The notes under the pieces: generated by a model
Told to the model about the DNA's origin: nothing
The model's input: the letters and a program-made list of their open reading frames with translations, nothing else
Database searches by the model: none
Assembly (NCBI GenBank): GCA_017404205.1
Contig: JAFRCV010000002.1
Coordinates: 62,001-126,000 of the forward strand
Reading direction: 5' to 3'
Source of the DNA: Erysipelotrichaceae bacterium
Lineage (GTDB): Bacteria; Bacillota_I; Bacilli_A; Erysipelotrichales; Erysipelotrichaceae
Length of the DNA: 64,000 nucleotides
Made by a program: the position numbers and the translations under genes
Part shown: piece by piece, positions 1 to 64,000 of the stretch
Layout: each line of letters opens with the position of its first letter
Position numbering within the stretch: the first letter of the stretch is position 1

Positions 1-363
1 TCTAATACATATACACAAAAAGTATTAATTAATTCTAAAGAATTATTAAATGCGATTGATAGAACTTCTTTTATTAAATCAGAAGGTAAAAACATTATAA
101 AGATGGATATTAATAATGATTCTATTTTAATTACTTCAAATGACCAGATTTCTTCATCTTTTGAAAAATTGCCAATAATCTCTTTTGAAGGTGAACCAAT
201 TGAAGTATCTTGTAGTGGAAAATATTTAATTGATGCCGTAAAAGCGTTAGATTGTGAAGAGACATGTTTGACTTTTTCTGGCAATTTAAAACCTTTTATA
301 GTTAAAAATGAAAATGATGATTCATTAATTCAAATCATCTCTCCAGTCAGAACTTATAAATAA
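1..363 (+). CDS. dnaN: DNA polymerase III beta subunit (sliding clamp), C-terminal part
   Basis: The reading frame is open from base 1 and is the third clamp domain of DnaN; the first two domains lie outside the window. The ring-shaped dimer holds the replicative polymerase on DNA. The protein ends with the conserved SPVRTYK tail (family consensus: LPVRTY near the C-terminus), and the following genes yaaA-recF-gyrB-gyrA give the classical dnaA-dnaN neighbourhood. A hairpin terminator follows 30 bases downstream, so dnaN is not cotranscribed strongly with yaaA. An internal ATG at 103 is not the true start. Confidence 0.93.
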   Translation, partial: SNTYTQKVLINSKELLNAIDRTSFIKSEGKNIIKMDINNDSILITSNDQISSSFEKLPIISFEGEPIEVSCSGKYLIDAVKALDCEETCLTFSGNLKPFIVKNENDDSLIQIISPVRTYK

Positions 364-391
364 AAATTAGTTAAAAATTTATTTAAAAGCG

Positions 392-420
392 AAAAAAGCC
401 CAAAATTTTGGGTTTTTTAT
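392..420. terminator. Rho-independent terminator after dnaN
   Basis: A perfect inverted repeat with CCCAAAA / TTTTGGG at its centre (399-412) is flanked by six A on the left and a T run on the right (413-418). It separates dnaN from the yaaA-recF-gyrB-gyrA unit. Confidence 0.85.
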
Positions 421-472
421 TTTTTATTTATATATATACGAGTTTTTATTTAATTAAAAATAGGCTTAATAA

Positions 473-481
473 TGATATAAT
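473..481 (+). promoter_or_regulatory. Extended -10 promoter of yaaA operon
   Basis: TGATATAAT (TG at 473-474, TATAAT at 476-481) lies just downstream of the dnaN terminator and only 4 bases before the first candidate ATG of yaaA (486). The same TGATATAAT element precedes ffs and dnaX. Transcription would start around 488, so the message would have almost no 5' leader. No clear -35 box is seen. Confidence 0.6.
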
Positions 482-485
482 TATT

Positions 486-698
486 ATGAATATGGAAAAA
501 ATATATATTGAAAGTGAATATATAAAATTAAGCCAGTTTTTAAAATTCATTGATCTAGTTTTTAGCGGTGGTGAAGCTAAAATTTTTTTAGAAAACAATG
601 AAATTTTAATAAATGGAGAAAAAGACAATCGTAAAGGAAGAAAACTATATAAGGGCGATATAGTTGAAATATTAGACAAACAGTATCAAATATGCTAG
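486..698 (+). CDS. yaaA: S4-domain RNA-binding protein YaaA (RlbA family)
   Basis: A small S4-like RNA-binding protein of 70 residues, found almost invariably between dnaN and recF in Bacillota. The S4 core is seen in SQFLKFIDLVFSGGEAK, then ILINGEKDNRKGRKLYKGD. The frame stays open back to 408, but that start would lie inside the dnaN terminator, so ATG 486 (or ATG 492, residue 3) is chosen. The family usually has about 70 residues, which fits. The last codons overlap the recF start by 7 bases, pointing to translational coupling. The precise role of the family is not settled; ribosome assembly has been suggested for homologues. Confidence 0.85.
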   Translation: MNMEKIYIESEYIKLSQFLKFIDLVFSGGEAKIFLENNEILINGEKDNRKGRKLYKGDIVEILDKQYQIC

Positions 699-1747
699 TT
701 AAGCGACTAAAACTAAACAATTATCGCAATTATACAAATTCAGAGTTCTATTTTAGCCCTAACTTAAATGTAATTATTGGAAAAAATGGCATTGGGAAAA
801 CTAATATTCTTGAAAGTTTAGTTTTTATTTCAAATACTAAATCTTTCAGAACATTAAATGATAAAGATCTTATAAAAAAAGATGAAGAATATTTAAGAAT
901 AATATGTGAAAGTGATAAAAATGAATATAAAGCCGTAGTTAATAAAAACGGAAAACATCTTTATATTAATAATAATCCTGTTAAGAAAACATCGGAATTT
1001 ATTGGAAAACTCAATTGTATATTATTTAAACCATCTGATTTAGAATTATTTAATCAAAGTCCTAAAGAAAGAAGAAGAATCTTGGATTTAGAAATAGGTA
1101 AGGTATCTGAAATATATTTGGATGCCATACTAAAATATAATAATTTATTAAAAGATAAAAATCATTTATTAAAAGAAAATAATATTGACACGACTTATTT
1201 AGACATAATTAATGAAAATATGATTCCTAATATTAAAAAAATATTAGAAGGAAGAGAAGAATTTATAAATATTATTAATTTAAAAATAAGTGACTATTAT
1301 CAAAAAATATCCGGTAATAATAATCAAATAAAAGTTAATTATCATAAATGTTGTGAAAAAGAAGATATTGAAAAGATGATAAATAAATATAAAGAAAAAG
1401 ATTATTATTATCATTATTCAAGCTTTGGACCACACCACGATGATTATGAATTTATGATTGATGATTATGAAATAAGCACAATCGCATCACAAGGCCAGAC
1501 GAGAATGATATTAATTGCCTTTAAATTAGCGATTATGGAATATATTATCTATAAATCTAAACAGATTCCTATATTGTTGTTAGATGATATCTTATCAGAA
1601 TTAGATGTTAATAATCGTAAAAGATTATTACAAATAATAAATAAAGGTACTCAAACAATAATTACTGGAACAGATTTATTAGGAATTGATATTGAAAATG
1701 AATATAACTTATTAGAACTTAAGGAGGAAGATTATGGCCGAAACTAA
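692..1747 (+). CDS. recF: DNA replication and repair protein RecF
   Basis: SMC-like ATPase that helps load RecA at single-strand gaps together with RecO and RecR (recR is at 18754). 351 residues, normal length. Walker A is GKNGIGKT at residues 30-37, the ABC-type signature region is ASQGQTRM, and Walker B is ILLLDDILSELD near the C-terminus. The start ATG overlaps the yaaA stop, and the end overlaps gyrB by 14 bases, so the three genes form one tightly coupled operon. Confidence 0.97.
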   Translation: MLVKRLKLNNYRNYTNSEFYFSPNLNVIIGKNGIGKTNILESLVFISNTKSFRTLNDKDLIKKDEEYLRIICESDKNEYKAVVNKNGKHLYINNNPVKKTSEFIGKLNCILFKPSDLELFNQSPKERRRILDLEIGKVSEIYLDAILKYNNLLKDKNHLLKENNIDTTYLDIINENMIPNIKKILEGREEFINIINLKISDYYQKISGNNNQIKVNYHKCCEKEDIEKMINKYKEKDYYYHYSSFGPHHDDYEFMIDDYEISTIASQGQTRMILIAFKLAIMEYIIYKSKQIPILLLDDILSELDVNNRKRLLQIINKGTQTIITGTDLLGIDIENEYNLLELKEEDYGRN

Positions 1748-3677
1748 AATTAATCATGATAATTATACTTCTGAAGATATTCAAGTTTTAGAAGGACTCG
1801 AAGCAGTAAGAAAAAGACCTGGTATGTATATTGGCACAACATCAGAAGCTGGTCTACACCATCTTGTATGGGAAATTGTCGATAATTCAGTTGATGAAGC
1901 TTTAGCTGGTTATGCAACACATATTGAAATAACAGTAGATGAGAATGATGTTGTTTCTGTAAAAGATGATGGACGAGGCATGCCAATTGAAAAGCATAAA
2001 AAGACAGGCATATCAACAGTTGAAACAATCTTTACTGTATTACACGCTGGTGGAAAATTTGGTGGTGGTGCTTATAAAGTAGCTGGTGGACTACATGGTG
2101 TAGGTGCTAGTGTAGTTAATGCATTATCAAAATGGCTAGAAGTAAAAGTCTATCGTGATGGAAAAATATATTTCGCAAGGTTTAAAGATGGTGGTCAAGT
2201 TGAACAACATCTAAAAGAGATTGGAACTTGTGATCTTTCTGAAAGAGGTTCTTTAGTTAGTTTTAAAGCTGATGATTTAATTTTTAAAGAAGGAACTGTA
2301 TATAAATACAAGACTTTATTTGATCGTATTAGACAAATGGCCTTTTTAAATAAAGGAATTAGATTTACTTTTAATTGGTTAAAAGAAGATGAACATAAAG
2401 GAACTACAACTTTCTGTTATGAAGGTGGAATTAAAGAATATGTATCTTTCTTAGATGAAACTGAAAGGCCAGCATTTGAAGATATATTATATTGTGATGG
2501 TTCAGATAACAGTACAAATATTGCAGTTGAAATAGCATTGCAATATAACACTTCTTATACCGAAAAAGTATATTCATTTTGTAATAATATCTTTACTCCA
2601 GAAGGTGGTATGCATCTTGATGGATTTAGAAACACATTAAGAAGAATTGTTTCTCAATACGCAAAAAATATTAAAGTTATCAAACCTGAAGAACCTGAAT
2701 TTTCTTATGATGATATTAAAGAAGGATTAACGGCTATTGTTTCGGTTAAACATCCTGATCCTCAATATGAAGGACAAACTAAAGGTAAATTAGGAAATTC
2801 AGAAGTTAAGACGGTTGTTAATAGTGTATTTGGTGATTATTTAAAACGATATTTCTTAGAAAATCCTGATGTAGCTAAGATTATTGTTGATAATGCGAAA
2901 AACGCTCAAGAAGCAAGATTAGCTGCACAAAAAGCAAGAGAATCCGTAAGAAGGAAAGATGATTTTGGAGGTTCAAATTTTCCAACAAAATTAAAAGATT
3001 GTGCAAGTAGAGATGCATCAATTTGCGAAATCTATATTGTCGAAGGTAATTCTGCTGGTGGTAGTGCAGAAGACGGAAGAGATTCTAATTTCCAAGCTGT
3101 ACTTCCATTAAGAGGAAAAATCTTAAATGTTGAAAAAGCTAGAATCCATAAAATATTTGACAATGCTGAAATAAAGATGATGATACAAGCATTTGGTTGT
3201 GGCTTTGGTGATGAAATCGATATTGAGAAATTAAGATATCACAAAATTGTAATCATGACCGATGCCGATGTCGATGGCCAACATATTTCAACATTAATGC
3301 TTACATTCCTATATCGTTTCTTTAAACCACTAATTGAAGAAGGATATGTATATCTTGCAATGCCACCTCTATATAAATTATATAAAGGACAAAAGACACT
3401 TAGATATTGTTATACAGATGAAGAATTAGAATTAGCTAAAAGAGATTTTGGCGATGAAAAATATGATATTCAAAGATATAAAGGTCTTGGTGAAATGGAT
3501 GCTGACCAATTATGGGAAACAACTTTAGACCCAGAAAGAAGAACTTTAAAACGTGTCACAATAGAAGATGCTATAGATGCAGATAGCGTATTTTCAATGT
3601 TGATGGGCGATGAAGTAGAACCAAGGAAAAACTTCATTATTGAGAATGCTCATTTTGCAAAGAACTTGGATATTTAA
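1734..3677 (+). CDS. gyrB: DNA gyrase subunit B
   Basis: ATPase subunit of the A2B2 gyrase that introduces negative supercoils. 647 residues. The N-terminal GHKL ATP-binding region is seen in EIVDNSVDEALAG and DDGRGMP and in the GGKFGGGAYKVAGGLHGVG lid. The Toprim domain has EGNSAGGSA near residue 436 and the metal-binding TDADVDG near residue 508. The start has an AAGGAGG site 6 bases upstream, inside the end of recF. gyrA follows after 9 bases with its own AAGGAGG. Confidence 0.97.
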   Translation: MAETKINHDNYTSEDIQVLEGLEAVRKRPGMYIGTTSEAGLHHLVWEIVDNSVDEALAGYATHIEITVDENDVVSVKDDGRGMPIEKHKKTGISTVETIFTVLHAGGKFGGGAYKVAGGLHGVGASVVNALSKWLEVKVYRDGKIYFARFKDGGQVEQHLKEIGTCDLSERGSLVSFKADDLIFKEGTVYKYKTLFDRIRQMAFLNKGIRFTFNWLKEDEHKGTTTFCYEGGIKEYVSFLDETERPAFEDILYCDGSDNSTNIAVEIALQYNTSYTEKVYSFCNNIFTPEGGMHLDGFRNTLRRIVSQYAKNIKVIKPEEPEFSYDDIKEGLTAIVSVKHPDPQYEGQTKGKLGNSEVKTVVNSVFGDYLKRYFLENPDVAKIIVDNAKNAQEARLAAQKARESVRRKDDFGGSNFPTKLKDCASRDASICEIYIVEGNSAGGSAEDGRDSNFQAVLPLRGKILNVEKARIHKIFDNAEIKMMIQAFGCGFGDEIDIEKLRYHKIVIMTDADVDGQHISTLMLTFLYRFFKPLIEEGYVYLAMPPLYKLYKGQKTLRYCYTDEELELAKRDFGDEKYDIQRYKGLGEMDADQLWETTLDPERRTLKRVTIEDAIDADSVFSMLMGDEVEPRKNFIIENAHFAKNLDI

Positions 3678-3686
3678 GGAGGCCCT

Positions 3687-6170
3687 ATGCAAGAATTAGA
3701 TAATCGATTTTTTAATCACGGTAATATGAAAGAAGTCAATATCTCATCAGAAATGAGAGAAGATTTCTTAAGTTATTCAATGTCAGTTATCATTGATAGA
3801 GCTTTACCAGATGTAAGAGATGGAATGAAACCTGTTCATCGCCGCGTTATTTGGGGAATGTACGATGCAGGATTTACACCAGATAAACCACATGTAAAAT
3901 CAGCAAATATTGTCGGTGAAGTAATGGGTAAATATCACCCACATGGCGATTCAGCAATTTATGAAACAATGGTCCGTATGGCCCAAAATTTCTCATATCG
4001 CTATCCACTTGTTGATGGACATGGGAACTTTGGTAACTTAAATGGTAATGATGCTGCAGCTATGCGTTATACTGAAGCACGTATGTCTAAAATATCTTTA
4101 GAGCTTGTTCAAGATATTAAAAAAGAAACAATTGATTGGAAAGATAATTATGATGCAAGACATAAAGAACCAGTAGTGCTTCCATCTAAATTCCCAAATT
4201 TATTAGTTAATGGATCGATGGGTATCGCAGTAGGCATGGCAACAAATATGCCAACACATAATTTGGGTGAAGTTATTGATGGTATTATTGCTGTAATGGA
4301 CAACCCTGATATCACAACTCCTGAATTAATGGAAATAATACCAGGACCAGATTTTCCAACTGGTGCATATATAGTAGGTAGGTCAGGTATTAGACAAGCC
4401 TATGAAACAGGAAAAGGATCAATTATTATGCGTGCCAAGATTGATATCGAAAACATGTCACAAGGACGCAAAAAACTAATTATTAGAGAAATACCATACG
4501 CATTAAATAAACAGACAATGTATGACAAGATTCATGAACTTGCAAAAAACAAGATCATTGAAGGTATTTCTAACATGCGTGATCTATCAAATAATCGTAA
4601 TGGTGTTCAAGTCGAAATTGAATTAAAGAAAGATGTTCAACCAGAATTAGTATTAAACCAATTATATAAATTGACACCTGTACAATCTTCATTTAATGTA
4701 AATAATAATGTTTTAGTTGATAATAAGCCAATGTTATTATCACTAAAAGACATCATTCTAAATTATATTGATCATCAAATTAATGTAATTAAAAGAAGAA
4801 GCCAATTTGATCTTGATGAAGATTTAAAAAGAGCTCATATCTTAGAAGGTTTAAAGAAAGCTCTTGATAATATTGATCGCATAATTGAAATAATTAGACA
4901 TTCAAGAGATGATAGCGAAGCATTATTAAATATGAATAATGAGTTTGGCATTGATGATATTCAAGGAAAAGCTATTCTTGATATGCAATTAAGAAGATTA
5001 ACAGGACTATCTTACGATAAGATTGTTGAAGAATTAAATGAATTGTATGCTGAAATAGATGATTTAAGAGATATTTTAGCTAACCATTCAAGAGTTCTAC
5101 AAATTATCAAAGATGAACTAACTATCATTAAAACCAAATATGGTGATAAGCGACGCACAGAAATAATTGATGGTGAAATTGATGTTGAAGATGAAGATTT
5201 AATTAAAGAAGAAAACATCATCATCTCATTATCTTCTAACGGATATATGAAGAGACTTCCAGTCAATACATATCGTACACAAAACAGAGGTGGACGTGGT
5301 ATTAAAGGAATGACATTAAATGAAGATGATATTATTGATCAAAATGTTACAATGTCAACTCACGACTTCTTATTATTATTCACTGACAAAGGAAAAGTAT
5401 ATCGCATCAAAGGCTTTAAAGTTCCAGAAGCTGGAAGAAATGCTAAAGGCGTTCCAGCGATCAATATTATTAATATTGAAAAAGGTGAAAAGATTAAAGC
5501 TCTTGTACCAATTGATAAAGAAATGGAAGTCAAAGGATATTTATTCTTTGTCACTAAGAATGGTTTATGTAAACGTGTTGAAGCTAAAGAATTTGAATCA
5601 ATTAGACAAACAGGTAAGATAGCTATCACATTAAAAGAGGGTGATGAACTTGTAGCAGTTAAACCAACACATGGTGAAGAAGAAATTATTATTGGTGCAG
5701 CAAACGGTAAAGCTGTAAGATTTGATGAAAGAGGCGTCAGATCTATGGGCCGTAGCGCATCAGGTGTTCGAGGAATGAATTTAGATGGTTCAAGTGTAAT
5801 TGGCGCATGTACATCAAAAGAAGGAAAGATGATTCTTGTTGTATCTAAAAAAGGATATGGTAAGAAAACAAATATCGATGAATATCGTATGACTGCTAAA
5901 GGCGCTAAAGGTGTTAAGACTATCAACATCAATGAAAAGAATGGCGAACTTGTTTCTTTAAAAGCCGTTAATGGCGATGAAGATGCGCTAATTATGAGAA
6001 ATGATGGTGTCATTATCAGAATTAATCTGGAAAATGTTTCAACATTAGGTAGAGCTACACAAGGTGTAAGATTAATTAAGCCAGAAGAAAACACTTATGT
6101 TTCTGCTGTTACAATAATGGAAAAAGAAGAAATAAGTGAAGAAGTTGAAACTAAAGAAAATAACGAATAA
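3687..6170 (+). CDS. gyrA: DNA gyrase subunit A
   Basis: Breakage-reunion subunit of gyrase, 827 residues. The catalytic tyrosine is Tyr128 in [11 protein letters not shown]. The quinolone-resistance region reads [17 protein letters not shown], with Ser89 and Glu93 at the two hot-spot positions, the usual wild-type state in Gram-positives, so no resistance change is visible there. The C-terminal wheel carries a GyrA box, QNRGGRG (family QRRGGKG), which marks it as GyrA and not ParC. The start is fixed by an AAGGAGG 5 bases before ATG 3687; a second ATG at residue 14 is less likely. A strong bidirectional terminator overlaps its stop codon. Confidence 0.96.
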
Positions 6171-6198
6171 TAAAGAAGAGGGCAACCTCTTCTTTATT
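6169..6198. terminator. Bidirectional terminator between gyrA and a minus-strand lipoprotein gene
   Basis: A perfect 13 bp stem, AATAAAGAAGAGG / CCTCTTCTTTATT, with a GCAA (GNRA-type) loop at 6182-6185. It overlaps the stop codons of both convergent genes. It has A/T-rich flanks for both directions. Confidence 0.8.
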
Positions 6199-6898
6199 TC
6201 ATGATATCTTCTATTATTAATTCATTATTTTTATATAATTGAATTTTTTTATTTTCAAAATCTAAATAGCCTTGATACAAGGAATCAACTATTTCTGGAA
6301 ATTCATTGTCATCTGTTTTTTCAAAAATAAAGATATTATTAAAGAAATAATCAGTTAATACACCAATTACATATTCTTTTTTTAATATTCTTAATGCAAC
6401 ATCATCATTTAATTTACCATCATATAATATACAAATTGCGCCTTTATCTAAATAATCTTCATAAAAGAAATCATAATTTAGTTTTTCTTCATATTTTAAT
6501 TTAAAGTTTTCAGATTGATCTAATGCGTAATATGAAGGCTCAGAATCTAAATATAATTCAATGACATTTAGATAATCGTTTGGTCTTATTAAATAATTTC
6601 TATCTGAAATATAAGCCTCATTTTTTCCATCTTCATCAAGATAAACATTTAAGTATGTTCTTGAAAAATATTTATTATTGTTTTCTAAATATAAATAGTA
6701 AAGGCCATTATCACCTTCAGTAAAGATATAGGTTAATAAATTGTCATCGTTAACTTTTTCTAAATAATTAGAATATTCTTCAATATTTTCATATCTGCTA
6801 TAAACATCTATTACTTCTTTTTCTTTTTGTGCACAAGCAGTTATGACAAATATTAACAATATACATAAAGCTTTTCTTATTGTTTTCATTTTATTCAT
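6194..6898 (-). CDS. Putative lipoprotein of unknown function
   Basis: A 234-residue protein with a short basic N-terminus, a hydrophobic segment and the lipobox VITAC with Cys22, so it is probably a membrane-anchored lipoprotein. The rest is acidic and rich in Tyr and Asn, without a domain I recognise. Its start overlaps the end of the DUF3842 gene by 8 bases, so the two are translated from one minus-strand transcript. There is no close family assignment; the lipoprotein call rests on the signal sequence alone. Confidence 0.6.
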   Translation of the reverse strand: MNKMKTIRKALCILLIFVITACAQKEKEVIDVYSRYENIEEYSNYLEKVNDDNLLTYIFTEGDNGLYYLYLENNNKYFSRTYLNVYLDEDGKNEAYISDRNYLIRPNDYLNVIELYLDSEPSYYALDQSENFKLKYEEKLNYDFFYEDYLDKGAICILYDGKLNDDVALRILKKEYVIGVLTDYFFNNIFIFEKTDDNEFPEIVDSLYQGYLDFENKKIQLYKNNELIIEDIMK

Positions 6899-7304
6899 CT
6901 TTCAAACACTTTAATAATTCTTTTACAGCTTCATTCAATAATTCATCCATACTTAATTGTTCAACACCTACCACAAAAACATTACACTTACTATAAGGAA
7001 TTAGTATTTTTCTTGCCTTACTAGCAGTTATGGCTAAAACCATAGATGAATTTATTTCTCCTAAATAAGCATCAACATTAATGATACCGATAGGGCCTAT
7101 AATAATATCTGCGTCTTTTGAATTGACAATAACAGGATTTTCACCTGTTGCTGAATACCTAGCTCCCGCTTTTATCATTGCTGCTGTTGCCATTGAATTT
7201 GTCCCGATCGCATAAATATCTAAATCAGGTTTCTTCTCTAAAATTTTATTCACAAGGCAAGCACCAATTTTGCCGCCTTGTCCATCAATTACGACAATTT
7301 TCAT
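6891..7304 (-). CDS. DUF3842 family protein
   Basis: A 137-residue Rossmann-like protein matching what I recall of the DUF3842 family: N-terminal IVVIDGQGGKIG, then the family-typical AIGTNSMATAAMIKAGA, TGENPVIVN and ADIIIGPIGI. The glycine-rich N-terminus resembles a nucleotide-binding loop. The function of the family is unknown. It is the first gene of a two-gene minus-strand unit with the lipoprotein at 6194, and is divergent from the ECF transporter gene. Confidence 0.75.
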   Translation of the reverse strand: MKIVVIDGQGGKIGACLVNKILEKKPDLDIYAIGTNSMATAAMIKAGARYSATGENPVIVNSKDADIIIGPIGIINVDAYLGEINSSMVLAITASKARKILIPYSKCNVFVVGVEQLSMDELLNEAVKELLKCLKDE

Positions 7305-7332
7305 ATCTTTATCCTTTACTAAATATCTTTTT

Positions 7333-7338
7333 TATAAT
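7333..7338 (+). promoter_or_regulatory. Candidate -10 box for the ECF S-component leader
   Basis: TATAAT lies 94 bases before the ATG at 7432, in the gap between divergent genes. No good -35 is seen. It predicts a start near 7345 and a leader of about 87 bases. Confidence 0.4.
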
Positions 7339-7344
7339 AACATT

Positions 7345-7431
7345 TTATTATCAGCACGAAGCTGTTTCAACTTTAAGTTAATGAGCCCGAAGGTTCAAAA
7401 GCCTTTTGGGCTTTTAATTTAGGAGGAGAAT
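7345..7431 (+). promoter_or_regulatory. Structured leader with terminator-like hairpin (possible riboswitch or attenuator)
   Basis: The leader contains a small hairpin CAGC-ACGAA-GCTG (7352-7364), then an AACT/AGTT mini-stem. It ends in a strong hairpin AGCCCGAAGG (7384-7393) / CCTTTTGGGCT (7402-7412) followed by TTTT, immediately before the AGGAGG of the ECF gene. The upstream gene is divergent, so this terminator can only serve the transcript of the downstream gene. That layout is typical of attenuation. It does not match a riboswitch consensus that I can recognise. Confidence 0.5.
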
Positions 7432-7938
7432 ATGACTAATACTAGAAAAATTGTTTTTGCGGCTTTGTTTGCTGCTGTAGGTGTTGTTTTACCGCAAGCA
7501 TTTCACATGATTCCTAATGCTGGATCAATATTTTTACCAATGCATATTCCTGTTTTGTTTTGTGGATTATTATGTGGTCCATTCTATGGTGCTGCATGTG
7601 GTGCTATTGCTTGTTTGTTGTCACATTTTATATTTGGCATGCCACCTGCTGCCATATTTCCAGGTATGTTAATTGAATTAATTGTTTATGGATGCATAGC
7701 TGGCGTTATGGCAATAATCTTTAAGAATAAGAATATTGGCTATATTTATTTAGAATTAATAATCGCAATGTTATGCGGAAGAATTGTTGCTGGCGTTTTA
7801 AATGCCTTGATATTTAGAGCTGGCGCTTATAGCCTTCAAGTATGGTTGACTTCATCATTCGTTACTGCATTACCAGGCATCATTATTCAATTAGTATTAA
7901 TTCCAATTTTAGTTGAAAGATTTAAGAAATACTTTTAA
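7432..7938 (+). CDS. ECF transporter S component (substrate-binding membrane subunit)
   Basis: A 168-residue, very hydrophobic protein with about five to six membrane segments and the N-terminal TRKIVFAALFAAVGVVLP typical of S components of energy-coupling factor vitamin transporters. The conserved-looking loop IPNAGSIFLPMHIPV follows the first helix. It would dock with a shared EcfA-EcfA'-EcfT module, which is not in this window (not even behind rplQ, where it is often found). The substrate cannot be told from sequence; a vitamin or a precursor is usual for the family. The AGGAGG at 7421-7426 sets the start. Confidence 0.8.
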   Translation: MTNTRKIVFAALFAAVGVVLPQAFHMIPNAGSIFLPMHIPVLFCGLLCGPFYGAACGAIACLLSHFIFGMPPAAIFPGMLIELIVYGCIAGVMAIIFKNKNIGYIYLELIIAMLCGRIVAGVLNALIFRAGAYSLQVWLTSSFVTALPGIIIQLVLIPILVERFKKYF

Positions 7939-7963
7939 TTATAATTAATCAATAATTAATTAA

Positions 7964-7998
7964 AAAAGTCTTGAGAGGCTAATAATCTCAAGACTTTT
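7964..7998. terminator. Bidirectional terminator between ECF S component and gpx
   Basis: A 13 bp perfect stem, AAAAGTCTTGAGA (7964-7976) / TCTCAAGACTTTT (7986-7998), with a 9-base loop and T/A runs on both sides. It serves both convergent genes. Confidence 0.85.
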
Positions 7999-8016
7999 AT
8001 TTTGTCTAAATATTTT

Positions 8017-8553
8017 CTATAGACATTCCTTTATATGACTTTCCAATGACTTTATATCTGTTGGCTCAAATCTACCAACAATTTCGCCTTTTCTATCAAT
8101 TAAGAATTTTGTAAAGTTCCATTTAATGTTTCCGTTGTTTTTATAATCTTTATCCATCGCTTTTACAACGCCACTTAACATTAAGCCTGCTGGACCACTA
8201 AAACCTTCAAATTTAGTGTTTTCTGTTAGCCATTTGTATAATGGGATAGCGTTTTCGCCATTGACATCAATCTTGCCAAATTGTGGGAATGTGATTCCAA
8301 AACGTCCTGTGCAAAAGGCATGAATTTCTTCGTTGTCACCAGGAGCTTGGTTACCAAATTGATTGCATGGGAAATCTAAAATTTCAAAACCTTGATCTTT
8401 ATAGCGATCATAGATTTCTTGTAGTTCTTTATATTGTGGAGTAAAACCACATCCTGTAGCAGTATTAACAATTAATAAAACCTTGCCTTCATAATCTTTT
8501 AAAGACACTTCTTCACCCTTGCGAGTTAAAACGGTAAAATCATAAACGTTCAT
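8017..8553 (-). CDS. Glutathione peroxidase family thiol peroxidase
   Basis: Reduces hydroperoxides; in bacteria of this type the reductant is normally thioredoxin. 178 residues. The peroxidatic residue is Cys35 (TATGCGFTPQ; Cys, not selenocysteine). The rest of the catalytic tetrad is visible as Gln69, Trp145 and Asn146 (WNFTKFLID). Cys81 in FCTGRFGITFP is at the place of the resolving cysteine of thioredoxin-dependent members. Last gene of the minus-strand glmS-glnN-pyrG cluster, 31 bases after pyrG, with its own GGAG site. Confidence 0.93.
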   Translation of the reverse strand: MNVYDFTVLTRKGEEVSLKDYEGKVLLIVNTATGCGFTPQYKELQEIYDRYKDQGFEILDFPCNQFGNQAPGDNEEIHAFCTGRFGITFPQFGKIDVNGENAIPLYKWLTENTKFEGFSGPAGLMLSGVVKAMDKDYKNNGNIKWNFTKFLIDRKGEIVGRFEPTDIKSLESHIKECL

Positions 8554-8584
8554 GCTTTTTCTCCTTTTTTAAAAAATATTATCT

Positions 8585-10207
8585 TTAATTCTTAAAATTA
8601 TCAATGTATTTGCTCTTGTAGTTTAAAGAACTTTCAATGAAGGAAACAAACAAAGGATGAGGCTTGTTTGGACGAGATTTAAATTCAGGATGATATTGAA
8701 CCCCAATAAAGAATGGATGGTCTTTTATTTCGAATGCTTCAACATAATAATTATCTGGCGACACACCTGAGAATATTGCACCATGTTTTTTAAATTCTTC
8801 ACGATATTCGTTTTGGAATTCATAACGATGACGATGTCTTTCTTGAATTAAATTAGTTCTATAAATATTTTCTAATTTACTTCCTTTTTCAATTTTACAG
8901 TCATAGGCACCAAGCCTCAATGTTCCACCAAGATTTTTTTCTTGATTTTGACCAGGCAGAAGATCAAATATATTGTGTGTTGTTGCTTCGTTAAATTCCT
9001 TGCTATTAGCATCTTTATAGCCTAAGACATTTCTTGCGAACTCAATTCCTGCCACTTGCATACCTAAACATAAACCTAGATATGGAAGTTTTTTTGTTCT
9101 CGCATATTCACAGGAAAGTATCATGCCTTCAACTCCTCTGTTGCCGAAACCTCCAGGGACAATTATTCCATCTACATCACTTAACATATTCTCAATATTT
9201 GTCTTATTTATTTGTTCAGCTTCAATCCATTTTATAGTTAAAGAGCTATCGTTTCCGTATGCACCATGTCTTAGTGCTTCTATGACGCTTAAATAAGCAT
9301 CGTGCAACTCTACATATTTTCCTACAAGCGCAATTTTGCACGACTTAGTCGGATTATCCTGTTTATAAACCATTTCTTTCCAAAATGCTAAATCTGGCAC
9401 GACAATAGGAAGATTTAATCTTTCTAACACAATTTTAGATAAGTTTTGTGCTTCTAATACTAGTGGAAGTTCATAAAGGTTTTTAACCGTAGGGCTTTCA
9501 ATAACACATTCTTCTTTTACATTACAGAATAAAGAAATTTTCTTTTTGATACTATTTGGTAAATGACCATCACATCTACCAACTAAGACATCAGGGTTAA
9601 TTCCTAATTCTTGAAGTAATTTAACAGAGTGTTGTGTTGGCTTTGATTTATATTCATCAGAACCTGAGATGCATGGCACTAAAGATACATGCACAAACAA
9701 TGTATCTTCACGATTGTTTTCTAGTCTTATTTGCCTTATTGCTTCAAAGAAAGGCTGTGATTCGATGTCGCCGACAGTGCCACCGATTTCTGTAATAATC
9801 ACATCAGCTCTACTTTTTTCATAAGCTGATTTAATATAAGATTTTATCTCATTAGTTATATGCGGAATTATTTGAACTGTTTCTCCTAAATAATCTCCTT
9901 TTCTTTCTTTATTCAAAACATTCCAATATACTTTTCCTGATGTAAGATTTGAATATTTGTTTAATCTAGTATTGACGAATCTTTCATAATGGCCTAGATC
10001 TAAATCCGTTTCTGCACCATCTTCGGTCACAAAAACTTCACCATGTTGATATGGAGACATCGTTCCTGGATCAATATTTATATATGGATCTAATTTTTGT
10101 AAGGAAACTCTTAAATTACATTCCTTTAATAATCTACCTAAAGAAGCAGCTATCATGCCTTTGCCTAAGCCAGAGACAACGCCGCCAGTCACAAATATAT
10201 ATTTCAT
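8585..10207 (-). CDS. pyrG: CTP synthase
   Basis: Makes CTP from UTP, ATP and glutamine. 540 residues from the chosen start. The N-terminal synthetase domain starts MKYIFVTGGVVSGLGKG. The C-terminal class I amidotransferase domain has the nucleophile Cys in YLGLCLGMQ (about residue 380) and HPEF. The frame is open to 10291, but the extra 28 residues would overlap the glutamine synthetase gene and are unlike the family. An AGGGGG site 6 bases upstream of the ATG at 10207 decides the start. It lies 10 bases behind the gene that makes its substrate glutamine. Confidence 0.96.
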   Translation of the reverse strand: MKYIFVTGGVVSGLGKGMIAASLGRLLKECNLRVSLQKLDPYINIDPGTMSPYQHGEVFVTEDGAETDLDLGHYERFVNTRLNKYSNLTSGKVYWNVLNKERKGDYLGETVQIIPHITNEIKSYIKSAYEKSRADVIITEIGGTVGDIESQPFFEAIRQIRLENNREDTLFVHVSLVPCISGSDEYKSKPTQHSVKLLQELGINPDVLVGRCDGHLPNSIKKKISLFCNVKEECVIESPTVKNLYELPLVLEAQNLSKIVLERLNLPIVVPDLAFWKEMVYKQDNPTKSCKIALVGKYVELHDAYLSVIEALRHGAYGNDSSLTIKWIEAEQINKTNIENMLSDVDGIIVPGGFGNRGVEGMILSCEYARTKKLPYLGLCLGMQVAGIEFARNVLGYKDANSKEFNEATTHNIFDLLPGQNQEKNLGGTLRLGAYDCKIEKGSKLENIYRTNLIQERHRHRYEFQNEYREEFKKHGAIFSGVSPDNYYVEAFEIKDHPFFIGVQYHPEFKSRPNKPHPLFVSFIESSLNYKSKYIDNFKN

Positions 10208-10217
10208 ATTATTCCCC

Positions 10218-12272
10218 CTAGAATAAAATTTCAGAATATGATGGAACTTTAAATATTTCTTTAGAAGATATTGCTTCATATGAATCAACATCTTTTCTGA
10301 TTTCTTCCATTGCTTTGCGGCATATACTACCCATCATCTTAGCTAATTCATATTCATCTTTTTCTTTTAAGATATTTTGATATGTTTCTTCTAATTCATC
10401 AACTTTAATTGAAATAGAATCATATAGTGAACATAATTTTTCATAATGTTCTTTCATCATATAACTATTACTATTTATATATGTTGATATTTCTTTTGCG
10501 ATAGATGGCAATACTTCACGTTTAGTCATATTTAATAATGTTTTAACTTCGACAGCGATTGTATTTGTATATTGTTCCATTAAAATTTTCTTACGTGCTT
10601 TTAATTCACTTTCAGTAAAGATACCATAATCTTCTAATAATTCTGCATTTTTCTTATCATCATAATGACTGATTGCATCTACTGTTGAAATAATATTTGG
10701 TAAGCCTCTTTTACTTGCGAGATTAACCCAATCTTCACTATATCCATCACCAGAGAAGATTACTTTTTGATGATTTAAAAAATTATTTTTGATAGTTTCA
10801 ATTAACTTTTCTCCTATTTCATCTTCTTTAACATCTTTCAACAATCCAATCGTTTCATCTATTGATTTAGCGATGATAGTGTTTAATACAATGTTTGGCA
10901 GTGCTGCTGAACATGATGATCCCAACATTCTAAATTCAAATTTATTACCAGTAAAGGCAACAGGAGAAGTTCTATTGCGATCTGAATTATCGCTAGGTAA
11001 AGATTTAAAGCCTTGGATATTATAATCATGAATATTTTCTAATTCACAAGCATCTTTACCTTTAATAAAATCATCAATTATTTTTTCTAAATATTCACCT
11101 AGATAAATAGAGATGATTGCTGGAGGAGCTTCATTAGCACCTAGACGATGTTCATTGCCGGGAGTGGCAACTGACATTCTTAATAATTCAGGGTATGTAT
11201 CAACTGCTTTCACAAAACAAGAAATGAATAATAAGAAACGAAGTTGTTCATTATGATTCTTACCTGGTGCAAATAAGTTAGTACCATCATCGCATATTAG
11301 TGAATAGTTGTTATGCTTACCTGAGCCATTAATACCCGCGAAAGGCTTTTCGTGCAATAAACAAGCAAAACTATGTTTATAGGCAACTCTTTTTAATACA
11401 TCCATCATCATTTGGTTTTGATCGACTGCGATGTTCGCATCATTAAAGGTGGCCGCTAATTCAAATTGCCTTGGGGCAACTTCGTTATGTTCAGTTTTCG
11501 CATAGACACCTAATTTCCATAACTCTTCATTCACTTCTTTCATGAAAGCGGCGACTCTTGTTGGAATTGCACCAAAATAATGATCATCTAATTCTTGTCC
11601 CTTTGGTGCACTGTGCCCAAATAATGTTCTACCTGTTAAAATTAAATCTAATCTTTTCTTATATAATGGACGGTCAATCAAAAAATATTCTTGTTCAAGA
11701 CCTACATAAGGCTTAACACTTTTAATATCTTTATAGCCAATAAGATGTAATAATTCACTGGCTTTATGATTTAATAATTCAATTGATTTTAATAATGGTC
11801 CTTTTTTATCTAAGAATTCACCATTATATGAAATGAATATTGAAGGAATACATAATGTATTACCTCTAATAAATGCAGGCGAAGTTAAATCCCAATATGT
11901 ATAACCTCTAGCCTCAAAAGTCGCTCTAAGCCCACCATTAGGAAAGCTTGAAGCATCGGGCTCACCTTTAATTAATGATTTGCCAGAAAATTTTAATAGT
12001 AGTTCACCATGATTGTTTTCCACAAAAGAATCATGTTTTTCTGCTGTAGAACCAGTTAGTGGTTGAAACCAGTGACAAAAATGTGTACAGCCATTTTCAA
12101 TAGCCCAATCTTTCATCATCTCTGCAATCACATCAGCTGTTTTATTATCTAGTTCACCCTTTTTAGCGCAAGCAATTTCAAAAGCTTCAAACACTTCTTT
12201 TGGAAGACGCTCTTTCATGGTCTCTTTAAGAAGAACTAAAGATCCAAAATCTTTAAATACTGTTTCTTTCAT
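10218..12272 (-). CDS. glnN: Glutamine synthetase type III
   Basis: ATP-dependent synthesis of glutamine from glutamate and ammonium. At 684 residues it is far longer than GSI (about 450) and fits the GSIII class seen in gut Bacteroidota and Bacillota. Family features seen: CTHFCHWFQPLTGSTAEKHD near the N-terminus, FNDANIAVDQNQMMMDVLK, and the ATP/glutamate motif NGSGKHNNYSL in the middle. It is placed between two glutamine-consuming enzymes (GlmS upstream, PyrG downstream) in one minus-strand cluster; 54 bases separate it from glmS. No GlnR or other nitrogen-control site is obvious. Confidence 0.94.
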   Translation of the reverse strand: MKETVFKDFGSLVLLKETMKERLPKEVFEAFEIACAKKGELDNKTADVIAEMMKDWAIENGCTHFCHWFQPLTGSTAEKHDSFVENNHGELLLKFSGKSLIKGEPDASSFPNGGLRATFEARGYTYWDLTSPAFIRGNTLCIPSIFISYNGEFLDKKGPLLKSIELLNHKASELLHLIGYKDIKSVKPYVGLEQEYFLIDRPLYKKRLDLILTGRTLFGHSAPKGQELDDHYFGAIPTRVAAFMKEVNEELWKLGVYAKTEHNEVAPRQFELAATFNDANIAVDQNQMMMDVLKRVAYKHSFACLLHEKPFAGINGSGKHNNYSLICDDGTNLFAPGKNHNEQLRFLLFISCFVKAVDTYPELLRMSVATPGNEHRLGANEAPPAIISIYLGEYLEKIIDDFIKGKDACELENIHDYNIQGFKSLPSDNSDRNRTSPVAFTGNKFEFRMLGSSCSAALPNIVLNTIIAKSIDETIGLLKDVKEDEIGEKLIETIKNNFLNHQKVIFSGDGYSEDWVNLASKRGLPNIISTVDAISHYDDKKNAELLEDYGIFTESELKARKKILMEQYTNTIAVEVKTLLNMTKREVLPSIAKEISTYINSNSYMMKEHYEKLCSLYDSISIKVDELEETYQNILKEKDEYELAKMMGSICRKAMEEIRKDVDSYEAISSKEIFKVPSYSEILF

Positions 12273-12326
12273 AATTTAATACCTTTCGTAATTGTTGTTT
12301 TGATGAGTGAACACTATAACTATTCC

Positions 12327-14138
12327 TTATTCTACAGTTACTACTTTAGCTAGATTACGAGGTTTATCAACATCGTAACCTTTATCGATGGCGATGTAGT
12401 ACGCCAATATTTGTAATATTACTACACCCACAAACACGACAAAATCATCAATACAGTTTGGAATTACAATTGTGTCAATGTTTTGATTTAATTGTGGTAA
12501 TAGATTTTCTTTTATGATAACTAAAACTTTAGCACCTCTCGCTCTTGTCTCTTTGATATTTGATGATTCTTTTAAAATTAAATCATCTTGTGTTATTAAA
12601 GCGAGCACAGGCATTGAGTTTTCAATTAAAGCGATTGGCCCATGTTTTAGTTCGCCAGAAGCATAAGCTTCTGCATGTATATAAGTTATTTCTTTAATTT
12701 TTAAAGCACCCTCTAAAAGTGTTAAATAATCTAACCCTCTACCAATTAAGAATAAATCTTTATGATTTAGATAATTCTTTGTTAATAGGTGATATTCATT
12801 TCTTTTATCGATGGTTTGCTTCATAAGCTCTGGTAATTTTAATAATTCATCTATTAGACTTCTAACTTTATTCTCATCAAGGACTTTTCTTTGTAAGCCA
12901 CAAGAAAAAGCCAATAGATATAATAGCGCAAGTTGGCATGTATATGCTTTTGTTGAAGCGACTGCAATTTCTGGACCCGCATCAGTATATAATGTATAAT
13001 CACAAATTCTTGATAAAGAAGAATCTTTTACATTAATGATGCCTAATGTTGGATAGCCTAAATTCTTCACTCTTTCAATTGCTTCAATCGTATCAATTGT
13101 TTCACCTGATTGTGAGATACCAATGAATAATGGTTTTTTAGAAAACACTTTAGGCGCATAAATAAATTCAGACGCTAACGAAACATTAGTTTTAACTAAG
13201 GCATGTTTTTCAAACATTGCTTTACCAACCAATCCCGCATGATATGATGTTCCACACGCAATGATTTCTACACTATCAATTTCTTTTAGAATTGATTCAT
13301 CAAAATTATCACCATTAAAACTAATTAGTCCATCAACGATTCTTTTATTAATTGTTTTATAAACGCAATCTGGCTGTTCAACAATTTCTTTTTCCATAAA
13401 GAAAGGAAAATCTTTTTTATCAAATTGATCAGCCTTCCAATCGATGGTCTTTAATTCAGACTCAATTACATTATTATTCAAATCATATAAAGTTGTTTTA
13501 TTCTTATTAACAAATAAAATACTTTCTTCAGGTAGAACAAAATATCTGTCACTCATTAAAGACAACGGCATTAAATCAGATGCCAACAATACTTCTCTTT
13601 CTTTTTTACATACAACAATTGGTGACACTTTTCTAAATGCAAAAAGACTATCAGGAATATCTTTAAACATTATGACAAAGCTATAAGTTCCTTCAATCTT
13701 TTTAATTAATTTATTAATTGCAGAAAACGGATTGCCATCATAATAATAATTTAATAAGGCTGCCGCAACTTCGCTATCGCACGTTGTCTTTAAGATGTCT
13801 TTTAAATTAAACTCCTCAATTAAATCTTTGTAATTTTCAATGATGCCATTATGAACTAATACAACATTTCCAAAATCATGAGGATGCGCATTCTTATAAG
13901 ATACACTACCATGCGTTGCCCATCTTGTATGACCAAAACCACAAGTAAAAGAAGGAATATTGCCTAGGCTATTTTCCAAATCTTCAACTTTACCAACACA
14001 CTTATATATATTGACATTTTGACCACCATGAAAAGCTACACCGACACTATCATATCCGCGATACTGTAACATTTTCAAGCCGTCAAGAATTATTTTTGAT
14101 GCATTATTATTACCTACATAGCCAATAATTCCACACAT
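12327..14138 (-). CDS. glmS: Glutamine--fructose-6-phosphate aminotransferase
   Basis: First step of amino-sugar synthesis for peptidoglycan: fructose-6-P plus glutamine gives glucosamine-6-P. 603 residues. N-terminal glutaminase begins MCGIIGYVG with Cys2 as nucleophile and has GHTRWATHG. Two SIS sugar-binding domains follow, with CGTSYHAGL and the SQSGET and ASTKAYT motifs, and the protein ends DKPRNLAKVVTVE. The gene is preceded by a glmS ribozyme (14188-14335), so it is repressed when its own product accumulates. Confidence 0.97.
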   Translation of the reverse strand: MCGIIGYVGNNNASKIILDGLKMLQYRGYDSVGVAFHGGQNVNIYKCVGKVEDLENSLGNIPSFTCGFGHTRWATHGSVSYKNAHPHDFGNVVLVHNGIIENYKDLIEEFNLKDILKTTCDSEVAAALLNYYYDGNPFSAINKLIKKIEGTYSFVIMFKDIPDSLFAFRKVSPIVVCKKEREVLLASDLMPLSLMSDRYFVLPEESILFVNKNKTTLYDLNNNVIESELKTIDWKADQFDKKDFPFFMEKEIVEQPDCVYKTINKRIVDGLISFNGDNFDESILKEIDSVEIIACGTSYHAGLVGKAMFEKHALVKTNVSLASEFIYAPKVFSKKPLFIGISQSGETIDTIEAIERVKNLGYPTLGIINVKDSSLSRICDYTLYTDAGPEIAVASTKAYTCQLALLYLLAFSCGLQRKVLDENKVRSLIDELLKLPELMKQTIDKRNEYHLLTKNYLNHKDLFLIGRGLDYLTLLEGALKIKEITYIHAEAYASGELKHGPIALIENSMPVLALITQDDLILKESSNIKETRARGAKVLVIIKENLLPQLNQNIDTIVIPNCIDDFVVFVGVVILQILAYYIAIDKGYDVDKPRNLAKVVTVE

Positions 14139-14187
14139 AATTTCCTCAGCTTTCTCTATTATTATTTTTTAAATTATTTTTCTAAAG

Positions 14188-14335
14188 TACATCCATCATA
14201 GTGTTTCTGTTTTGCGATTACTCGCATATTTGCCACTATGTTCGCAGTGGATCCTGCGTAGGGGCACCCGCCGAATTTTCGAAAATCCCCTAACCTCGTT
14301 AACCTCTCTGCATAGGTGCTTGGCGCTAGAAGAGA
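14188..14335 (-). ncRNA. glmS self-cleaving ribozyme-riboswitch in the glmS leader
   Basis: On the minus strand the leader holds the cleavage core AGCGCC (14327 to 14322), then GTTAACGAGGTTAGGGG, the conserved TTCGAAAATTCGGCGG pseudoknot segment, GTGCCCCTAC pairing back, and a 3' domain with AGTGG / CCACT type pairing ending near GATGGATG. This order matches the known glmS ribozyme of Bacillus (GUUGACGAGG ... UUUUCGGCGG). Cleavage is expected between A at 14327 and G at 14326, activated by glucosamine-6-phosphate. The boundaries are estimates. Confidence 0.93.
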
Positions 14336-14364
14336 AAATTAGTATTCACGTCATCAATGTCAAA
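14336..14364 (-). promoter_or_regulatory. Candidate glmS promoter
   Basis: Minus-strand TTGACA (14364-14359), a 17 base spacer, and TAATTT (14341-14336). Transcription would start near 14329, two or three bases before the ribozyme cleavage site, which fits the short 5' tail this ribozyme needs. The -10 match is weak. Confidence 0.5.
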
Positions 14365-14444
14365 GAACAACAATGCAATCATGATATAAGAAAAATTAAA
14401 ATTTCGCAATCATTATAATTATTGCCAAGGAAATATATACTGAT

Positions 14445-14473
14445 TTTACTATTTGTTTTTTATTTGATATGAT
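14445..14473 (+). promoter_or_regulatory. serS promoter
   Basis: TTTACT (14445-14450), 17 bases, TATGAT (14468-14473). The start is predicted near 14480, just before the T-box stem I. Confidence 0.7.
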
Positions 14474-14479
14474 GCTATT

Positions 14480-14665
14480 GTACTCATTAAGGAATATAGT
14501 AAGATAGCTATCTAAAGAGAGATAATGGATGGTGAAAATTATCGTTAGTGCTTACGAATCTACCTTATAGTTGATTTAACAAATCACGTATAACTGCGTT
14601 AAAGTTAAAGTAATAAATAAAGGTGGTACCGCGCTTTGCGCCCTTGTCTCACCTTTTTTATTTTA
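14480..14665 (+). promoter_or_regulatory. Serine-specific T-box leader of serS
   Basis: T-box riboswitch that reads the charging state of tRNA-Ser. Stem I carries the loop-E pair AGTA (in TATAGTAAG, near 14497-14505) and GAA (14556-14558), and the specifier codon directly after GAA is TCT (Ser, 14559-14561) followed by A. The T-box sequence AGGTGGTACCGCG is at 14621-14633. The terminator uses AAAGGTG (14619-14625) with CACCTTT (14650-14656), an inner GCGC/GCGC stem and a T run. Uncharged tRNA-Ser should stabilise the antiterminator and let serS be transcribed. Confidence 0.93.
14619..14665 (+). terminator. Regulated terminator of the serS T-box
   Basis: Outer stem AAAGGTG/CACCTTT, inner stem GCGC/GCGC, then TTTTTTATTTT. 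It is competed by the antiterminator that uses the T-box sequence. Confidence 0.85.
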
Positions 14666-14675
14666 GGAGGGGAAT

Positions 14676-15959
14676 ATGATTGATATTAAATTAATTAGAG
14701 AAAACGTTGATCTTGTCAAAGAAAATATTAAAAAGAAATTTCAAGATGAGAAACTAGAGCTTGTTGATAAAGTTAAACAACTTGATGAAGATTACCGCAA
14801 TTTAAGAAAAGAAGCTGATGAATTAAGAGGAAGAAGAAATTCATTATCTAAAGAAATTGGCAATTTTATGAAACAAGGCTTAAAAGATAAAGCTGAAGAA
14901 ATAAAGAAAGAAGTTGCTAATATTGCCAAAAGAATAACGGAATGTGAAGAAAATGAAGTCAAATTAGAAGAAGAAATTAGGAAGATAATGCTTGTAATTC
15001 CTAATATTATTGATGCTTCTGTTCCAATTGGCAAAGATGATTCAGAAAATGTTGAAATTGAACAGTTTGGAACAAAAAGAGATTTTGATTTTGAAATACC
15101 ATATCATGTAGACATTATGGAAAATTTAGATGGCATTGATCTCGATGCCGCAAGAAAAACATCAGGAAATGGATTCTATTATTTAAAAGGCGATATTGCT
15201 AGACTTCATTCATCTATTTTGTCTTATGCAAGAGACTTTATGATTAATCGAGGTTTTACGTATTATATTCCACCATTTATGATTAGATCTGATGTTGTAA
15301 ACGGTGTTATGTCTTTTGCAGAAATGGAAAATATGATGTACAAAATAGAGGGCGAAGATTTGTATTTAATAGGAACATCAGAGCACTCTATGATAGGTAA
15401 GTTTATTGACACTATTTTAAATGAAGACGATTTACCAGAAAAACTAACTTCTTATTCACCATGTTTTAGAAAGGAAGTTGGAGCTCACGGAATCGAGGAA
15501 AGAGGAGTGTATCGTATACATCAATTTGAAAAACAAGAGATGATTGTTGTATGCAAACCAGAGGATTCTATGAAATTTTATGATGAATTATGGAAAAATA
15601 CTGTCGATTTCTTCTTAACACTAGATATTCCAGTAAGAACTTTAGAGTGCTGTTCTGGTGACTTGGCTGATTTAAAAGTTAAATCTTGTGATGTTGAAGC
15701 GTGGTCTCCTCGTCAAAAGAAGTATTTTGAGGTTGGTTCATGTTCAAATCTTGGAGATGCGCAAGCTCGTAGATTAAAAATTAGAATCAAAGGTGAAAAC
15801 GGCAATTACTTCGCTCATACTTTAAACAATACCGTTGTAGCTCCACCAAGAATGTTAATTGCCTTCTTGGAGAACAACTTGAATGAAGATGGATCTATTA
15901 ATATTCCTGTGGCTTTAAGACCTTATATGGGTGGACAAGAAAAAATAGTTAAAAAATAA
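14676..15959 (+). CDS. serS: Seryl-tRNA synthetase
   Basis: Charges tRNA-Ser (and tRNA-Sec where present). 427 residues. The N-terminal about 110 residues are a charged antiparallel coiled coil that holds the long arm of tRNA-Ser. The class II core shows motif 2 FRKEVGAHGIEERGVYRIHQ and motif 3 in FLENNL after the SCSNLGDAQARRLKIR segment. The motif 2 wording differs from the common FRSEAG-type and resembles a SerRS subgroup that I recall from Clostridia. The TCT-specific T-box upstream confirms the amino acid. The AGGAGG 6 bases upstream sets the start. Confidence 0.96.
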   Translation: MIDIKLIRENVDLVKENIKKKFQDEKLELVDKVKQLDEDYRNLRKEADELRGRRNSLSKEIGNFMKQGLKDKAEEIKKEVANIAKRITECEENEVKLEEEIRKIMLVIPNIIDASVPIGKDDSENVEIEQFGTKRDFDFEIPYHVDIMENLDGIDLDAARKTSGNGFYYLKGDIARLHSSILSYARDFMINRGFTYYIPPFMIRSDVVNGVMSFAEMENMMYKIEGEDLYLIGTSEHSMIGKFIDTILNEDDLPEKLTSYSPCFRKEVGAHGIEERGVYRIHQFEKQEMIVVCKPEDSMKFYDELWKNTVDFFLTLDIPVRTLECCSGDLADLKVKSCDVEAWSPRQKKYFEVGSCSNLGDAQARRLKIRIKGENGNYFAHTLNNTVVAPPRMLIAFLENNLNEDGSINIPVALRPYMGGQEKIVKK

Positions 15960-15975
15960 TGTTTCACGTGAAACT
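15960..15975. promoter_or_regulatory. parS site (ParB/Spo0J binding), perfect core
   Basis: TGTTTCACGTGAAACT: the 14 bp palindrome GTTTCACGTGAAAC equals the core of the Bacillus parS consensus TGTTNCACGTGAAACA. It lies immediately after the serS stop codon in an origin-proximal region. Confidence 0.9.
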
Positions 15976-15984
15976 TTAATAAAA

Positions 15985-16000
15985 TGTTTCATGTGAAACA
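15985..16000. promoter_or_regulatory. Second parS-like site
   Basis: TGTTTCATGTGAAACA, one change (C to T) from the parS consensus in the central CACGTG. It starts 25 bases from the first site, so the centres are about 2.4 helical turns apart. Confidence 0.75.
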
Positions 16001-16028
16001 TAAAATAATATCAAAAAGAAAATAGATT

Positions 16029-16037
16029 TGATATAAT
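16029..16037 (+). promoter_or_regulatory. Extended -10 promoter of ffs
   Basis: TGATATAAT with the -10 hexamer at 16032-16037; the RNA begins 7 bases later at 16044. There is no convincing -35. It serves as an internal ruler for the -10 to +1 distance at other promoters here. Confidence 0.7.
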
Positions 16038-16043
16038 AACAAT

Positions 16044-16120
16044 GCGCAACAGTTATGCTCTAACTTGGTCAGGACAGGAATGTAGCAGCCATACGAACCT
16101 CTATCTGTGTGCGCTTTTTT
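16044..16120 (+). ncRNA. ffs: Signal recognition particle RNA (short, 4.5S type)
   Basis: A hairpin RNA of about 71 bases plus a T tail. The conserved Ffh-binding domain is unmistakable: GGTCAGG, the GGAA loop, and AGCAGCC (16077-16090 region). The ends pair (GCGCAACAG with CTGTGTGCGC) and are followed by a T6 run that acts as terminator. It is the short form without the Alu domain, unlike the long scRNA of Bacillus subtilis. It sits between serS and tadA, as in many Bacillota. Confidence 0.93.
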
Positions 16121-16124
16121 ATAT

Positions 16125-16130
16125 TATAAT
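16125..16130 (+). promoter_or_regulatory. tadA -10 box giving a leaderless mRNA
   Basis: TATAAT directly after the ffs T tail. The distance from its last base to the A of ATG 16137 is 7, the same as -10 to +1 at ffs. There is no ribosome binding site between them. Confidence 0.6.
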
Positions 16131-16136
16131 TTAAAT

Positions 16137-16586
16137 ATGTATAGACAAGAATTTATGAACGCCGCCATAAAAGAAGCAGTTAAAGCTTTTAAAGAAGATG
16201 AAGTTCCAATTGGCTGTGTCATTGTTAAAGATGAAAAAATAATCGCTAAAGCACATAATAAAAAAGAAGCCAAGAAGGATTCAACTGCTCACAGTGAGAT
16301 TGAATGCATTAAAAAAGCAAGCAAGAAATTAAATAATTGGCATTTAGATGGTCTTGACTTATATACAACATTAGAACCTTGCATAATGTGCACAGGGGCA
16401 ATAATTAATTCAAGAATTAAAAACGTCTATTTTGCCGCAAAAGATCCAAAAGGTGGAGCGTTTGTCAGTAATGTAAAAATTAAAAGAATAAAAGGAATCA
16501 ATCATTACCCTGAATATAAATATGTAGAAGATGAAATGTATATAAAACTGCTAAAAGAATTTTTTAAAGGAAAGAGAAAGATATGA
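16137..16586 (+). CDS. tadA: tRNA-specific adenosine deaminase
   Basis: Converts A34 to inosine in tRNA-Arg(ACG). 149 residues. Zinc and catalytic residues are His52-x-Glu54 (AHSEIE, where most homologues have HAE) and PCIMC with Cys82 and Cys85. The frame is open to 16107, but that part lies over the SRP RNA; MYRQEFM at 16137 matches the usual N-terminus. There is no ribosome binding site, and a TATAAT ends 7 bases before the ATG, so the message is probably leaderless. The stop overlaps the next start (ATGA). Confidence 0.93.
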   Translation: MYRQEFMNAAIKEAVKAFKEDEVPIGCVIVKDEKIIAKAHNKKEAKKDSTAHSEIECIKKASKKLNNWHLDGLDLYTTLEPCIMCTGAIINSRIKNVYFAAKDPKGGAFVSNVKIKRIKGINHYPEYKYVEDEMYIKLLKEFFKGKRKI

Positions 16587-17044
16587 AAATAGCGATAATA
16601 GGATATCCATATAGTGGACAAGTAGAATTGGCTCAGTATTTAGAGAAAAAATTTTTCTGTCCAACACTTTATCTTGATCATATATTTCCAAAATCAGAAG
16701 CAAGCGATGAGATAAAAAAACAAATGTTAGAAAATTATCTTAAAGAAAATATTTCCTGGGTAATAGAAGGAAGCTATGATAATATTCTCTTTGAAAAAAG
16801 AATGGAAGAAGCTGACAAAATAGTAATTATGCGTTTTAATCGTTTTGCTTGTTTGTTTAAATATTTAAGAGCACATCGCAAAGCTAATCAAGAGATTAAT
16901 GAAGAAGAAATTAAAGAATTATTTATAAATTCAAGAAAAAAAGAACATCGCAAATTATACAACAAAGTTATGCGTCAATATAGTGAAAAAGTTGTATTAA
17001 TGAATAGAAGAACACAAGTTTTGTTATTTAGAGATATTATTTAA
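16583..17044 (+). CDS. FlaR/adenylate-kinase-like P-loop protein with degenerate Walker A
   Basis: A 153-residue protein resembling the small kinase-like family annotated as topology modulation protein (FlaR): an N-terminal P-loop region, WVIEGSYDNILFEKRMEEAD and the family-like MRFNRFACLFKYLRAHRK. The P-loop reads GYPYSGQVE (residues 7-15) where active members have GxxGSGKST; the essential Lys is Gln13 and the Ser/Thr is Val14, so ATP binding is doubtful. Start overlaps the tadA stop by 4 bases. Function unknown. Confidence 0.6.
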   Translation: MKIAIIGYPYSGQVELAQYLEKKFFCPTLYLDHIFPKSEASDEIKKQMLENYLKENISWVIEGSYDNILFEKRMEEADKIVIMRFNRFACLFKYLRAHRKANQEINEEEIKELFINSRKKEHRKLYNKVMRQYSEKVVLMNRRTQVLLFRDII

Positions 17045-17065
17045 TAAGTTAATAATGATGGCTTT

Positions 17066-17074
17066 TGATATAAT
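17066..17074 (+). promoter_or_regulatory. dnaX extended -10 promoter giving a leaderless mRNA
   Basis: TGATATAAT with hexamer 17069-17074, identical to the ffs element. The dnaX ATG begins exactly 7 bases after the hexamer, so transcription should start at the A of ATG. There is no ribosome binding site. Confidence 0.65.
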
Positions 17075-17080
17075 GATTTT

Positions 17081-18754
17081 ATGAGCTATCAAGTTTTATA
17101 TCGTACCTATAGACCTGCAAAATTTGAAGAAGTTGTAGGCCAAGATTACATAATAAAAATATTAAAAAACGCTAATAAATCTAATAAAATTGCTCATGCG
17201 TATCTTTTTGCTGGGCCTCGAGGAACAGGCAAAACAACAATCGCAAAATTATTTGCGAAGGCAATTAATTGTGAAAGCTTTAAAGAAGAAGCATGTGATG
17301 AGTGTGACAGCTGCATAGCTTTTAATAACAATTCACATCCAGACATAATAGAAATGGATGCTGCCAGCAACAATGGCGTAGATAATATTCGTGAAATTGT
17401 TGAACAAGTAAATTACGCACCTATTCTAGGCAAATATAAAATATATATAATTGATGAAGCTCACATGCTGTCTGATAGCGCATTTAATGCTTTACTTAAA
17501 ACATTAGAAGAACCACCAACACATGTTATCTTCATTTTAGCGACAACAGATCCTGAAAAAATAATCCCAACAGTTTTATCAAGATGTCAAAGATATAATT
17601 TTTCTAAAATCTCAAAATTTAATATGAAAAAGAAAATGATTGAGATTTTAAACAAAGAAAATCTTAAATATGATGAAGAAGCGATTGATGAAATTGCGAC
17701 AATGGCAGAAGGCGGGATGAGAGATGCATTATCAATTCTTGAACAAATGCTTTCATATAATGATTCAGGTGTTTATAAAGAAGATGTATTAAAGGTATTT
17801 GGTTTATCAACAACTGAAGAAAAAATAAATCTATTAAATGAAGTACATAGTCATAATATTGCCTCGGCAATAAAACACCTTCGTGACATTTACCAAGCTG
17901 GTAAAGATGTTAAAAAGTTGGCGATTGATTTATTAGAAATAATAAAAGAAGCTTTAATATATAGTGATGATGCAGATGAAAAATTACTTAATAAAATAAA
18001 TCCCGTTGAAGCAAAGAGCCTTTTAGATTCTACAAATATCCAAACATTATTAAATGATATAAATACATTAAAAGAAGTATTAATCAATAATCGCATAAAT
18101 CAAAATTTCTTATCATATTTAGAATTGGCTTTTATTAAAATGGCAAACAATCAAGAAAACAACGAAATAAAAAAAGTTGAAAATAATAAGCCAGCTATTA
18201 AAGAAGAAAAGAAAAAAGAAGTAGTCAAAGAGATTATAAAAGAAGAAAAGATTGTAGATAATAAAGTAGAAAAAGAAGAAATAATTAATAATGTAGAAAA
18301 TGTTATTGGCGAAGATAATAACTATATCGCTGCATTATTGTTAGGTGCCAGCAAGAGTGAAAAGATTAATGATGCAATAATTTTTAATAAATTGGATTTA
18401 TATAAAAATGAAGTTGATAAAAGAAAGTATTATGAATTATTAAATAAGGCAGAACATTTTGCCAGCAACAAAGATGCCATTATTATCTTTACTGAAAACG
18501 ATGCGCAAGCTAATAATATTAACTCACTAGAAATCAGAAAAGAGTTATATTCATTTATTATGAATGAATTTAATATCAATAAAGTAATCGTGGCTACTAA
18601 TAAAGACAATAAAAAAGATATCGTTAATTTATATCGTGAGCTTGCGAAAGAAAAATCAAGTGAAATGCCAACAATCGAAAAGCCCGAAATCAAAAAAGCT
18701 CGCACAAACGAAGAAAAACTAAAAGAATTATTTGGTGAAGTGAAGGTAAAATAA
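17081..18754 (+). CDS. dnaX: DNA polymerase III subunits gamma/tau
   Basis: Clamp-loader ATPase. 557 residues. Walker A is GPRGTGKT at 45-52, a zinc module has Cys64, Cys72, Cys75 and Cys78, Walker B is IIDEAHML, and the sensor region contains TTDPEKIIPTVLSRCQ. Domain III ends about residue 360. A Lys/Glu-rich linker and a C-terminal domain (from about 415) follow, as in tau. At codons 363-366 the sequence A_AAA_AAA_G is followed in the -1 frame by Ser and a TGA stop (18178-18180), which would give a 366-residue gamma-like product. The stop overlaps the recR ATG by one base; the usual ybaB gene between dnaX and recR is missing. Confidence 0.96.
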   Translation: MSYQVLYRTYRPAKFEEVVGQDYIIKILKNANKSNKIAHAYLFAGPRGTGKTTIAKLFAKAINCESFKEEACDECDSCIAFNNNSHPDIIEMDAASNNGVDNIREIVEQVNYAPILGKYKIYIIDEAHMLSDSAFNALLKTLEEPPTHVIFILATTDPEKIIPTVLSRCQRYNFSKISKFNMKKKMIEILNKENLKYDEEAIDEIATMAEGGMRDALSILEQMLSYNDSGVYKEDVLKVFGLSTTEEKINLLNEVHSHNIASAIKHLRDIYQAGKDVKKLAIDLLEIIKEALIYSDDADEKLLNKINPVEAKSLLDSTNIQTLLNDINTLKEVLINNRINQNFLSYLELAFIKMANNQENNEIKKVENNKPAIKEEKKKEVVKEIIKEEKIVDNKVEKEEIINNVENVIGEDNNYIAALLLGASKSEKINDAIIFNKLDLYKNEVDKRKYYELLNKAEHFASNKDAIIIFTENDAQANNINSLEIRKELYSFIMNEFNINKVIVATNKDNKKDIVNLYRELAKEKSSEMPTIEKPEIKKARTNEEKLKELFGEVKVK

Positions 18755-19353
18755 TGTATCCTAATAAATTTATAAAACTAATAGATATATATGAAAAATT
18801 ACCAGGTGTAGGAAATAAAACAGCACAAAGGTATGCTTTTAGTTTGTTGGATTATTCAAAAGAAGAAATAGATGAATGCATTAAAGCGTTACAAGATGTT
18901 AAAGAAATAAAAAAATGTAAGTGCTGCGGTTTTTTGGCAGATGAAGAATATTGTCCAATATGTCTAGATTCAGGTCGTGATGAGAATACCATAATGGTTG
19001 TTGCTTATCCACAAGATTTGGTTGCTATAGAAAAGATAGGAACATATCATGGACTATATCATGTGCTTGGTGGTTTAATCTCTTCAAGCAAGGGTGTCTT
19101 TCCAGAAGATATTGAAATTGATTCGTTGTTAAAACGCATTAATGAAAACACAAAGGAAGTTATAATTGCGACATCACCAACAATGGATGGTGAAATGACA
19201 GCACTTTATTTAGATCGCATATTAAAAAATAAAAAAATATTTGTGACAAGATTGGCACATGGTCTACCAATGGGATCTAATCTAGATTATGCTGATGAAT
19301 TGACATTGATAAAAGCTATGGATAATCGCCAAGAGATGAAAGAAAATGATTAG
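18754..19353 (+). CDS. recR: Recombination protein RecR
   Basis: Forms a DNA clamp with RecO that helps RecA loading; works with RecF (692). 199 residues, normal length. An N-terminal helix-hairpin-helix (KLPGVGNKTAQRYA), then a C4 zinc finger CKCCGFLADEEYCPIC, then a Toprim domain (VVAYPQDLVAIEKIG and HVLGGLISSSKGV). Start ATG shares one base with the dnaX stop; the end overlaps the next gene by 8 bases. Confidence 0.96.
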   Translation: MYPNKFIKLIDIYEKLPGVGNKTAQRYAFSLLDYSKEEIDECIKALQDVKEIKKCKCCGFLADEEYCPICLDSGRDENTIMVVAYPQDLVAIEKIGTYHGLYHVLGGLISSSKGVFPEDIEIDSLLKRINENTKEVIIATSPTMDGEMTALYLDRILKNKKIFVTRLAHGLPMGSNLDYADELTLIKAMDNRQEMKEND

Positions 19354-20473
19354 AAGACTTGTTAAGACATTTGATGAAGAAAACAATCTTATTAATGTTT
19401 TAGTCCCCTTAACAATTGATGTTGAAGAGGTATATTTTGTTTACCACCATGATGTTGATACATCATTAATGAAGTCTTGTACAAGCGTTATCAACAAATA
19501 TAAAAAAATAAATATTTATTATAAAAAAATAAAAAAATATGAAATTGATAAACTATTAAATGAAAACACTATTCTTGATGTTAGTGCACCTAAATATTTA
19601 TCAATAGCCTTATATGAAAATGCATTAAAAAATAATTTACCTGTTATCTATTATGATGATGAAGAAAGATGTGTAAAGCGTTATAACGATCATTCAATCA
19701 TTAATAAAGACATTTTTAAATTATCAATTGACGACATTATTAAATTAGGTGGTGGAAAGATAGAATCCAATTTACATAAGCCAGTAAAAAATAGAAATAC
19801 AATAAATAAAATATATGAAGCCGTTGATTATGCATCTAATAGATACACACTATTTACTTCTTTTGTATCAAGAATAAACGCTTATATAAATGATTATCAA
19901 AGTGAAAATAATACATTTCATTTAAATGAAAGAACAATTAAAAAGATTTTATCTGATGAACAATATCATCAATATAAAGATTTAGATTTATTCACAATTG
20001 AAGGAAATGATTTAACATTCTTTAATGATGATATTAAAAAAATATTCACTGTATCAGGAACATTTTTAGAAAACTATATTTATCATAAATTAATTGATAG
20101 TAACTTATTTGATGAAGTATCAATGTCTAATACAATAGAATTTTCTCGTGCCCAATGGCACTATCCTGTTACATGTGAAATCGATTGTTTAGTATTAAAG
20201 AATAATGAACTGTTATTCATATCAATAAAATCAAACAAAGTTGATAAAGATGCCTTAAATGAAATCAAAGTTCATAATGTAATGTTTGGTAATAGCCAAA
20301 GTAAAGCAGTTATTTGTAGTAATAATGATTTATCGCAAGAAAAGCCAAGCGTTTATGCTAAAGCAGAAGAATTAAAAGTATATGTTATTGATAATACCAG
20401 CTTTAAAAAAGATAGATTAGCACAAGATATATTGTCGATTATTGATCAAAGCTATCAATACGAAAGGATTTAA
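19346..20473 (+). CDS. Card1/Can2-like (DUF1887-type) PD-(D/E)XK nuclease relative
   Basis: A 375-residue protein. Residues 1-115 look like a CARF/Rossmann sensor: LDVSAPKYLSIALYENAL (78-95) followed by PVIYYDDEE corresponds to the NxTGGTKxM...A-type motif of CARF proteins, but without the TGG. Residues 236-350 look like the DUF1887 nuclease: GTFLENYIYHKL (238-249, Glu242), CEIDCLVLKNNELLFISIK (277-295; Glu278, Asp280, Lys295) and NVMFGNSQSKAVI. In Card1 the last acidic residue sits two before the Lys; here it is Ser293, so activity may be reduced or altered. The start overlaps recR by 8 bases. No CRISPR array or cas gene is seen. Assignment is by motif reading only. Confidence 0.55.
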   Translation: MIRRLVKTFDEENNLINVLVPLTIDVEEVYFVYHHDVDTSLMKSCTSVINKYKKINIYYKKIKKYEIDKLLNENTILDVSAPKYLSIALYENALKNNLPVIYYDDEERCVKRYNDHSIINKDIFKLSIDDIIKLGGGKIESNLHKPVKNRNTINKIYEAVDYASNRYTLFTSFVSRINAYINDYQSENNTFHLNERTIKKILSDEQYHQYKDLDLFTIEGNDLTFFNDDIKKIFTVSGTFLENYIYHKLIDSNLFDEVSMSNTIEFSRAQWHYPVTCEIDCLVLKNNELLFISIKSNKVDKDALNEIKVHNVMFGNSQSKAVICSNNDLSQEKPSVYAKAEELKVYVIDNTSFKKDRLAQDILSIIDQSYQYERI

Positions 20474-20478
20474 ATGTT

Positions 20479-21351
20479 ATGTCAGCCATCGCTTATATTA
20501 CTGATTCTAAATTACTTGAACTCCATCGTTTAAATGCACATAAAACGATGAACTTTTGGCGATTATCAACAAAGAACAGTTTTTCAGATTTTGGTAAAGA
20601 CGATTTAGTATTTTTCTTATCAAAAGATAAAGAATTGATGAAGAAAAAAGAAAAAGGAATCGTCGGTTTTGGAAAACTTGATAGTATATATTCCTATGCA
20701 CCAAAAACAATGTGGAATAAATTTGGAAAAGAAAATGGCTATAATAGTTACAAAGAATTTATTGAGGCAATAGAAAAAGTTAGTAAAGGACATGAACTGC
20801 CAAAAAAGATTTCATCATTTTATTTAAAGAATGTTGTCTTTTTTCAAGCACCAATTTATTTAAGTGAATTAAATATCAACATTTCAAATAAAGTAGAATC
20901 ATATGTCTATATAAAACCAGAAGAATCAGTAATTAAATTATTAGAATATGGAAAAGATGCTGTTGATATGTGGAGCGGTGATGACGAATTAGTGAATCTA
21001 ATTGATGATGAACAATTAGCTTATTCAATAAAACTTGCACATAAAGAAATAGGCGATTTCAATTTAGATGAAAGAAAACTAAAATCCGCAAATCGCACAA
21101 TGAAAAAATTGATTGAAAAAAATCCAGGTTCAATGTTCATTGGTAAATCAAAATTAGATGTTTCTTATATTAATAAAAAAGATGTATTAATTGTTTTGTA
21201 TCATGATAAAGATTTAGATTATCGATTATTAGTTGGGCAAGCTCAATTATATAAGAAATATATAAGAACATATTATCATGGTGCATATAAAATCTATTTT
21301 AAGACTTGTGATAATAATAAAAAAATAATTGAATTAATTAATAACGTATAA
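20479..21351 (+). CDS. EVE/PUA-like domain protein of unknown function
   Basis: A 290-residue protein. Residues 1-150 resemble the N-terminal domain of HNH restriction endonucleases that has an EVE/PUA-like fold: NFWRLS (25-30), DDLVFFLSK (41-49), KGIVGFGKL (59-67), MWNKFGKENGYNSYKEF (78-94) and VVFFQAPIYLSEL. Such domains read modified bases in DNA or RNA. The C-terminal part (180-290) has no HNH motif and is not recognised. It lies 5 bases after the Card1-like gene and before a weak terminator, so the two share a transcript with recR. A paired role (recognition plus cleavage) is inference. Confidence 0.5.
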   Translation: MSAIAYITDSKLLELHRLNAHKTMNFWRLSTKNSFSDFGKDDLVFFLSKDKELMKKKEKGIVGFGKLDSIYSYAPKTMWNKFGKENGYNSYKEFIEAIEKVSKGHELPKKISSFYLKNVVFFQAPIYLSELNINISNKVESYVYIKPEESVIKLLEYGKDAVDMWSGDDELVNLIDDEQLAYSIKLAHKEIGDFNLDERKLKSANRTMKKLIEKNPGSMFIGKSKLDVSYINKKDVLIVLYHDKDLDYRLLVGQAQLYKKYIRTYYHGAYKIYFKTCDNNKKIIELINNV

Positions 21352-21369
21352 GACCTAAAAGGTCTTTTT
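21350..21369 (+). terminator. Weak terminator after the EVE-like gene
   Basis: A 6 bp stem AAGACC (21350-21355) / GGTCTT (21361-21366) with a TAAAA loop and following T run. It closes the dnaX-recR-Card1-like-EVE-like unit. Confidence 0.6.
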
Positions 21370-21373
21370 AATA

Positions 21374-21379
21374 TATAAT
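21374..21379 (+). promoter_or_regulatory. -10 box of the Hpt-like/mnmG unit
   Basis: TATAAT ends 9 bases before ATG 21388; the message would have at most 2 or 3 leader bases and no ribosome binding site. Confidence 0.5.
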
Positions 21380-21387
21380 AAGTAAGC

Positions 21388-21723
21388 ATGAAAAACAAAT
21401 ATCAAAAAGCAGGATTAAACTATGAATTAATCACACAAAAATTTCTTGACCTAAATGAATATGAAGAAATAGTAAACACATATTTATCTGATCCATTTTT
21501 TAAGGAAATAGAGAAATTTTTAGATGATGAAGATTATGCTTTAGCTAAAGATGCTACAAAAGGATTATATTTATTAGCTCAAGACTTACAACTATTTCCT
21601 TTATATTTTGCGCTACTTGAAATCTATGAAGATTTAGAAAGTGAACTATATAAAGAAGCAATGAAACATTATCGAGATATGTTAGAAACATATGGACGCA
21701 TAAAAGGAGTATTTAATGTTTGA
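21388..21723 (+). CDS. Hpt-like four-helix protein without the phosphorylatable histidine
   Basis: A 111-residue all-helical protein. The stretch EKFLDDEDYALAKDATKGL (42-60) followed by AQDLQLFPLY resembles histidine phosphotransfer (Hpt) domains, in which the centre reads AHTLKG-x-xxNLGL. The phosphorylated His corresponds to Asp55 here, so phosphotransfer is unlikely. The C-terminal ETYGRIKGVFNV overlaps the mnmG start by 8 bases. The Hpt relation is my reading of the pattern and not a search result; no sensor kinase or response regulator lies nearby. Function unknown. Confidence 0.4.
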   Translation: MKNKYQKAGLNYELITQKFLDLNEYEEIVNTYLSDPFFKEIEKFLDDEDYALAKDATKGLYLLAQDLQLFPLYFALLEIYEDLESELYKEAMKHYRDMLETYGRIKGVFNV

Positions 21724-23590
21724 TGCAATAGTGGTCGGTGCAGGACATGCAGGAATAGAAGCAGCATTATCGTTAGCTCATGCAGGAAAAAAGACAGCGC
21801 TTGTAACTATCTCTTTTAAGCGTATTGCCAATATGCCATGTAATCCATCAATTGGTGGGCCAGCTAAAGGAATAGTAGTAAGAGAAATAGATGCCTTAGG
21901 TGGTGTTATGCCTAAAGTTGCTGATAAGACAGCATTGCAATGTAAGATGCTTAATACAACAAAGGGACCAGGCGTATGGTCGATGCGTGTTCAATCAGAC
22001 AAAGAAGCTTATGGCAAGATGATGAGTGACATTTGTTTTAATACTGAAAACTTAACGATGTATGAAGATATTGTTGAAGAAGTAATATGCGAGAATAAAC
22101 AATTTAAGAAATTAAGACTTCAAAAAAAGGGCGAACTTGAAGCCAAAGTGTGCATCCTAACAACAGGAACATATATGGATTCTTGTACGATGATTTCAAG
22201 TGAAGTTAAATCTGAAGGTCCAGATAACGAACCAACAACCAAAAACTTAAGTGAATCATTAAGGAAATTGGGAATTGAATTGTTTAGACTAAAAACAGGA
22301 ACCCCTCCAAGAGTAAAAACATCAACAATAGATTTCTCAAAAACTAAATTAGAACCTGGCACCAACGAATTTATAAGATTCTCTGAAGAAAGCAAAGAAG
22401 AAGACATCTTAGAATTTTCTAAACAAGTTCCTTGTTATCTAACATATACAACAGAAGAAACAAAAGAAATTGTTAAAGAGAATTTAAATAAATCAAGCAT
22501 GTATTCTGGTGTTGTAAGAGGAATAGGACCAAGATATTGTCCATCTTTTGAAGATAAAGTTGTGCGCTTTGCTGATAAAGAAAGACATCAATTATTTTTA
22601 GAACCATTAACTAAAGATTTTGAATTAACTTATGTTCAAGGCTTTTCAACATCAATGCCTCGTGATGTTCAAGAAAAGATGTTGCATTCAGTAATTGGTT
22701 TAGAAAATGCTGAAATTGTAAAATATGCATACGCAATAGAATATGATGCTATTAACCCATTACAAGTAAAAGCTAATCTAGAATTAAAAGAAATAGATGG
22801 CTTATTTATTGGCGGCCAAATATTAGGAACATCAGGATATGAAGAAGCTGCTGGGCTTGGAATTATGGCAGGCATCAACGCAAGAAGAAAACTAGATGGA
22901 TTAGAACCTTTAATCTTAAAAAGAGATGAAGCTTATATCGGTGTAATGATTGATGATTTAGTAACTAAAGGTACAAAAGAACCATATCGATTATTGACTA
23001 GTCGAGCAGAATATCGTTTATTAATGAGACACGATAATGCAGAAAATAGATTACTACAATATGGTTATGATAATCATTTAATATCAGAAAGTAGATATCA
23101 AAAATATTTACATAAGCAAGATGAAATAAAAAGATTAAAAGAATATTTAATTAATACTAAAGTTTCCTATCAAAGTGGAATTAATGAATACTTAAATAAT
23201 TTAGGATATGAAGAGGATGACAACACTTCTTATAATGCCTATGAACTTTCAAAGCGTCCAAATGTTGAAATTAAAGATGTTTTAGATTATTTAGATAATG
23301 ATGAATTTTCTAATGAAGTAATTAATGAAGTACAAATAGAAATAAAATATGATGGCTATATTTCTAAAGCAAGAAAAACAGCCGATCGAATGTTGAAAAT
23401 GGATTCATTAAAACTTCCTCAAGACATCGATTATTCTAAAGTTGATAATTTAAGATTAGAAGCAAGACAAAAATTAAACCAAATCAAACCATTCACATTA
23501 GGACAAGCTAGTAGAATATCAGGAATAAATCCTGCTGATATTCAAGTATTGGCAATGTTTGTGAAACAACATAACAATCAACTTAAATAA
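21716..23590 (+). CDS. mnmG: tRNA uridine-5-carboxymethylaminomethyl synthesis enzyme MnmG
   Basis: FAD enzyme that, with MnmE, modifies wobble U34 in tRNAs. 624 residues, normal length. N-terminal FAD-binding VVGAGHAGIEAALSLA, then family signatures GGPAKGIVVREIDALGG, LKTGTPPRV and LGTSGYEEAAGLGIMAG, and the C-terminal helical MnmE-binding domain ending LGQASRISGINPADI. The start overlaps the Hpt-like gene. mnmE and rsmG, its frequent neighbours, are not in the window. Confidence 0.96.
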   Translation: MFDAIVVGAGHAGIEAALSLAHAGKKTALVTISFKRIANMPCNPSIGGPAKGIVVREIDALGGVMPKVADKTALQCKMLNTTKGPGVWSMRVQSDKEAYGKMMSDICFNTENLTMYEDIVEEVICENKQFKKLRLQKKGELEAKVCILTTGTYMDSCTMISSEVKSEGPDNEPTTKNLSESLRKLGIELFRLKTGTPPRVKTSTIDFSKTKLEPGTNEFIRFSEESKEEDILEFSKQVPCYLTYTTEETKEIVKENLNKSSMYSGVVRGIGPRYCPSFEDKVVRFADKERHQLFLEPLTKDFELTYVQGFSTSMPRDVQEKMLHSVIGLENAEIVKYAYAIEYDAINPLQVKANLELKEIDGLFIGGQILGTSGYEEAAGLGIMAGINARRKLDGLEPLILKRDEAYIGVMIDDLVTKGTKEPYRLLTSRAEYRLLMRHDNAENRLLQYGYDNHLISESRYQKYLHKQDEIKRLKEYLINTKVSYQSGINEYLNNLGYEEDDNTSYNAYELSKRPNVEIKDVLDYLDNDEFSNEVINEVQIEIKYDGYISKARKTADRMLKMDSLKLPQDIDYSKVDNLRLEARQKLNQIKPFTLGQASRISGINPADIQVLAMFVKQHNNQLK

Positions 23591-23627
23591 TCATATAAAA
23601 TCAATTTATTTAATATATGTATAAATA

Positions 23628-23633
23628 TATAAT
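23628..23633 (+). promoter_or_regulatory. -10 box upstream of the RluA-type gene
   Basis: TATAAT in the 69-base gap after mnmG; a start near 23640 gives a 20-base leader without a good ribosome binding site. Confidence 0.45.
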
Positions 23634-23659
23634 GTTAATACAAAGATTGAAAATACAAA

Positions 23660-24556
23660 ATGAAATATATACTAGAAGAAAGAATATTAAAAATACAAAT
23701 TGAAACATTATTTAATGACACCATTCAATCTTTTTTAGATGAATTTATTCCATCAAAAAAGATTCAACATTTATTAATTCAAAATAAATGGATAACATTA
23801 GATGGAAATCCAGTAAAAAGAGAAGATGATATCGTTGGTATCAATTTAGAAATAAATATATATCCAGAAAACTATTCTTATTTGCCATGTGGCTTGAATG
23901 CCGATGTTGTATATGAAGATGAAATAATGTGTATTGTCAACAAGCCAAAAGATGTCTTAGTACACAGTGATGGTAATAGTGAAACAACATTAACAGATAT
24001 TTTAAAAGGTTATTATGCAAAAAAACCATATATTGATGTTCAACCGATACACCGATTAGATAAAGAAACTAGTGGTTTGGTGGTTTTCTCTAAATCTATA
24101 ATTTTTCAACCATTATTAGATAAATTATTGAGCGATAAACAAATAAGAAGATCATATTTAGCTTTCGTTAAAGGAAAAGTAGAAAAAGATAAAACTTGGG
24201 TTATTAATAAACCAATTGGAAAAGATCGCCACAATCCAAATAAAAGAGTTATATATAAAAATGGTCAAAACGCTATCACTAAAGTTAAATCACTAGGTTA
24301 CAGCAATAAAGGCTATTCAATATTAAGATGTATTTTAGATACAGGAAGAACACACCAAATTAGATTGCATTTAGCTAGTGAAGGTTATCCAATATTAAAT
24401 GATTCATTATATGGATTTAACAGTAATCTATTAATAAGAATGGGTTTAATGGCTGATATGGTAGAATTTTATCATCCTTTAAAACAAGAAATGTTAAGCG
24501 TTGATGTTGATTTGCCTAACGATTTAAACAAGTTGTATTTTGAGGTTTTAAAATGA
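23660..24556 (+). CDS. RluA-family 23S rRNA/tRNA pseudouridine synthase
   Basis: Isomerises uridine to pseudouridine in RNA. 298 residues. An S4-like N-terminal domain (KIQHLLIQNKWITLDGNPVKREDD) precedes the catalytic domain with the RluA motif HRLDKETSGLVVFSK, where the Asp of RLD is the nucleophile, then GRTHQIRLHLA. The exact target (RluA, C or D type) cannot be set by eye. It starts a long operon reaching prs; the next gene overlaps by 4 bases (ATGA). Confidence 0.93.
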   Translation: MKYILEERILKIQIETLFNDTIQSFLDEFIPSKKIQHLLIQNKWITLDGNPVKREDDIVGINLEINIYPENYSYLPCGLNADVVYEDEIMCIVNKPKDVLVHSDGNSETTLTDILKGYYAKKPYIDVQPIHRLDKETSGLVVFSKSIIFQPLLDKLLSDKQIRRSYLAFVKGKVEKDKTWVINKPIGKDRHNPNKRVIYKNGQNAITKVKSLGYSNKGYSILRCILDTGRTHQIRLHLASEGYPILNDSLYGFNSNLLIRMGLMADMVEFYHPLKQEMLSVDVDLPNDLNKLYFEVLK

Positions 24557-25017
24557 AAACTAATGTTATGCGTCTTTTAGATGCTGCCAAGATTAAATAT
24601 GAAGTCTTAACTTATGAATTGCCTTTTGAACAGTTTGATGGTGTAAGGGTTAGTAATCTATTAGGTCTTGATTTAAAGATGTGTTATAAAACATTAGCCT
24701 TAAAAAATAATCATGATCTATATGTTTGTGTTATACCTGTAGATACAGAGATAGATTTAAAGAAATGTGCTAAAGAAATAGGTGTTAAGAACCTAGAAAT
24801 GGTTCATGTCAAAGATTTATTGAAAGAAGTTGGCTATCAAAGAGGAAGCGTAACACCAATTGGTGTAAAGAAAAACAAAGGTATTTATTTTGATTTAGAA
24901 GTCTTAAATCACGATACAATTGAAATATCAGCAGGTGCATATGGAGCAGGATTGCTTATAAATAGAGATGAATTATTAGGGTATTTGAAAGCTGAAGTAA
25001 AAGATATAGCGATATGA
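24553..25017 (+). CDS. YbaK/ProX-type aminoacyl-tRNA deacylase
   Basis: A 154-residue editing protein that hydrolyses misacylated tRNA, classically Cys-tRNA(Pro). The YbaK pattern is seen: RLLDAAKIKYEVLTYELP at the start, LDLKMCYKTLALKNN with the catalytic Lys region, GVKNLEMVHVKDL, then GYQRGSVTPIGVKK and IEISAGAYGAGLLI. Start and end overlap its neighbours by 4 bases each, so it is part of a coupled operon. Confidence 0.9.
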   Translation: MKTNVMRLLDAAKIKYEVLTYELPFEQFDGVRVSNLLGLDLKMCYKTLALKNNHDLYVCVIPVDTEIDLKKCAKEIGVKNLEMVHVKDLLKEVGYQRGSVTPIGVKKNKGIYFDLEVLNHDTIEISAGAYGAGLLINRDELLGYLKAEVKDIAI

Positions 25018-25634
25018 AATATGATGTAATTGTAGTAGCTGGTGGAAAAGGAAATAGAGCAGATTTAGGCTTTAATAAAGTCCTTTTTAAAATGGCCAAT
25101 GGCAAAAGTGTAATTGAAAATAATATCAATATATTTTTAAATGATAAAGATTGTCAAAAAATTATTTTAGTAATAAATGAAGAAATTGATTTTAATAATA
25201 ATAAGCTAATATTAGTAAAAGGTGGAAAAGAAAGATTTGATTCAGTAATGAATGGACTAAATGAAGTTAGCAGCGAATATGTTTTAATACATGATGGTGC
25301 TAGACCTTTCTTAAATGTTAAAGCTTTAGAAAAGCTAAAAAATAAATTAGAAGAAAAAGATGCTGTAGTATTAGGAAAAATAGCTAGTGATACTATAAAG
25401 ATTATTAATGATGATAAAGTTGTTGAAACATTAAATCGAAATAATATTTTTATAGCCGAAACTCCTCAAGGATTTAAAACATCTTTAATCAAAGAATGTT
25501 ATAAAAATAAAGATGATAATTATTATTTTGATGATGCAAGTTTAGCTGAGAGTTTCAATCATGAAGTCTATATTGTGATTGATGAATATAATAATAAAAA
25601 ATTAACTAGTAAGGAAGATTTTAAGAATATTTAA
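25014..25634 (+). CDS. ispD: 2-C-methyl-D-erythritol 4-phosphate cytidylyltransferase
   Basis: Third step of the MEP isoprenoid pathway: MEP plus CTP gives CDP-ME. 206 residues, a little short (usually about 230). N-terminal nucleotide-binding VVAGGKGNRA, then NKVLFKM, and the family signature VLIHDGARPF. ispE of the same pathway lies three genes downstream, so isoprenoid synthesis by the MEP route is well supported. Overlaps the ybaK-like gene by 4 bases. Confidence 0.9.
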   Translation: MKYDVIVVAGGKGNRADLGFNKVLFKMANGKSVIENNINIFLNDKDCQKIILVINEEIDFNNNKLILVKGGKERFDSVMNGLNEVSSEYVLIHDGARPFLNVKALEKLKNKLEEKDAVVLGKIASDTIKIINDDKVVETLNRNNIFIAETPQGFKTSLIKECYKNKDDNYYFDDASLAESFNHEVYIVIDEYNNKKLTSKEDFKNI

Positions 25635-25635
25635 A

Positions 25636-26157
25636 GTGATAAAAGAAGTAATAGTAGTTGAAGGCAAAAACGATACAAAAAGACTAAAGAGCTTTTTTGA
25701 ATGTGAAACAATTGAAACAAGCGGCCTAGGATTAAAACAAGAAACAATAGATTTTATTAAAGAGATTAATTTAAAAAGAGGCATCATATTATTATTGGAT
25801 CCTGATACCCCAGGAGAGAAAATTAGAAATCGTTTAAATAATGAAATTAGTGGATTAAAAAATGCCTTTATCTTAAAAGAAAACGCCAGAACTAAAAAGA
25901 AAGTTGGTGTTGAACACGCTAATAAAGAAACACTACAAGAAGCATTAAACAATTTAATTACATACGATGAACACAATAACAGCTTAACAATGTTAGATTT
26001 ATATGAATTAGGTTATATTGGTAATAAAGATAGTGAAACAAAAAGAGAAGTTATCAGTAAAAAATTTCATATTGGAAAATGTAATGGCAAGACAATGCTT
26101 AAAAGACTTAATCTATTGGGCATAAAAAAAGAAGATTTATATAATATAGAAAAATGA
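25636..26157 (+). CDS. rnmV: Ribonuclease M5
   Basis: Toprim-domain RNase that matures 5S rRNA together with ribosomal protein L18 (rplR at 43027). 173 residues. The Toprim signatures are VVEGKNDTKRLKSF at the N-terminus and LLLDPDTPGEKIRNR. The start is GTG at 25636, one base after the ispD stop. It is followed by rsmA with a 4-base overlap, the standard rnmV-rsmA pair of Bacillota. Confidence 0.93.
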   Translation: MIKEVIVVEGKNDTKRLKSFFECETIETSGLGLKQETIDFIKEINLKRGIILLLDPDTPGEKIRNRLNNEISGLKNAFILKENARTKKKVGVEHANKETLQEALNNLITYDEHNNSLTMLDLYELGYIGNKDSETKREVISKKFHIGKCNGKTMLKRLNLLGIKKEDLYNIEK

Positions 26158-26966
26158 TTGCGAATATTAATTATGTAAAAAATATTTTAGGAGAACTAAA
26201 GGCCAAAAAGAAATATGGTCAGAATTTTTTAATTGACCAAAACATCGTAGAAAAGATTGCGCAAATTGCAGCTGATAAAAATCTTTCGACCATTGAAATA
26301 GGTCCAGGTCTTGGAGCGTTGAGTGAAACACTTCTTAAATATTCAAAAGATGTTGATGCCTATGAAATAGATAAAGACATGTATGATATTTTAAGTAGAA
26401 CTATAAAAGATGAAAAATATCATCTATATTTAGAAGACTTTTTAAATACCGATTTATCTAAATATCAAGATTTAGAAATAAGAGTTTGTGGTAATTTACC
26501 ATATTATGTAACTACACCAATATTATTTAAATTATTTAATTCTAAATTAAACATTTCCAAGATAACAGTCATGGTACAAAAAGAAGTAGCTGATCGTTTC
26601 AAAGCTAATGTTAATTCACCAGATTATTCATCATTATCACTTATTGTTCAATATCTGTATGATGTTAAATATGAAATGAGTGTTTCTAAAAATGTTTTTT
26701 ATCCAAGTCCAAAAGTTGATAGTGCAGTAATTTCTTTTATCCCTAAAATAAGTAGAAATTTTGAATATGAAGAAGGGCTATTTAATTTTATTGAAAAATG
26801 CTTTATGAAAAGACGTAAGACATTACATAATAATTTAAAAGATTTTTTAAGTAACGAAGATATAGAAAAGATTTATCAAACACTTGATTTTAATGAAAAC
26901 ATAAGAGCCCAAGAAATAAAACTTGAAGAATTCATCAAAATGTATGAGGTGTTAAATGATAGATAG
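26154..26966 (+). CDS. rsmA: 16S rRNA dimethyladenosine transferase
   Basis: Dimethylates two adjacent adenosines in the 3' hairpin of 16S rRNA late in 30S assembly (KsgA). 270 residues. SAM-binding motif IEIGPGLGALSE, the catalytic NLPY motif in VCGNLPYYVTTPI, and the C-terminal RRKTLHNNL. The SAM and NLPY motifs are typical of KsgA and no Erm-like resistance context is present. Ends with TGA overlapping ispE by 11 bases. Confidence 0.95.
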   Translation: MIANINYVKNILGELKAKKKYGQNFLIDQNIVEKIAQIAADKNLSTIEIGPGLGALSETLLKYSKDVDAYEIDKDMYDILSRTIKDEKYHLYLEDFLNTDLSKYQDLEIRVCGNLPYYVTTPILFKLFNSKLNISKITVMVQKEVADRFKANVNSPDYSSLSLIVQYLYDVKYEMSVSKNVFYPSPKVDSAVISFIPKISRNFEYEEGLFNFIEKCFMKRRKTLHNNLKDFLSNEDIEKIYQTLDFNENIRAQEIKLEEFIKMYEVLNDR

Positions 26967-27789
26967 AGCTTATTGTAAGGTTAATCTTGCCCTTGATGTT
27001 TTTAATAAGCGTGAAGATGGCTACCATGATTTAAGATCAATAATGGTCGCTTGTGATTTTTTTGATGAGATAGAAATCCTAAAAAGTGAAAAAAACGAAT
27101 ACATCGATATTAAAAATAAATTACAATTCAATTCACACAACACATTAGTAAAAGCTGTTGATTTAATGAAAGAAAGCTTTGATATTAAAGATAATTTTAA
27201 AATAATCATTGATAAACACATCCCAATTAAAGCTGGCTTAGCAGGAGGAACAGCCGATGGGGCAGCTGTAATTAGAACGCTAAATAAGATGTATAATCTT
27301 AATTTAAGTTTCGAACAAATTAGAGAATTATGCCTAAAAATAGGTTCTGATGTCTTATTTAATTATTATAATAAGCCCGCTTTAGTAGAAGGAACTGGCG
27401 ACAAAATAGAATTTATTGATATAAAAGATGATTACTATGTATTGATTGTAAAGCCAAAAAGAGGTGTTTCGACAAGAAAATGTTATGAAATATTAGATGT
27501 AAATAATTGTGAGCACCCAGATATAGATTTAATAAAAGAAAGATTAAAAAATGGTGTAGAAGTTAAAGAACTATTAAAAAATTCATTAGAAAAAAGCGCA
27601 GCGGTATTATGTAAAGATATTAATAAGGCTATAAATGACTTAAAATTAGCAGGGGCCGATTTCACAATGGTATCTGGCAGTGGTTCAAGTGTATTTACTA
27701 TTGATTTGGATAAAAATAGAATTGAAGATATAAGAAAAAAGCTTTTAAATAAAGGCTACTTCGTCAGAAGCACCAAAATATTGAAATAA
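26956..27789 (+). CDS. ispE: 4-diphosphocytidyl-2-C-methyl-D-erythritol kinase
   Basis: GHMP kinase that phosphorylates CDP-ME in the MEP pathway. 277 residues. N-terminal AYCKVNLALDVFNKREDGYH, the ATP loop IPIKAGLAGGTADGAAV, and the C-terminal GADFTMVSGSGSSVF motif. Start codon ATG lies inside the end of rsmA. The order rsmA-ispE-(glmU)-prs resembles Bacillus, without purR and spoVG between. Confidence 0.95.
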   Translation: MIDRAYCKVNLALDVFNKREDGYHDLRSIMVACDFFDEIEILKSEKNEYIDIKNKLQFNSHNTLVKAVDLMKESFDIKDNFKIIIDKHIPIKAGLAGGTADGAAVIRTLNKMYNLNLSFEQIRELCLKIGSDVLFNYYNKPALVEGTGDKIEFIDIKDDYYVLIVKPKRGVSTRKCYEILDVNNCEHPDIDLIKERLKNGVEVKELLKNSLEKSAAVLCKDINKAINDLKLAGADFTMVSGSGSSVFTIDLDKNRIEDIRKKLLNKGYFVRSTKILK

Positions 27790-27847
27790 TTCTTTGTTTT
27801 ATGAGGCAATAATAATAAAAAATGATAGAATATTTTTGAGGCAAAAC

Positions 27848-28951
27848 ATGCACAGCGCTGTATTATACATTAAAGACCAAAAAGAATTAGAACTTTCAAA
27901 AATAAGACTTTTTGATAAGCCTTTAATTAATTACACAGTCGATACAATAAAAAAACTCAATGTTGATGACATATATCTAGTTGGCGACATCAATATAGAT
28001 GGACTATTAAAAAGAAATCATTTAGAAGAAGTTTTCGGGGAGCTTAAATATTCAGAAGGAAAGTGTCTGTTATTAAGCCCTTTTTATCCTTTATTAGAAA
28101 AAGAAGACTATGAAAGATTATTAAATGTTGATAATAACGCTGTATTTGTAGATGAAGATAAAGAAGTATTGCCAATATTCGCTATAAGTAATGCTTTATT
28201 AAGTTCTTATGATAAATTATCATACGATGGCATAAAAATAGATAGAGATAAACAAAAACGCCTTGATGAATTAAAAGACATTCCCTATTTTTATGAAAGC
28301 ATAAAAGAAAGAAACAATAATAAATGGATGAATAAAGGTGTCATCATTGTTGATCCAAAAACAACAATGATAGGTGTTGATGCCTATATAGGTAAAGGAA
28401 CATATATTAATCCAAATACTACTATTGGTGGTAAAAGCTTTATTGGCTCAAACAATATCATTAATCAAAGTAATTTAGAAAATGTTGTTATGGGAGACAA
28501 TAACAATATTGATAGTGCAAAAATTAGTAATTCTAGCATCTTCTCTAATTGTCAAATTGGAAGTGAAACCATAATTGATAATTGTGATATACAAGATGAA
28601 GTGAATATCGCTTCTTTTGTCAGAATAAGTAATACAAAGGTTGATAGAAAGACAACTATTAATCATTTGTCATTTATTTCTGATGCCATAATTGGTGAAA
28701 ATGTTTTAATTGGAACAGGTGTTAATACAATTAATTATGACGGCAGAAGCAAACACAACACAGTAATAAAATCAAATACAACAATTGGCAGCAACGTGAA
28801 CATTATCGCTCCTATTATTATTGGTGAATATGCGATGGTTAGCGCTGGATCAACAATCGATGTAGATGTTAAAGATGGAGATTTAGCGATTGCGAGAATT
28901 TTCCAACAAAACAAAAAAGGCTATGGCTACAAATATAATAAGGAGGATTAG
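27848..28951 (+). CDS. GlmU-like protein with intact acetyltransferase but degenerate uridylyltransferase domain
   Basis: 367 residues against about 455 for full GlmU. Residues 160-365 form a left-handed beta-helix with repeated hexapeptides and the GlmU active-site elements NHLSFISDAIIG (His273, equivalent to the catalytic His), NTINYDG and LAIARIFQQNKKGY. This part should acetylate glucosamine-1-P. The first about 160 residues keep the strand/helix pattern (KPLINYTVDTIKKLNVDDIYLVGD) but lack the LAAGxGTRM nucleotide loop, and the domain is about 65 residues short. UDP-GlcNAc formation may need another enzyme. A TTG at 27794 is a possible earlier start; ATG 27848 with GAGG upstream fits better. 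It sits between ispE and prs, the normal glmU place. Confidence 0.75.
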   Translation: MHSAVLYIKDQKELELSKIRLFDKPLINYTVDTIKKLNVDDIYLVGDINIDGLLKRNHLEEVFGELKYSEGKCLLLSPFYPLLEKEDYERLLNVDNNAVFVDEDKEVLPIFAISNALLSSYDKLSYDGIKIDRDKQKRLDELKDIPYFYESIKERNNNKWMNKGVIIVDPKTTMIGVDAYIGKGTYINPNTTIGGKSFIGSNNIINQSNLENVVMGDNNNIDSAKISNSSIFSNCQIGSETIIDNCDIQDEVNIASFVRISNTKVDRKTTINHLSFISDAIIGENVLIGTGVNTINYDGRSKHNTVIKSNTTIGSNVNIIAPIIIGEYAMVSAGSTIDVDVKDGDLAIARIFQQNKKGYGYKYNKED

Positions 28952-28956
28952 GGAAC

Positions 28957-29940
28957 ATGGCAGATATTAAAGTTTTTTCTTTATCTGGTAATAGTGGGCT
29001 AGTAGAAGAAATATGTGATTATTTGGGAACAACACCTGGCAAAATATCAGTCAAACATTTTGCGGATGGTGAAACATTAGTTGAACTTGGAGAAAGTGTA
29101 AGAGGCAAACAAGTATATATTGTACAAAGCACTTATCAACCAGTAAATGAAAGACTTATGGAGTTGTTGATTGCGATTGATACTGTTAAACGTTCAAGTG
29201 CAAAAGATATTATTTGTATCGTTCCTTATTTCGGCTATGCAAGACAAGATCGTAAGGCTCAACCACGCCAACCTATCACTGCTAGACTTGTAGCTGACTT
29301 ATTATCAATTGCTGGAGCAAATCGTGTAGTTACAATTGACCTACATGCTCCACAAATTCAAGGCTTCTTCTCATTCCCAGTAGATGAAATGAAGAGCGTA
29401 CCTATGATGGGCCAATATTTTAAGAATAAAGGTTTAGATTTAGAAAATACAGTTGTTGTTTCACCTGACCATGGTGGTGCCAATAGAGCTAGACAATTAG
29501 CAGAAATATTAGGCACACCAATTGCCATAGTTGATAAAAGACGTCCTAGACCAAATGAAGTTGAAGCACAAAGCGTTATTGGTGAAGTAGAGGGCAAGGA
29601 TTGTATCGTTATTGATGATATTTGTGATACAGGTGGTTCATTGTGTGCTGCTTGTCAAATATTAAAAGATCATGGAGCTAAAGATGTTTATGTAGCACTA
29701 GCACATGGTGTATTCTCAAAAGATGCAATTGAAAGAATTGAAAATTCAGTAATTAAAGAACTTGTTGTATCTAATACAATTCCACTATCTGAAGAAAAGA
29801 AAGCTAAAACAACAAAAATTACGGTATTGTCAGTAGGAAAAATGTTGGCTAAATTGATTAGCGCTGTATCAACTGATTCTCCAATTTCTGAAGTATATGA
29901 TTTATATACTAGTAAGAGCGAACAAACTAAGATAATTTAA
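28957..29940 (+). CDS. prs: Ribose-phosphate pyrophosphokinase
   Basis: Makes PRPP from ribose-5-P and ATP for nucleotide, His, Trp and NAD synthesis. 327 residues. Family motifs: FADGETLVEL, the flexible loop YFGYARQDRKAQPRQPI, TIDLHAPQIQGFF, and the PRPP-binding CIVIDDICDTGGSLC. AAGGAGG lies 12 bases before the ATG, inside the end of the glmU-like gene. Last gene of the operon; a terminator overlaps its stop. Confidence 0.96.
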   Translation: MADIKVFSLSGNSGLVEEICDYLGTTPGKISVKHFADGETLVELGESVRGKQVYIVQSTYQPVNERLMELLIAIDTVKRSSAKDIICIVPYFGYARQDRKAQPRQPITARLVADLLSIAGANRVVTIDLHAPQIQGFFSFPVDEMKSVPMMGQYFKNKGLDLENTVVVSPDHGGANRARQLAEILGTPIAIVDKRRPRPNEVEAQSVIGEVEGKDCIVIDDICDTGGSLCAACQILKDHGAKDVYVALAHGVFSKDAIERIENSVIKELVVSNTIPLSEEKKAKTTKITVLSVGKMLAKLISAVSTDSPISEVYDLYTSKSEQTKII

Positions 29941-29966
29941 GGATTCAAAAGAATCCTTTTATTTTT
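29939..29966 (+). terminator. Terminator after prs
   Basis: Perfect 8 bp stem AAGGATTC (29939-29946) / GAATCCTT (29951-29958), AAAA loop, T-rich tail. Confidence 0.85.
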
Positions 29967-29992
29967 AATAAAAGTCATTTATTATAAAAATG

Positions 29993-30409
29993 ATGAAATA
30001 TATTGGACTTGATTTAGGTAGTGTAACTTGTGGTGTATCAAAATCAGATACAGGTTTTATTGCGGGACATGTGAAAACCATTCGTTTTAAACCAGATGAC
30101 TACAATGAAGCCATTGATAAAATATTAGAATTATTAGAAGTTGAAAAACCTGACATTGTTGTCATGGGCTATCCCTTATTAGAGAATGATGATGAAGGAC
30201 CTAGAGCTAAATTATCAAAAGAGATAGGTGAAATAATTGAAGAAGAATCAGGAATAAAGGTTGTATTGCAAGATGAAAGATATACAACTAAAGATTCAGA
30301 AGAATTCTTAATAGCGGCTAATGTTTCAAGAAAGAAAAGAAAGAAAGTAATTGATCAACAAGCAGCAGTAAGAATACTTCAATACTATTTAGATAAACAA
30401 AAGAAATAA
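29993..30409 (+). CDS. ruvX: YqgF/RuvX family nuclease
   Basis: RNase H-fold protein needed for pre-16S rRNA 5' processing in E. coli and proposed as a Holliday junction resolvase. 138 residues. N-terminal catalytic Asp in YIGLDLGSVTCGVS, VMGYPL in the middle, and the signature LQDERYTTKDSEEFL, then the C-terminal KVIDQQAAVRILQYYLD. Two ATG codons are adjacent (29990 and 29993); MKYIGLDLG is the family-like start. AT-rich TATTAT/TATAAA elements end only 5-8 bases before it and no ribosome binding site is seen, so it may also be leaderless. Confidence 0.93.
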   Translation: MKYIGLDLGSVTCGVSKSDTGFIAGHVKTIRFKPDDYNEAIDKILELLEVEKPDIVVMGYPLLENDDEGPRAKLSKEIGEIIEEESGIKVVLQDERYTTKDSEEFLIAANVSRKKRKKVIDQQAAVRILQYYLDKQKK

Positions 30410-30438
30410 AAATCGCTTAGATATCTAAGCGATTTATT
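30410..30438. terminator. Bidirectional terminator between yqgF and tldE
   Basis: A perfect palindrome AAATCGCTTAGAT / ATCTAAGCGATTT (30410-30435) with A and T runs outside, placed between convergent genes. Confidence 0.85.
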
Positions 30439-30441
30439 ATA

Positions 30442-31707
30442 TTAATGAATTTTTACTCCTTCAAAGATTAAATATTTAGGACCTTTATATGATGGGTGTT
30501 TAACTTCTTCTTTTGATAATTTAACATTTTTGAAGTCCTCATAAATATTTCCAGAAATAGAGAAACTTGTAAGTGGAATATATTTTTTACCATCAAAATA
30601 TTTTGCCAATCTTACTTCACCACCCCAATAGCCACTAGCTTCATCGAGTTGTGGAGATGAGAAGTTTTCAATAATTAAATGTTTATCTTTTGAATAATCA
30701 AATCTTTCACCATCTAATTCCTTAACTGGAATATTGCCAGTTGGATCTTGTTTTAAATAATATGCAAAACGATTGTCGCCCCATAATTTCTTAACCTTGC
30801 CATCAGAAATAATCTTAGTGTTTTTTAAGACCATTCCATTGTTGTCAATTTTTGAAGATGCAGAGCATCCTTTAACAACAGGCTTTAAAGTTAATGATAA
30901 TTTATTATCTGATACTAAATCATTTTTATTGTAATGATTTTGTTTATAGAAAACACTACGTAAATTAATATCTTCAGCAAATGTATCTAAGATTAAATCC
31001 AACATGTCATTTTTAACTAAGACCTTTAAATCCTTTGGAAGTTTGACATCTTTCAATTTTTTAGCTTCAGACCTATCTTTAGCATTTAATAATAATTCAT
31101 CAATTTCTTTTGTGATTTCTGAATAATTAATATCAGATGTTTCATACCATTTATATAATTCAATTTCCTCTTTTGAATTTGCCCAAGTTGGAATTACTTC
31201 AACTGAAATATTGAATTTTCTAACATCGTGTTTGACATTATTTGAATCAAAGAATTTAGTTCTAATTGTTGATACAAATATTTCAGTAGAATTTAACCAA
31301 CCACTGTCATATTTGTTTGCCTTAAATACAGCTTTAGCTACATTGTTAGCGATGGAATTTAAATCATATTTATCTTGATTTTTATCAACAATATTTTCTT
31401 TAATTTCAGGAAGCGCAGGATAATAAGCGTTCTTTACAGCTTTCGCTTTAACGATTGCATCTTTAATCTTTTTATTTAAAGATTTTTCATCATCGCCACT
31501 AGTTACCGTAATAGTTGAAGAACCAGTATAATCTTGATGATTTACATAGACAACAATAATAGTCGTTGTTGTTTTTACAGCACGATTAATTTCTAAATGA
31601 TCTAAAACATAGAATAATTCACGAGAATCTTTTTCATTTTCGATTAATTGATATGCACTTAAATTTTTATTAGCTTTCAAGCATTTTAAAATATCTTGTG
31701 TTTTCAT
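30442..31707 (-). CDS. TldE/PmbA-type subunit of the TldD-TldE protease
   Basis: 421 residues of the TldD/PmbA family. This member lacks the HExxxH metal site, as expected for the TldE (PmbA) partner. The middle part contains NSTEIFVSTIRTKFFDSNN and the C-terminal barrel ends VKLSKEEVKHPSYKGPKYLIFEGVKI. The ATG shares one base with the tldD stop (TAATG on the minus strand), so the two are translated in a coupled way and form the known heterodimer. In other bacteria TldD/E trims unfolded or leader peptides; no peptide substrate gene is visible here. Confidence 0.85.
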   Translation of the reverse strand: MKTQDILKCLKANKNLSAYQLIENEKDSRELFYVLDHLEINRAVKTTTTIIVVYVNHQDYTGSSTITVTSGDDEKSLNKKIKDAIVKAKAVKNAYYPALPEIKENIVDKNQDKYDLNSIANNVAKAVFKANKYDSGWLNSTEIFVSTIRTKFFDSNNVKHDVRKFNISVEVIPTWANSKEEIELYKWYETSDINYSEITKEIDELLLNAKDRSEAKKLKDVKLPKDLKVLVKNDMLDLILDTFAEDINLRSVFYKQNHYNKNDLVSDNKLSLTLKPVVKGCSASSKIDNNGMVLKNTKIISDGKVKKLWGDNRFAYYLKQDPTGNIPVKELDGERFDYSKDKHLIIENFSSPQLDEASGYWGGEVRLAKYFDGKKYIPLTSFSISGNIYEDFKNVKLSKEEVKHPSYKGPKYLIFEGVKIH

Positions 31708-33086
31708 TATCCTAACTTAGCCTCCGCTTTCAAATATGGACCACCATCAGAAACATATACCCATTCTTTATGGCCTTTGCCACACATACCAGATCCAATT
31801 ACTTTAACAGAATCAGACACCATCGAAATAGATGATAATAAATCAACAACATATCCAGAAATAACAACAGGTGTAACAATCTTACCTGTAAATTTACCAT
31901 CTTTAATTTCTAGACCATAAGAAGCAGTGCATTGAATTTGCCAGTTCTTTGGATCTTCCATACCGTTATTTGTTTGGAAAAGGAAGTAACCGTGTTTAAC
32001 AGATTTAATCATATCATCTAATTTATCTTTACCTTTGCCAAAATAAGTATTGGTCATTCTTGTATAAACTTTACGTTTATATGATTCTCTTCTACCGTTG
32101 CCAGTTGGCTTTGTGCCAAGAGTTAATGCGCTCAAAGAATCCGAAATGCCTGTTTGTAAGATGCCCTTCTTAATGATTTGTGTTTTACTAGCTTCAATGC
32201 CGTCATCATCAAAGAAGTAAGATGCACTTGAAATTACACCAGCTGCGCCATCATACATATCAACAATTGGACTAGCTACATATTTGCCAATATAATCTTT
32301 TGCCTTGGCTCTATTCTTTACAAACATATCCATTTCTACGCCATGGCCAAAAGCTTCATGAGCAATTAGTCCGGAAATAGAAGGATCAGTAATAATAGTA
32401 TATTTACCAGGTTTGATTGGCTTAGCATCTAATAATCTAACAGCAATATCTAATACATTAGAACTATTCTTTTTTAATAAATTTAAAGCTTTTAAAGAAC
32501 TTGCTTCACCTTCAGCGTGATAATTTGTTTTAATATTGTCTTTATCTCTTGTTACAACAATAAGCATAGCATTAATCCAATCATATTTTTGGGTTAAGCA
32601 TTTCTTTTCAGAAACAAATATTTTACTTACTTGTCTTTTTACATATGCACAATTTGTATTAATGACTTTAGCATTTTTATGCATTGTATCTTTAATTTCT
32701 GTTAATCGTTTTACGATTTCATCATTAGAAATATCATCTTTATCTTCTCTTAGATAATCTTCAACATGTTCCTTTTCTTCTAACATCTTTACATTAAATT
32801 CGCTTGTAAAGGCATCCTTTAATGTTAAAGCTTTAATGACATCGTTAGCTTTTAAATCAGATATATCATCACAAGAATATTCACTATAACGACCATCACG
32901 ATACACTTTAATAACAAAACCACATTCACCTTCAATCTCATCAATAGATGTGTTTGCAGTACCTACAGAGATTCTTTTTGTTAAGACATGGCTACCTAGA
33001 ATTGATACATAATCATAAGTTTTTCTTAAATCTTTAACTAATGATTTAGCTGTCTTAATCTTTGATTTTAAGAACTTATTTAACAT
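31707..33086 (-). CDS. tldD: TldD metalloprotease subunit
   Basis: 459 residues. The zinc site HEAFGH (residues 243-248) is in GLIAHEAFGHGVEMDMF, and the third ligand region is GSGMCGKGHKEWVYVSDGGP at the C-terminus. TldD is the catalytic half of the TldD/TldE complex that degrades or matures small peptides. It is transcribed divergently from the flavoprotein gene at 33134 and directly coupled to tldE. An AGGGGG site lies upstream of ATG 33086. Confidence 0.93.
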   Translation of the reverse strand: MLNKFLKSKIKTAKSLVKDLRKTYDYVSILGSHVLTKRISVGTANTSIDEIEGECGFVIKVYRDGRYSEYSCDDISDLKANDVIKALTLKDAFTSEFNVKMLEEKEHVEDYLREDKDDISNDEIVKRLTEIKDTMHKNAKVINTNCAYVKRQVSKIFVSEKKCLTQKYDWINAMLIVVTRDKDNIKTNYHAEGEASSLKALNLLKKNSSNVLDIAVRLLDAKPIKPGKYTIITDPSISGLIAHEAFGHGVEMDMFVKNRAKAKDYIGKYVASPIVDMYDGAAGVISSASYFFDDDGIEASKTQIIKKGILQTGISDSLSALTLGTKPTGNGRRESYKRKVYTRMTNTYFGKGKDKLDDMIKSVKHGYFLFQTNNGMEDPKNWQIQCTASYGLEIKDGKFTGKIVTPVVISGYVVDLLSSISMVSDSVKVIGSGMCGKGHKEWVYVSDGGPYLKAEAKLG

Positions 33087-33133
33087 ATTCTACCCCCTAT
33101 AAAATGATAACATTAAATTAGGAGGCAATTAAA

Positions 33134-33751
33134 ATGAAAGCTTTGTTTATTAACGGTAGCCCACGAAAAGATTCAAACACAATGATTGCATTTAATGAAA
33201 TAATCAAAGAATTTGAAAAAGAAAATATTGAATATGAAATTATTGATGTAGGAAACAAGGACATAAGAGGATGTATGGCGTGTGGCTATTGTCATACACA
33301 TGGTAAATGTGTTTTTAATGATTTAGTAAATGAAGTAGCTGAGAAATTTGAAAAAGCTGATGCGCTAATAATTGGAAGTCCTGTTTATTATGGATCGGCT
33401 AATGGAAGTCTAATTTCTTTTTTAGATAGATTATTTTATAGCTCTAATTTTGATAAAAGGATGAAAGTTGGCGCAAGCGTTGTTGTCGCAAGAAGAGGTG
33501 GACTAAGCGCCACATTTGATGAACTAAATAAATATTTTACAATCACGCAAATGCCAATTGCTTCAAGTTCATATTGGAATCAAATACACGGATGTGAAAA
33601 AGGTGAAGCAAAGTTTGATGAAGAAGGCTTACTTATAATGAGAAATCTTGGAAGAAATATTATCTTTTTAATGCGTTCAATTGAACTTGGCAAAGAGAAA
33701 TATGGATTACCAGAAAAAGAAAAAGCGGTATTTACTAACTTTGTGAGGTAG
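33134..33751 (+). CDS. NAD(P)H-dependent FMN reductase / iron-sulfur flavoprotein-like
   Basis: 205 residues of flavodoxin-like fold. FMN phosphate loop INGSPRKDSNTM at the N-terminus, flavin contacts in LIIGSPVYYGSANGSL, and a cysteine cluster CMACGYCHTHGKC (CxxCxxCx4-5C type) that in iron-sulfur flavoproteins holds a 4Fe-4S cluster. Redox partner and substrate are unknown. AGGAGG 11 bases upstream. The next gene follows after 5 bases. Confidence 0.85.
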   Translation: MKALFINGSPRKDSNTMIAFNEIIKEFEKENIEYEIIDVGNKDIRGCMACGYCHTHGKCVFNDLVNEVAEKFEKADALIIGSPVYYGSANGSLISFLDRLFYSSNFDKRMKVGASVVVARRGGLSATFDELNKYFTITQMPIASSSYWNQIHGCEKGEAKFDEEGLLIMRNLGRNIIFLMRSIELGKEKYGLPEKEKAVFTNFVR

Positions 33752-33756
33752 AAAAA

Positions 33757-35121
33757 ATGGAAAAGAAAAAACCATCTTTTATAAGAAATGTTCTTTATGT
33801 ATTGGTGGGCCTTTTATTAACAATTATCATTTTTATAGCTTATGTTTTTGTCAGTATGCAACTAGAAAAAATTATGAACGATAATATAAATGAAATAATA
33901 AATAAACACGACATTGATATCAACGAAAGAATTATCGTTGATGAAAATAATAAATTAAATTTAAGAATTGATGAAAGCGATCTTTATTATTTTTTAATTC
34001 AAAATTATGGCAGTAATTTCATTGACGATAATTTAAAAGCTATTAAAGAAAATAGTGATTTTGAAATCCTTAATTATGATTTAAAAATAGATGATGGCAA
34101 ACCAAAGCTTAGTTTAGCAGTTAAATATAAAGGTTTAAAACTATCAGGCGAAGCAACAATTAAATTAGATGTTAATGATAATGAAATAATTGGCAGTTTA
34201 GAAAAAATAAAAGTTGCAGGAATGTCATTTAAAACTGCAAGGTTCAATTTAGATAATTTTAAAATATCTTTAAAAGTTGATACTTATTTTTTAAAAACAA
34301 TTGAAGAAATAAAAGGTGAAGATAATTATTTATATTTAATTGGCGAATTAAATGATGAAATAATCAAATACTTTGATCCAACAAACAAATATGATCCAAG
34401 TTTTATTTATTATATTGATGATGCAAGAGAAGTATTGGATGCAGGTAAATATATAAGCATCGATAAAGCAAAAGCTATAGATATATTTAAAAAAGGTATC
34501 AAAGAAAAAGGTTTTGATAAAGTGATTGAAGATGTGTTTTCAGTGGCTTTTCCTGCAAGTTCAAATGAAATAATGAAAAATGATTTTCTAAAAGAAAGAT
34601 TGTTAAATAAATACGCAGAAACAAACTTTGTTGATATGTATCGCATAAATGCCAACATTGCTGATAATGGGAAAAGAGATATCGCATCTTTATGTGAAAG
34701 AGCCTATCAAGCTTATAACCTTAAAGAACTAAAGATAAAAGATGGCAAATTTTATTTTAATGATAATGTCTTTAAATATGAAGATTTTATATTTGAAGGT
34801 TGGGAAGAAACATTTAAACAATATCTAAAAGCCGATACATTTAAATTAGTATTAGTTGATGATCCAAAAGCCTTTACTGGCGATGTTGGTCCATTAAGTA
34901 AACATATTGATTCTTTAGATAGCTTAGAAAAGAATATGAATATTAATGGCCGCTATACAATAGGTATCTTATTTGAAAGTTCTGGTTCTTGCAAATTGTT
35001 GGCGTATAACACAAAAACAAGTGGAAAACTTGGCTTTGATTTTATTACATATGAAATAAGTGATGAACAGTTTAATGAATTAAACAAAGCTAATAAAGTA
35101 CCTGTTTATGTAGCATATTAA
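33757..35121 (+). CDS. Membrane-anchored protein of unknown function (partly DUF2140/YpmS-like)
   Basis: 454 residues. One transmembrane segment at about 10-32 (NVLYVLVGLLLTIIIFIAYV) with a basic N-terminus; the rest should be outside. Residues 40-160 are beta-rich and recall DUF2140 (YpmS) proteins: RIDESDLYYFLIQNYG, then KGLKLSGEATIKLDVNDNEI. The remaining part is not recognised. It is cotranscribed with the flavoprotein gene and followed by a strong terminator. The DUF2140 similarity is tentative. Confidence 0.55.
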   Translation: MEKKKPSFIRNVLYVLVGLLLTIIIFIAYVFVSMQLEKIMNDNINEIINKHDIDINERIIVDENNKLNLRIDESDLYYFLIQNYGSNFIDDNLKAIKENSDFEILNYDLKIDDGKPKLSLAVKYKGLKLSGEATIKLDVNDNEIIGSLEKIKVAGMSFKTARFNLDNFKISLKVDTYFLKTIEEIKGEDNYLYLIGELNDEIIKYFDPTNKYDPSFIYYIDDAREVLDAGKYISIDKAKAIDIFKKGIKEKGFDKVIEDVFSVAFPASSNEIMKNDFLKERLLNKYAETNFVDMYRINANIADNGKRDIASLCERAYQAYNLKELKIKDGKFYFNDNVFKYEDFIFEGWEETFKQYLKADTFKLVLVDDPKAFTGDVGPLSKHIDSLDSLEKNMNINGRYTIGILFESSGSCKLLAYNTKTSGKLGFDFITYEISDEQFNELNKANKVPVYVAY

Positions 35122-35147
35122 ATTATTACTTAGGAAATATTTTTACT

Positions 35148-35175
35148 AAAAGTAGCTTTTAAAGCTACTTTTTAA
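35148..35175 (+). terminator. Terminator before the S10 operon
   Basis: Inverted repeat AAAAGTAGC / GCTACTTTT (35148-35172) followed by a T run. Confidence 0.8.
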
Positions 35176-35278
35176 GTATTTTTAAATTATTTTTTGTTTA
35201 TGAAAAGAAACACTGAACAATGTGTAACTATGAAATCTCAGAAAAATAGAAAAATAGGCACTTTTTTATCATTTTTTA
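35176..35278. other. Intergenic stretch with no recognised feature
   Basis: About 100 bases of A/T-rich sequence between the terminator at 35148 and the S10 promoter. I see no gene, RNA or repeat in it. Confidence 0.5.
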
Positions 35279-35307
35279 TTGAAAATAAAATGAAAAAAGA
35301 GTATTAT
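35279..35307 (+). promoter_or_regulatory. Promoter of the S10-spc-alpha ribosomal operon
   Basis: TTGAAA (35279-35284), 17 bases, TATTAT (35302-35307): the best consensus promoter in the window, as expected for a ribosomal protein operon. Start predicted near 35314. Confidence 0.85.
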
Positions 35308-35313
35308 AGTAAA

Positions 35314-35447
35314 GCGCTCGCGGTGATATGGGAGATTGCTGGCACACTAAGACCTGTGTACTATGTGTGATAACCAGGGAACTCGCAAGGAGTGAGTTAC
35401 TAAGCCGTTTTAAGAGCTTAGTTAATGAATTATAGGAGGAAAAATTC
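35314..35447 (+). promoter_or_regulatory. Structured leader of the S10 operon
   Basis: A 134-base leader, more GC-rich than its surroundings. Stems seen: CTGGCACAC (35339-35347) with GTGTG (35365-35369) and CCAG (35374-35377); AACTC (35380-35384) / GAGTT (35394-35398); CTAAGC (35400-35405) / GCTTAG (35416-35421). No T run follows, so control would be at translation initiation or through RNA stability. A ribosomal-protein autoregulatory site is likely but the binding protein is unknown. Confidence 0.6.
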
Positions 35448-35759
35448 ATGGCAACAAATAATTTAATTATTAAACTTAAAGCTTACGAACACAGATCTTT
35501 AGACTTAGCAACTGAAAAGATTGTTAAGGCTGCAGAAGAAGGTGGCGTAAAGAAAGTTGTTGGTCCAATTCCACTACCAACTGAAAAACAAGTGGTAACT
35601 GTATTGCGTGCTGTTCATAAATATAAAGATTCTCGTGAACAATTCGAGATTAGAACACACAAGAGATTAATCGAGATTATTGGCCCTAGCACAAAGACTA
35701 TTGATATCTTAAGTCGTCTTGAATTGCCTAGTGGCGTTAAAATCGAAATCAAATTATAG
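35448..35759 (+). CDS. rpsJ: 30S ribosomal protein S10
   Basis: 103 residues; [33 protein letters not shown] is shown by its C-terminal [11 protein letters not shown] and the HKRLIEI loop. First gene of the S10 cluster, behind AGGAGG. S10 also serves in transcription antitermination as NusE. Followed by rplC after 12 bases. Confidence 0.97.
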
Positions 35760-35771
35760 AAAGGTGACATC

Positions 35772-36446
35772 ATGAAAGGAATTATTGGAAGAAAGCTTGG
35801 TATGACTCAAGTCTTCACTGAAGAAGGCAATCTAATTCCTGTAACTGTAGTTGAATGTTTACCAAATGTGATTCTTCAAAAGAAGACAGTAGAAACAGAT
35901 GGTTATGATGCATTACAACTTGGTTATGAAGACAAAAAAGAAAGTCGTGCTACAAAAGCTGAAATCGGTCACGCTAAAAAGGCTGGCCAAAGTCCAAAAC
36001 AATTCATTAAAGAAGTTAAAGCTGATGAATTAATGAATCTTGAAGTTGGACAAGAAGTAAAAGTTGATATCTTTTCCGCTGGTGACATCGTAGATGTTAC
36101 AGGCATTTCAAAAGGTAAAGGCTACACTGGAGTTATTAAGAGATATAATCATCACTTAATTAATGAAACACACGGTGCTGGTCCTGTGCACAGATCAGTT
36201 GGTTCACTTGCTACAACAGGTAGAAACAACGGTCGTATTGAAAAGAATACACCAATGCCAGGACACGATGGAACATTAGTAACTACTAATCAAAACCTTG
36301 AAGTTATCTATGTAGATGCAAATGAAAACTATATGTTAATTAAAGGAAATGTTCCAGGACCTAAGAGAGGCTATCTAACAGTTAAGACTACTGTTAAGAA
36401 AAACAAACATGTAGAACCTAAGGTTCTATTAGCAAAGGAGGCGTAA
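35772..36446 (+). CDS. rplC: 50S ribosomal protein L3
   Basis: 224 residues. Starts GIIGRKLGMTQVFTEEG, with GKGYTGVIKRYNHH and the GPVHRSVGSLATTGRNNGRI loop that reaches the peptidyl transferase centre. Second gene of the S10 cluster; rplD follows 3 bases later. Confidence 0.97.
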   Translation: MKGIIGRKLGMTQVFTEEGNLIPVTVVECLPNVILQKKTVETDGYDALQLGYEDKKESRATKAEIGHAKKAGQSPKQFIKEVKADELMNLEVGQEVKVDIFSAGDIVDVTGISKGKGYTGVIKRYNHHLINETHGAGPVHRSVGSLATTGRNNGRIEKNTPMPGHDGTLVTTNQNLEVIYVDANENYMLIKGNVPGPKRGYLTVKTTVKKNKHVEPKVLLAKEA

Positions 36447-36449
36447 TCA

Positions 36450-37094
36450 ATGGCAAAGTTTGATGTATATGACTTAAGTGCAAATAAAGTTGGTGACGTT
36501 GAATTAGCTGATAGCGTGTTTGCTGCTAAAGTTAATGAACAAGCAATGTTTGATGCTATTCTTAGACAACAATCTTCTCTAAGACAAGGCACACATAAAG
36601 CAAAAACTAGAAGCGAAGTATCTGGTGGTGGTAGAAAACCATTTAGACAAAAAGGTACAGGTCGTGCAAGACAAGGTTCTAGTAGAGCTGTTCAATATAG
36701 AGGTGGTGGTATTGCTTTTGGTCCAGTACCTAGATCTCACACATTCAAATTAAATCGTAAGATTAGAAGACTTGCATTAAGAAGTGGTTTAAGTCAAAAA
36801 GTTAATGAAGAAAAATTATTCGTTCTTGACAGTATTGAAGTAGCAAATATCAAAACTGCTGAATTTAAGAAAGTATTAGATGCTTTCAATAAAGAAAACG
36901 GTAGAATTAAACCACTATTCGTTGTAGATGTTGAAGAAAATTATGAAAATGCTTATCTATCAGCAAGAAATATTCCAGATGTTGAAATGGTAACTGTTGA
37001 AGGATTAAACATCTATGATCTAGTAAATGCCAACAAGTTATTTGTAACTAAGGCTGCAGCATTAAAAATTGGGGAGGTATTAAGTGATGACTAA
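36450..37094 (+). CDS. rplD: 50S ribosomal protein L4
   Basis: 214 residues. The tunnel loop is visible: GGGRKPFRQKGTGRARQGS followed by YRGGGIAFGP. In some bacteria L4 represses its own S10 operon; the structured leader at 35314 could be such a target, but that is inference. Overlaps rplW by 8 bases. Confidence 0.97.
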   Translation: MAKFDVYDLSANKVGDVELADSVFAAKVNEQAMFDAILRQQSSLRQGTHKAKTRSEVSGGGRKPFRQKGTGRARQGSSRAVQYRGGGIAFGPVPRSHTFKLNRKIRRLALRSGLSQKVNEEKLFVLDSIEVANIKTAEFKKVLDAFNKENGRIKPLFVVDVEENYENAYLSARNIPDVEMVTVEGLNIYDLVNANKLFVTKAAALKIGEVLSDD

Positions 37095-37386
37095 CGCAAG
37101 AGATATCATCGTTCGTCCTCTAGTAACTGAAAAAACTATGAATGTTCAAGGAAACAACAACACAGTAGTATTTGAAGTTAAAAAAGGTGCTAACAAGATT
37201 CATATTAAACAAGCTATAGAAGAAATCTATGATGTTAAAGTTGAATCAGTAAATGTTGTAAATTGCGCAACTAAAGAAAAAAGAATGGGTCGTTATGGCC
37301 AATATCACTTCACAACAAATAGATGCAAAAAAGCATATATTAAATTAAAAGAAGGATATAAGATTGATATTTTATCTGATAAATAA
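37087..37386 (+). CDS. rplW: 50S ribosomal protein L23
   Basis: 99 residues; DIIVRPLVTEKTMNVQGNNN at the start and YDVKVESVNVVN in the middle. L23 docks SRP and trigger factor at the tunnel exit. A GTG lies directly before the ATG (37084); ATG 37087 with GGGGAGG upstream is preferred. The start lies inside rplD. Confidence 0.95.
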   Translation: MTNARDIIVRPLVTEKTMNVQGNNNTVVFEVKKGANKIHIKQAIEEIYDVKVESVNVVNCATKEKRMGRYGQYHFTTNRCKKAYIKLKEGYKIDILSDK

Positions 37387-37389
37387 TAT

Positions 37390-37425
37390 CAATAACTATC
37401 GGAAGAAAAATGCTATTTCCGGATA
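37390..37425 (+). other. Small hairpin in the rplW-rplB gap
   Basis: ATCGGAA and TTCCGGAT can pair (one bulged base) around 37397-37423 in an unusually long 67-base gap inside the operon. There is no T run, so it is not a terminator; RNA processing or stability control is possible. Confidence 0.35.
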
Positions 37426-37453
37426 ATTGCATGAAAAGGAGAAAATAAAAATT

Positions 37454-38287
37454 ATGGCGATTAAAAAATATAAGCCAACAACTCCTGGAAGACGTGGAAT
37501 GACTGGACTTACATTCGAAGAAATTACTAAATCTAAACCTGAAAAGAGTTTAACAGTAAGTTTGAAGAAGTCTGGCGGACGTAATAATACAGGAAGAATT
37601 ACTACAAGACATATCGGTGGTGGACATAAACAACTTTATAGAATCATCGATTTCAAGAGAAACAAAGATGGTATTCCTGCAACAGTTAAGGCAGTTGAAT
37701 ACGATCCAAATAGAAACTGTAATATCTGCTTATTAAATTATGCTGATGGAGAAAAAAGATATATTCTTGCTCCTAAGGGCTTAGAAGTAGGTATGAAAGT
37801 TGTATCAGGCGAAAAAGTTGATATCAAGGTTGGTAACACACTTGAAATGAGATACATGCCTGAAGGTACAATCGTACACAACATTGAATTAAAACCTGGT
37901 AAAGGTGGTCAAATCGCAAGAGCTGCTGGTGCTAGTGCACAAATCTTAGCAATCGAAGATAGATATGTAACATTAAGACTTGGTTCTGGCGAAATGAGAA
38001 GAATCCTTGGTAATTGCCGTGCTACTATTGGTTCAGTTGGTAATGAAGATTACAACTTAATCAACTTCGGTAAGGCAGGTAGAACAAGATGGCTAGGTGT
38101 TAAACCTACTGTCAGAGGTTCTGTAATGAACCCAGTAGATCACCCTCATGGTGGTGGTGAAGGACGTTCACCAATTGGTCGTAAGTCACCAATGACTCCT
38201 TGGGGCAAGAAAGCTATGGGTGTTAAGACTCGTAAGACAAAGAAAGCTTCTAATGATCTAATCATCAGAAGAAGAAATGATAAATAG
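37454..38287 (+). CDS. rplB: 50S ribosomal protein L2
   Basis: 277 residues from [17 protein letters not shown]. The conserved C-terminal [19 protein letters not shown] holds the His needed for peptidyl transfer assembly. The frame opens earlier at 37427, but the extra nine residues are unlike L2 and AAGGAG precedes ATG 37454. Confidence 0.97.
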
Positions 38288-38304
38288 AAAGGGGAAGATG
38301 AATA

Positions 38305-38583
38305 ATGGCTAGAAGTTTAAAAAAGGGTCCATTCTGTGATGAACACTTAATGAAAAAGGTTGAAGCATTAAATGCTGCAAACAAAAAAGAAGTTATTAAA
38401 ACTTGGTCACGTAGATCAACAATCTTCCCAAGTTTCGTAGAACATACTTTCGCAGTATATAACGGAAAAGAACATGTTCCTGTTTATGTAACTGAAGATA
38501 TGGTTGGCCAAAAGCTAGGTGAATTTGTTCAAACTAGAAAATTTGGTGGACATGGCAAAGATGCCGAAGATAAGAAAGCGTAA
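38305..38583 (+). CDS. rpsS: 30S ribosomal protein S19
   Basis: 92 residues; begins [20 protein letters not shown] and has [22 protein letters not shown]. Binds 16S rRNA in the 30S head with S13. Standard place between rplB and rplV. Confidence 0.97.
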
Positions 38584-38595
38584 GGAGGTCTAAAA

Positions 38596-38931
38596 ATGGA
38601 AGTTAAAGCAATTGCTAAAACAATTAGACATCCTGCTCGTAAAGTTAGAATTGTCCTAGATTTAGTTAGAGGCAAGGATGCAAAAGAAGCATTAGGAATT
38701 CTTAAATTCACACCTAACCATGCAGCTAAAGATGTATATAAAGTGTTAAAGAGTGCAATCGCCAATGCAACTCATAACAATCAATTAAACGAAGACAAAC
38801 TTTATGTTAAAGAATGCTTCGCAAACGAAGGCGCTACGATTAAAAGATGGATGCCTCGTGCAAAAGGAAGAGCAACACCAATTATGAAAAGAACTAGTCA
38901 CATTACTGTGGTAGTAGCAGAGAAGGAGTAA
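38596..38931 (+). CDS. rplV: 50S ribosomal protein L22
   Basis: 111 residues; [21 protein letters not shown] at the start and the C-terminal tunnel hairpin region [27 protein letters not shown] upstream. rpsC follows after 4 bases. Confidence 0.97.
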
Positions 38932-38935
38932 AGAT

Positions 38936-39730
38936 ATGGGTCAAAAAGTAAGTCCAATAGGTATGCGTATCGGTGTGATTCGCGATTGGGAATCAAGATG
39001 GTATGCAGACGAAGAATATGGTGATCAATTACAAGAAGATATCCAAATTCGTAAAACAATCTTCGCTGACTGTGCTGACTGCTTAATTTCAAGAATTGAA
39101 ATTGAACGTCGTGGCACAAACCGCATTAATTTAATTATTAGAACTGCTCGTCCTGGTGCATTTATTGGTTCAGATGGTGAAAAGATCGAATCATTAAAGA
39201 AAAAAATTACTAAATTAGCAAACGGAAAAGAAATCAATATTAATATTGTTGAAGTTGCTAATCCTGATTTAGATGCTAGACTTGTTGCATTAAAGATTTG
39301 CAAGATGCTAGAAGAAAGACAATCTTTCCGTACAGCACAAAAGAAAGCAATTCAATCAACAATGAGAGCTGGCGCAAAAGGTATCAAAACTGCTGTATCT
39401 GGTAGATTAGGCGGCGCTGATATCGCAAGAACTGAAGGATATTCTGAGGGTGTTGTTCCTCTACATACACTTCGTTCTGATATTGACTTTGCTTGGGAAG
39501 AAGCAATGACTACTTATGGCAAATTAGGTGTTAAAGTTTGGATCTGCCGTGGTGAAGTATTGCCTGGTGAAATGGTTCAAGAACCTGAAAAGCCAAAGAA
39601 TGCTGGTGGCAGAGGCCCAAGAAGAAATGACAGAAGAAGAGCTCCTAGAAATCAAGAAGCTGCTCCAGTAGCTGAAAATACAGAAGCTCCTAAAGCTGAA
39701 GAAGCAAAAGAAGAAAAGGAGGATGAATAG
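38936..39730 (+). CDS. rpsC: 30S ribosomal protein S3 with acidic C-terminal tail
   Basis: 264 residues, longer than the usual about 220. N-terminal [22 protein letters not shown] domain with [18 protein letters not shown], and the S3 C-terminal domain with [19 protein letters not shown]. After the core comes an Arg-rich stretch ([10 protein letters not shown]) and then an Ala/Pro/Glu tail ending KEEKEDE. The tail is low-complexity and probably disordered. Confidence 0.96.
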
Positions 39731-39733
39731 TAT

Positions 39734-40144
39734 ATGTTAATGCCTAAAAGAACAAAATACCGTCGTCCTCATAGATTGAGCTATGAAGGCAAATCAAAAG
39801 CTGGAACTAGCATTGCCTATGGACAATATGGTTTAGTAGCTCAAACTGGTGCATATATCTCAAACAATCAAATCGAAGCAGCCAGAGTTGCTATGACAAG
39901 ATATATGAACAGAGGTGGACAAGTCTGGATTAAGATTTTCCCTCAACTAGCAATCACAAAGAAACCTCTAGAAGTACGTATGGGATCTGGTAAAGGTGCT
40001 CCTGAAGGATGGGTAGCTGTAGTCCAAAGAGGAAGAGTAATGTTTGAAATCGGTGGTGTTGATGAAGCAACTGCACGTGAAGCTTTCAGACTTGCTGCAA
40101 ACAAATTACCAATTAAGTGTAAATTTATAAAGAAAGGTGAATAG
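39734..40144 (+). CDS. rplP: 50S ribosomal protein L16
   Basis: 136 residues; [19 protein letters not shown] at the start, [20 protein letters not shown] and [20 protein letters not shown] in the middle. Lies near the A site and CCA ends of tRNA. Three bases after rpsC. Confidence 0.97.
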
Positions 40145-40146
40145 TT

Positions 40147-40350
40147 ATGAACATTAAAGAAATTAGAGATTTATCAGATGCTGATTTACTAAAAACATTA
40201 GATGAATCAAGAAAAGAATTATTCGACCTTAAGTTTGAAAAAGCCACAGGTACTGTAGAAAACCCAATGCGTATTAGAGAATTAAGAAAAACAATTGCTA
40301 GAATACTTACAATCTTAAAAGAAAAAGAAAACGAGAAGAAGGAGGGCTAA
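40147..40350 (+). CDS. rpmC: 50S ribosomal protein L29
   Basis: 67 residues, two helices; [20 protein letters not shown] and [21 protein letters not shown]. Located at the tunnel exit next to L23. Two bases after rplP. Confidence 0.95.
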
Positions 40351-40353
40351 TAG

Positions 40354-40617
40354 ATGGAAAGAAAAAATACTAGACGTGTATTACGTGGTGTAGTTAAGTC
40401 TGACAAAATGGACAAGACTATCGTTGTTGAAATTTCCGAGAAAAGAGCTCATCCACTTTATGGAAAACAAGTAAAATTCTCTCGTAAATTTAAAGCACAT
40501 GATGAAAACAACGAAGCTAAAGTTGGCGATGTTGTTGAAATTGCAGAAACAAGAGCACTAAGTAAGGATAAACATTTCCGCTTAGTGAAGATTGTTGAAA
40601 AGGCAGTAATTCTATAG
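40354..40617 (+). CDS. rpsQ: 30S ribosomal protein S17
   Basis: 87 residues, OB fold; [38 protein letters not shown] and [20 protein letters not shown] are standard S17 segments. In the usual rpmC-rpsQ-rplN order. Confidence 0.97.
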
Positions 40618-40626
40618 GAGGAAGTT

Positions 40627-40995
40627 ATGGTAAGAAATGAAACAAGATTAAAAGTTGCCGATAACACTGGTGCTAAAGAATTACTAGTTATTAGATGTTT
40701 AGGCGGCTCTAACAGAAAGACATCAAATATCGGTGATATCGTTGTATGTTCTGTTAAGGAAGCTACACCTGGTGGTGCTGCTAAGAAGGGTCAAGTTGTT
40801 AAAGCTGTTATTGTTAGAACTAAATATGGTCTAGCAAGAGAAAATGGTTCTTATATTAAATTTGATGACAATGCTGCAGTAATCATTAAGGATGATAAGA
40901 CTCCACTTGGCACACGTATCTTTGGGCCAGTGGCAAGAGAACTTCGTGATAAAGACTTTATGAAAATTGTGTCTTTAGCACCAGAAGTATTATAG
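40627..40995 (+). CDS. rplN: 50S ribosomal protein L14
   Basis: 122 residues; [33 protein letters not shown] and [20 protein letters not shown] are standard. Forms a bridge to the 30S subunit. AGGAGG site; first gene of the spc part of the cluster. Confidence 0.97.
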
Positions 40996-41010
40996 GAGGA
41001 TCTGAAATTT

Positions 41011-41289
41011 ATGAAAATTAAAAAAGGTGATAAAGTTCAGGTCATCGCTGGACAAGATAGAGGAACAGTTGGTGAAGTAAAACTTGTTATGCCTCGTAGC
41101 AATCGTATCATTGTTGAAGGCGTAAACGTTCGTAAGAAACATGAAAAACCTTCACAAATTAATCCTGATGGTGGAATCGTAAATAAAGAAATGCCAATCA
41201 ACGCAAGCAATGTTAAGCTTCAAGAAGGCAAAACTAAAAAAGCTAGCAAGAAGGCAGCAGATAAAAAATCTAAAGGGGGTAAAAAATAA
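41011..41289 (+). CDS. rplX: 50S ribosomal protein L24
   Basis: 92 residues (commonly about 103); [23 protein letters not shown] motif at the start, [13 protein letters not shown] in the middle, and a Lys-rich tail. Assembly initiator of the 50S subunit. The last base of its stop is the first base of the rplE ATG. Confidence 0.96.
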
Positions 41290-41828
41290 TGAACCGCCTA
41301 AAAGAAAGATATTTAAATGAAATTAAGCCTGCTTTAATCAAGAAGCATAATTATACTTCTGCTATGCAAGCACCAAGACTTGAAAAAGTTGTTATTAACT
41401 TAGGTGTTGGTGAAGCTGTTGCAAACCCTAAATCATTAGATGATGCAGTAGCTGATCTTACAGCTTTAGCTGGTCAAAAGCCAGTTATTACTAAAGCTAA
41501 AAAATCAATCGCTAACTTCAAATTAAGAGAAGGTATGCCAATTGGTTGTAAGGTTACTTTACGTGGCGAAAAAATGTATGAATTCTTAGATAAGCTTATT
41601 TCTGTTGCTTTACCACGTGTTAGAGATTTCCGTGGTGTAAGTGCTACTGCTTTCGATGGCAGAGGTAACTATACATTAGGTGTTAAAGAACAAATTATCT
41701 TCCCTGAAATTCAATATGATAAGGTAAGTAAAGTTCGTGGCATGGATATCGTTATCGTTACAAGCGCAAGAACTAATGAAGAAGCCAAAGATCTATTAGT
41801 AGAACTTGGCATGCCATTTGTTAAATAA
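41289..41828 (+). CDS. rplE: 50S ribosomal protein L5
   Basis: 179 residues; [41 protein letters not shown] and [20 protein letters not shown] are standard L5 segments. Binds 5S rRNA with L18. Translationally coupled to rplX. Confidence 0.97.
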
Positions 41829-41839
41829 AGGAGGGAACT

Positions 41840-42025
41840 ATGGCTAAGACATCAATGAAAGTAAAAGCACATCGTCCTGCTAAGTTCTCTACTAGAGCTT
41901 ATACAAGATGTGAAAGATGTGGTCGTCCACATTCAGTATTAAGAAAATATAAACTATGTCGTATCTGCTTCAGAGAATTAGCTTATAAAGGTCAAATTCC
42001 TGGAGTTAAGAAGGCAAGCTGGTAA
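41840..42025 (+). CDS. rpsN: 30S ribosomal protein S14, zinc type (Z)
   Basis: 61 residues, the short zinc-binding form. The four ligands are Cys24, Cys27, Cys40 and Cys43 ([20 protein letters not shown]). A zinc-free paralogue, if present, is elsewhere. AAGGAGG upstream. Confidence 0.97.
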
Positions 42026-42039
42026 AGGAGGAAGGCAAA

Positions 42040-42444
42040 ATGATGAATATGACAGATCCAATTGCGGATATGCTTACTAGAATCAGAAATAGTTTACAAG
42101 CTGGACATGAAGAAGTTGCTATTCCAGCAAGTAAAGTAAAAGTTGAAATTGCCAAAATCCTAAAAGCTGAAGGTTACATCAACAACTATAAAGTTGAAGG
42201 TGAGGCTGCAAGAGATAAGGCAATCGTTATTGACTTAAAATATGGTCCAGATGGTCAAAAAGTTATCACAGGACTTAAGAGAATTTCTAAACCTGGATTA
42301 AAGGTTTATGCTAAAGCAAATGCTATTCCTAGAGTATTAAATGGATTAGGCGTTGCAATTATATCTACTTCACAAGGCTTAATGACTGACCGCGATGCTA
42401 GAAAAGCTAAGCTTGGTGGCGAAGTTGTTGCCTATGTGTGGTAA
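42040..42444 (+). CDS. rpsH: 30S ribosomal protein S8
   Basis: 134 residues; [20 protein letters not shown] at the start and [20 protein letters not shown] at the end. There are three in-frame ATGs (42040, 42043, 42049); the last would give the classical MTDPIADM start, but AAGGAGG is best spaced for the first two. In other bacteria S8 represses the spc operon. Confidence 0.95.
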
Positions 42445-42466
42445 TTAATTTAAGGAGAAAAATTAA

Positions 42467-43009
42467 ATGTCACGTATCGGAAATAAAACGATTACCATTC
42501 CTGCAGGCGTTGAAATCAATGTTGCTGCAGGCAATGAGGTGACTGTAAAAGGTCCTAAGGGAACTTTGACACGTCAATTTAGTTCATTAATTGAAATTAA
42601 AGTAGAAGGCACAGAAGTTAAATGTGTTAGAGCAAATGAAGAAAAACACACTAAACAACTTCATGGCACTACTAGAGCACTTATTCACAATATGATTGTT
42701 GGTGTTTCTGAAGGTTATTCAAAAACACTTGAAATCGAAGGTATTGGTTATCGTGCTGCTGTTAATGGTAAGACATTAACATTAAACCTTGGTTATTCAC
42801 ATGATATTAACTATACTGCAGAAGATGGAATCACTATTGAATGTCCAAATGCTAATACAATAGTTGTATCTGGTATCGACAAACAAAGAGTTGGTGAAGT
42901 ATCTGCTGTAATTAGAGGCTATCGTAAGCCAGAACCTTACAAGGGTAAAGGTATTCATTATAAGGATGAACATATCCGTCGTAAGGAAGGTAAGACTGCT
43001 GCTGCATAA
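42467..43009 (+). CDS. rplF: 50S ribosomal protein L6
   Basis: 180 residues; MSRIGNKTITIPAGVEINV at the start, GYSKTLEIEGIGYRAAV in the middle, and RKPEPYKGKGIHYKDEHIRR near the end. Near the factor-binding site. Confidence 0.97.
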   Translation: MSRIGNKTITIPAGVEINVAAGNEVTVKGPKGTLTRQFSSLIEIKVEGTEVKCVRANEEKHTKQLHGTTRALIHNMIVGVSEGYSKTLEIEGIGYRAAVNGKTLTLNLGYSHDINYTAEDGITIECPNANTIVVSGIDKQRVGEVSAVIRGYRKPEPYKGKGIHYKDEHIRRKEGKTAAA

Positions 43010-43026
43010 TAGGAAAGGAGTAATGT

Positions 43027-43383
43027 ATGATTAATAAAGTATCTAAAAATGAAGAACGTCAAAGAAGACATGCACGTTTAAGAGCTAAAGTTAGTGGTAC
43101 AGCTTCTTGTCCTAGATTGAACGTTTTCCGTTCAAACAAGCACATCAGCTGCCAAATCATCGATGATGAAAAAGGTAACACATTAGTTGCTTGCTCATCA
43201 AAGAATTTAAATCTTAAAAATGGCGGTAACGTGGAAGCCGCTAAAACTGTTGGAGCTAAAATTGCTGAACTTGCTTTAGCAAATAATATTACAGAAGTTG
43301 TATTCGATCGTGGTGGCTATAACTATCATGGTAGAATCGCTGCACTTGCTGATGCCGCTAGAGAAGCTGGCCTAAAATTCTAG
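43027..43383 (+). CDS. rplR: 50S ribosomal protein L18
   Basis: 118 residues; [20 protein letters not shown] and [20 protein letters not shown] are standard. Binds 5S rRNA with L5 and is the cofactor of RNase M5 (rnmV at 25636). Confidence 0.97.
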
Positions 43384-43392
43384 GAGAGAATT

Positions 43393-43923
43393 ATGACACA
43401 AAAAGATAATCGTAAACCAAGAAGAAACTTCGTTCGTGAAGAAAAAGAATTCGACGAGCGTGTAGTTAAGATTAACCGTGTATCTAAAACTGTAAAAGGT
43501 GGACGTCGTATGCGTTTCTCAGCTCTTGTTATCGTTGGTGATAAGAAGGGTAGAGTTGGATATGGTTTAGGCAAAGCTAATGAAGTTCCTGATGCAATCA
43601 GAAAAGGAAGCGAAGCAGCTAAGAAAAATATTATTAGAGTTCCACTAGTAAATAATTTCAAAACAATTCCACATGCTATTATTGGTAAATATGGTGCTGG
43701 CGAAGTAGTATTAAGACCTGCAACAGAAGGTACTGGTATCATCGCTGGTGGCGCTATTCGTGATGTACTTGAACTTGTTGGTTGTGAAGACGTTGTTACT
43801 AAATGTACTGGTTCTAGAACTTCTATCAACATGGTTCATGCTACATTCCAAGCATTAAAGAACATGAAGACTATCGAAGAAGTTGCCAAGATTCGTGGCA
43901 AGAAGATAGCAGAAATTAGATAG
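43393..43923 (+). CDS. rpsE: 30S ribosomal protein S5
   Basis: 176 residues; [20 protein letters not shown] at the start, [18 protein letters not shown], and [18 protein letters not shown]. The next gene is rplO after 11 bases; rpmD (L30), which normally sits between them, is absent. Confidence 0.97.
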
Positions 43924-43934
43924 GAGGACGAGCA

Positions 43935-44375
43935 ATGAATTTAAATGAAATGAAATATAATGACGGAGCTCGTAAAGACATCAAACGTTTAGGCAGAGGA
44001 CAAGGTTCTGGCCAAGGCAAAACAGCTGGCAAAGGCCATAAAGGTCAAAATGCTAGATCTGGTGGTGGTGTTGCTATCGGTTTCGAAGGTGGACAAACAC
44101 CTTTCTATAAACGTATGCCAAAAAGAGGCTTCACTAATTTCAATAGAAAAGAATATGCTGTTGTAAATGTATCAACACTTGAAAAATTTGCTGATGGTAC
44201 AACAGTTACTCCTGAACTATTAAAAGAATGTGGCGCTGTTAAGAAACAATTTGATGGCATCAAAGTTCTAGGTAATGGAACTTTAACTAAAAAATTAACA
44301 GTAAACTGTAATAAAATTTCTGCTAGTGCAAAAGCAGCAATTGAAAAGGCAGGCGGAAAAGTAGAGGTTATCTAA
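43935..44375 (+). CDS. rplO: 50S ribosomal protein L15
   Basis: 146 residues; the Gly-rich basic N-terminus [20 protein letters not shown], then [19 protein letters not shown] and the C-terminal [20 protein letters not shown]. Directly follows rpsE because rpmD is missing. secY follows after one base. Confidence 0.97.
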
Positions 44376-44376
44376 A

Positions 44377-45654
44377 ATGTTGAGTACTTTTGTAGATTTC
44401 CTAAAGAGTAAGGAAATTAGAAAGAAGATACTGTTCACTTTAGTTATTCTATTCATCTTCCGCTTAGGATCAGCAATTCCTGCTCCTGGCATAAATGATA
44501 CAGTTATCACTTTAAGTGCAAATTCATTATTAACAATGATGTCGCTTCTTGGTGGTGGTTCTATTGAGCAAATGTCAATATTCTCGCTTGGTGTAGGACC
44601 ATATATCACCGCAAGTATCATCGTTCAATTGTTAAGTATGGATATTATTCCAGCACTTAGCGAGATGGCTAAATCTGGTAAAAAAGGAAGACAACAAATG
44701 GACCGCATCACAAGATATGTTGGTGTTGTCCTTGCATTAGTTCAGGGTTACTTCATTGTTCAATTACTACAAAGTCAATACAACATTGTCGAAAACCCTG
44801 GATTTGTCTCTTACCTATATATTTCAATCATCTTTACTGCCGGAACAATGTTCCTATTGTGGTTGGCTGATGAAATAACAACTAAAGGTATCGGAAATGG
44901 TGTTTCAGTAATTATCTTTGCAGGTATCGTAGCTGACATGCCAAACAACTTCCAATTAGTTTACCAAACATTTGTAGGTGAAAATGCAACTAGCAGCTTA
45001 GGCGTTCCTGGATTTATCATCTATTGTCTAATGTTTGTTGCCATAATCGTTCTTGTTGTATTGATGCAAACAGCTGAAAGAAGAATCCCAATTCAACAAT
45101 CAACTTCACATCGATTAAACAAATCAAAAGGCGATTTGAATCACTTACCATTAAAGATTAATTCAGCATCTGTAATTCCAGTAATCTTTGCGAGCGCTTT
45201 AATTCAAGCACCACAAATAATTGCTTCATGGGTAAATACTGATGCATACAATTTCTTAAGTAAACTATTTGATTTCACCAATCCATTGTTCTTAATATTC
45301 TATGCATTATTGATTATCTTATTCACATTCTTCTACACAAACTTAACTGTAGATCCTGGTAAGATGGCTGATGATCTTGGAAAACAAGGACAATATATTC
45401 CTGGTGTAAGACCTGGAAGTGAAACAAAAGATTATGTTTCTAAAGTATTAAATAGAATTACTTGTTTAGGTGCGATTTTATTGACATTTATCGCTTTACT
45501 ACCATATGTCATTTCTAATCTAACTGGTCTATCTCAAAGAGCAGCATTAGGTGGCACAGGCATTATCATCGTTGTAGGTGTTGCGATGGATACAATAAAA
45601 GAACTTAAAGGTCAATTAACTAAAAAACAATATAAAGGCTTTGTAGGAAAATAA
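44377..45654 (+). CDS. secY: Protein translocase subunit SecY
   Basis: Central channel of the Sec translocon, 425 residues with about ten membrane segments. Family segments: FRLGSAIPAPGI (plug/TM1), GVGPYITASIIVQLL, GIGNGVSVIIFAGI, AERRIPIQQ and GQYIPGVRPG. Typical place after rplO and before adk. It takes substrates delivered by SRP (ffs at 16044). Confidence 0.97.
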   Translation: MLSTFVDFLKSKEIRKKILFTLVILFIFRLGSAIPAPGINDTVITLSANSLLTMMSLLGGGSIEQMSIFSLGVGPYITASIIVQLLSMDIIPALSEMAKSGKKGRQQMDRITRYVGVVLALVQGYFIVQLLQSQYNIVENPGFVSYLYISIIFTAGTMFLLWLADEITTKGIGNGVSVIIFAGIVADMPNNFQLVYQTFVGENATSSLGVPGFIIYCLMFVAIIVLVVLMQTAERRIPIQQSTSHRLNKSKGDLNHLPLKINSASVIPVIFASALIQAPQIIASWVNTDAYNFLSKLFDFTNPLFLIFYALLIILFTFFYTNLTVDPGKMADDLGKQGQYIPGVRPGSETKDYVSKVLNRITCLGAILLTFIALLPYVISNLTGLSQRAALGGTGIIIVVGVAMDTIKELKGQLTKKQYKGFVGK

Positions 45655-45656
45655 AC

Positions 45657-46304
45657 ATGAACATATTAATCATGGGCGCTCCTGGAACAGGCAAAGGCAC
45701 AATGTCCCAACTAATCAAAGAACATTATGATGTTGTACATGTTTCTACTGGCGACATGTTAAGACAAGCTGTTGAAAATAAGACAACTCTTGGTCTTAAA
45801 GTTCAAGAATATATGAGCGCTGGCGCTCTAGTTCCTGATGAAGTTATTCACAATATCATCTTAGAAAGATTAGCTAAAGATGATATTAAAAAAGGATTCT
45901 TATTTGATGGTTATCCAAGAACTGTTAAACAAGCAATTGATTTAGACGAAATTTTGGGTAAACTCAATATGAATATCGATTGCATCATCAATTTAGATGT
46001 TGATGTTGAAATCTTAAAAGAAAGAATTACTGGTCGTAGAACTTGTCGTAATTGTAAAGAAATCTACCATATAAAGAATATGCCTCCTAAAGTTGAAGGA
46101 ACATGTGACTTATGTGGAGGAGAATTAATTACTAGAGAAGACGATACATTAGAGGCTCTTATGAAGCGACTAGATGAATATTATGCTTCTACAAAACCAG
46201 TAATCGATTATTATGAAAAGACTGGCCTTGTTCATAATATTGATGGAGGCAGAGATGCCAACGAAGTATTTGAAGATATTAAGGCTATCTTAGGGGGAAA
46301 GTAA
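45657..46304 (+). CDS. adk: Adenylate kinase, zinc-type lid
   Basis: Interconverts ATP, ADP and AMP. 215 residues. P-loop GAPGTGKG at 7-14, DGYPRT in the NMP region, and a LID with four cysteines (Cys130, Cys133, Cys150, Cys153) that bind zinc, as usual in Gram-positives. Two bases after secY and directly abutting map. Confidence 0.97.
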   Translation: MNILIMGAPGTGKGTMSQLIKEHYDVVHVSTGDMLRQAVENKTTLGLKVQEYMSAGALVPDEVIHNIILERLAKDDIKKGFLFDGYPRTVKQAIDLDEILGKLNMNIDCIINLDVDVEILKERITGRRTCRNCKEIYHIKNMPPKVEGTCDLCGGELITREDDTLEALMKRLDEYYASTKPVIDYYEKTGLVHNIDGGRDANEVFEDIKAILGGK

Positions 46305-47054
46305 ATGATAACCCTTAAATCATCTAGAGAAATTGAACTTATGGACAAGGCTGGCAGTGTAGTCGGCCTAGTCCATAAGCACTTAAAGGAATTTATCAAA
46401 CCTGGTGTCTCTACATTACAAATTGATCGCTTTTGTGAACAAATAATTAGAGACTGTGGTTGTACACCTTCCTTTAAGAATCTATATGGTTTTCCTGGTG
46501 CTGTTTGTACATCTGTAAATGAGGTTCTAGTTCACGGTATACCAGACCACACCATCCTAAAAGAAGGAGACATCATAACTGTTGATGTCGGAGCCTGTTA
46601 TAAAGGCTATCATGGTGACAGTGGCTGGACATATGCTGTTGGTGAAGTAAAACCAGAAGTTAGAAAACTTCTTGAAGTTACAGAACAAGCACTATATAAA
46701 GGACTTGAACAAGCTATTCCTGGCAATAGAATTGGCGATATTTCAAACGCAATTCAAACATATGTTGAATCATTTGGATATTCAACACCAATCGAATATA
46801 CAGGACATGGTATTGGCAGAAAAGTTCACGAAGATCCAAATGTTCCAAATGTAGGCAAGCCTCATACACTTGAGTTATTAAAACCAGGTATGTGCATTGC
46901 TGTTGAACCAATGGTCTTTATGGGAAAGCCACATTGTGTTACACTTTCTGATGGGTGGGCAGTAGTTAATAAAGAACGTTCTTTATCAGCTCACTATGAA
47001 CACAGTATTGCAATTACTCAAGGTGAATGCAAAATTTTAACTAAGGAGGACTAG
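46305..47054 (+). CDS. map: Methionine aminopeptidase
   Basis: Removes the initiator Met. 249 residues, type I. Metal-binding and active-site segments: VCTSVNEVLVHGIPD, TVDVGACYKGYHGDSGWT (two Asp ligands), YTGHGIGRKVHEDP (His) and VEPMVF (Glu). Starts at the base after the adk stop. Confidence 0.97.
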   Translation: MITLKSSREIELMDKAGSVVGLVHKHLKEFIKPGVSTLQIDRFCEQIIRDCGCTPSFKNLYGFPGAVCTSVNEVLVHGIPDHTILKEGDIITVDVGACYKGYHGDSGWTYAVGEVKPEVRKLLEVTEQALYKGLEQAIPGNRIGDISNAIQTYVESFGYSTPIEYTGHGIGRKVHEDPNVPNVGKPHTLELLKPGMCIAVEPMVFMGKPHCVTLSDGWAVVNKERSLSAHYEHSIAITQGECKILTKED

Positions 47055-47057
47055 CTT

Positions 47058-47276
47058 TTGGCAAAGCAAGATGTTATTGAAATCGAAGGTTTGGTAACTG
47101 ATACGTTGCCAAATGCACAGTTCAAGGTGAAACTTGAGAACGGTCATGAAATCCTGGCTCACGTTTCTGGTAAAATCCGTATGCATTACATCCGCATTTT
47201 ACCGGGTGATAGAGTGACTGTAGAAATTTCACCTTACGATTTAACACGTGGGCGTATTACATTTAGACACAAATAG
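47058..47276 (+). CDS. infA: Translation initiation factor IF-1
   Basis: 72 residues, S1/OB fold; [20 protein letters not shown] at the start and [19 protein letters not shown]. The start codon is TTG (47058), set by the AAGGAGG at 47043-47049 and by alignment with the fixed length of the family. Standard place between map and rpmJ. Confidence 0.96.
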
Positions 47277-47295
47277 TCTATAGGGAGGAAAAAAG

Positions 47296-47409
47296 ATGAA
47301 AGTAAGACCATCTGTAAAACCAATGTGCGAAAAATGTCGCGTTATTAAACGTAAAGGTCGCGTAATGGTTATTTGTGAAAACCCTAAACACAAACAAAGA
47401 CAAGGTTAA
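47296..47409 (+). CDS. rpmJ: 50S ribosomal protein L36
   Basis: 37 residues, too short for most ORF cutoffs. Begins [20 protein letters not shown]; zinc ligands Cys11, Cys14, Cys27 and His32. GGGAGG upstream. Normal place between infA and rpsM. Confidence 0.97.
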
Positions 47410-47426
47410 GAAGGGAGAAATTTTTA

Positions 47427-47792
47427 ATGGCTCGTATTGCTGGAGTAGATATTCCTAATGATAAAAGAGTAGTTGTATCATTAACATATATCTATGGTGT
47501 TGGACTTCCAACTGCAAAAAAAGTATTAGCTGACAATGGAATCAGTGAAGACATTCGTGTAAAAGATTTAACTGATGATCAATTAAATGCTTTACGTAAA
47601 TCTTTAGATAGCTACAAACTTGAAGGTGATCTAAGAAGAGAAACACAACTTGACATTAAGAGACTTATGGAAGTTGCTTGTTATCGTGGAATTAGACATA
47701 GAAAAGGTCTACCTGTGAGAGGACAAAGAACTAAGACAAACGCTAGAACTCGTAAGGGACCTCGTAGAACAGTAGCTAACAAGAAGAAGTAG
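47427..47792 (+). CDS. rpsM: 30S ribosomal protein S13
   Basis: 121 residues; [20 protein letters not shown], the helix-turn segment [14 protein letters not shown], and [20 protein letters not shown] with the basic tail. First gene of the alpha part. Confidence 0.97.
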
Positions 47793-47801
47793 GAGGTTAA
47801 T

Positions 47802-48188
47802 ATGGCACAAAAGACAGTTCGTAAGAAACGTGTTAAGAAGAATGTCGCTAGCGGTATCGCTCACATTCACTCAACATTTAATAACACAATCGTAACAATT
47901 ACTGATGAAGCTGGTAATGTTGTAGCTTGGTCAAGTGCAGGTGCTCTTGGATATAAGGGCTCTCGTAAATCAACTCCTTATGCTGCACAAATGGTTGCAG
48001 AAGCTGCTGGTAAATCTTCAATGGACCACGGTATGAAAAGAGTTGAGGTTGAAGTTAAAGGACCAGGCCCTGGTAGAGAAGCTGCTGTTAGAGCATTAGC
48101 TACTGCTGGTCTAGAAATTACTGCTATTAGTGATGTTACACCAGTTCCACATAATGGTTGTCGTCCACCAAAGAAACCTAGAGGTTAA
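47802..48188 (+). CDS. rpsK: 30S ribosomal protein S11
   Basis: 128 residues; [30 protein letters not shown]-like [18 protein letters not shown], and the C-terminal [17 protein letters not shown]. Binds the 16S platform. Confidence 0.97.
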
Positions 48189-48205
48189 TAAGAAGGAGGC
48201 TATAT

Positions 48206-49165
48206 ATGCAAAAATTTGAACGTCCTAAATTTAAAATTTCTGAATATGTAGAATCTGATAATTATGGCAAATTTGTCATTTCACCTCTAGAAAGAGGATT
48301 TGGAACTACACTTGGAAATGCTTTAAGAAGAGTTATGCTATCATCACTACCTGGTGGTGCAGTATATTCTATCAAGTTAGATGGCGTTTATCATGAATTT
48401 TCATCTATTAAAGGTGTTAGAGAAGATGTAACAATGATTGTCTTAAACATTAAATCTCTAATACTTTCAATCATGGATGATGATGTATATACACTTAGAA
48501 TTAGCGCAAAAGGACCATGCACTGTTAAGGCAAAAGATATTATTTTACCTGGTGGTGTAGAAGTATTAAATCCTGAACTTGAAATTGCTCATCTTGATCA
48601 AGGCGGAACATTAAATATGGAATTATTAGCTAGAAATGGTAGAGGATATGTTTCTGCTGATGAAAACAAGGCTTTATATCAAGGCGCATCTCAAGGTATT
48701 GGTGCTATTTATACAGATGCTATTTATACACCAGTATTAAAAGCTAACTACGAAGTTGAATCAACTCGTGTTGGTCAAAGTGCTAAATATGATGAATTAA
48801 CAATGGAAGTTTGGACAGATGGTTCAATCAATCCAAAAGAATCAATCGCTTTAGCTGCTAAGATTTTAATTTCTCATTTTGAATTATTAACAGAAGTTGA
48901 TCAAGCAGTAGTTGAGATGGGTTCATTAATGGAAGAAAATGTCCATGAATTTAATCCAATGACAGTTAATATGTCAATTGAAGATTTAGATTTAACAGTA
49001 AGATCATACAACTGTTTAAAGAGAGCTGGTATCTCAACAGTTGAAGAATTAACACAAAAGACGGAAGATGAAATGGCTCATGTAAGAAACTTAGGTAAAA
49101 AGTCGCTTAAGGAAGTTAAAGAAAAACTTGCCGAGCTCAATCTATCTTTCAAACATTATGAGTAG
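48206..49165 (+). CDS. rpoA: DNA-directed RNA polymerase subunit alpha
   Basis: 319 residues. The N-terminal assembly domain has RGFGTTLGNALRRVMLSSLPG and the C-terminal domain (from about 245) has LDLTVRSYNCLKRAGISTVE and NLGKKSLKEVKEKL, which bind UP elements and activators. Usual place between rpsK and rplQ. Confidence 0.97.
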   Translation: MQKFERPKFKISEYVESDNYGKFVISPLERGFGTTLGNALRRVMLSSLPGGAVYSIKLDGVYHEFSSIKGVREDVTMIVLNIKSLILSIMDDDVYTLRISAKGPCTVKAKDIILPGGVEVLNPELEIAHLDQGGTLNMELLARNGRGYVSADENKALYQGASQGIGAIYTDAIYTPVLKANYEVESTRVGQSAKYDELTMEVWTDGSINPKESIALAAKILISHFELLTEVDQAVVEMGSLMEENVHEFNPMTVNMSIEDLDLTVRSYNCLKRAGISTVEELTQKTEDEMAHVRNLGKKSLKEVKEKLAELNLSFKHYE

Positions 49166-49174
49166 GAGGAAGTT

Positions 49175-49531
49175 ATGCAAAATCGTAAATTAGGTCGTAC
49201 TGCTGACCATCGTAAAGCATTACTTAGAAACCTAGCTACAGAAGTTATTCTAAGAGGTAAGATTGAAACTACTGAAATGAAAGCTAAAGAATTAAGAGGT
49301 GTTGTTGAAAAACTAATCACTTCTGCTAAAAATGATACTTTAGCTGCTAGAAGAAAAGCTGCTGCTTATCTAAGAAATGTTACAAACGCTAATGGCAAAA
49401 CTGCTGTTCAAGTATTATTTGAAGATGTTGCTCCAAAATATGCTGATAGAAAAGGTGGTTACACAAGAGTAACTAAGACTGCTATCAGAAGAGGCGACAA
49501 TGCCCCAACAGCAACTATTGAATTAGTATAA
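49175..49531 (+). CDS. rplQ: 50S ribosomal protein L17
   Basis: 118 residues; [20 protein letters not shown] at the start and [20 protein letters not shown] at the end. Last gene of the ribosomal cluster; the ecfA-ecfA-ecfT-truA genes that often follow in Bacillota are absent here. Confidence 0.97.
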
Positions 49532-49543
49532 TTGAAATACATT

Positions 49544-49571
49544 AAAAGCCCTTAAATAAAGGGCTTTTTTT
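49544..49571 (+). terminator. Terminator of the ribosomal cluster
   Basis: Perfect 10 bp stem AAAAGCCCTT (49544-49553) / AAGGGCTTTT (49559-49568) followed by T7. Confidence 0.92.
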
Positions 49572-49959
49572 GAGGCTTGACCAAGAACAATTTAAAGTAT
49601 GTAATTATTTGGCTCTTAAATATCGAAAAAATATACTTATTTTTGTTCTCATATCACACATAAGTTTTATAAACGAAATCATAATGCTTATTTTCTTCAA
49701 GTGCTGTTATAAGATCTATCTTCAGTTCTCTTTTAGGTAGATTTATGTTAGAACATTATGATTTCTTCTGGCTCTCTATTTTGGGATAGATATATAACTT
49801 TTAGCTAAAAGAAATTAGAAACTGAAATTGTATTTGATCCACATAAATCTGATGATTTCTTTGATGCTGAGCCAAGCGAAGGCGCATACTAAGATATGCA
49901 TTTCATTGAAAATATAGATGAATCAGCTTCCTTACTTTTAGAAAAGACAAAATAATAAT
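49572..49959 (+). pseudogene. Probable decayed gene remnants between the ribosomal cluster and the sugar locus
   Basis: No intact gene in 388 bases. Coding-like pieces remain. One frame reads LDQEQFKVCNYLALKYRKN near 49577-49632. Another reads KLETEIVFDPHKSDDFFDAE from about 49811, meets a stop, and continues as DMHFIENIDESASLLLEKTK to 49955. The acidic, codon-like text broken by stops suggests an inactivated gene. I cannot name the family. Confidence 0.4.
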
Positions 49960-50880
49960 TTATTGAATAAATCGATTCAAAATATCTAAACATTCACTAT
50001 TAGAATAGATATATTCAGAAGCAGTAGTTTTCTTATTTATAGGTAAAGATATTAATCCTTTTAAACGATATTCCTTTGGTGTTAAGCCAAAGGTTTTTTT
50101 AAATGCTTTTGTCATATATTTAAGTTCAGAGAAACCGCTGTTTATCGCAATTTCTGATAAAGACAAAGATAAATTTGATACTTGTCTTAACGAACATTCT
50201 AATCTCTTATCTGTTAAGTATTCATTGAAAGTCATACCAAATTGTTTAGTAATAAAATGAGACAAATGAGTGACACTAATTTTTTCTAGTTCTGCTATTT
50301 CACTTAAACGTATTTGTTCTTGATAGTGTTCATCAATATATGAATTAATACGATCAATTCTTTTATTTTGTTTTCTTAGTTTAGAATATTTTTCTTGAGA
50401 CAATTGATCATTTTTTAAATATTTAAATAAATAAAATAAAATAATACTTAAATGATGAATAGACTTTAATTCAAACAAAGAATCAGCTTGAATATATGTG
50501 TATGATAATTCAATTATGTTTTTTATAAATATTTGATATTCTTCTTTTGGCATCACGTCTCTTGGCAAAGAATCAATGAAAATTGTTTTGTTTAGAGCGG
50601 GGTATAAATCGCTTAATAAATTTTTTGAGAATTGAATAATAATTAAAGTTAAAGAATTTTTTGCCGCTAGAATTTCGTGACTGTCATAAGCGTTTATTAA
50701 AACACTATCCCCTTTAGTAACATGATATTTTTTATTTTTAATAACAATTGTTCCTTCGCCATCTAAAACATAAAACAATTCTATATCATGGTGCATATGA
50801 GGAGATCTTAATTTTATTGAATTAATAAAGACACGAATGTTTTTAATTTTGTCATGCTTAATTATTTCGTATTCAATCAT
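49960..50880 (-). CDS. AraC-family transcriptional regulator with cupin sensor domain
   Basis: 306 residues. The N-terminal cupin-like domain (HHDIELFYVLDGEGTIVIKN, then KGDSVLINAYDSHEI) should bind a sugar. The C-terminal double helix-turn-helix (about 200-290) has LSEIAELEKISVTHLSHF and INSGFSELKYMTKAFKKTFG, followed by the AraC end TPKEYR. Divergent from xylB with a 114-base gap, so it is the likely xylose regulator. This is inferred from position. Confidence 0.85.
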   Translation of the reverse strand: MIEYEIIKHDKIKNIRVFINSIKLRSPHMHHDIELFYVLDGEGTIVIKNKKYHVTKGDSVLINAYDSHEILAAKNSLTLIIIQFSKNLLSDLYPALNKTIFIDSLPRDVMPKEEYQIFIKNIIELSYTYIQADSLFELKSIHHLSIILFYLFKYLKNDQLSQEKYSKLRKQNKRIDRINSYIDEHYQEQIRLSEIAELEKISVTHLSHFITKQFGMTFNEYLTDKRLECSLRQVSNLSLSLSEIAINSGFSELKYMTKAFKKTFGLTPKEYRLKGLISLPINKKTTASEYIYSNSECLDILNRFIQ

Positions 50881-50893
50881 AATTATATTATAT

Positions 50894-50935
50894 AAAAAAT
50901 CGCAAGATTGTCGTTTTTTCAGTTTAAAAAAATCG
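50894..50935. promoter_or_regulatory. Direct repeats between the AraC gene and xylB
   Basis: AAAAAATCG occurs at 50894-50902 and again (with one extra A before it) at 50926-50935, same orientation, about 33 bp apart (three helical turns). AraC proteins bind direct repeats, so this may be the operator. AT richness makes chance repeats possible. Confidence 0.35.
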
Positions 50936-50994
50936 TTTATATATTTAATTCATTCTCATAAAATTAAACTAACAATATAAGGAGATACGCACAT

Positions 50995-52467
50995 ATGTAT
51001 TATGTTGGTATTGATTTAGGAACATCATCTGTAAAACTATTATTAGTTAATGAAAAAGGAAAAATATTAAATACGGTTTCAAAAGAATACCCTCTTTATT
51101 TTCCTAATTCAGGATGGTGTGAACAAGATCCAAATGATTGGTGGAGCGCTTGTGAAAGTGGTCTAAAGGACTTGTTGAAAGACTACGATGCAAGTAAGGT
51201 AAAAGGGATTGGCGTTGGTGGTCAAATGCATGGTTTAGTCATCTTAGATGAAGAAGATAAAGTTATTAGGCCATGTATTTTATGGAATGATGGAAGATCA
51301 GAAAAAGAAGTTGAATACTTAAATAAGGGGATAGGCAAAGATAAATTATCTCTTTATACCGCAAACATAGCTTTTGCGGGATTTACTGCACCTAAGATTC
51401 TTTGGTTAAAAAATAACGAAGAAGAAAACTTTAAAAGAATTAAGAAGATAATGTTGCCTAAAGATTACATTAATTATAAATTAACAGGAATTCATTGTAC
51501 TGATTATTCTGATGCCAGTGGAACATTATTGTTAGATGTTAAAAATAAATGTTGGTCAAAAGAAATGCTTGATATTTGTGGCATTAATATTAAGCAACTT
51601 CCTAAGTTGTATGAGAGTTACGATGTGGTTGGTAAAGCAAAGGAAGAAATTGCCAATAAATATGGAATGAAAGATGTAATAGTTGTTGGTGGTGCAGGCG
51701 ACAATGCAGCAGCAGCAATTGGTACAGGAACAGTAACAAATGGATCATGCAACATCTCTTTAGGAACTAGCGGAACTATTTTTATTAGTAATAATGAATT
51801 TAAAGTAGATAGATTTAATTCCTTACATTCATTTGTTCACGCTAATGGCAAATATCATTTGATGGGATGCATCTTAAGTGCAGCATCATGTAATAGATGG
51901 TTTGCTGAAGAAATATTAAAAACAAACAATTATTCTTTATTGCAAGAAAACATTACTGAAGAAATGTTAGGAAATAACAATATTTATTTTTTACCATATT
52001 TAATGGGAGAAAGAAGCCCAATAAACGACACTAACGCAAGAGGGTCATTTATAGGTATTGATATGCATAATAATCAAACTGATATGTATCTATCAGTACT
52101 TGAAGGAGTTGCTTTTGCGATAAGAGATTCTTTTGAAGTTGCAAAAGATTTAGGAATAAATATTAAAGAAAGCATGATTTGTGGTGGTGGAAGTAAATCA
52201 CCACTATGGAGAAAAATAATTGCGAATGTTCTAGGCATTAAGTTAGCTATACCAATTTCTGAAGAAGGCCCAGGCTATGGCGGAGCAATGCTGGCAATGG
52301 TTGGGGATGGAATATATCCATCTGTTGAACAATGTGCCTATGAACTAGTGAATATTAAAGCATATGAAATTCCAAAAAAAGAATTAGTTGAAAGATATGA
52401 AGAAAAATATCTTAAATATAAGAAGATATATCCATCACTAAAAGAATTATTTAAAGAAATTAAATAG
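50995..52467 (+). CDS. xylB: Xylulokinase
   Basis: FGGY-family kinase that phosphorylates D-xylulose to enter the pentose phosphate pathway. 490 residues. [20 protein letters not shown] at the N-terminus, GGQMHGLV and [10 protein letters not shown] motifs, LGTSGTIF phosphate loop and [16 protein letters not shown] at the C-terminus. xylA follows after 13 bases, which supports xylulose as substrate. AAGGAG lies 11 bases before the ATG. Confidence 0.94.
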
Positions 52468-52480
52468 GAGGAAAGAAAAC

Positions 52481-53797
52481 ATGAGTGAGATTTTTGTAGG
52501 AATTAACGAAATTAAGTTTGAAGGAAAAGATTCAACAAATCCATTAGCATTTAAATATTATGATGCTGATCGATTAATTATGGGCAAGAAGATGTCAGAA
52601 CATTTACCGTTTGCGATGGCGTGGTGGCATAACTTATGTGCAGCAGGTACCGATATGTTTGGAAGAGATACAGCTGATAAATCTTTTGGCAAAGAAAAGG
52701 GAACAATGGAACACGCCAAGGCAAAAGTTGATGCAGGATTCGAATTCATGCAAAAACTTGGTATTAAATATTTTTGTTTCCATGATGTTGATATTGTGCC
52801 TGAAGCCGATGATATCAACGAAACAAATAGAAGATTAGATGAAATAAGTGATTATATTTTAGAAAAGATGAAAGGCACAGATATCAAGTGCCTATGGGGA
52901 ACCGCAAATATGTTCTCTAATCCACGTTTTATGAATGGTGCAGGATCATCAAATAGCGTAGAAGTATATGCATTTGCTGCTGCTCAAATAAAAAAGGCAC
53001 TTGATTTGACGGTTAAACTAGGTGGAAGAGGCTATGTATTTTGGGGTGGAAGAGAAGGATATGAAACTCTATTAAATACTGATGTTAAATTTGAACAAGA
53101 GAATATTGCGAAATTAATGCACATGGCAGTTGACTATGGTCGAAGCATTGGGTTTAAAGGAGACTTCTATATTGAGCCAAAACCAAAAGAGCCAATGAAA
53201 CATCAGTATGATTTTGATGCCGCAACTTCTATTGCTTTCTTAAGACAATATGGATTAGATAAAGATTTCAAATTAAACATTGAAGCTAATCATGCAACTT
53301 TAGCAGGACATACTTTCCAACACGATTTGCGTATTAGCGCAATTAATGGAATGCTAGGATCAATCGATGCTAACCAAGGAGATATGTTGTTAGGATGGGA
53401 TACAGATGAATTTCCATTTAATGTTTATGAAGCAACTTTATGCATGTATGAAGTATTAAAAAATGGTGGTTTGACAGGAGGCTTCAATTTTGATTCTAAA
53501 AATAGAAGACCATCTTACACTTATGAAGATATGTTTCATGCTTATATTTTAGGGATGGATACTTTTGCGTTAGGTTTGATCAAAGCAGCAGAACTAATTG
53601 AAGATGGAAGAATAGATAAATTTGTTAAAGAAAAATATTCTTCATGGAATAGTGAACTTGGGGAAAGAATCAGAGACAATAAGACAAGCCTAGAAGAACT
53701 TGCTACTTACGCAAGTGAATTAAAAGCTCCAGAACTTCCAGGAAGTGGTAGACAAGAATATCTTGAAGCAATAATGAACAATATTTTATTTAAATAA
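52481..53797 (+). CDS. xylA: Xylose isomerase
   Basis: Isomerises D-xylose to D-xylulose with divalent metals. 438 residues, the long class II form. Active-site segments: [12 protein letters not shown] (catalytic His), [11 protein letters not shown], the metal ligand [26 protein letters not shown] and [14 protein letters not shown] upstream. Ends in a 47-base gap before a convergent gene, with no clear terminator. Confidence 0.97.
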
Positions 53798-53844
53798 AAA
53801 TTAATTGATAAAGCCAGGCTAAAGTTCAGCGTTATTAAATGATA

Positions 53845-55050
53845 TTATTGTGATTTTTTATTAGCTGTAATATTTTCTCTATATTGTGTAGGAGATAATC
53901 CAGCAGCTTTTTTAAATGTCGTAAAGAAATGATTTCTACTGCCAAAACCTAAATCAATGTATATATCATTTATTGATTTATTTGAAGATGCCAACATTGT
54001 TTTAGCTACTTCTAGTTTGGCATCTTTTATATATTGAGCTACAGTTTTCCCGGTTTCTTTTTTGAATTTATGTGAGAAATAATAATTTGTATAACCAACA
54101 CGATGTGATAATTCATCAATGCTTAATTCTTCATTTATATGTAATGAAATATATTCACATGCATATCTTATAGGAATAGACATTTCTTTATTATGAAGGG
54201 CATGATTCCTTTTGACATAATCGTCTAATAATTCTTGAGATGCTCTTGCGACTTCTGAGATATTTTGACAATTGTTTAATAACTTAGCATAATAATCATT
54301 TAAATCATAAGAAACATCAGGACTTAGTCCAGCTTCTATTGACGCTCTTGATACTAGTGTCAGCAAGACAAATACATTATTGCGGGCATTTTGAAGACCG
54401 CTTCCTTCATCAACTCTCATTCCACTACTCAAACTGGTCATTTTTTGTAGGCCTTTATGATACTGAGGGTTTCCTTCTTTAATCAAACGAAGAAAGTTTT
54501 GTTCAGCTTCATATATGCCCATATGCTTAGCAGAGATATTGTTTATCGCTTCTTTGGAACTTGATTTATCATAGGAATAAATTATTTGATTGTCTAATAT
54601 TTTTTCATCGTTTAATAAATAATGAAGAATAGTTGCATATCTGATAAGGCTGGTTGTTGAAATAATTGGCGCTTTGTTGATTGCTTGTAATGTATAAGTT
54701 GTTTTATCAGAGTTCATTTTATCTAAACTTGTTTGATATATAGATAAAGAATTAAGACCACTTAACGATGGCCCCAACACATAAACGTGTAAAGGATCAT
54801 GCACATATTCATAAGCAACAATGAAGATTAAACCTGATTTGTTTTCAATGAAAAAAGGATATTTTCCATTATTGTTGATATTTTCGAGTATTGTATCTTC
54901 GATTTGCATGAATTTTAAATCACCAACATTACCGTTATTTAAATGTTTATTTCTTAGAGGATTTAAATTTGCATCATATTTCCATATATTTACAGGATGA
55001 GAGAAATTTAATATTTCAGAAAATAATTGGATTTTTTCATCAGTGTTCAT
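53845..55050 (-). CDS. AraC-family regulator with a large N-terminal sensor region
   Basis: 401 residues. The C-terminal AraC DNA-binding domain (about 295-390) has LSIDELSHRVGYTNYYFSHK and IDLGFGSRNHFFTTFKKAAG, then SPTQYREN. Residues 1-150 look like a small-molecule sensor of the PocR kind common in such regulators (VNIWKYDANLNPLRN, then FIVAYEYVHDPLHVYVLGP). Divergent from the sugar symporter operon with an operator-like palindrome in the gap, so it most likely controls that operon. Confidence 0.85.
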   Translation of the reverse strand: MNTDEKIQLFSEILNFSHPVNIWKYDANLNPLRNKHLNNGNVGDLKFMQIEDTILENINNNGKYPFFIENKSGLIFIVAYEYVHDPLHVYVLGPSLSGLNSLSIYQTSLDKMNSDKTTYTLQAINKAPIISTTSLIRYATILHYLLNDEKILDNQIIYSYDKSSSKEAINNISAKHMGIYEAEQNFLRLIKEGNPQYHKGLQKMTSLSSGMRVDEGSGLQNARNNVFVLLTLVSRASIEAGLSPDVSYDLNDYYAKLLNNCQNISEVARASQELLDDYVKRNHALHNKEMSIPIRYACEYISLHINEELSIDELSHRVGYTNYYFSHKFKKETGKTVAQYIKDAKLEVAKTMLASSNKSINDIYIDLGFGSRNHFFTTFKKAAGLSPTQYRENITANKKSQ

Positions 55051-55117
55051 ATTGCCTCTTTTAAGTTATTTATTAATAATCATTAAAATAAATACAAATT
55101 CATTAAAATTATAACAC

Positions 55118-55135
55118 AAAGAAAGCGCTTTCTTT
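55118..55135. promoter_or_regulatory. cre-like palindrome (CcpA or LacI-family operator)
   Basis: AAAGAAAGCGCTTTCTTT is a perfect 18 bp palindrome; its centre GAAAGCGCTTTC matches the CcpA cre consensus TGNAANCGNTNNCA at nearly all positions. It lies just upstream of TATAGTATAAAT (55138-55149) of the symporter operon. On the other strand it falls in the spacer before TATAAT of the AraC gene, so a bound repressor could block both directions. Confidence 0.7.
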
Positions 55136-55166
55136 TATATAGTATAAATATACAAAGGAGAATAAC

Positions 55167-56618
55167 ATGGATAATAATGTAGGGAATGTAGCATATCGTC
55201 GTGCTAAAACATGGCAGATAATATTAGCTGCATGTAATGGTTTTAACGGAATGGCTGTTTATACCTTAATTGGTTTAGCAACTTATTCGGCAAATGTTGG
55301 TTATGGAATATCAACATTAGTTGTAGGTGGATTATTAACATTCACTCGTATATTTGATGCGATTACCGATCCAATCTTAGCTTTCATTTATGATAGAGTT
55401 AATACTAAATGGGGCAAAGTAAGACCATTAATGATTGGTGGTTGGTTAATACAATCAATTGGTCTATTAGCGATGTTTGCGTGGGCATCTAGTAAGGGCT
55501 TTGGAATCCCAATGTTTATTGCCTTATATATGGTATATGTAATAGGCTATACAATTGTTAATATGACAGCTCAGACAATCCCAGCTTTAATGACAAACGA
55601 TCCTAAACAACGTCCTACAGTTGGTGTTTGGTTTACAGTATTCAACTATTTAGTTCCAATGCTATTAAATATCGTTTTAACTGTTATGTTGCTTCCTAAA
55701 TTTGGTGGTACATATAATCAAGAATTCTTGAATATTGCTGCATATGTATGCGTTGCAACATCTTTATTTGGTGTAATCATGGTATGTATAGGCGTTTCTC
55801 AATATGATAAGCCTGAAAACTTCAGAGGAACTACTAAGACTCATGAAAAATTAAAGATGAAAGACATGGTTGAAGTATTAAAAGAAAACAAGCCTCTTCA
55901 ATCATATATTATTTCGGCAGCAACTGATAAGATTGCTCAACAAACGCAATCACAATCAATCGTTAATACAATGTTGATGGGTATTTTGATTGGCAATATG
56001 GGACTTGGAACAATATTAAGTGTTATCGGTATGTTACCATCAATTGCCTTTGCGGTAGTTGGTGCAAGATATGCTGGTAAGCACGGAAATAAAGAAGCAT
56101 TAGTTACATGGACTAGAAATTGTATTTTTGCGAATATTGTCATCATTGTCTTCTTTATAATAATTAATCCTGCATCTATTTCTAAAATGGGTATCACAAT
56201 GGTGCTATTTGTGTTGTTGACATTATGTTGTAATGGATTTGCGATGTGCGTTACAACCGCTAATACGGCATTCATGGCAGACATCATTGACTATGAATTA
56301 GATAGAAGCGGTAAATATATTCCAGCTGTTATTACTGGTACATATAGTTTAATTGATAAGATTGTTTCATCTTTCTCAGCAGCTATAGCTACTGCAGGCG
56401 TTGCACTTATTGGCTATACATTATCGTTGCCTCAACCAACAGATCCTGCAACAACAGGAGTATTCTGGATGACAATGTTCCTAAGATATGGACTTGCGAT
56501 TATTGGATGGATTTGTACATTATTGGCAATGAGAAGATGTAATCTTACAAAAGATGAAATGGCAAACGTTCAATCAAGAATAGCTGAAAAGAAAAAAGAA
56601 TTACAAGAACAAGAATAA
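55167..56618 (+). CDS. GPH-family sugar:cation symporter
   Basis: 483 residues, about 12 membrane segments. Glycoside-pentoside-hexuronide features: FTRIFDAITDPILAFIYDR after the second helix, TKWGKVRPLMIGG, and a charged central loop, with ADIIDYELDRSGKYIPAVI late. It probably imports the oligosaccharides cut by the following enzymes; the sugar cannot be told. First gene of the operon that runs to the end of the window. AAGGAG upstream. Confidence 0.9.
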   Translation: MDNNVGNVAYRRAKTWQIILAACNGFNGMAVYTLIGLATYSANVGYGISTLVVGGLLTFTRIFDAITDPILAFIYDRVNTKWGKVRPLMIGGWLIQSIGLLAMFAWASSKGFGIPMFIALYMVYVIGYTIVNMTAQTIPALMTNDPKQRPTVGVWFTVFNYLVPMLLNIVLTVMLLPKFGGTYNQEFLNIAAYVCVATSLFGVIMVCIGVSQYDKPENFRGTTKTHEKLKMKDMVEVLKENKPLQSYIISAATDKIAQQTQSQSIVNTMLMGILIGNMGLGTILSVIGMLPSIAFAVVGARYAGKHGNKEALVTWTRNCIFANIVIIVFFIIINPASISKMGITMVLFVLLTLCCNGFAMCVTTANTAFMADIIDYELDRSGKYIPAVITGTYSLIDKIVSSFSAAIATAGVALIGYTLSLPQPTDPATTGVFWMTMFLRYGLAIIGWICTLLAMRRCNLTKDEMANVQSRIAEKKKELQEQE

Positions 56619-56625
56619 AATTATG

Positions 56626-56656
56626 ACAAGAGGTTGTAAAACCTCTTGTTATTTTG
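56626..56656 (+). terminator. Hairpin after the symporter gene
   Basis: ACAAGAGGTT (56626-56635) / AACCTCTTGT (56640-56649) with GTAA loop and TATTTT tail. It is 10 bases before the next start, so it may lower expression of the downstream enzymes relative to the transporter and does not simply end the operon. Confidence 0.7.
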
Positions 56657-56665
56657 GGGGTGTAG

Positions 56666-58861
56666 ATGAGAAAACAAATAAATATTAATAAAGATTGGGG
56701 CTTTATTAAAGATGTTAAAGATATAAGCTCTTTAGATGAATCTTTAGAAACAAAAATTAATTTACCACACACTTGGAATAATGTCGATGGTATAGATGGC
56801 GGTAATGACTATTTTAGAGGAACATGTGCATATATTAAAGAATTGTCTTCTTTAGATGTTAATGAAAATGAAGAAGTGTGGCTAGAATTTAAGGGTGCTG
56901 CAATGTCCGCATGTGTTTTTGTTAATGGTGAGTTATTAATAAAACATCAGGGCGGATATTCAACATTTAGAACTAATTTAACATCTAAGTTAACAGGGAA
57001 CGATAAATTAGTTGTTTTGGTTGATAATAATAAAAACAATGTATATCCTCAAAGTGCCGATTTTACTTTTTATGGTGGATTATATCGTGATGTTAATTTA
57101 ATAATTGTTCCTAAAACACATTTTGCGTTAGGGCATTATGGAGGAAACGGTATCAAGATTACACCAGTTATTAATAATGATATTGCCAATGTAACTGTTG
57201 AAGCATGGCTAGAAGGACAAGACACTACTGTTTTATTTGAAACCGCTGAACAATCAAAAACAGTGATGTCAACTGATGGTTATGCAAAGTGTGAATTCAT
57301 CATCAACAATGTTCATCTATGGAATGGAATAGAAGATCCTTATCTTTATAATTTAAAAGCATCTACCAACGAAGATAGTCTAACAATTAATTATGGCTGC
57401 AGATCGTTTGAAATTGATAGTCAAAAAGGATTTATCTTAAATGGTAAAGAATATCCTTTACGTGGTGTCTCTAGACATCAAGATAGAATCGGTGTTGGCA
57501 ATGCCTTAACTAATGAGATGCATGAAGAAGATATGGCGCTAATTAGAGAAATTGGTGCTAATTCTATTCGTTTAGCTCATTATCAACATGCGGATTATTT
57601 CTATGATCTTTGTGATAAATATGGAATAATTGCTTGGGCAGAGATACCATATATCACTATGCATATGAAAGACGGCAGAGAAAACACCCTTTCACAAATG
57701 AAAGAATTAATAATTCAAAATTATAACCATCCATCAATTGTTGTATGGGGTCTGTCTAATGAGATTACAGCCGCTTCAGCAGTTGATGAAGATTTACTTG
57801 AAAATCATCGCTTATTAAATGATTTAGCTCATAAGCTTGATCACACTCGTAAAACAACAATGGCTAATGTGTTTATGTTGGAAACAAATTCACCTATTTT
57901 ACAAATACCAGATGTGAATGCCTATAATTTATATTTTGGTTGGTATTTAGGCGAGCTTGAACAAAACGATGAATTCTTTGATGAATGGCATAAGAATTAT
58001 CCAGACATGCCTATTGGTTTCTCTGAATATGGAGCTGATACAAACCCTAGTTTTCATAACAGTCATCCTGAAAGAGGAGATTATAGCGAAACTTACCAAT
58101 GTTTATACCATGAACATCTTTTAAAAATGATTGAAGAAAGACCTTGGTTATGGTGTTCATATGTGTGGAACATGTTTGATTTTGCGGCCGACGGTCGAGA
58201 TGAAGGTGGAAAACATGGTCAAAACCAAAAAGGTCTAGTAACAATTGATCGAAAAACCAAGAAAGATGCTTTCTATTTATATAAGGCACATTGGTCAAAA
58301 GAACCTTTCATTTATATCGCAGGTCGCAGGTATATAAATAGAAATGAAAAAGAAACAAATATAAAAGTTTATTCTAATTTAAATGAAGTATCTTTATATA
58401 TAAATGATTCATTATTTGAAACAAAAAAAGGACAATATGTTTTTAATTTTAATGTTCCATTAAATGGAAAGATTAAAGTAAAAGCTATTTCTTCCAACTT
58501 AGAAGACAATATGGAAATCAATTATGTTGATAAACCTGATTTAAACTATGTATTGAACAAAGAAGGATCACAAGTAACTAACTGGTTTGATAAAGAAGAA
58601 TTAAATCCTGAGGCATTTTCTGTCAATGATACTTTAGGAGAAATCATGGCTCATCCCCAAGCCGGTAAAGTAATTGAACAAATGATGGCTAAGATGTCTT
58701 CTTCAAGAGGAGATGTAGCTGATTCTGTAAAAGACAATCCTGCTTTAAAACAGATGATGTCAAGAATGAAATTAATTTCTCTTCTTAAACAAGCAGGAGA
58801 TGTTAAGCTTGAAACTATTCAACAATTGAATAGAATTCTACAAGGTTTTAAAAAACAATAA
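56666..58861 (+). CDS. Glycoside hydrolase family 2 (beta-galactosidase / beta-glucuronidase type)
   Basis: 731 residues. An N-terminal jelly-roll (NLPHTWNNVDGIDGGNDYFRG), an immunoglobulin-like middle, and a TIM barrel with GVSRHQDR, the acid/base Glu366 in WGLSNE and the nucleophile Glu454 in GFSEYGAD. No signal peptide, so cytoplasmic. The last about 100 residues are helical and Met/Lys-rich (HPQAGKVIEQMMAKM). Substrate could be a beta-galactoside, glucuronide or a related sugar. The start is set by GGGGGTG. Confidence 0.88.
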   Translation: MRKQININKDWGFIKDVKDISSLDESLETKINLPHTWNNVDGIDGGNDYFRGTCAYIKELSSLDVNENEEVWLEFKGAAMSACVFVNGELLIKHQGGYSTFRTNLTSKLTGNDKLVVLVDNNKNNVYPQSADFTFYGGLYRDVNLIIVPKTHFALGHYGGNGIKITPVINNDIANVTVEAWLEGQDTTVLFETAEQSKTVMSTDGYAKCEFIINNVHLWNGIEDPYLYNLKASTNEDSLTINYGCRSFEIDSQKGFILNGKEYPLRGVSRHQDRIGVGNALTNEMHEEDMALIREIGANSIRLAHYQHADYFYDLCDKYGIIAWAEIPYITMHMKDGRENTLSQMKELIIQNYNHPSIVVWGLSNEITAASAVDEDLLENHRLLNDLAHKLDHTRKTTMANVFMLETNSPILQIPDVNAYNLYFGWYLGELEQNDEFFDEWHKNYPDMPIGFSEYGADTNPSFHNSHPERGDYSETYQCLYHEHLLKMIEERPWLWCSYVWNMFDFAADGRDEGGKHGQNQKGLVTIDRKTKKDAFYLYKAHWSKEPFIYIAGRRYINRNEKETNIKVYSNLNEVSLYINDSLFETKKGQYVFNFNVPLNGKIKVKAISSNLEDNMEINYVDKPDLNYVLNKEGSQVTNWFDKEELNPEAFSVNDTLGEIMAHPQAGKVIEQMMAKMSSSRGDVADSVKDNPALKQMMSRMKLISLLKQAGDVKLETIQQLNRILQGFKKQ

Positions 58862-58875
58862 CTAATAGGTGAAGC

Positions 58876-59727
58876 ATGAAATATTATGTTCAACAAATGA
58901 TGTTAGGCTCTTTATGTACAAGTGAAGAGAAAGTTAAAAAATTATTAAAAGAGATTAAAAGAAGCGGATATAGTGGTTTAGAAATGAATCGTTATATGAT
59001 TCATCCAACTTCATTTTTGGTAAGGGCTTTGACAAGGCTAGCTGGCATGCCAAGTGGCAATGCGGGTAAATATAACTGGTCTAAACTAATCAAAGAAGAA
59101 GGGCTTGATGTCATTTCTTTACATACTGATCTTGGCTCTTTAGAAAACGATTATGAAGGTGTTATTAAAGATGCCAAAGATTTTAATACTAGTTATATCG
59201 TTATTACTGGAATGTATCGCTTTAACTATCAAGATTTAAATGAAGTTAAAAAACTTGCACAAAGACTCAATGTCGTAGGCGAAAGATTAAGAAAAGATGG
59301 GTTTAAACTTCTATATCACAATCACAATATAGAACTATTAAAAGTCGATGAAATTAATAGAGCTTATGACATTCTTGTCAATGAAACAAGTTTAGAAAAT
59401 GTGAATTTTGAATTAGATACATATTGGTTTAGCGAAGCTGGAGCTGATGTTAAAAAAATAATTAAGACATTAAACAAAAGACTTAAGTTATGGCATATTA
59501 CAGATAGAGGAACAAGATTAGAAAAAACATCGATTACTCCTATTGTCAAATCAGATTCGGTAGAACTTGGTACAGGCAACATGGATTTAAATGGTATCTA
59601 TGATATTTCAAAAGATTATATTGATGCGATAATTTTAGAAACCCATCGCAACTTTATAAATGGTTCACCATTAGATAGTTTGAAGATAAGCGGTAAGTAC
59701 TTATTAAACAACTTTGGAGAAAAATAA
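58876..59727 (+). CDS. Sugar phosphate isomerase/epimerase (AP endonuclease 2-type TIM barrel)
   Basis: 283 residues of the xylose-isomerase-like TIM barrel family. Segments at metal-site positions are LEMNRYMIHP, ISLHTDLG, LLYHNHNIEL, FELDTYWFSEAGAD, LWHITDRG and IILETHR. Enzymes of this family isomerise or epimerise sugars or inositol derivatives; the exact reaction is unknown. It lies between GH2 and GH78 enzymes and its stop shares one base with the next ATG. Confidence 0.82.
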   Translation: MKYYVQQMMLGSLCTSEEKVKKLLKEIKRSGYSGLEMNRYMIHPTSFLVRALTRLAGMPSGNAGKYNWSKLIKEEGLDVISLHTDLGSLENDYEGVIKDAKDFNTSYIVITGMYRFNYQDLNEVKKLAQRLNVVGERLRKDGFKLLYHNHNIELLKVDEINRAYDILVNETSLENVNFELDTYWFSEAGADVKKIIKTLNKRLKLWHITDRGTRLEKTSITPIVKSDSVELGTGNMDLNGIYDISKDYIDAIILETHRNFINGSPLDSLKISGKYLLNNFGEK

Positions 59728-61913
59728 TGGAAGAATTAAGAAAACACTTTATAACTACAGAAAGGCCTTATAAAGAAGGCGCTGTAGAAGTCTTTCAACA
59801 AATCATTAATGAAAAAGAAATAAAGAAAGCTAGTTTATATATTACAGCTTTAGGCATTTATGATGTTTTAATTGATGACAAAGAAATCACAAAAGATTTA
59901 TTTAAACCAGGTTTTACATATTATCCTTTACATCTACAATATGATTCTTATGATGTTACTTCATTTTTGAAAGAAGGCAGTGTTTTAAAAATAGAATTAG
60001 CTCAAGGCTGGTACTGTGGAAGATTCACATTTGAAAACAACATTCAAATATATGGAGAAAGGCCAGCAGTATCTTGGATATTAGAGATTGATAATGATTC
60101 GCAAAAACATTTCTATTATTCTGATGATGAAGATGTGAAGGCCATTTCATCACCTTATATTTATGCAGGTTTATATGATGGGGAAATATATGATGGAAGT
60201 GGCAATAAAGAAACAATATATAAGCCAATTCCATTTATTGGTAAAATTCCTGAAAACATAGAACCAGCAATCATTCATGTTCAAGCACATGAAGAAATTA
60301 GTATTAAAGAGCTTATTGAAAAAGACGATGTGACAATAATTGACTTTGGACAAAATTTCGCAGGCTTTATTGAAATTAATCCAAAATATATGGATGGTGA
60401 AAAATTAAAAATAAGACATGGTGAAATTCTAAATAAAGACGGAAGCCTTTATACAGCTAATCTTAGAAAAGCTAAGGCAGAAATTGTCTATACTAAGACA
60501 GATGATAAAATATATCGTCCAAAATACACTTACATGGGTTTTAGATATATAGAGTTGTCAGGAGTTTCTTACAAAGAGGGTTTACTAAAAGCTTTTGCGA
60601 TCTATAGCTCTATGAAACAAACAGGCCATTTTTATTCAGAAAATAAAATGGTTGATAGATTATTTAATAATCAACTATGGAGTATGCGCTCTAACTATGT
60701 AGAAGTACCTACTGATTGTCCACAAAGAGATGAAAGAATGGGCTACACTGGCGATGGCCAAGTATTTGCCCATACGGCTATGTACAATTATGATGTTAGA
60801 GATTTTTGGAAAAAGTTTTTAAAAGATATTCGTTATACCCAAAAAGATAATAAAGAAGCTTATGTGCCATCAACCGTTCCTGCTAAGGGACAAGGAGGAA
60901 TTGGCTTTTTAACAATGCTTGGATGGAGTAGTTGTAACATCATTGTTCCTGATAAACTATATCGTCATTATAACCAAGAAGATTTCATTAGCGAACAATA
61001 TGAATCGATGAAGAAGTTGATGGATTGTGAAATTAAAATGACAGGTATTTTTCATTTATCTAAAATGCCTAACTTAGGTGATTGGCTTTCTCCAGGAAAA
61101 GATATGAAATTTATGGCTATGCATCATGGTCCTGTATCAAATTCATTCATTATCAATGATTTAAAAATAATGATTAAATATACAGAAAAGTATGGCGATA
61201 TAAAGAAACATAAAGAATATATTGAAGCATTAAATAAGATCAAGAAAGCATATGTTTCAACATATATTTCTAAACAAGGAAAAATGAAAGATGACTATCA
61301 AGGAGCTTATGTCATGGCTTTGGCATATGTAATTGAAAAGGATGAACCTATTTGGAAAGATCTTTATAAGAACTTAGTTAAAAAATTAAAGAATGAAGGA
61401 ATTGGAACAGGTTTCTTTGCGACAGAACATCTTTTACCAATGCTTTGTGATAATGGTGACAGTAAGTTGGCTTTTGATTTACTTTTAAATGAAAACTATC
61501 CTGGTTGGATGTACACTATTAAAAATGGTGCGACTTCTATTTGGGAAAGATGGGATGGCTTAAAAGAAGATGGCAGTGTCAATGAAGAAAAGAGCGGAGG
61601 CGACAATATGGTTAGCTTTAATCATTATGCCTTTGGCAGTGTTGGAGAATTTTATTATCGCTACATTCTTGGAATTAAAGAGTTAGAAAATGGCTTTAAA
61701 AAAGTATTAATAAGACCATATACAGATTCTAGATTAAAAGAAGTTTCTGGCACTTATGAATCGGTTTCAGGCAAAATAAAATCTGCTTGGAAATATGTTG
61801 ATAAAAGAATTATGTTTGATATTGAAACCGAAATGCCAGCTACGGTTGTGCTTCCAAATGGAAAACATTATGAAGTAGAAAAAGGTATCTATCATTTTGA
61901 AGTGGAGGAATAA
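59727..61913 (+). CDS. GH78 alpha-L-rhamnosidase-like glycosidase
   Basis: 728 residues. An N-terminal beta domain (ASLYITALGIYDVLIDDK and LAQGWYCGRF) and an (alpha/alpha)6 barrel with the GH78 motif DCPQRDERMGYTGDGQ at 330-345, then YVPSTVPAKGQGG and TSIWERWDGLKEDGS, and a C-terminal beta domain. It should release terminal L-rhamnose or a related sugar from oligosaccharides. No signal peptide. Coupled to the gene before (TAATG) and directly followed by GH43. Confidence 0.87.
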   Translation: MEELRKHFITTERPYKEGAVEVFQQIINEKEIKKASLYITALGIYDVLIDDKEITKDLFKPGFTYYPLHLQYDSYDVTSFLKEGSVLKIELAQGWYCGRFTFENNIQIYGERPAVSWILEIDNDSQKHFYYSDDEDVKAISSPYIYAGLYDGEIYDGSGNKETIYKPIPFIGKIPENIEPAIIHVQAHEEISIKELIEKDDVTIIDFGQNFAGFIEINPKYMDGEKLKIRHGEILNKDGSLYTANLRKAKAEIVYTKTDDKIYRPKYTYMGFRYIELSGVSYKEGLLKAFAIYSSMKQTGHFYSENKMVDRLFNNQLWSMRSNYVEVPTDCPQRDERMGYTGDGQVFAHTAMYNYDVRDFWKKFLKDIRYTQKDNKEAYVPSTVPAKGQGGIGFLTMLGWSSCNIIVPDKLYRHYNQEDFISEQYESMKKLMDCEIKMTGIFHLSKMPNLGDWLSPGKDMKFMAMHHGPVSNSFIINDLKIMIKYTEKYGDIKKHKEYIEALNKIKKAYVSTYISKQGKMKDDYQGAYVMALAYVIEKDEPIWKDLYKNLVKKLKNEGIGTGFFATEHLLPMLCDNGDSKLAFDLLLNENYPGWMYTIKNGATSIWERWDGLKEDGSVNEEKSGGDNMVSFNHYAFGSVGEFYYRYILGIKELENGFKKVLIRPYTDSRLKEVSGTYESVSGKIKSAWKYVDKRIMFDIETEMPATVVLPNGKHYEVEKGIYHFEVEE

Positions 61914-63698
61914 ATGAAATATTTTTGTAATCCAATAAACATTGATTATCGTTATCAATTTAATAAAGACCCTCGTGTTGGCAAACTCCAAATATGTAGA
62001 GAAGCAGCTGATCCTTCACTTATTAAATATAAAGGCAAATATTATATTTTTGCCTCTATGCAATTAAAGGTGTGGGTATCAGATGATTTAATAAATTGGG
62101 AGAGCTACAAACTACCTAATAATCTTCCACTTTATGATTATGCGCCTGATGTTAGAGTTATCGGTGACTATGTATATTTTTCAGCTTCTAGTAGAGATAA
62201 TATTTGTGACTATTATAAGACTAAGGATATAATCAATGGCCCATATGAAAAAATAGAAGGAACATTTTCTTTTTGGGATCCAAACATCTTTGAAGATGAT
62301 GATGGTCGAATCTATTTCTATTGGGGTTGTTCAAACATAAGTCCAATATATGGTGTTGAAGTAGATAGAGAAACTTTAAAGCCACTTGGCGAAAAGAAAG
62401 AATTAATTTTTGGGCATCCTTTTGAAATTGGCTATGAAAGAGTTGGAAATGATAATTCTAAATATCCAAAAAGCGATGAAGAAATAGAAATGTTGTATCA
62501 AGGCTTTGTGAAGAAACAAGGTGTTCCTGAAAATATGTTGCCTGATAATGTTAAACCTTTAATTAGAGGCATGCTTTCAGATAAACCATATATTGAAGGT
62601 GCTTGGCTCAATAAAATTAATGGCAAATATTATTTTCAATATGCTGCGCCAGGAACACAATACAATACATATTCAGATGGCGTTTATATAGCTGATAATC
62701 CTTTAGGGCCATTTGTGTTAGCTGATAATAATCCTTACTCATATTTGCCTGGTGGTTTTATGAGTGGAGCTGGTCATGGTTCAACGCTTGTGGATGACAA
62801 TGGAAAGATGTATCACACATCAACAATGCAGATAAGTGTTAATCACGATTTTGAAAGAAGGGTAGGTATTTGGCCTAGTTTTATAGATGAAGATGGCCAA
62901 TTAGTTTGTGATCAAAGATATGGTGATTGGCCAATTGATTTGAATAATGCAGAACCATTTAAAGATCCAGATTATTATTTATTAAGTTACAAAAAAGAAA
63001 TGAAGGCATCAAGTTATATTGAAGGACATGAACCTTTATATGCTGCTGATGAAAATTCTAAGACTTGGTGGCGGGCAAATTCCAATAAAGAAGGCCAATG
63101 GCTAAAATGTGATTTAGGACAAACATATGATGTAAAAGGTATTCAAATAAATTTTGCGGATGATGTCATTAGTGATCAAGAGCCTCAAGGAGAAATCAAA
63201 GGGATATCACAAGCAAGATGGATAGATGATAGGCAACACAAAACAAGATGGTATCTAGAAGCATCTTTAGATGATATTAATTGGTTTATGCTTAAAGATA
63301 AATCAAAAGTTACCACTGATTTAGCTCATGATTATATTGATTTAGAAGAAATGATTAAAGCTAGATATATTAGGCTTACAATTATTGAAATTCCAATGAA
63401 TCAAAACCCATGTATATCTGGTCTTAGAGTCTTTGGCAAAGGAAGTGGCAAAAAGCCAGATATAGTTAAATATGAATTAAAAAGACAAGATGATTTAGAT
63501 ATGCTTGTAGAAATAGATGATATTGGATGTGGATATAATATTTTATTTGGTAATAGCCCAGACAAACTTTATCACAGTTATAAAACATATGATTGTGTTA
63601 AAAGAGTTGGAGCATTAATTAAGGGCAGAGAATACTATGTTAGAGTGGATAGCTTTAATGAAAACGGTATAACTCAAGGTATAGTAAAAAAATTATAG
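61914..63698 (+). CDS. GH43 glycosidase with C-terminal discoidin-like domain
   Basis: 594 residues. Five-bladed propeller of GH43 (beta-xylosidase / alpha-arabinofuranosidase type): catalytic base Asp in AADPSLIKYKGKYYIFAS, the second Asp in SFWDPNIFEDDDGRIY, and the acid Glu in KPYIEGAWLNKINGKYY. Residues about 360-505 look like an F5/8 type C (CBM32-like) domain (GQWLKCDLGQTYDVKGIQI and ARYIRLTII), then an FN3-like end. No signal peptide. The start is the base after the GH78 stop. Confidence 0.88.
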   Translation: MKYFCNPINIDYRYQFNKDPRVGKLQICREAADPSLIKYKGKYYIFASMQLKVWVSDDLINWESYKLPNNLPLYDYAPDVRVIGDYVYFSASSRDNICDYYKTKDIINGPYEKIEGTFSFWDPNIFEDDDGRIYFYWGCSNISPIYGVEVDRETLKPLGEKKELIFGHPFEIGYERVGNDNSKYPKSDEEIEMLYQGFVKKQGVPENMLPDNVKPLIRGMLSDKPYIEGAWLNKINGKYYFQYAAPGTQYNTYSDGVYIADNPLGPFVLADNNPYSYLPGGFMSGAGHGSTLVDDNGKMYHTSTMQISVNHDFERRVGIWPSFIDEDGQLVCDQRYGDWPIDLNNAEPFKDPDYYLLSYKKEMKASSYIEGHEPLYAADENSKTWWRANSNKEGQWLKCDLGQTYDVKGIQINFADDVISDQEPQGEIKGISQARWIDDRQHKTRWYLEASLDDINWFMLKDKSKVTTDLAHDYIDLEEMIKARYIRLTIIEIPMNQNPCISGLRVFGKGSGKKPDIVKYELKRQDDLDMLVEIDDIGCGYNILFGNSPDKLYHSYKTYDCVKRVGALIKGREYYVRVDSFNENGITQGIVKKL

Positions 63699-63709
63699 GG
63701 GGGGAAAGA

Positions 63710-64000
63710 ATGATTGCGAAAGATTTCATGATAGGTGCGGCCACTGCCGCTCATCAAGTTGAAGGAAACAATATTCATAGTGATTATTGGCTACAAGAAA
63801 ATATGCCACATACAAGTTTTTTAGAACCAAGTGGCATTGCGTGTGATCATTATAATCGATACAAAGAAGATATAAAAATGATGGCAGATGCAGGCCTTAA
63901 TGCCTATCGTTTCTCTATTGAATGGGCAAGAATCGAACCAGAAGAGGGCTTATTTGATGAAAATGAAATCAATCATTATGAAGATGTAATTAATACTTGT
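63710..64000 (+). CDS. GH1 beta-glucosidase / 6-phospho-beta-glucosidase, N-terminal part
   Basis: 97 codons are present and the frame runs out of the window. Begins MIAKDFMIGAATAAHQVEGN, then CDHYNRYKEDIKMMADAGLN and AYRFSIEWARIEPEEG, which are hallmark GH1 segments. Whether the substrate is phosphorylated cannot be told, since the deciding residues are downstream. GGGGGG-rich site just upstream; same operon as the GH43 gene. Confidence 0.92.
   Translation, partial: MIAKDFMIGAATAAHQVEGNNIHSDYWLQENMPHTSFLEPSGIACDHYNRYKEDIKMMADAGLNAYRFSIEWARIEPEEGLFDENEINHYEDVINTC

Follow-up and report, generated by a model that had tools for sequence, protein, structure and literature searches.

Organization of the Locus

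The window, a stretch of 64,000 nucleotides from the genome of an Erysipelotrichaceae bacterium (1.62 Mb, 99.7% complete), contains a run of genes that leads from dnaX through recR to mnmG (Table 1). The gene under study, which we refer to as the reader gene, lies within this run behind a gene of the CARF-nuclease kind, and the spacer between the two is 5 bases, as the earlier note on this DNA had reported. The open reading frame proposed there, which encodes 290 amino acids, is a real gene and has 65+ full-length homologs in the family. The layout of the genes from dnaX to the reader gene fits a single transcript. The hairpin that follows the reader gene is weak by itself, with two terminator-like sites found versus 1.2 expected in shuffled sequence. 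The 111 amino acid ORF farther downstream has no Pfam match; it is conserved in several genomes (genera g1 and g45 among others), where it likewise sits between the reader and mnmG genes.

Table 1. Genes, domains, and signals around the reader gene (positions within the window)
Feature	Position	Strand	Remarks
dnaX	17081..18754	+	First large gene of the run; order same in relatives
recR	18754..19353	+	Overlaps start of CARF-nuclease gene by 8 bases
CARF - winged-helix-like - PD-(D/E)XK protein, DUF1887 (VC1899/Can2/Card1) family, 375 aa	19346..20473	+	PADLOC CARF_PDDEXK, Foldseek, motif alignment
Reader gene (290 aa, ATG start)	20479..21351	+	65+ full-length Erysipelotrichaceae homologs
Reader protein, predicted N-terminal PUA/ASCH/EVE-like domain, residues 1-165	20479..20973	+	AlphaFold, Foldseek, hhalign, conservation
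Reader protein, C-terminal domain, residues 166-290	20974..21348	+	AlphaFold secondary structure; no family or PDB match
Terminator-like hairpin and T tail	21350..21366	+	Immediately 3' of reader gene; 7 pairs
111-aa ORF	21388..21723		Between reader gene and mnmG
mnmG	starts 21716		After the 111-aa ORF

A Conserved N-Terminal Half

The AlphaFold model of the reader protein, built from an alignment with 65 relatives, has a pLDDT of 90.8 and a pTM of 0.87. Its best match to a solved structure in a Foldseek search is ZmASCH (5y6c; E-value 1.3e-6, TM-score on the target 0.64-0.70). Other matches include AF2351, MJECL36, and the N-terminal domains of McrB from S. marinus (6n0s) and T. gammatolerans (6p0g), and YTH domains are matched only weakly. 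The matches are single-domain in size, consistent with residues 1 to approximately 165 of the reader protein, and a fold library of viral proteins yields matches of the N-terminal (ASCH/EVE) type only. In the model, this half is predicted to be a PUA/ASCH/EVE/McrB-reader fold with the PUA-like core of approximately 140 amino acids that characterizes the superfamily, in agreement with the fold that the earlier note had guessed from the sequence. The motifs quoted in that note are indeed conserved, with F26, W27, R28, D42, F45, F46, K49, G63, G65, W79, and G87 near-invariant in the reader family. The same holds for R17, K59, P125, Y127, E140, Y144, and W165, and almost all near-invariant residues of the family fall in the N-terminal half.

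Standard family models do not capture this domain. Scans of the window protein against Pfam, NCBIfam, and PADLOC give no significant family, and the best PADLOC match in the reader family is a weak one to PDC-M11B (6e-5 for the best member). The Pfam EVE model (PF01878) does not match the window protein; four of 65 members match it at an E-value of 1 or less (best 0.017), all short of the curated cut-off. A PDB profile search with the whole reader family finds no relative.

ZmASCH (PMC5615036) allows a closer comparison. In an alignment that is weak (E-value 0.04), the near-invariant K59 of the reader aligns with K53, the cleft lysine of ZmASCH. Unlike the window reader, ZmASCH is a stand-alone domain, and two of its other cleft residues have no apparent match in the reader: in the weak alignment Ser128 is aligned with Tyr127, and Phe45/Phe46 are found where Tyr47 is expected, outside the aligned stretch. 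The Y47F substitution in ZmASCH reduces both binding and RNA hydrolysis (PMC5615036).

A Variable C-Terminal Domain

The C-terminal region (approximately 125 amino acids) has a confident AlphaFold model, with its secondary structure in the order alpha-beta-beta-beta-alpha-beta(-alpha). Profile searches against families and the PDB give no match, and the fold search gives no good one. Across the whole reader family, G253 is the sole near-constant residue of this domain, and a longer motif, R249...G253-Q254..L257-Y258, is conserved only in the clade that carries the CARF-nuclease gene (card+). There is no family-wide set of polar catalytic residues in the alignment of this domain, and the domain is therefore probably not an enzyme. 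When pairs of equal N-terminal identity (0.4-0.7) are compared, C-terminal identity is slightly higher in card+ pairs (0.22-0.27) than in card- pairs (0.14-0.22), the pairs not being independent of one another.

Kinship to Restriction Enzymes

The first half of the protein had been said to resemble the reader domain of HNH restriction enzymes, with the HNH nuclease replaced by another domain, and both statements have held up. The profile of the reader family matches two EVE-like/HNH_2 proteins from another family of the same class (E-values 4e-10 and 1e-9), the C-terminal half of which is HNH_2. An hhalign comparison of the reader family with the HNH enzymes gives a probability of 97% and an E-value of 5e-11 over approximately 100 columns. 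The reverse search, started from one such HNH enzyme, retrieves dozens of recR-linked genes via residues approximately 15-155. It also yields a 527 amino acid long reader-HNH protein in an Erysipelotrichaceae genome (L154:1495-3078), which has an HNH domain at its C-terminus and a reader domain 49% identical to that of L126, one of the HNH enzymes, over residues 12-169. With kinship found in both directions, the window protein has its reader module in common with likely modification-dependent restriction enzymes. No HNH domain is found in the window protein by Pfam and family scans. A TrbL-like gene lies upstream of the L154 gene, and the reader module is also found on an apparent conjugative element.

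Several described systems share the fold. The EVE-HNH enzymes (VcaM4I, PMC7897488; L126, L127, and L154) have a PUA-superfamily N-terminal reader in common with the window protein, and L126 and L127 belong to the same sequence family. The likeness to VcaM4I is one of fold superfamily and rests on its published description. Unlike these enzymes, the window protein has a different C-terminal domain in place of HNH and a fixed chromosomal location next to recR. The N-terminal readers of McrB have the superfamily fold as well; unlike McrB, the window reader has no AAA+ GTPase domain, and no McrC-like gene adjoins it. EVE modules act as readers in restriction enzymes (PMC7897488, PMC7641849), where they flip and bind 5mC/5hmC (PMC7897488), and EVE domains are found in many non-defense contexts (PMC7641849). 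PcdA of S. aureus, a McrB relative that bears an EVE domain and has been recruited for cell division (PMC10602043), is a precedent for a cellular role of such a restriction-system protein. Unlike the window reader, PcdA is an AAA+ protein at a different locus, and the comparison is one of role. Defense and housekeeping readings of the reader gene thus both have precedents.

The CARF-Nuclease Neighbor

The product of the upstream gene, which the earlier note had called Card1-like, matches the PADLOC model CARF_PDDEXK (E-value 5.7e-20). Its structural model (pLDDT 91.7) matches VC1899 (4.8e-24), Can2 (5.7e-21), and Card1 (1.9e-16) in Foldseek, and the protein is predicted to have the full CARF to PD-(D/E)XK architecture of this family. 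With these proteins it also shares the E-x-D motif, E278-x-D280 being the counterpart of E276/D278 in Can2, where the double mutation abolishes activity (PMC7969007). The E-C-K of Can2 and VC1899 corresponds to S293-x-K295, with S-x-K in all aligned relatives; the glutamate of (D/E)xK is lost, and the motif alignment shows no complete E-x-D ... E-x-K active site. The protein further differs from Can2 and VC1899 in its CARF domain, where the GGTK stretch is altered, and in the absence of Cas10 above cut-off. The Cas10 palm model (PF22335) has no match in the window's own genome and none above cut-off in any of the 28 genomes with the CARF gene. Three genomes of the window's genus (L151, L152, and L153) give weak sub-cut-off matches to this model (E-values 1e-4 to 9e-4). 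VC1899 has been described as an orphan (PMC7969007), and the neighbor is likewise an orphan DUF1887 protein. A profile comparison of the reader and CARF families finds them unrelated. A second CARF-like match in the same genome (L061) was set aside; by inspection it looks like an ATPase of another kind.

Distribution and Linkage of the Two Genes

The reader gene is present in 89 of 146 sampled Erysipelotrichaceae genomes, as one chromosomal copy each. About 40% of the genomes have no detected copy, which indicates that the reader is not essential to this family. In a class-wide profile search the gene is found in Erysipelotrichaceae only, apart from two HNH proteins, and a scan of genome contigs gave just two close relatives. 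One match (L012, genome G068) contains a single in-frame TGA. Among 40 sampled stretches that have no CARF-nuclease gene at the locus, 36 have recR upstream of the reader gene on the same strand, either directly or with one or more genes between, usually fhs (formate-tetrahydrofolate ligase). The intervening fhs is seen in many genomes of the family, e.g., L063:4306-5970; an AP-endonuclease-2/xylose-isomerase-like protein and CpXC also occur in this position. The reader gene belongs to the recR operon; it is chromosomal, occurs across the family, and has for the most part been inherited vertically.

The CARF gene is less common. It is found in 28 of the 146 genomes, in 19 of them at the reader locus; the copies in genera g20, g26, and g33 are divergent and have no reader gene next to them. 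The earlier expectation that the two genes would occur together is borne out in part. In five genera (g1, g57, g18, g45, and g37), the CARF gene immediately precedes the reader gene in all 18 genomes that have both on one contig (in genome G145 they are on separate contigs), but most genomes with a reader have no nuclease gene. The reader occurs in far more genomes than the nuclease gene, and for this reason we reject the CARF-reader pair as the basic unit. At card+ loci, both the upstream neighbor (recR, fhs, or an unrelated gene) and the downstream neighbor vary while the two genes stay joined, so that the CARF-reader junction is the only one never seen broken in this clade. For instance, the order in g45 is recR-fhs-CARF-reader, followed mostly by the 111 amino acid ORF and mnmG, and the g37 pair sits at a site apart from recR.

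In the reader tree, g1, g57, g18, and g45 group in a single clade (SH-aLRT 100) and g37 stands apart; two changes in the presence of the CARF gene are needed. A single origin of the card+ arrangement is possible on this tree. The correlation of RecR and reader distances is 0.66 (52 loci), and that of CARF and reader distances is 0.94, or 0.74 as a partial correlation given RecR (16 card+ loci), for pairwise distances that are not independent. These values fit vertical co-inheritance and perhaps reflect co-evolution; the correlated distances and the R/GQ/LY motif come from one clade and represent few independent events.

A Proposed Housekeeping Reader and Its Possible Roles

Our tentatively favored reading is that this member of the PUA/ASCH/EVE superfamily, with a module shared with type IV restriction enzymes, binds nucleic acids in a housekeeping role, and that in one clade an orphan DUF1887 protein has become its partner. 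On this view the gene has been retained on the chromosome, within the dnaX-recR-(fhs)-mnmG run, for a housekeeping function. The conserved N-terminal cleft may hold a base of DNA or RNA that is flipped out or modified, a role to which the fold and the kinship with restriction enzymes point, and the fast-evolving C-terminal domain might be a docking or dimerization module. The orphan CARF-nuclease-like gene would have been placed directly before the reader gene in g1, g57, g18, and g45, and also in g37, and then stayed there. In that clade the two proteins could form a complex, with the reader selecting a nucleic acid that the CARF protein then acts on or scaffolds. The pair may protect the cell, take part in repair or in the quality control of RNA, or simply travel together. 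A bolder reading, in which the two make up an undescribed two-protein system and a modified-base reader controls the Can2-like protein of this clade in place of CRISPR cyclic oligoadenylate, for defense or nucleic-acid quality control, is conceivable but doubtful.

Taken singly, both proteins are of familiar types, the reader being one of the PUA superfamily and its neighbor an orphan DUF1887 protein. A recR-operon reader that carries this C-terminal domain and is paired in a fixed way, in one clade, with a DUF1887 protein has apparently not been described; literature searches that combined EVE/ASCH with DUF1887/VC1899 gave no paper dealing with both. For orphan DUF1887 proteins, VC1899 among them, no trigger is known, and the clade that keeps one tied to a base-reader protein offers a testable candidate partner. 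The reader family is also a likely further example of a restriction-enzyme reader module that works as a chromosomal housekeeping gene beside recR.

The pair could instead be a two-component modification-dependent defense system, whose reader would bind modified bases in phage or plasmid DNA or RNA and recruit or license cutting by the CARF-PD-(D/E)XK protein. This we consider unlikely: the fixed housekeeping locus and vertical inheritance contrast with the mobility of island genes, the reader stands alone in most genomes, and the glutamate-to-serine change extends to all aligned relatives, even though the module shared with HNH restriction enzymes, a partner that has the Can2/Card1 fold and retains E278/D280, an adjacency never broken in five genera, and correlated CARF-reader distances speak for it.

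Nor is it probable that the CARF gene simply entered the recR operon on one or two occasions and was carried along, with no cooperation between the proteins. Hitch-hiking of this kind would account for the conservation of the reader where the CARF gene is absent and for a tree that needs just two changes, and unrelated genes (fhs, the AP-endonuclease-2/xylose-isomerase-like gene, CpXC) are likewise found between recR and the reader. It fits poorly with a junction that stays unbroken in the clade while the neighbors on both sides change, with a g37 pair that is together though away from recR, and with the partial correlation that persists given RecR.

Two further possibilities concern the reader protein itself. 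It is quite unlikely to be what remains of a type IV restriction enzyme with EVE and PD-(D/E)XK domains after the C-terminal nuclease domain lost its active site. Such enzymes have been described (PMC7641849), and both the secondary-structure order of the C-terminal part and the card+ GQxxLY stretch resemble PD-(D/E)XK cores; against this, that part matches no nuclease family by sequence or profile, has no good fold match, and lacks E-x-K. Least of all do we expect the N-terminal domain to be an enzyme of the ASCH kind, whether a ZmASCH-like single-strand RNase or an amidohydrolase such as YqfB: the best fold matches and the aligned cleft lysine speak for it, and the tyrosine opposite ZmASCH Ser128 in the weak alignment, together with the phenylalanines where Tyr47 would be expected, speaks against it.
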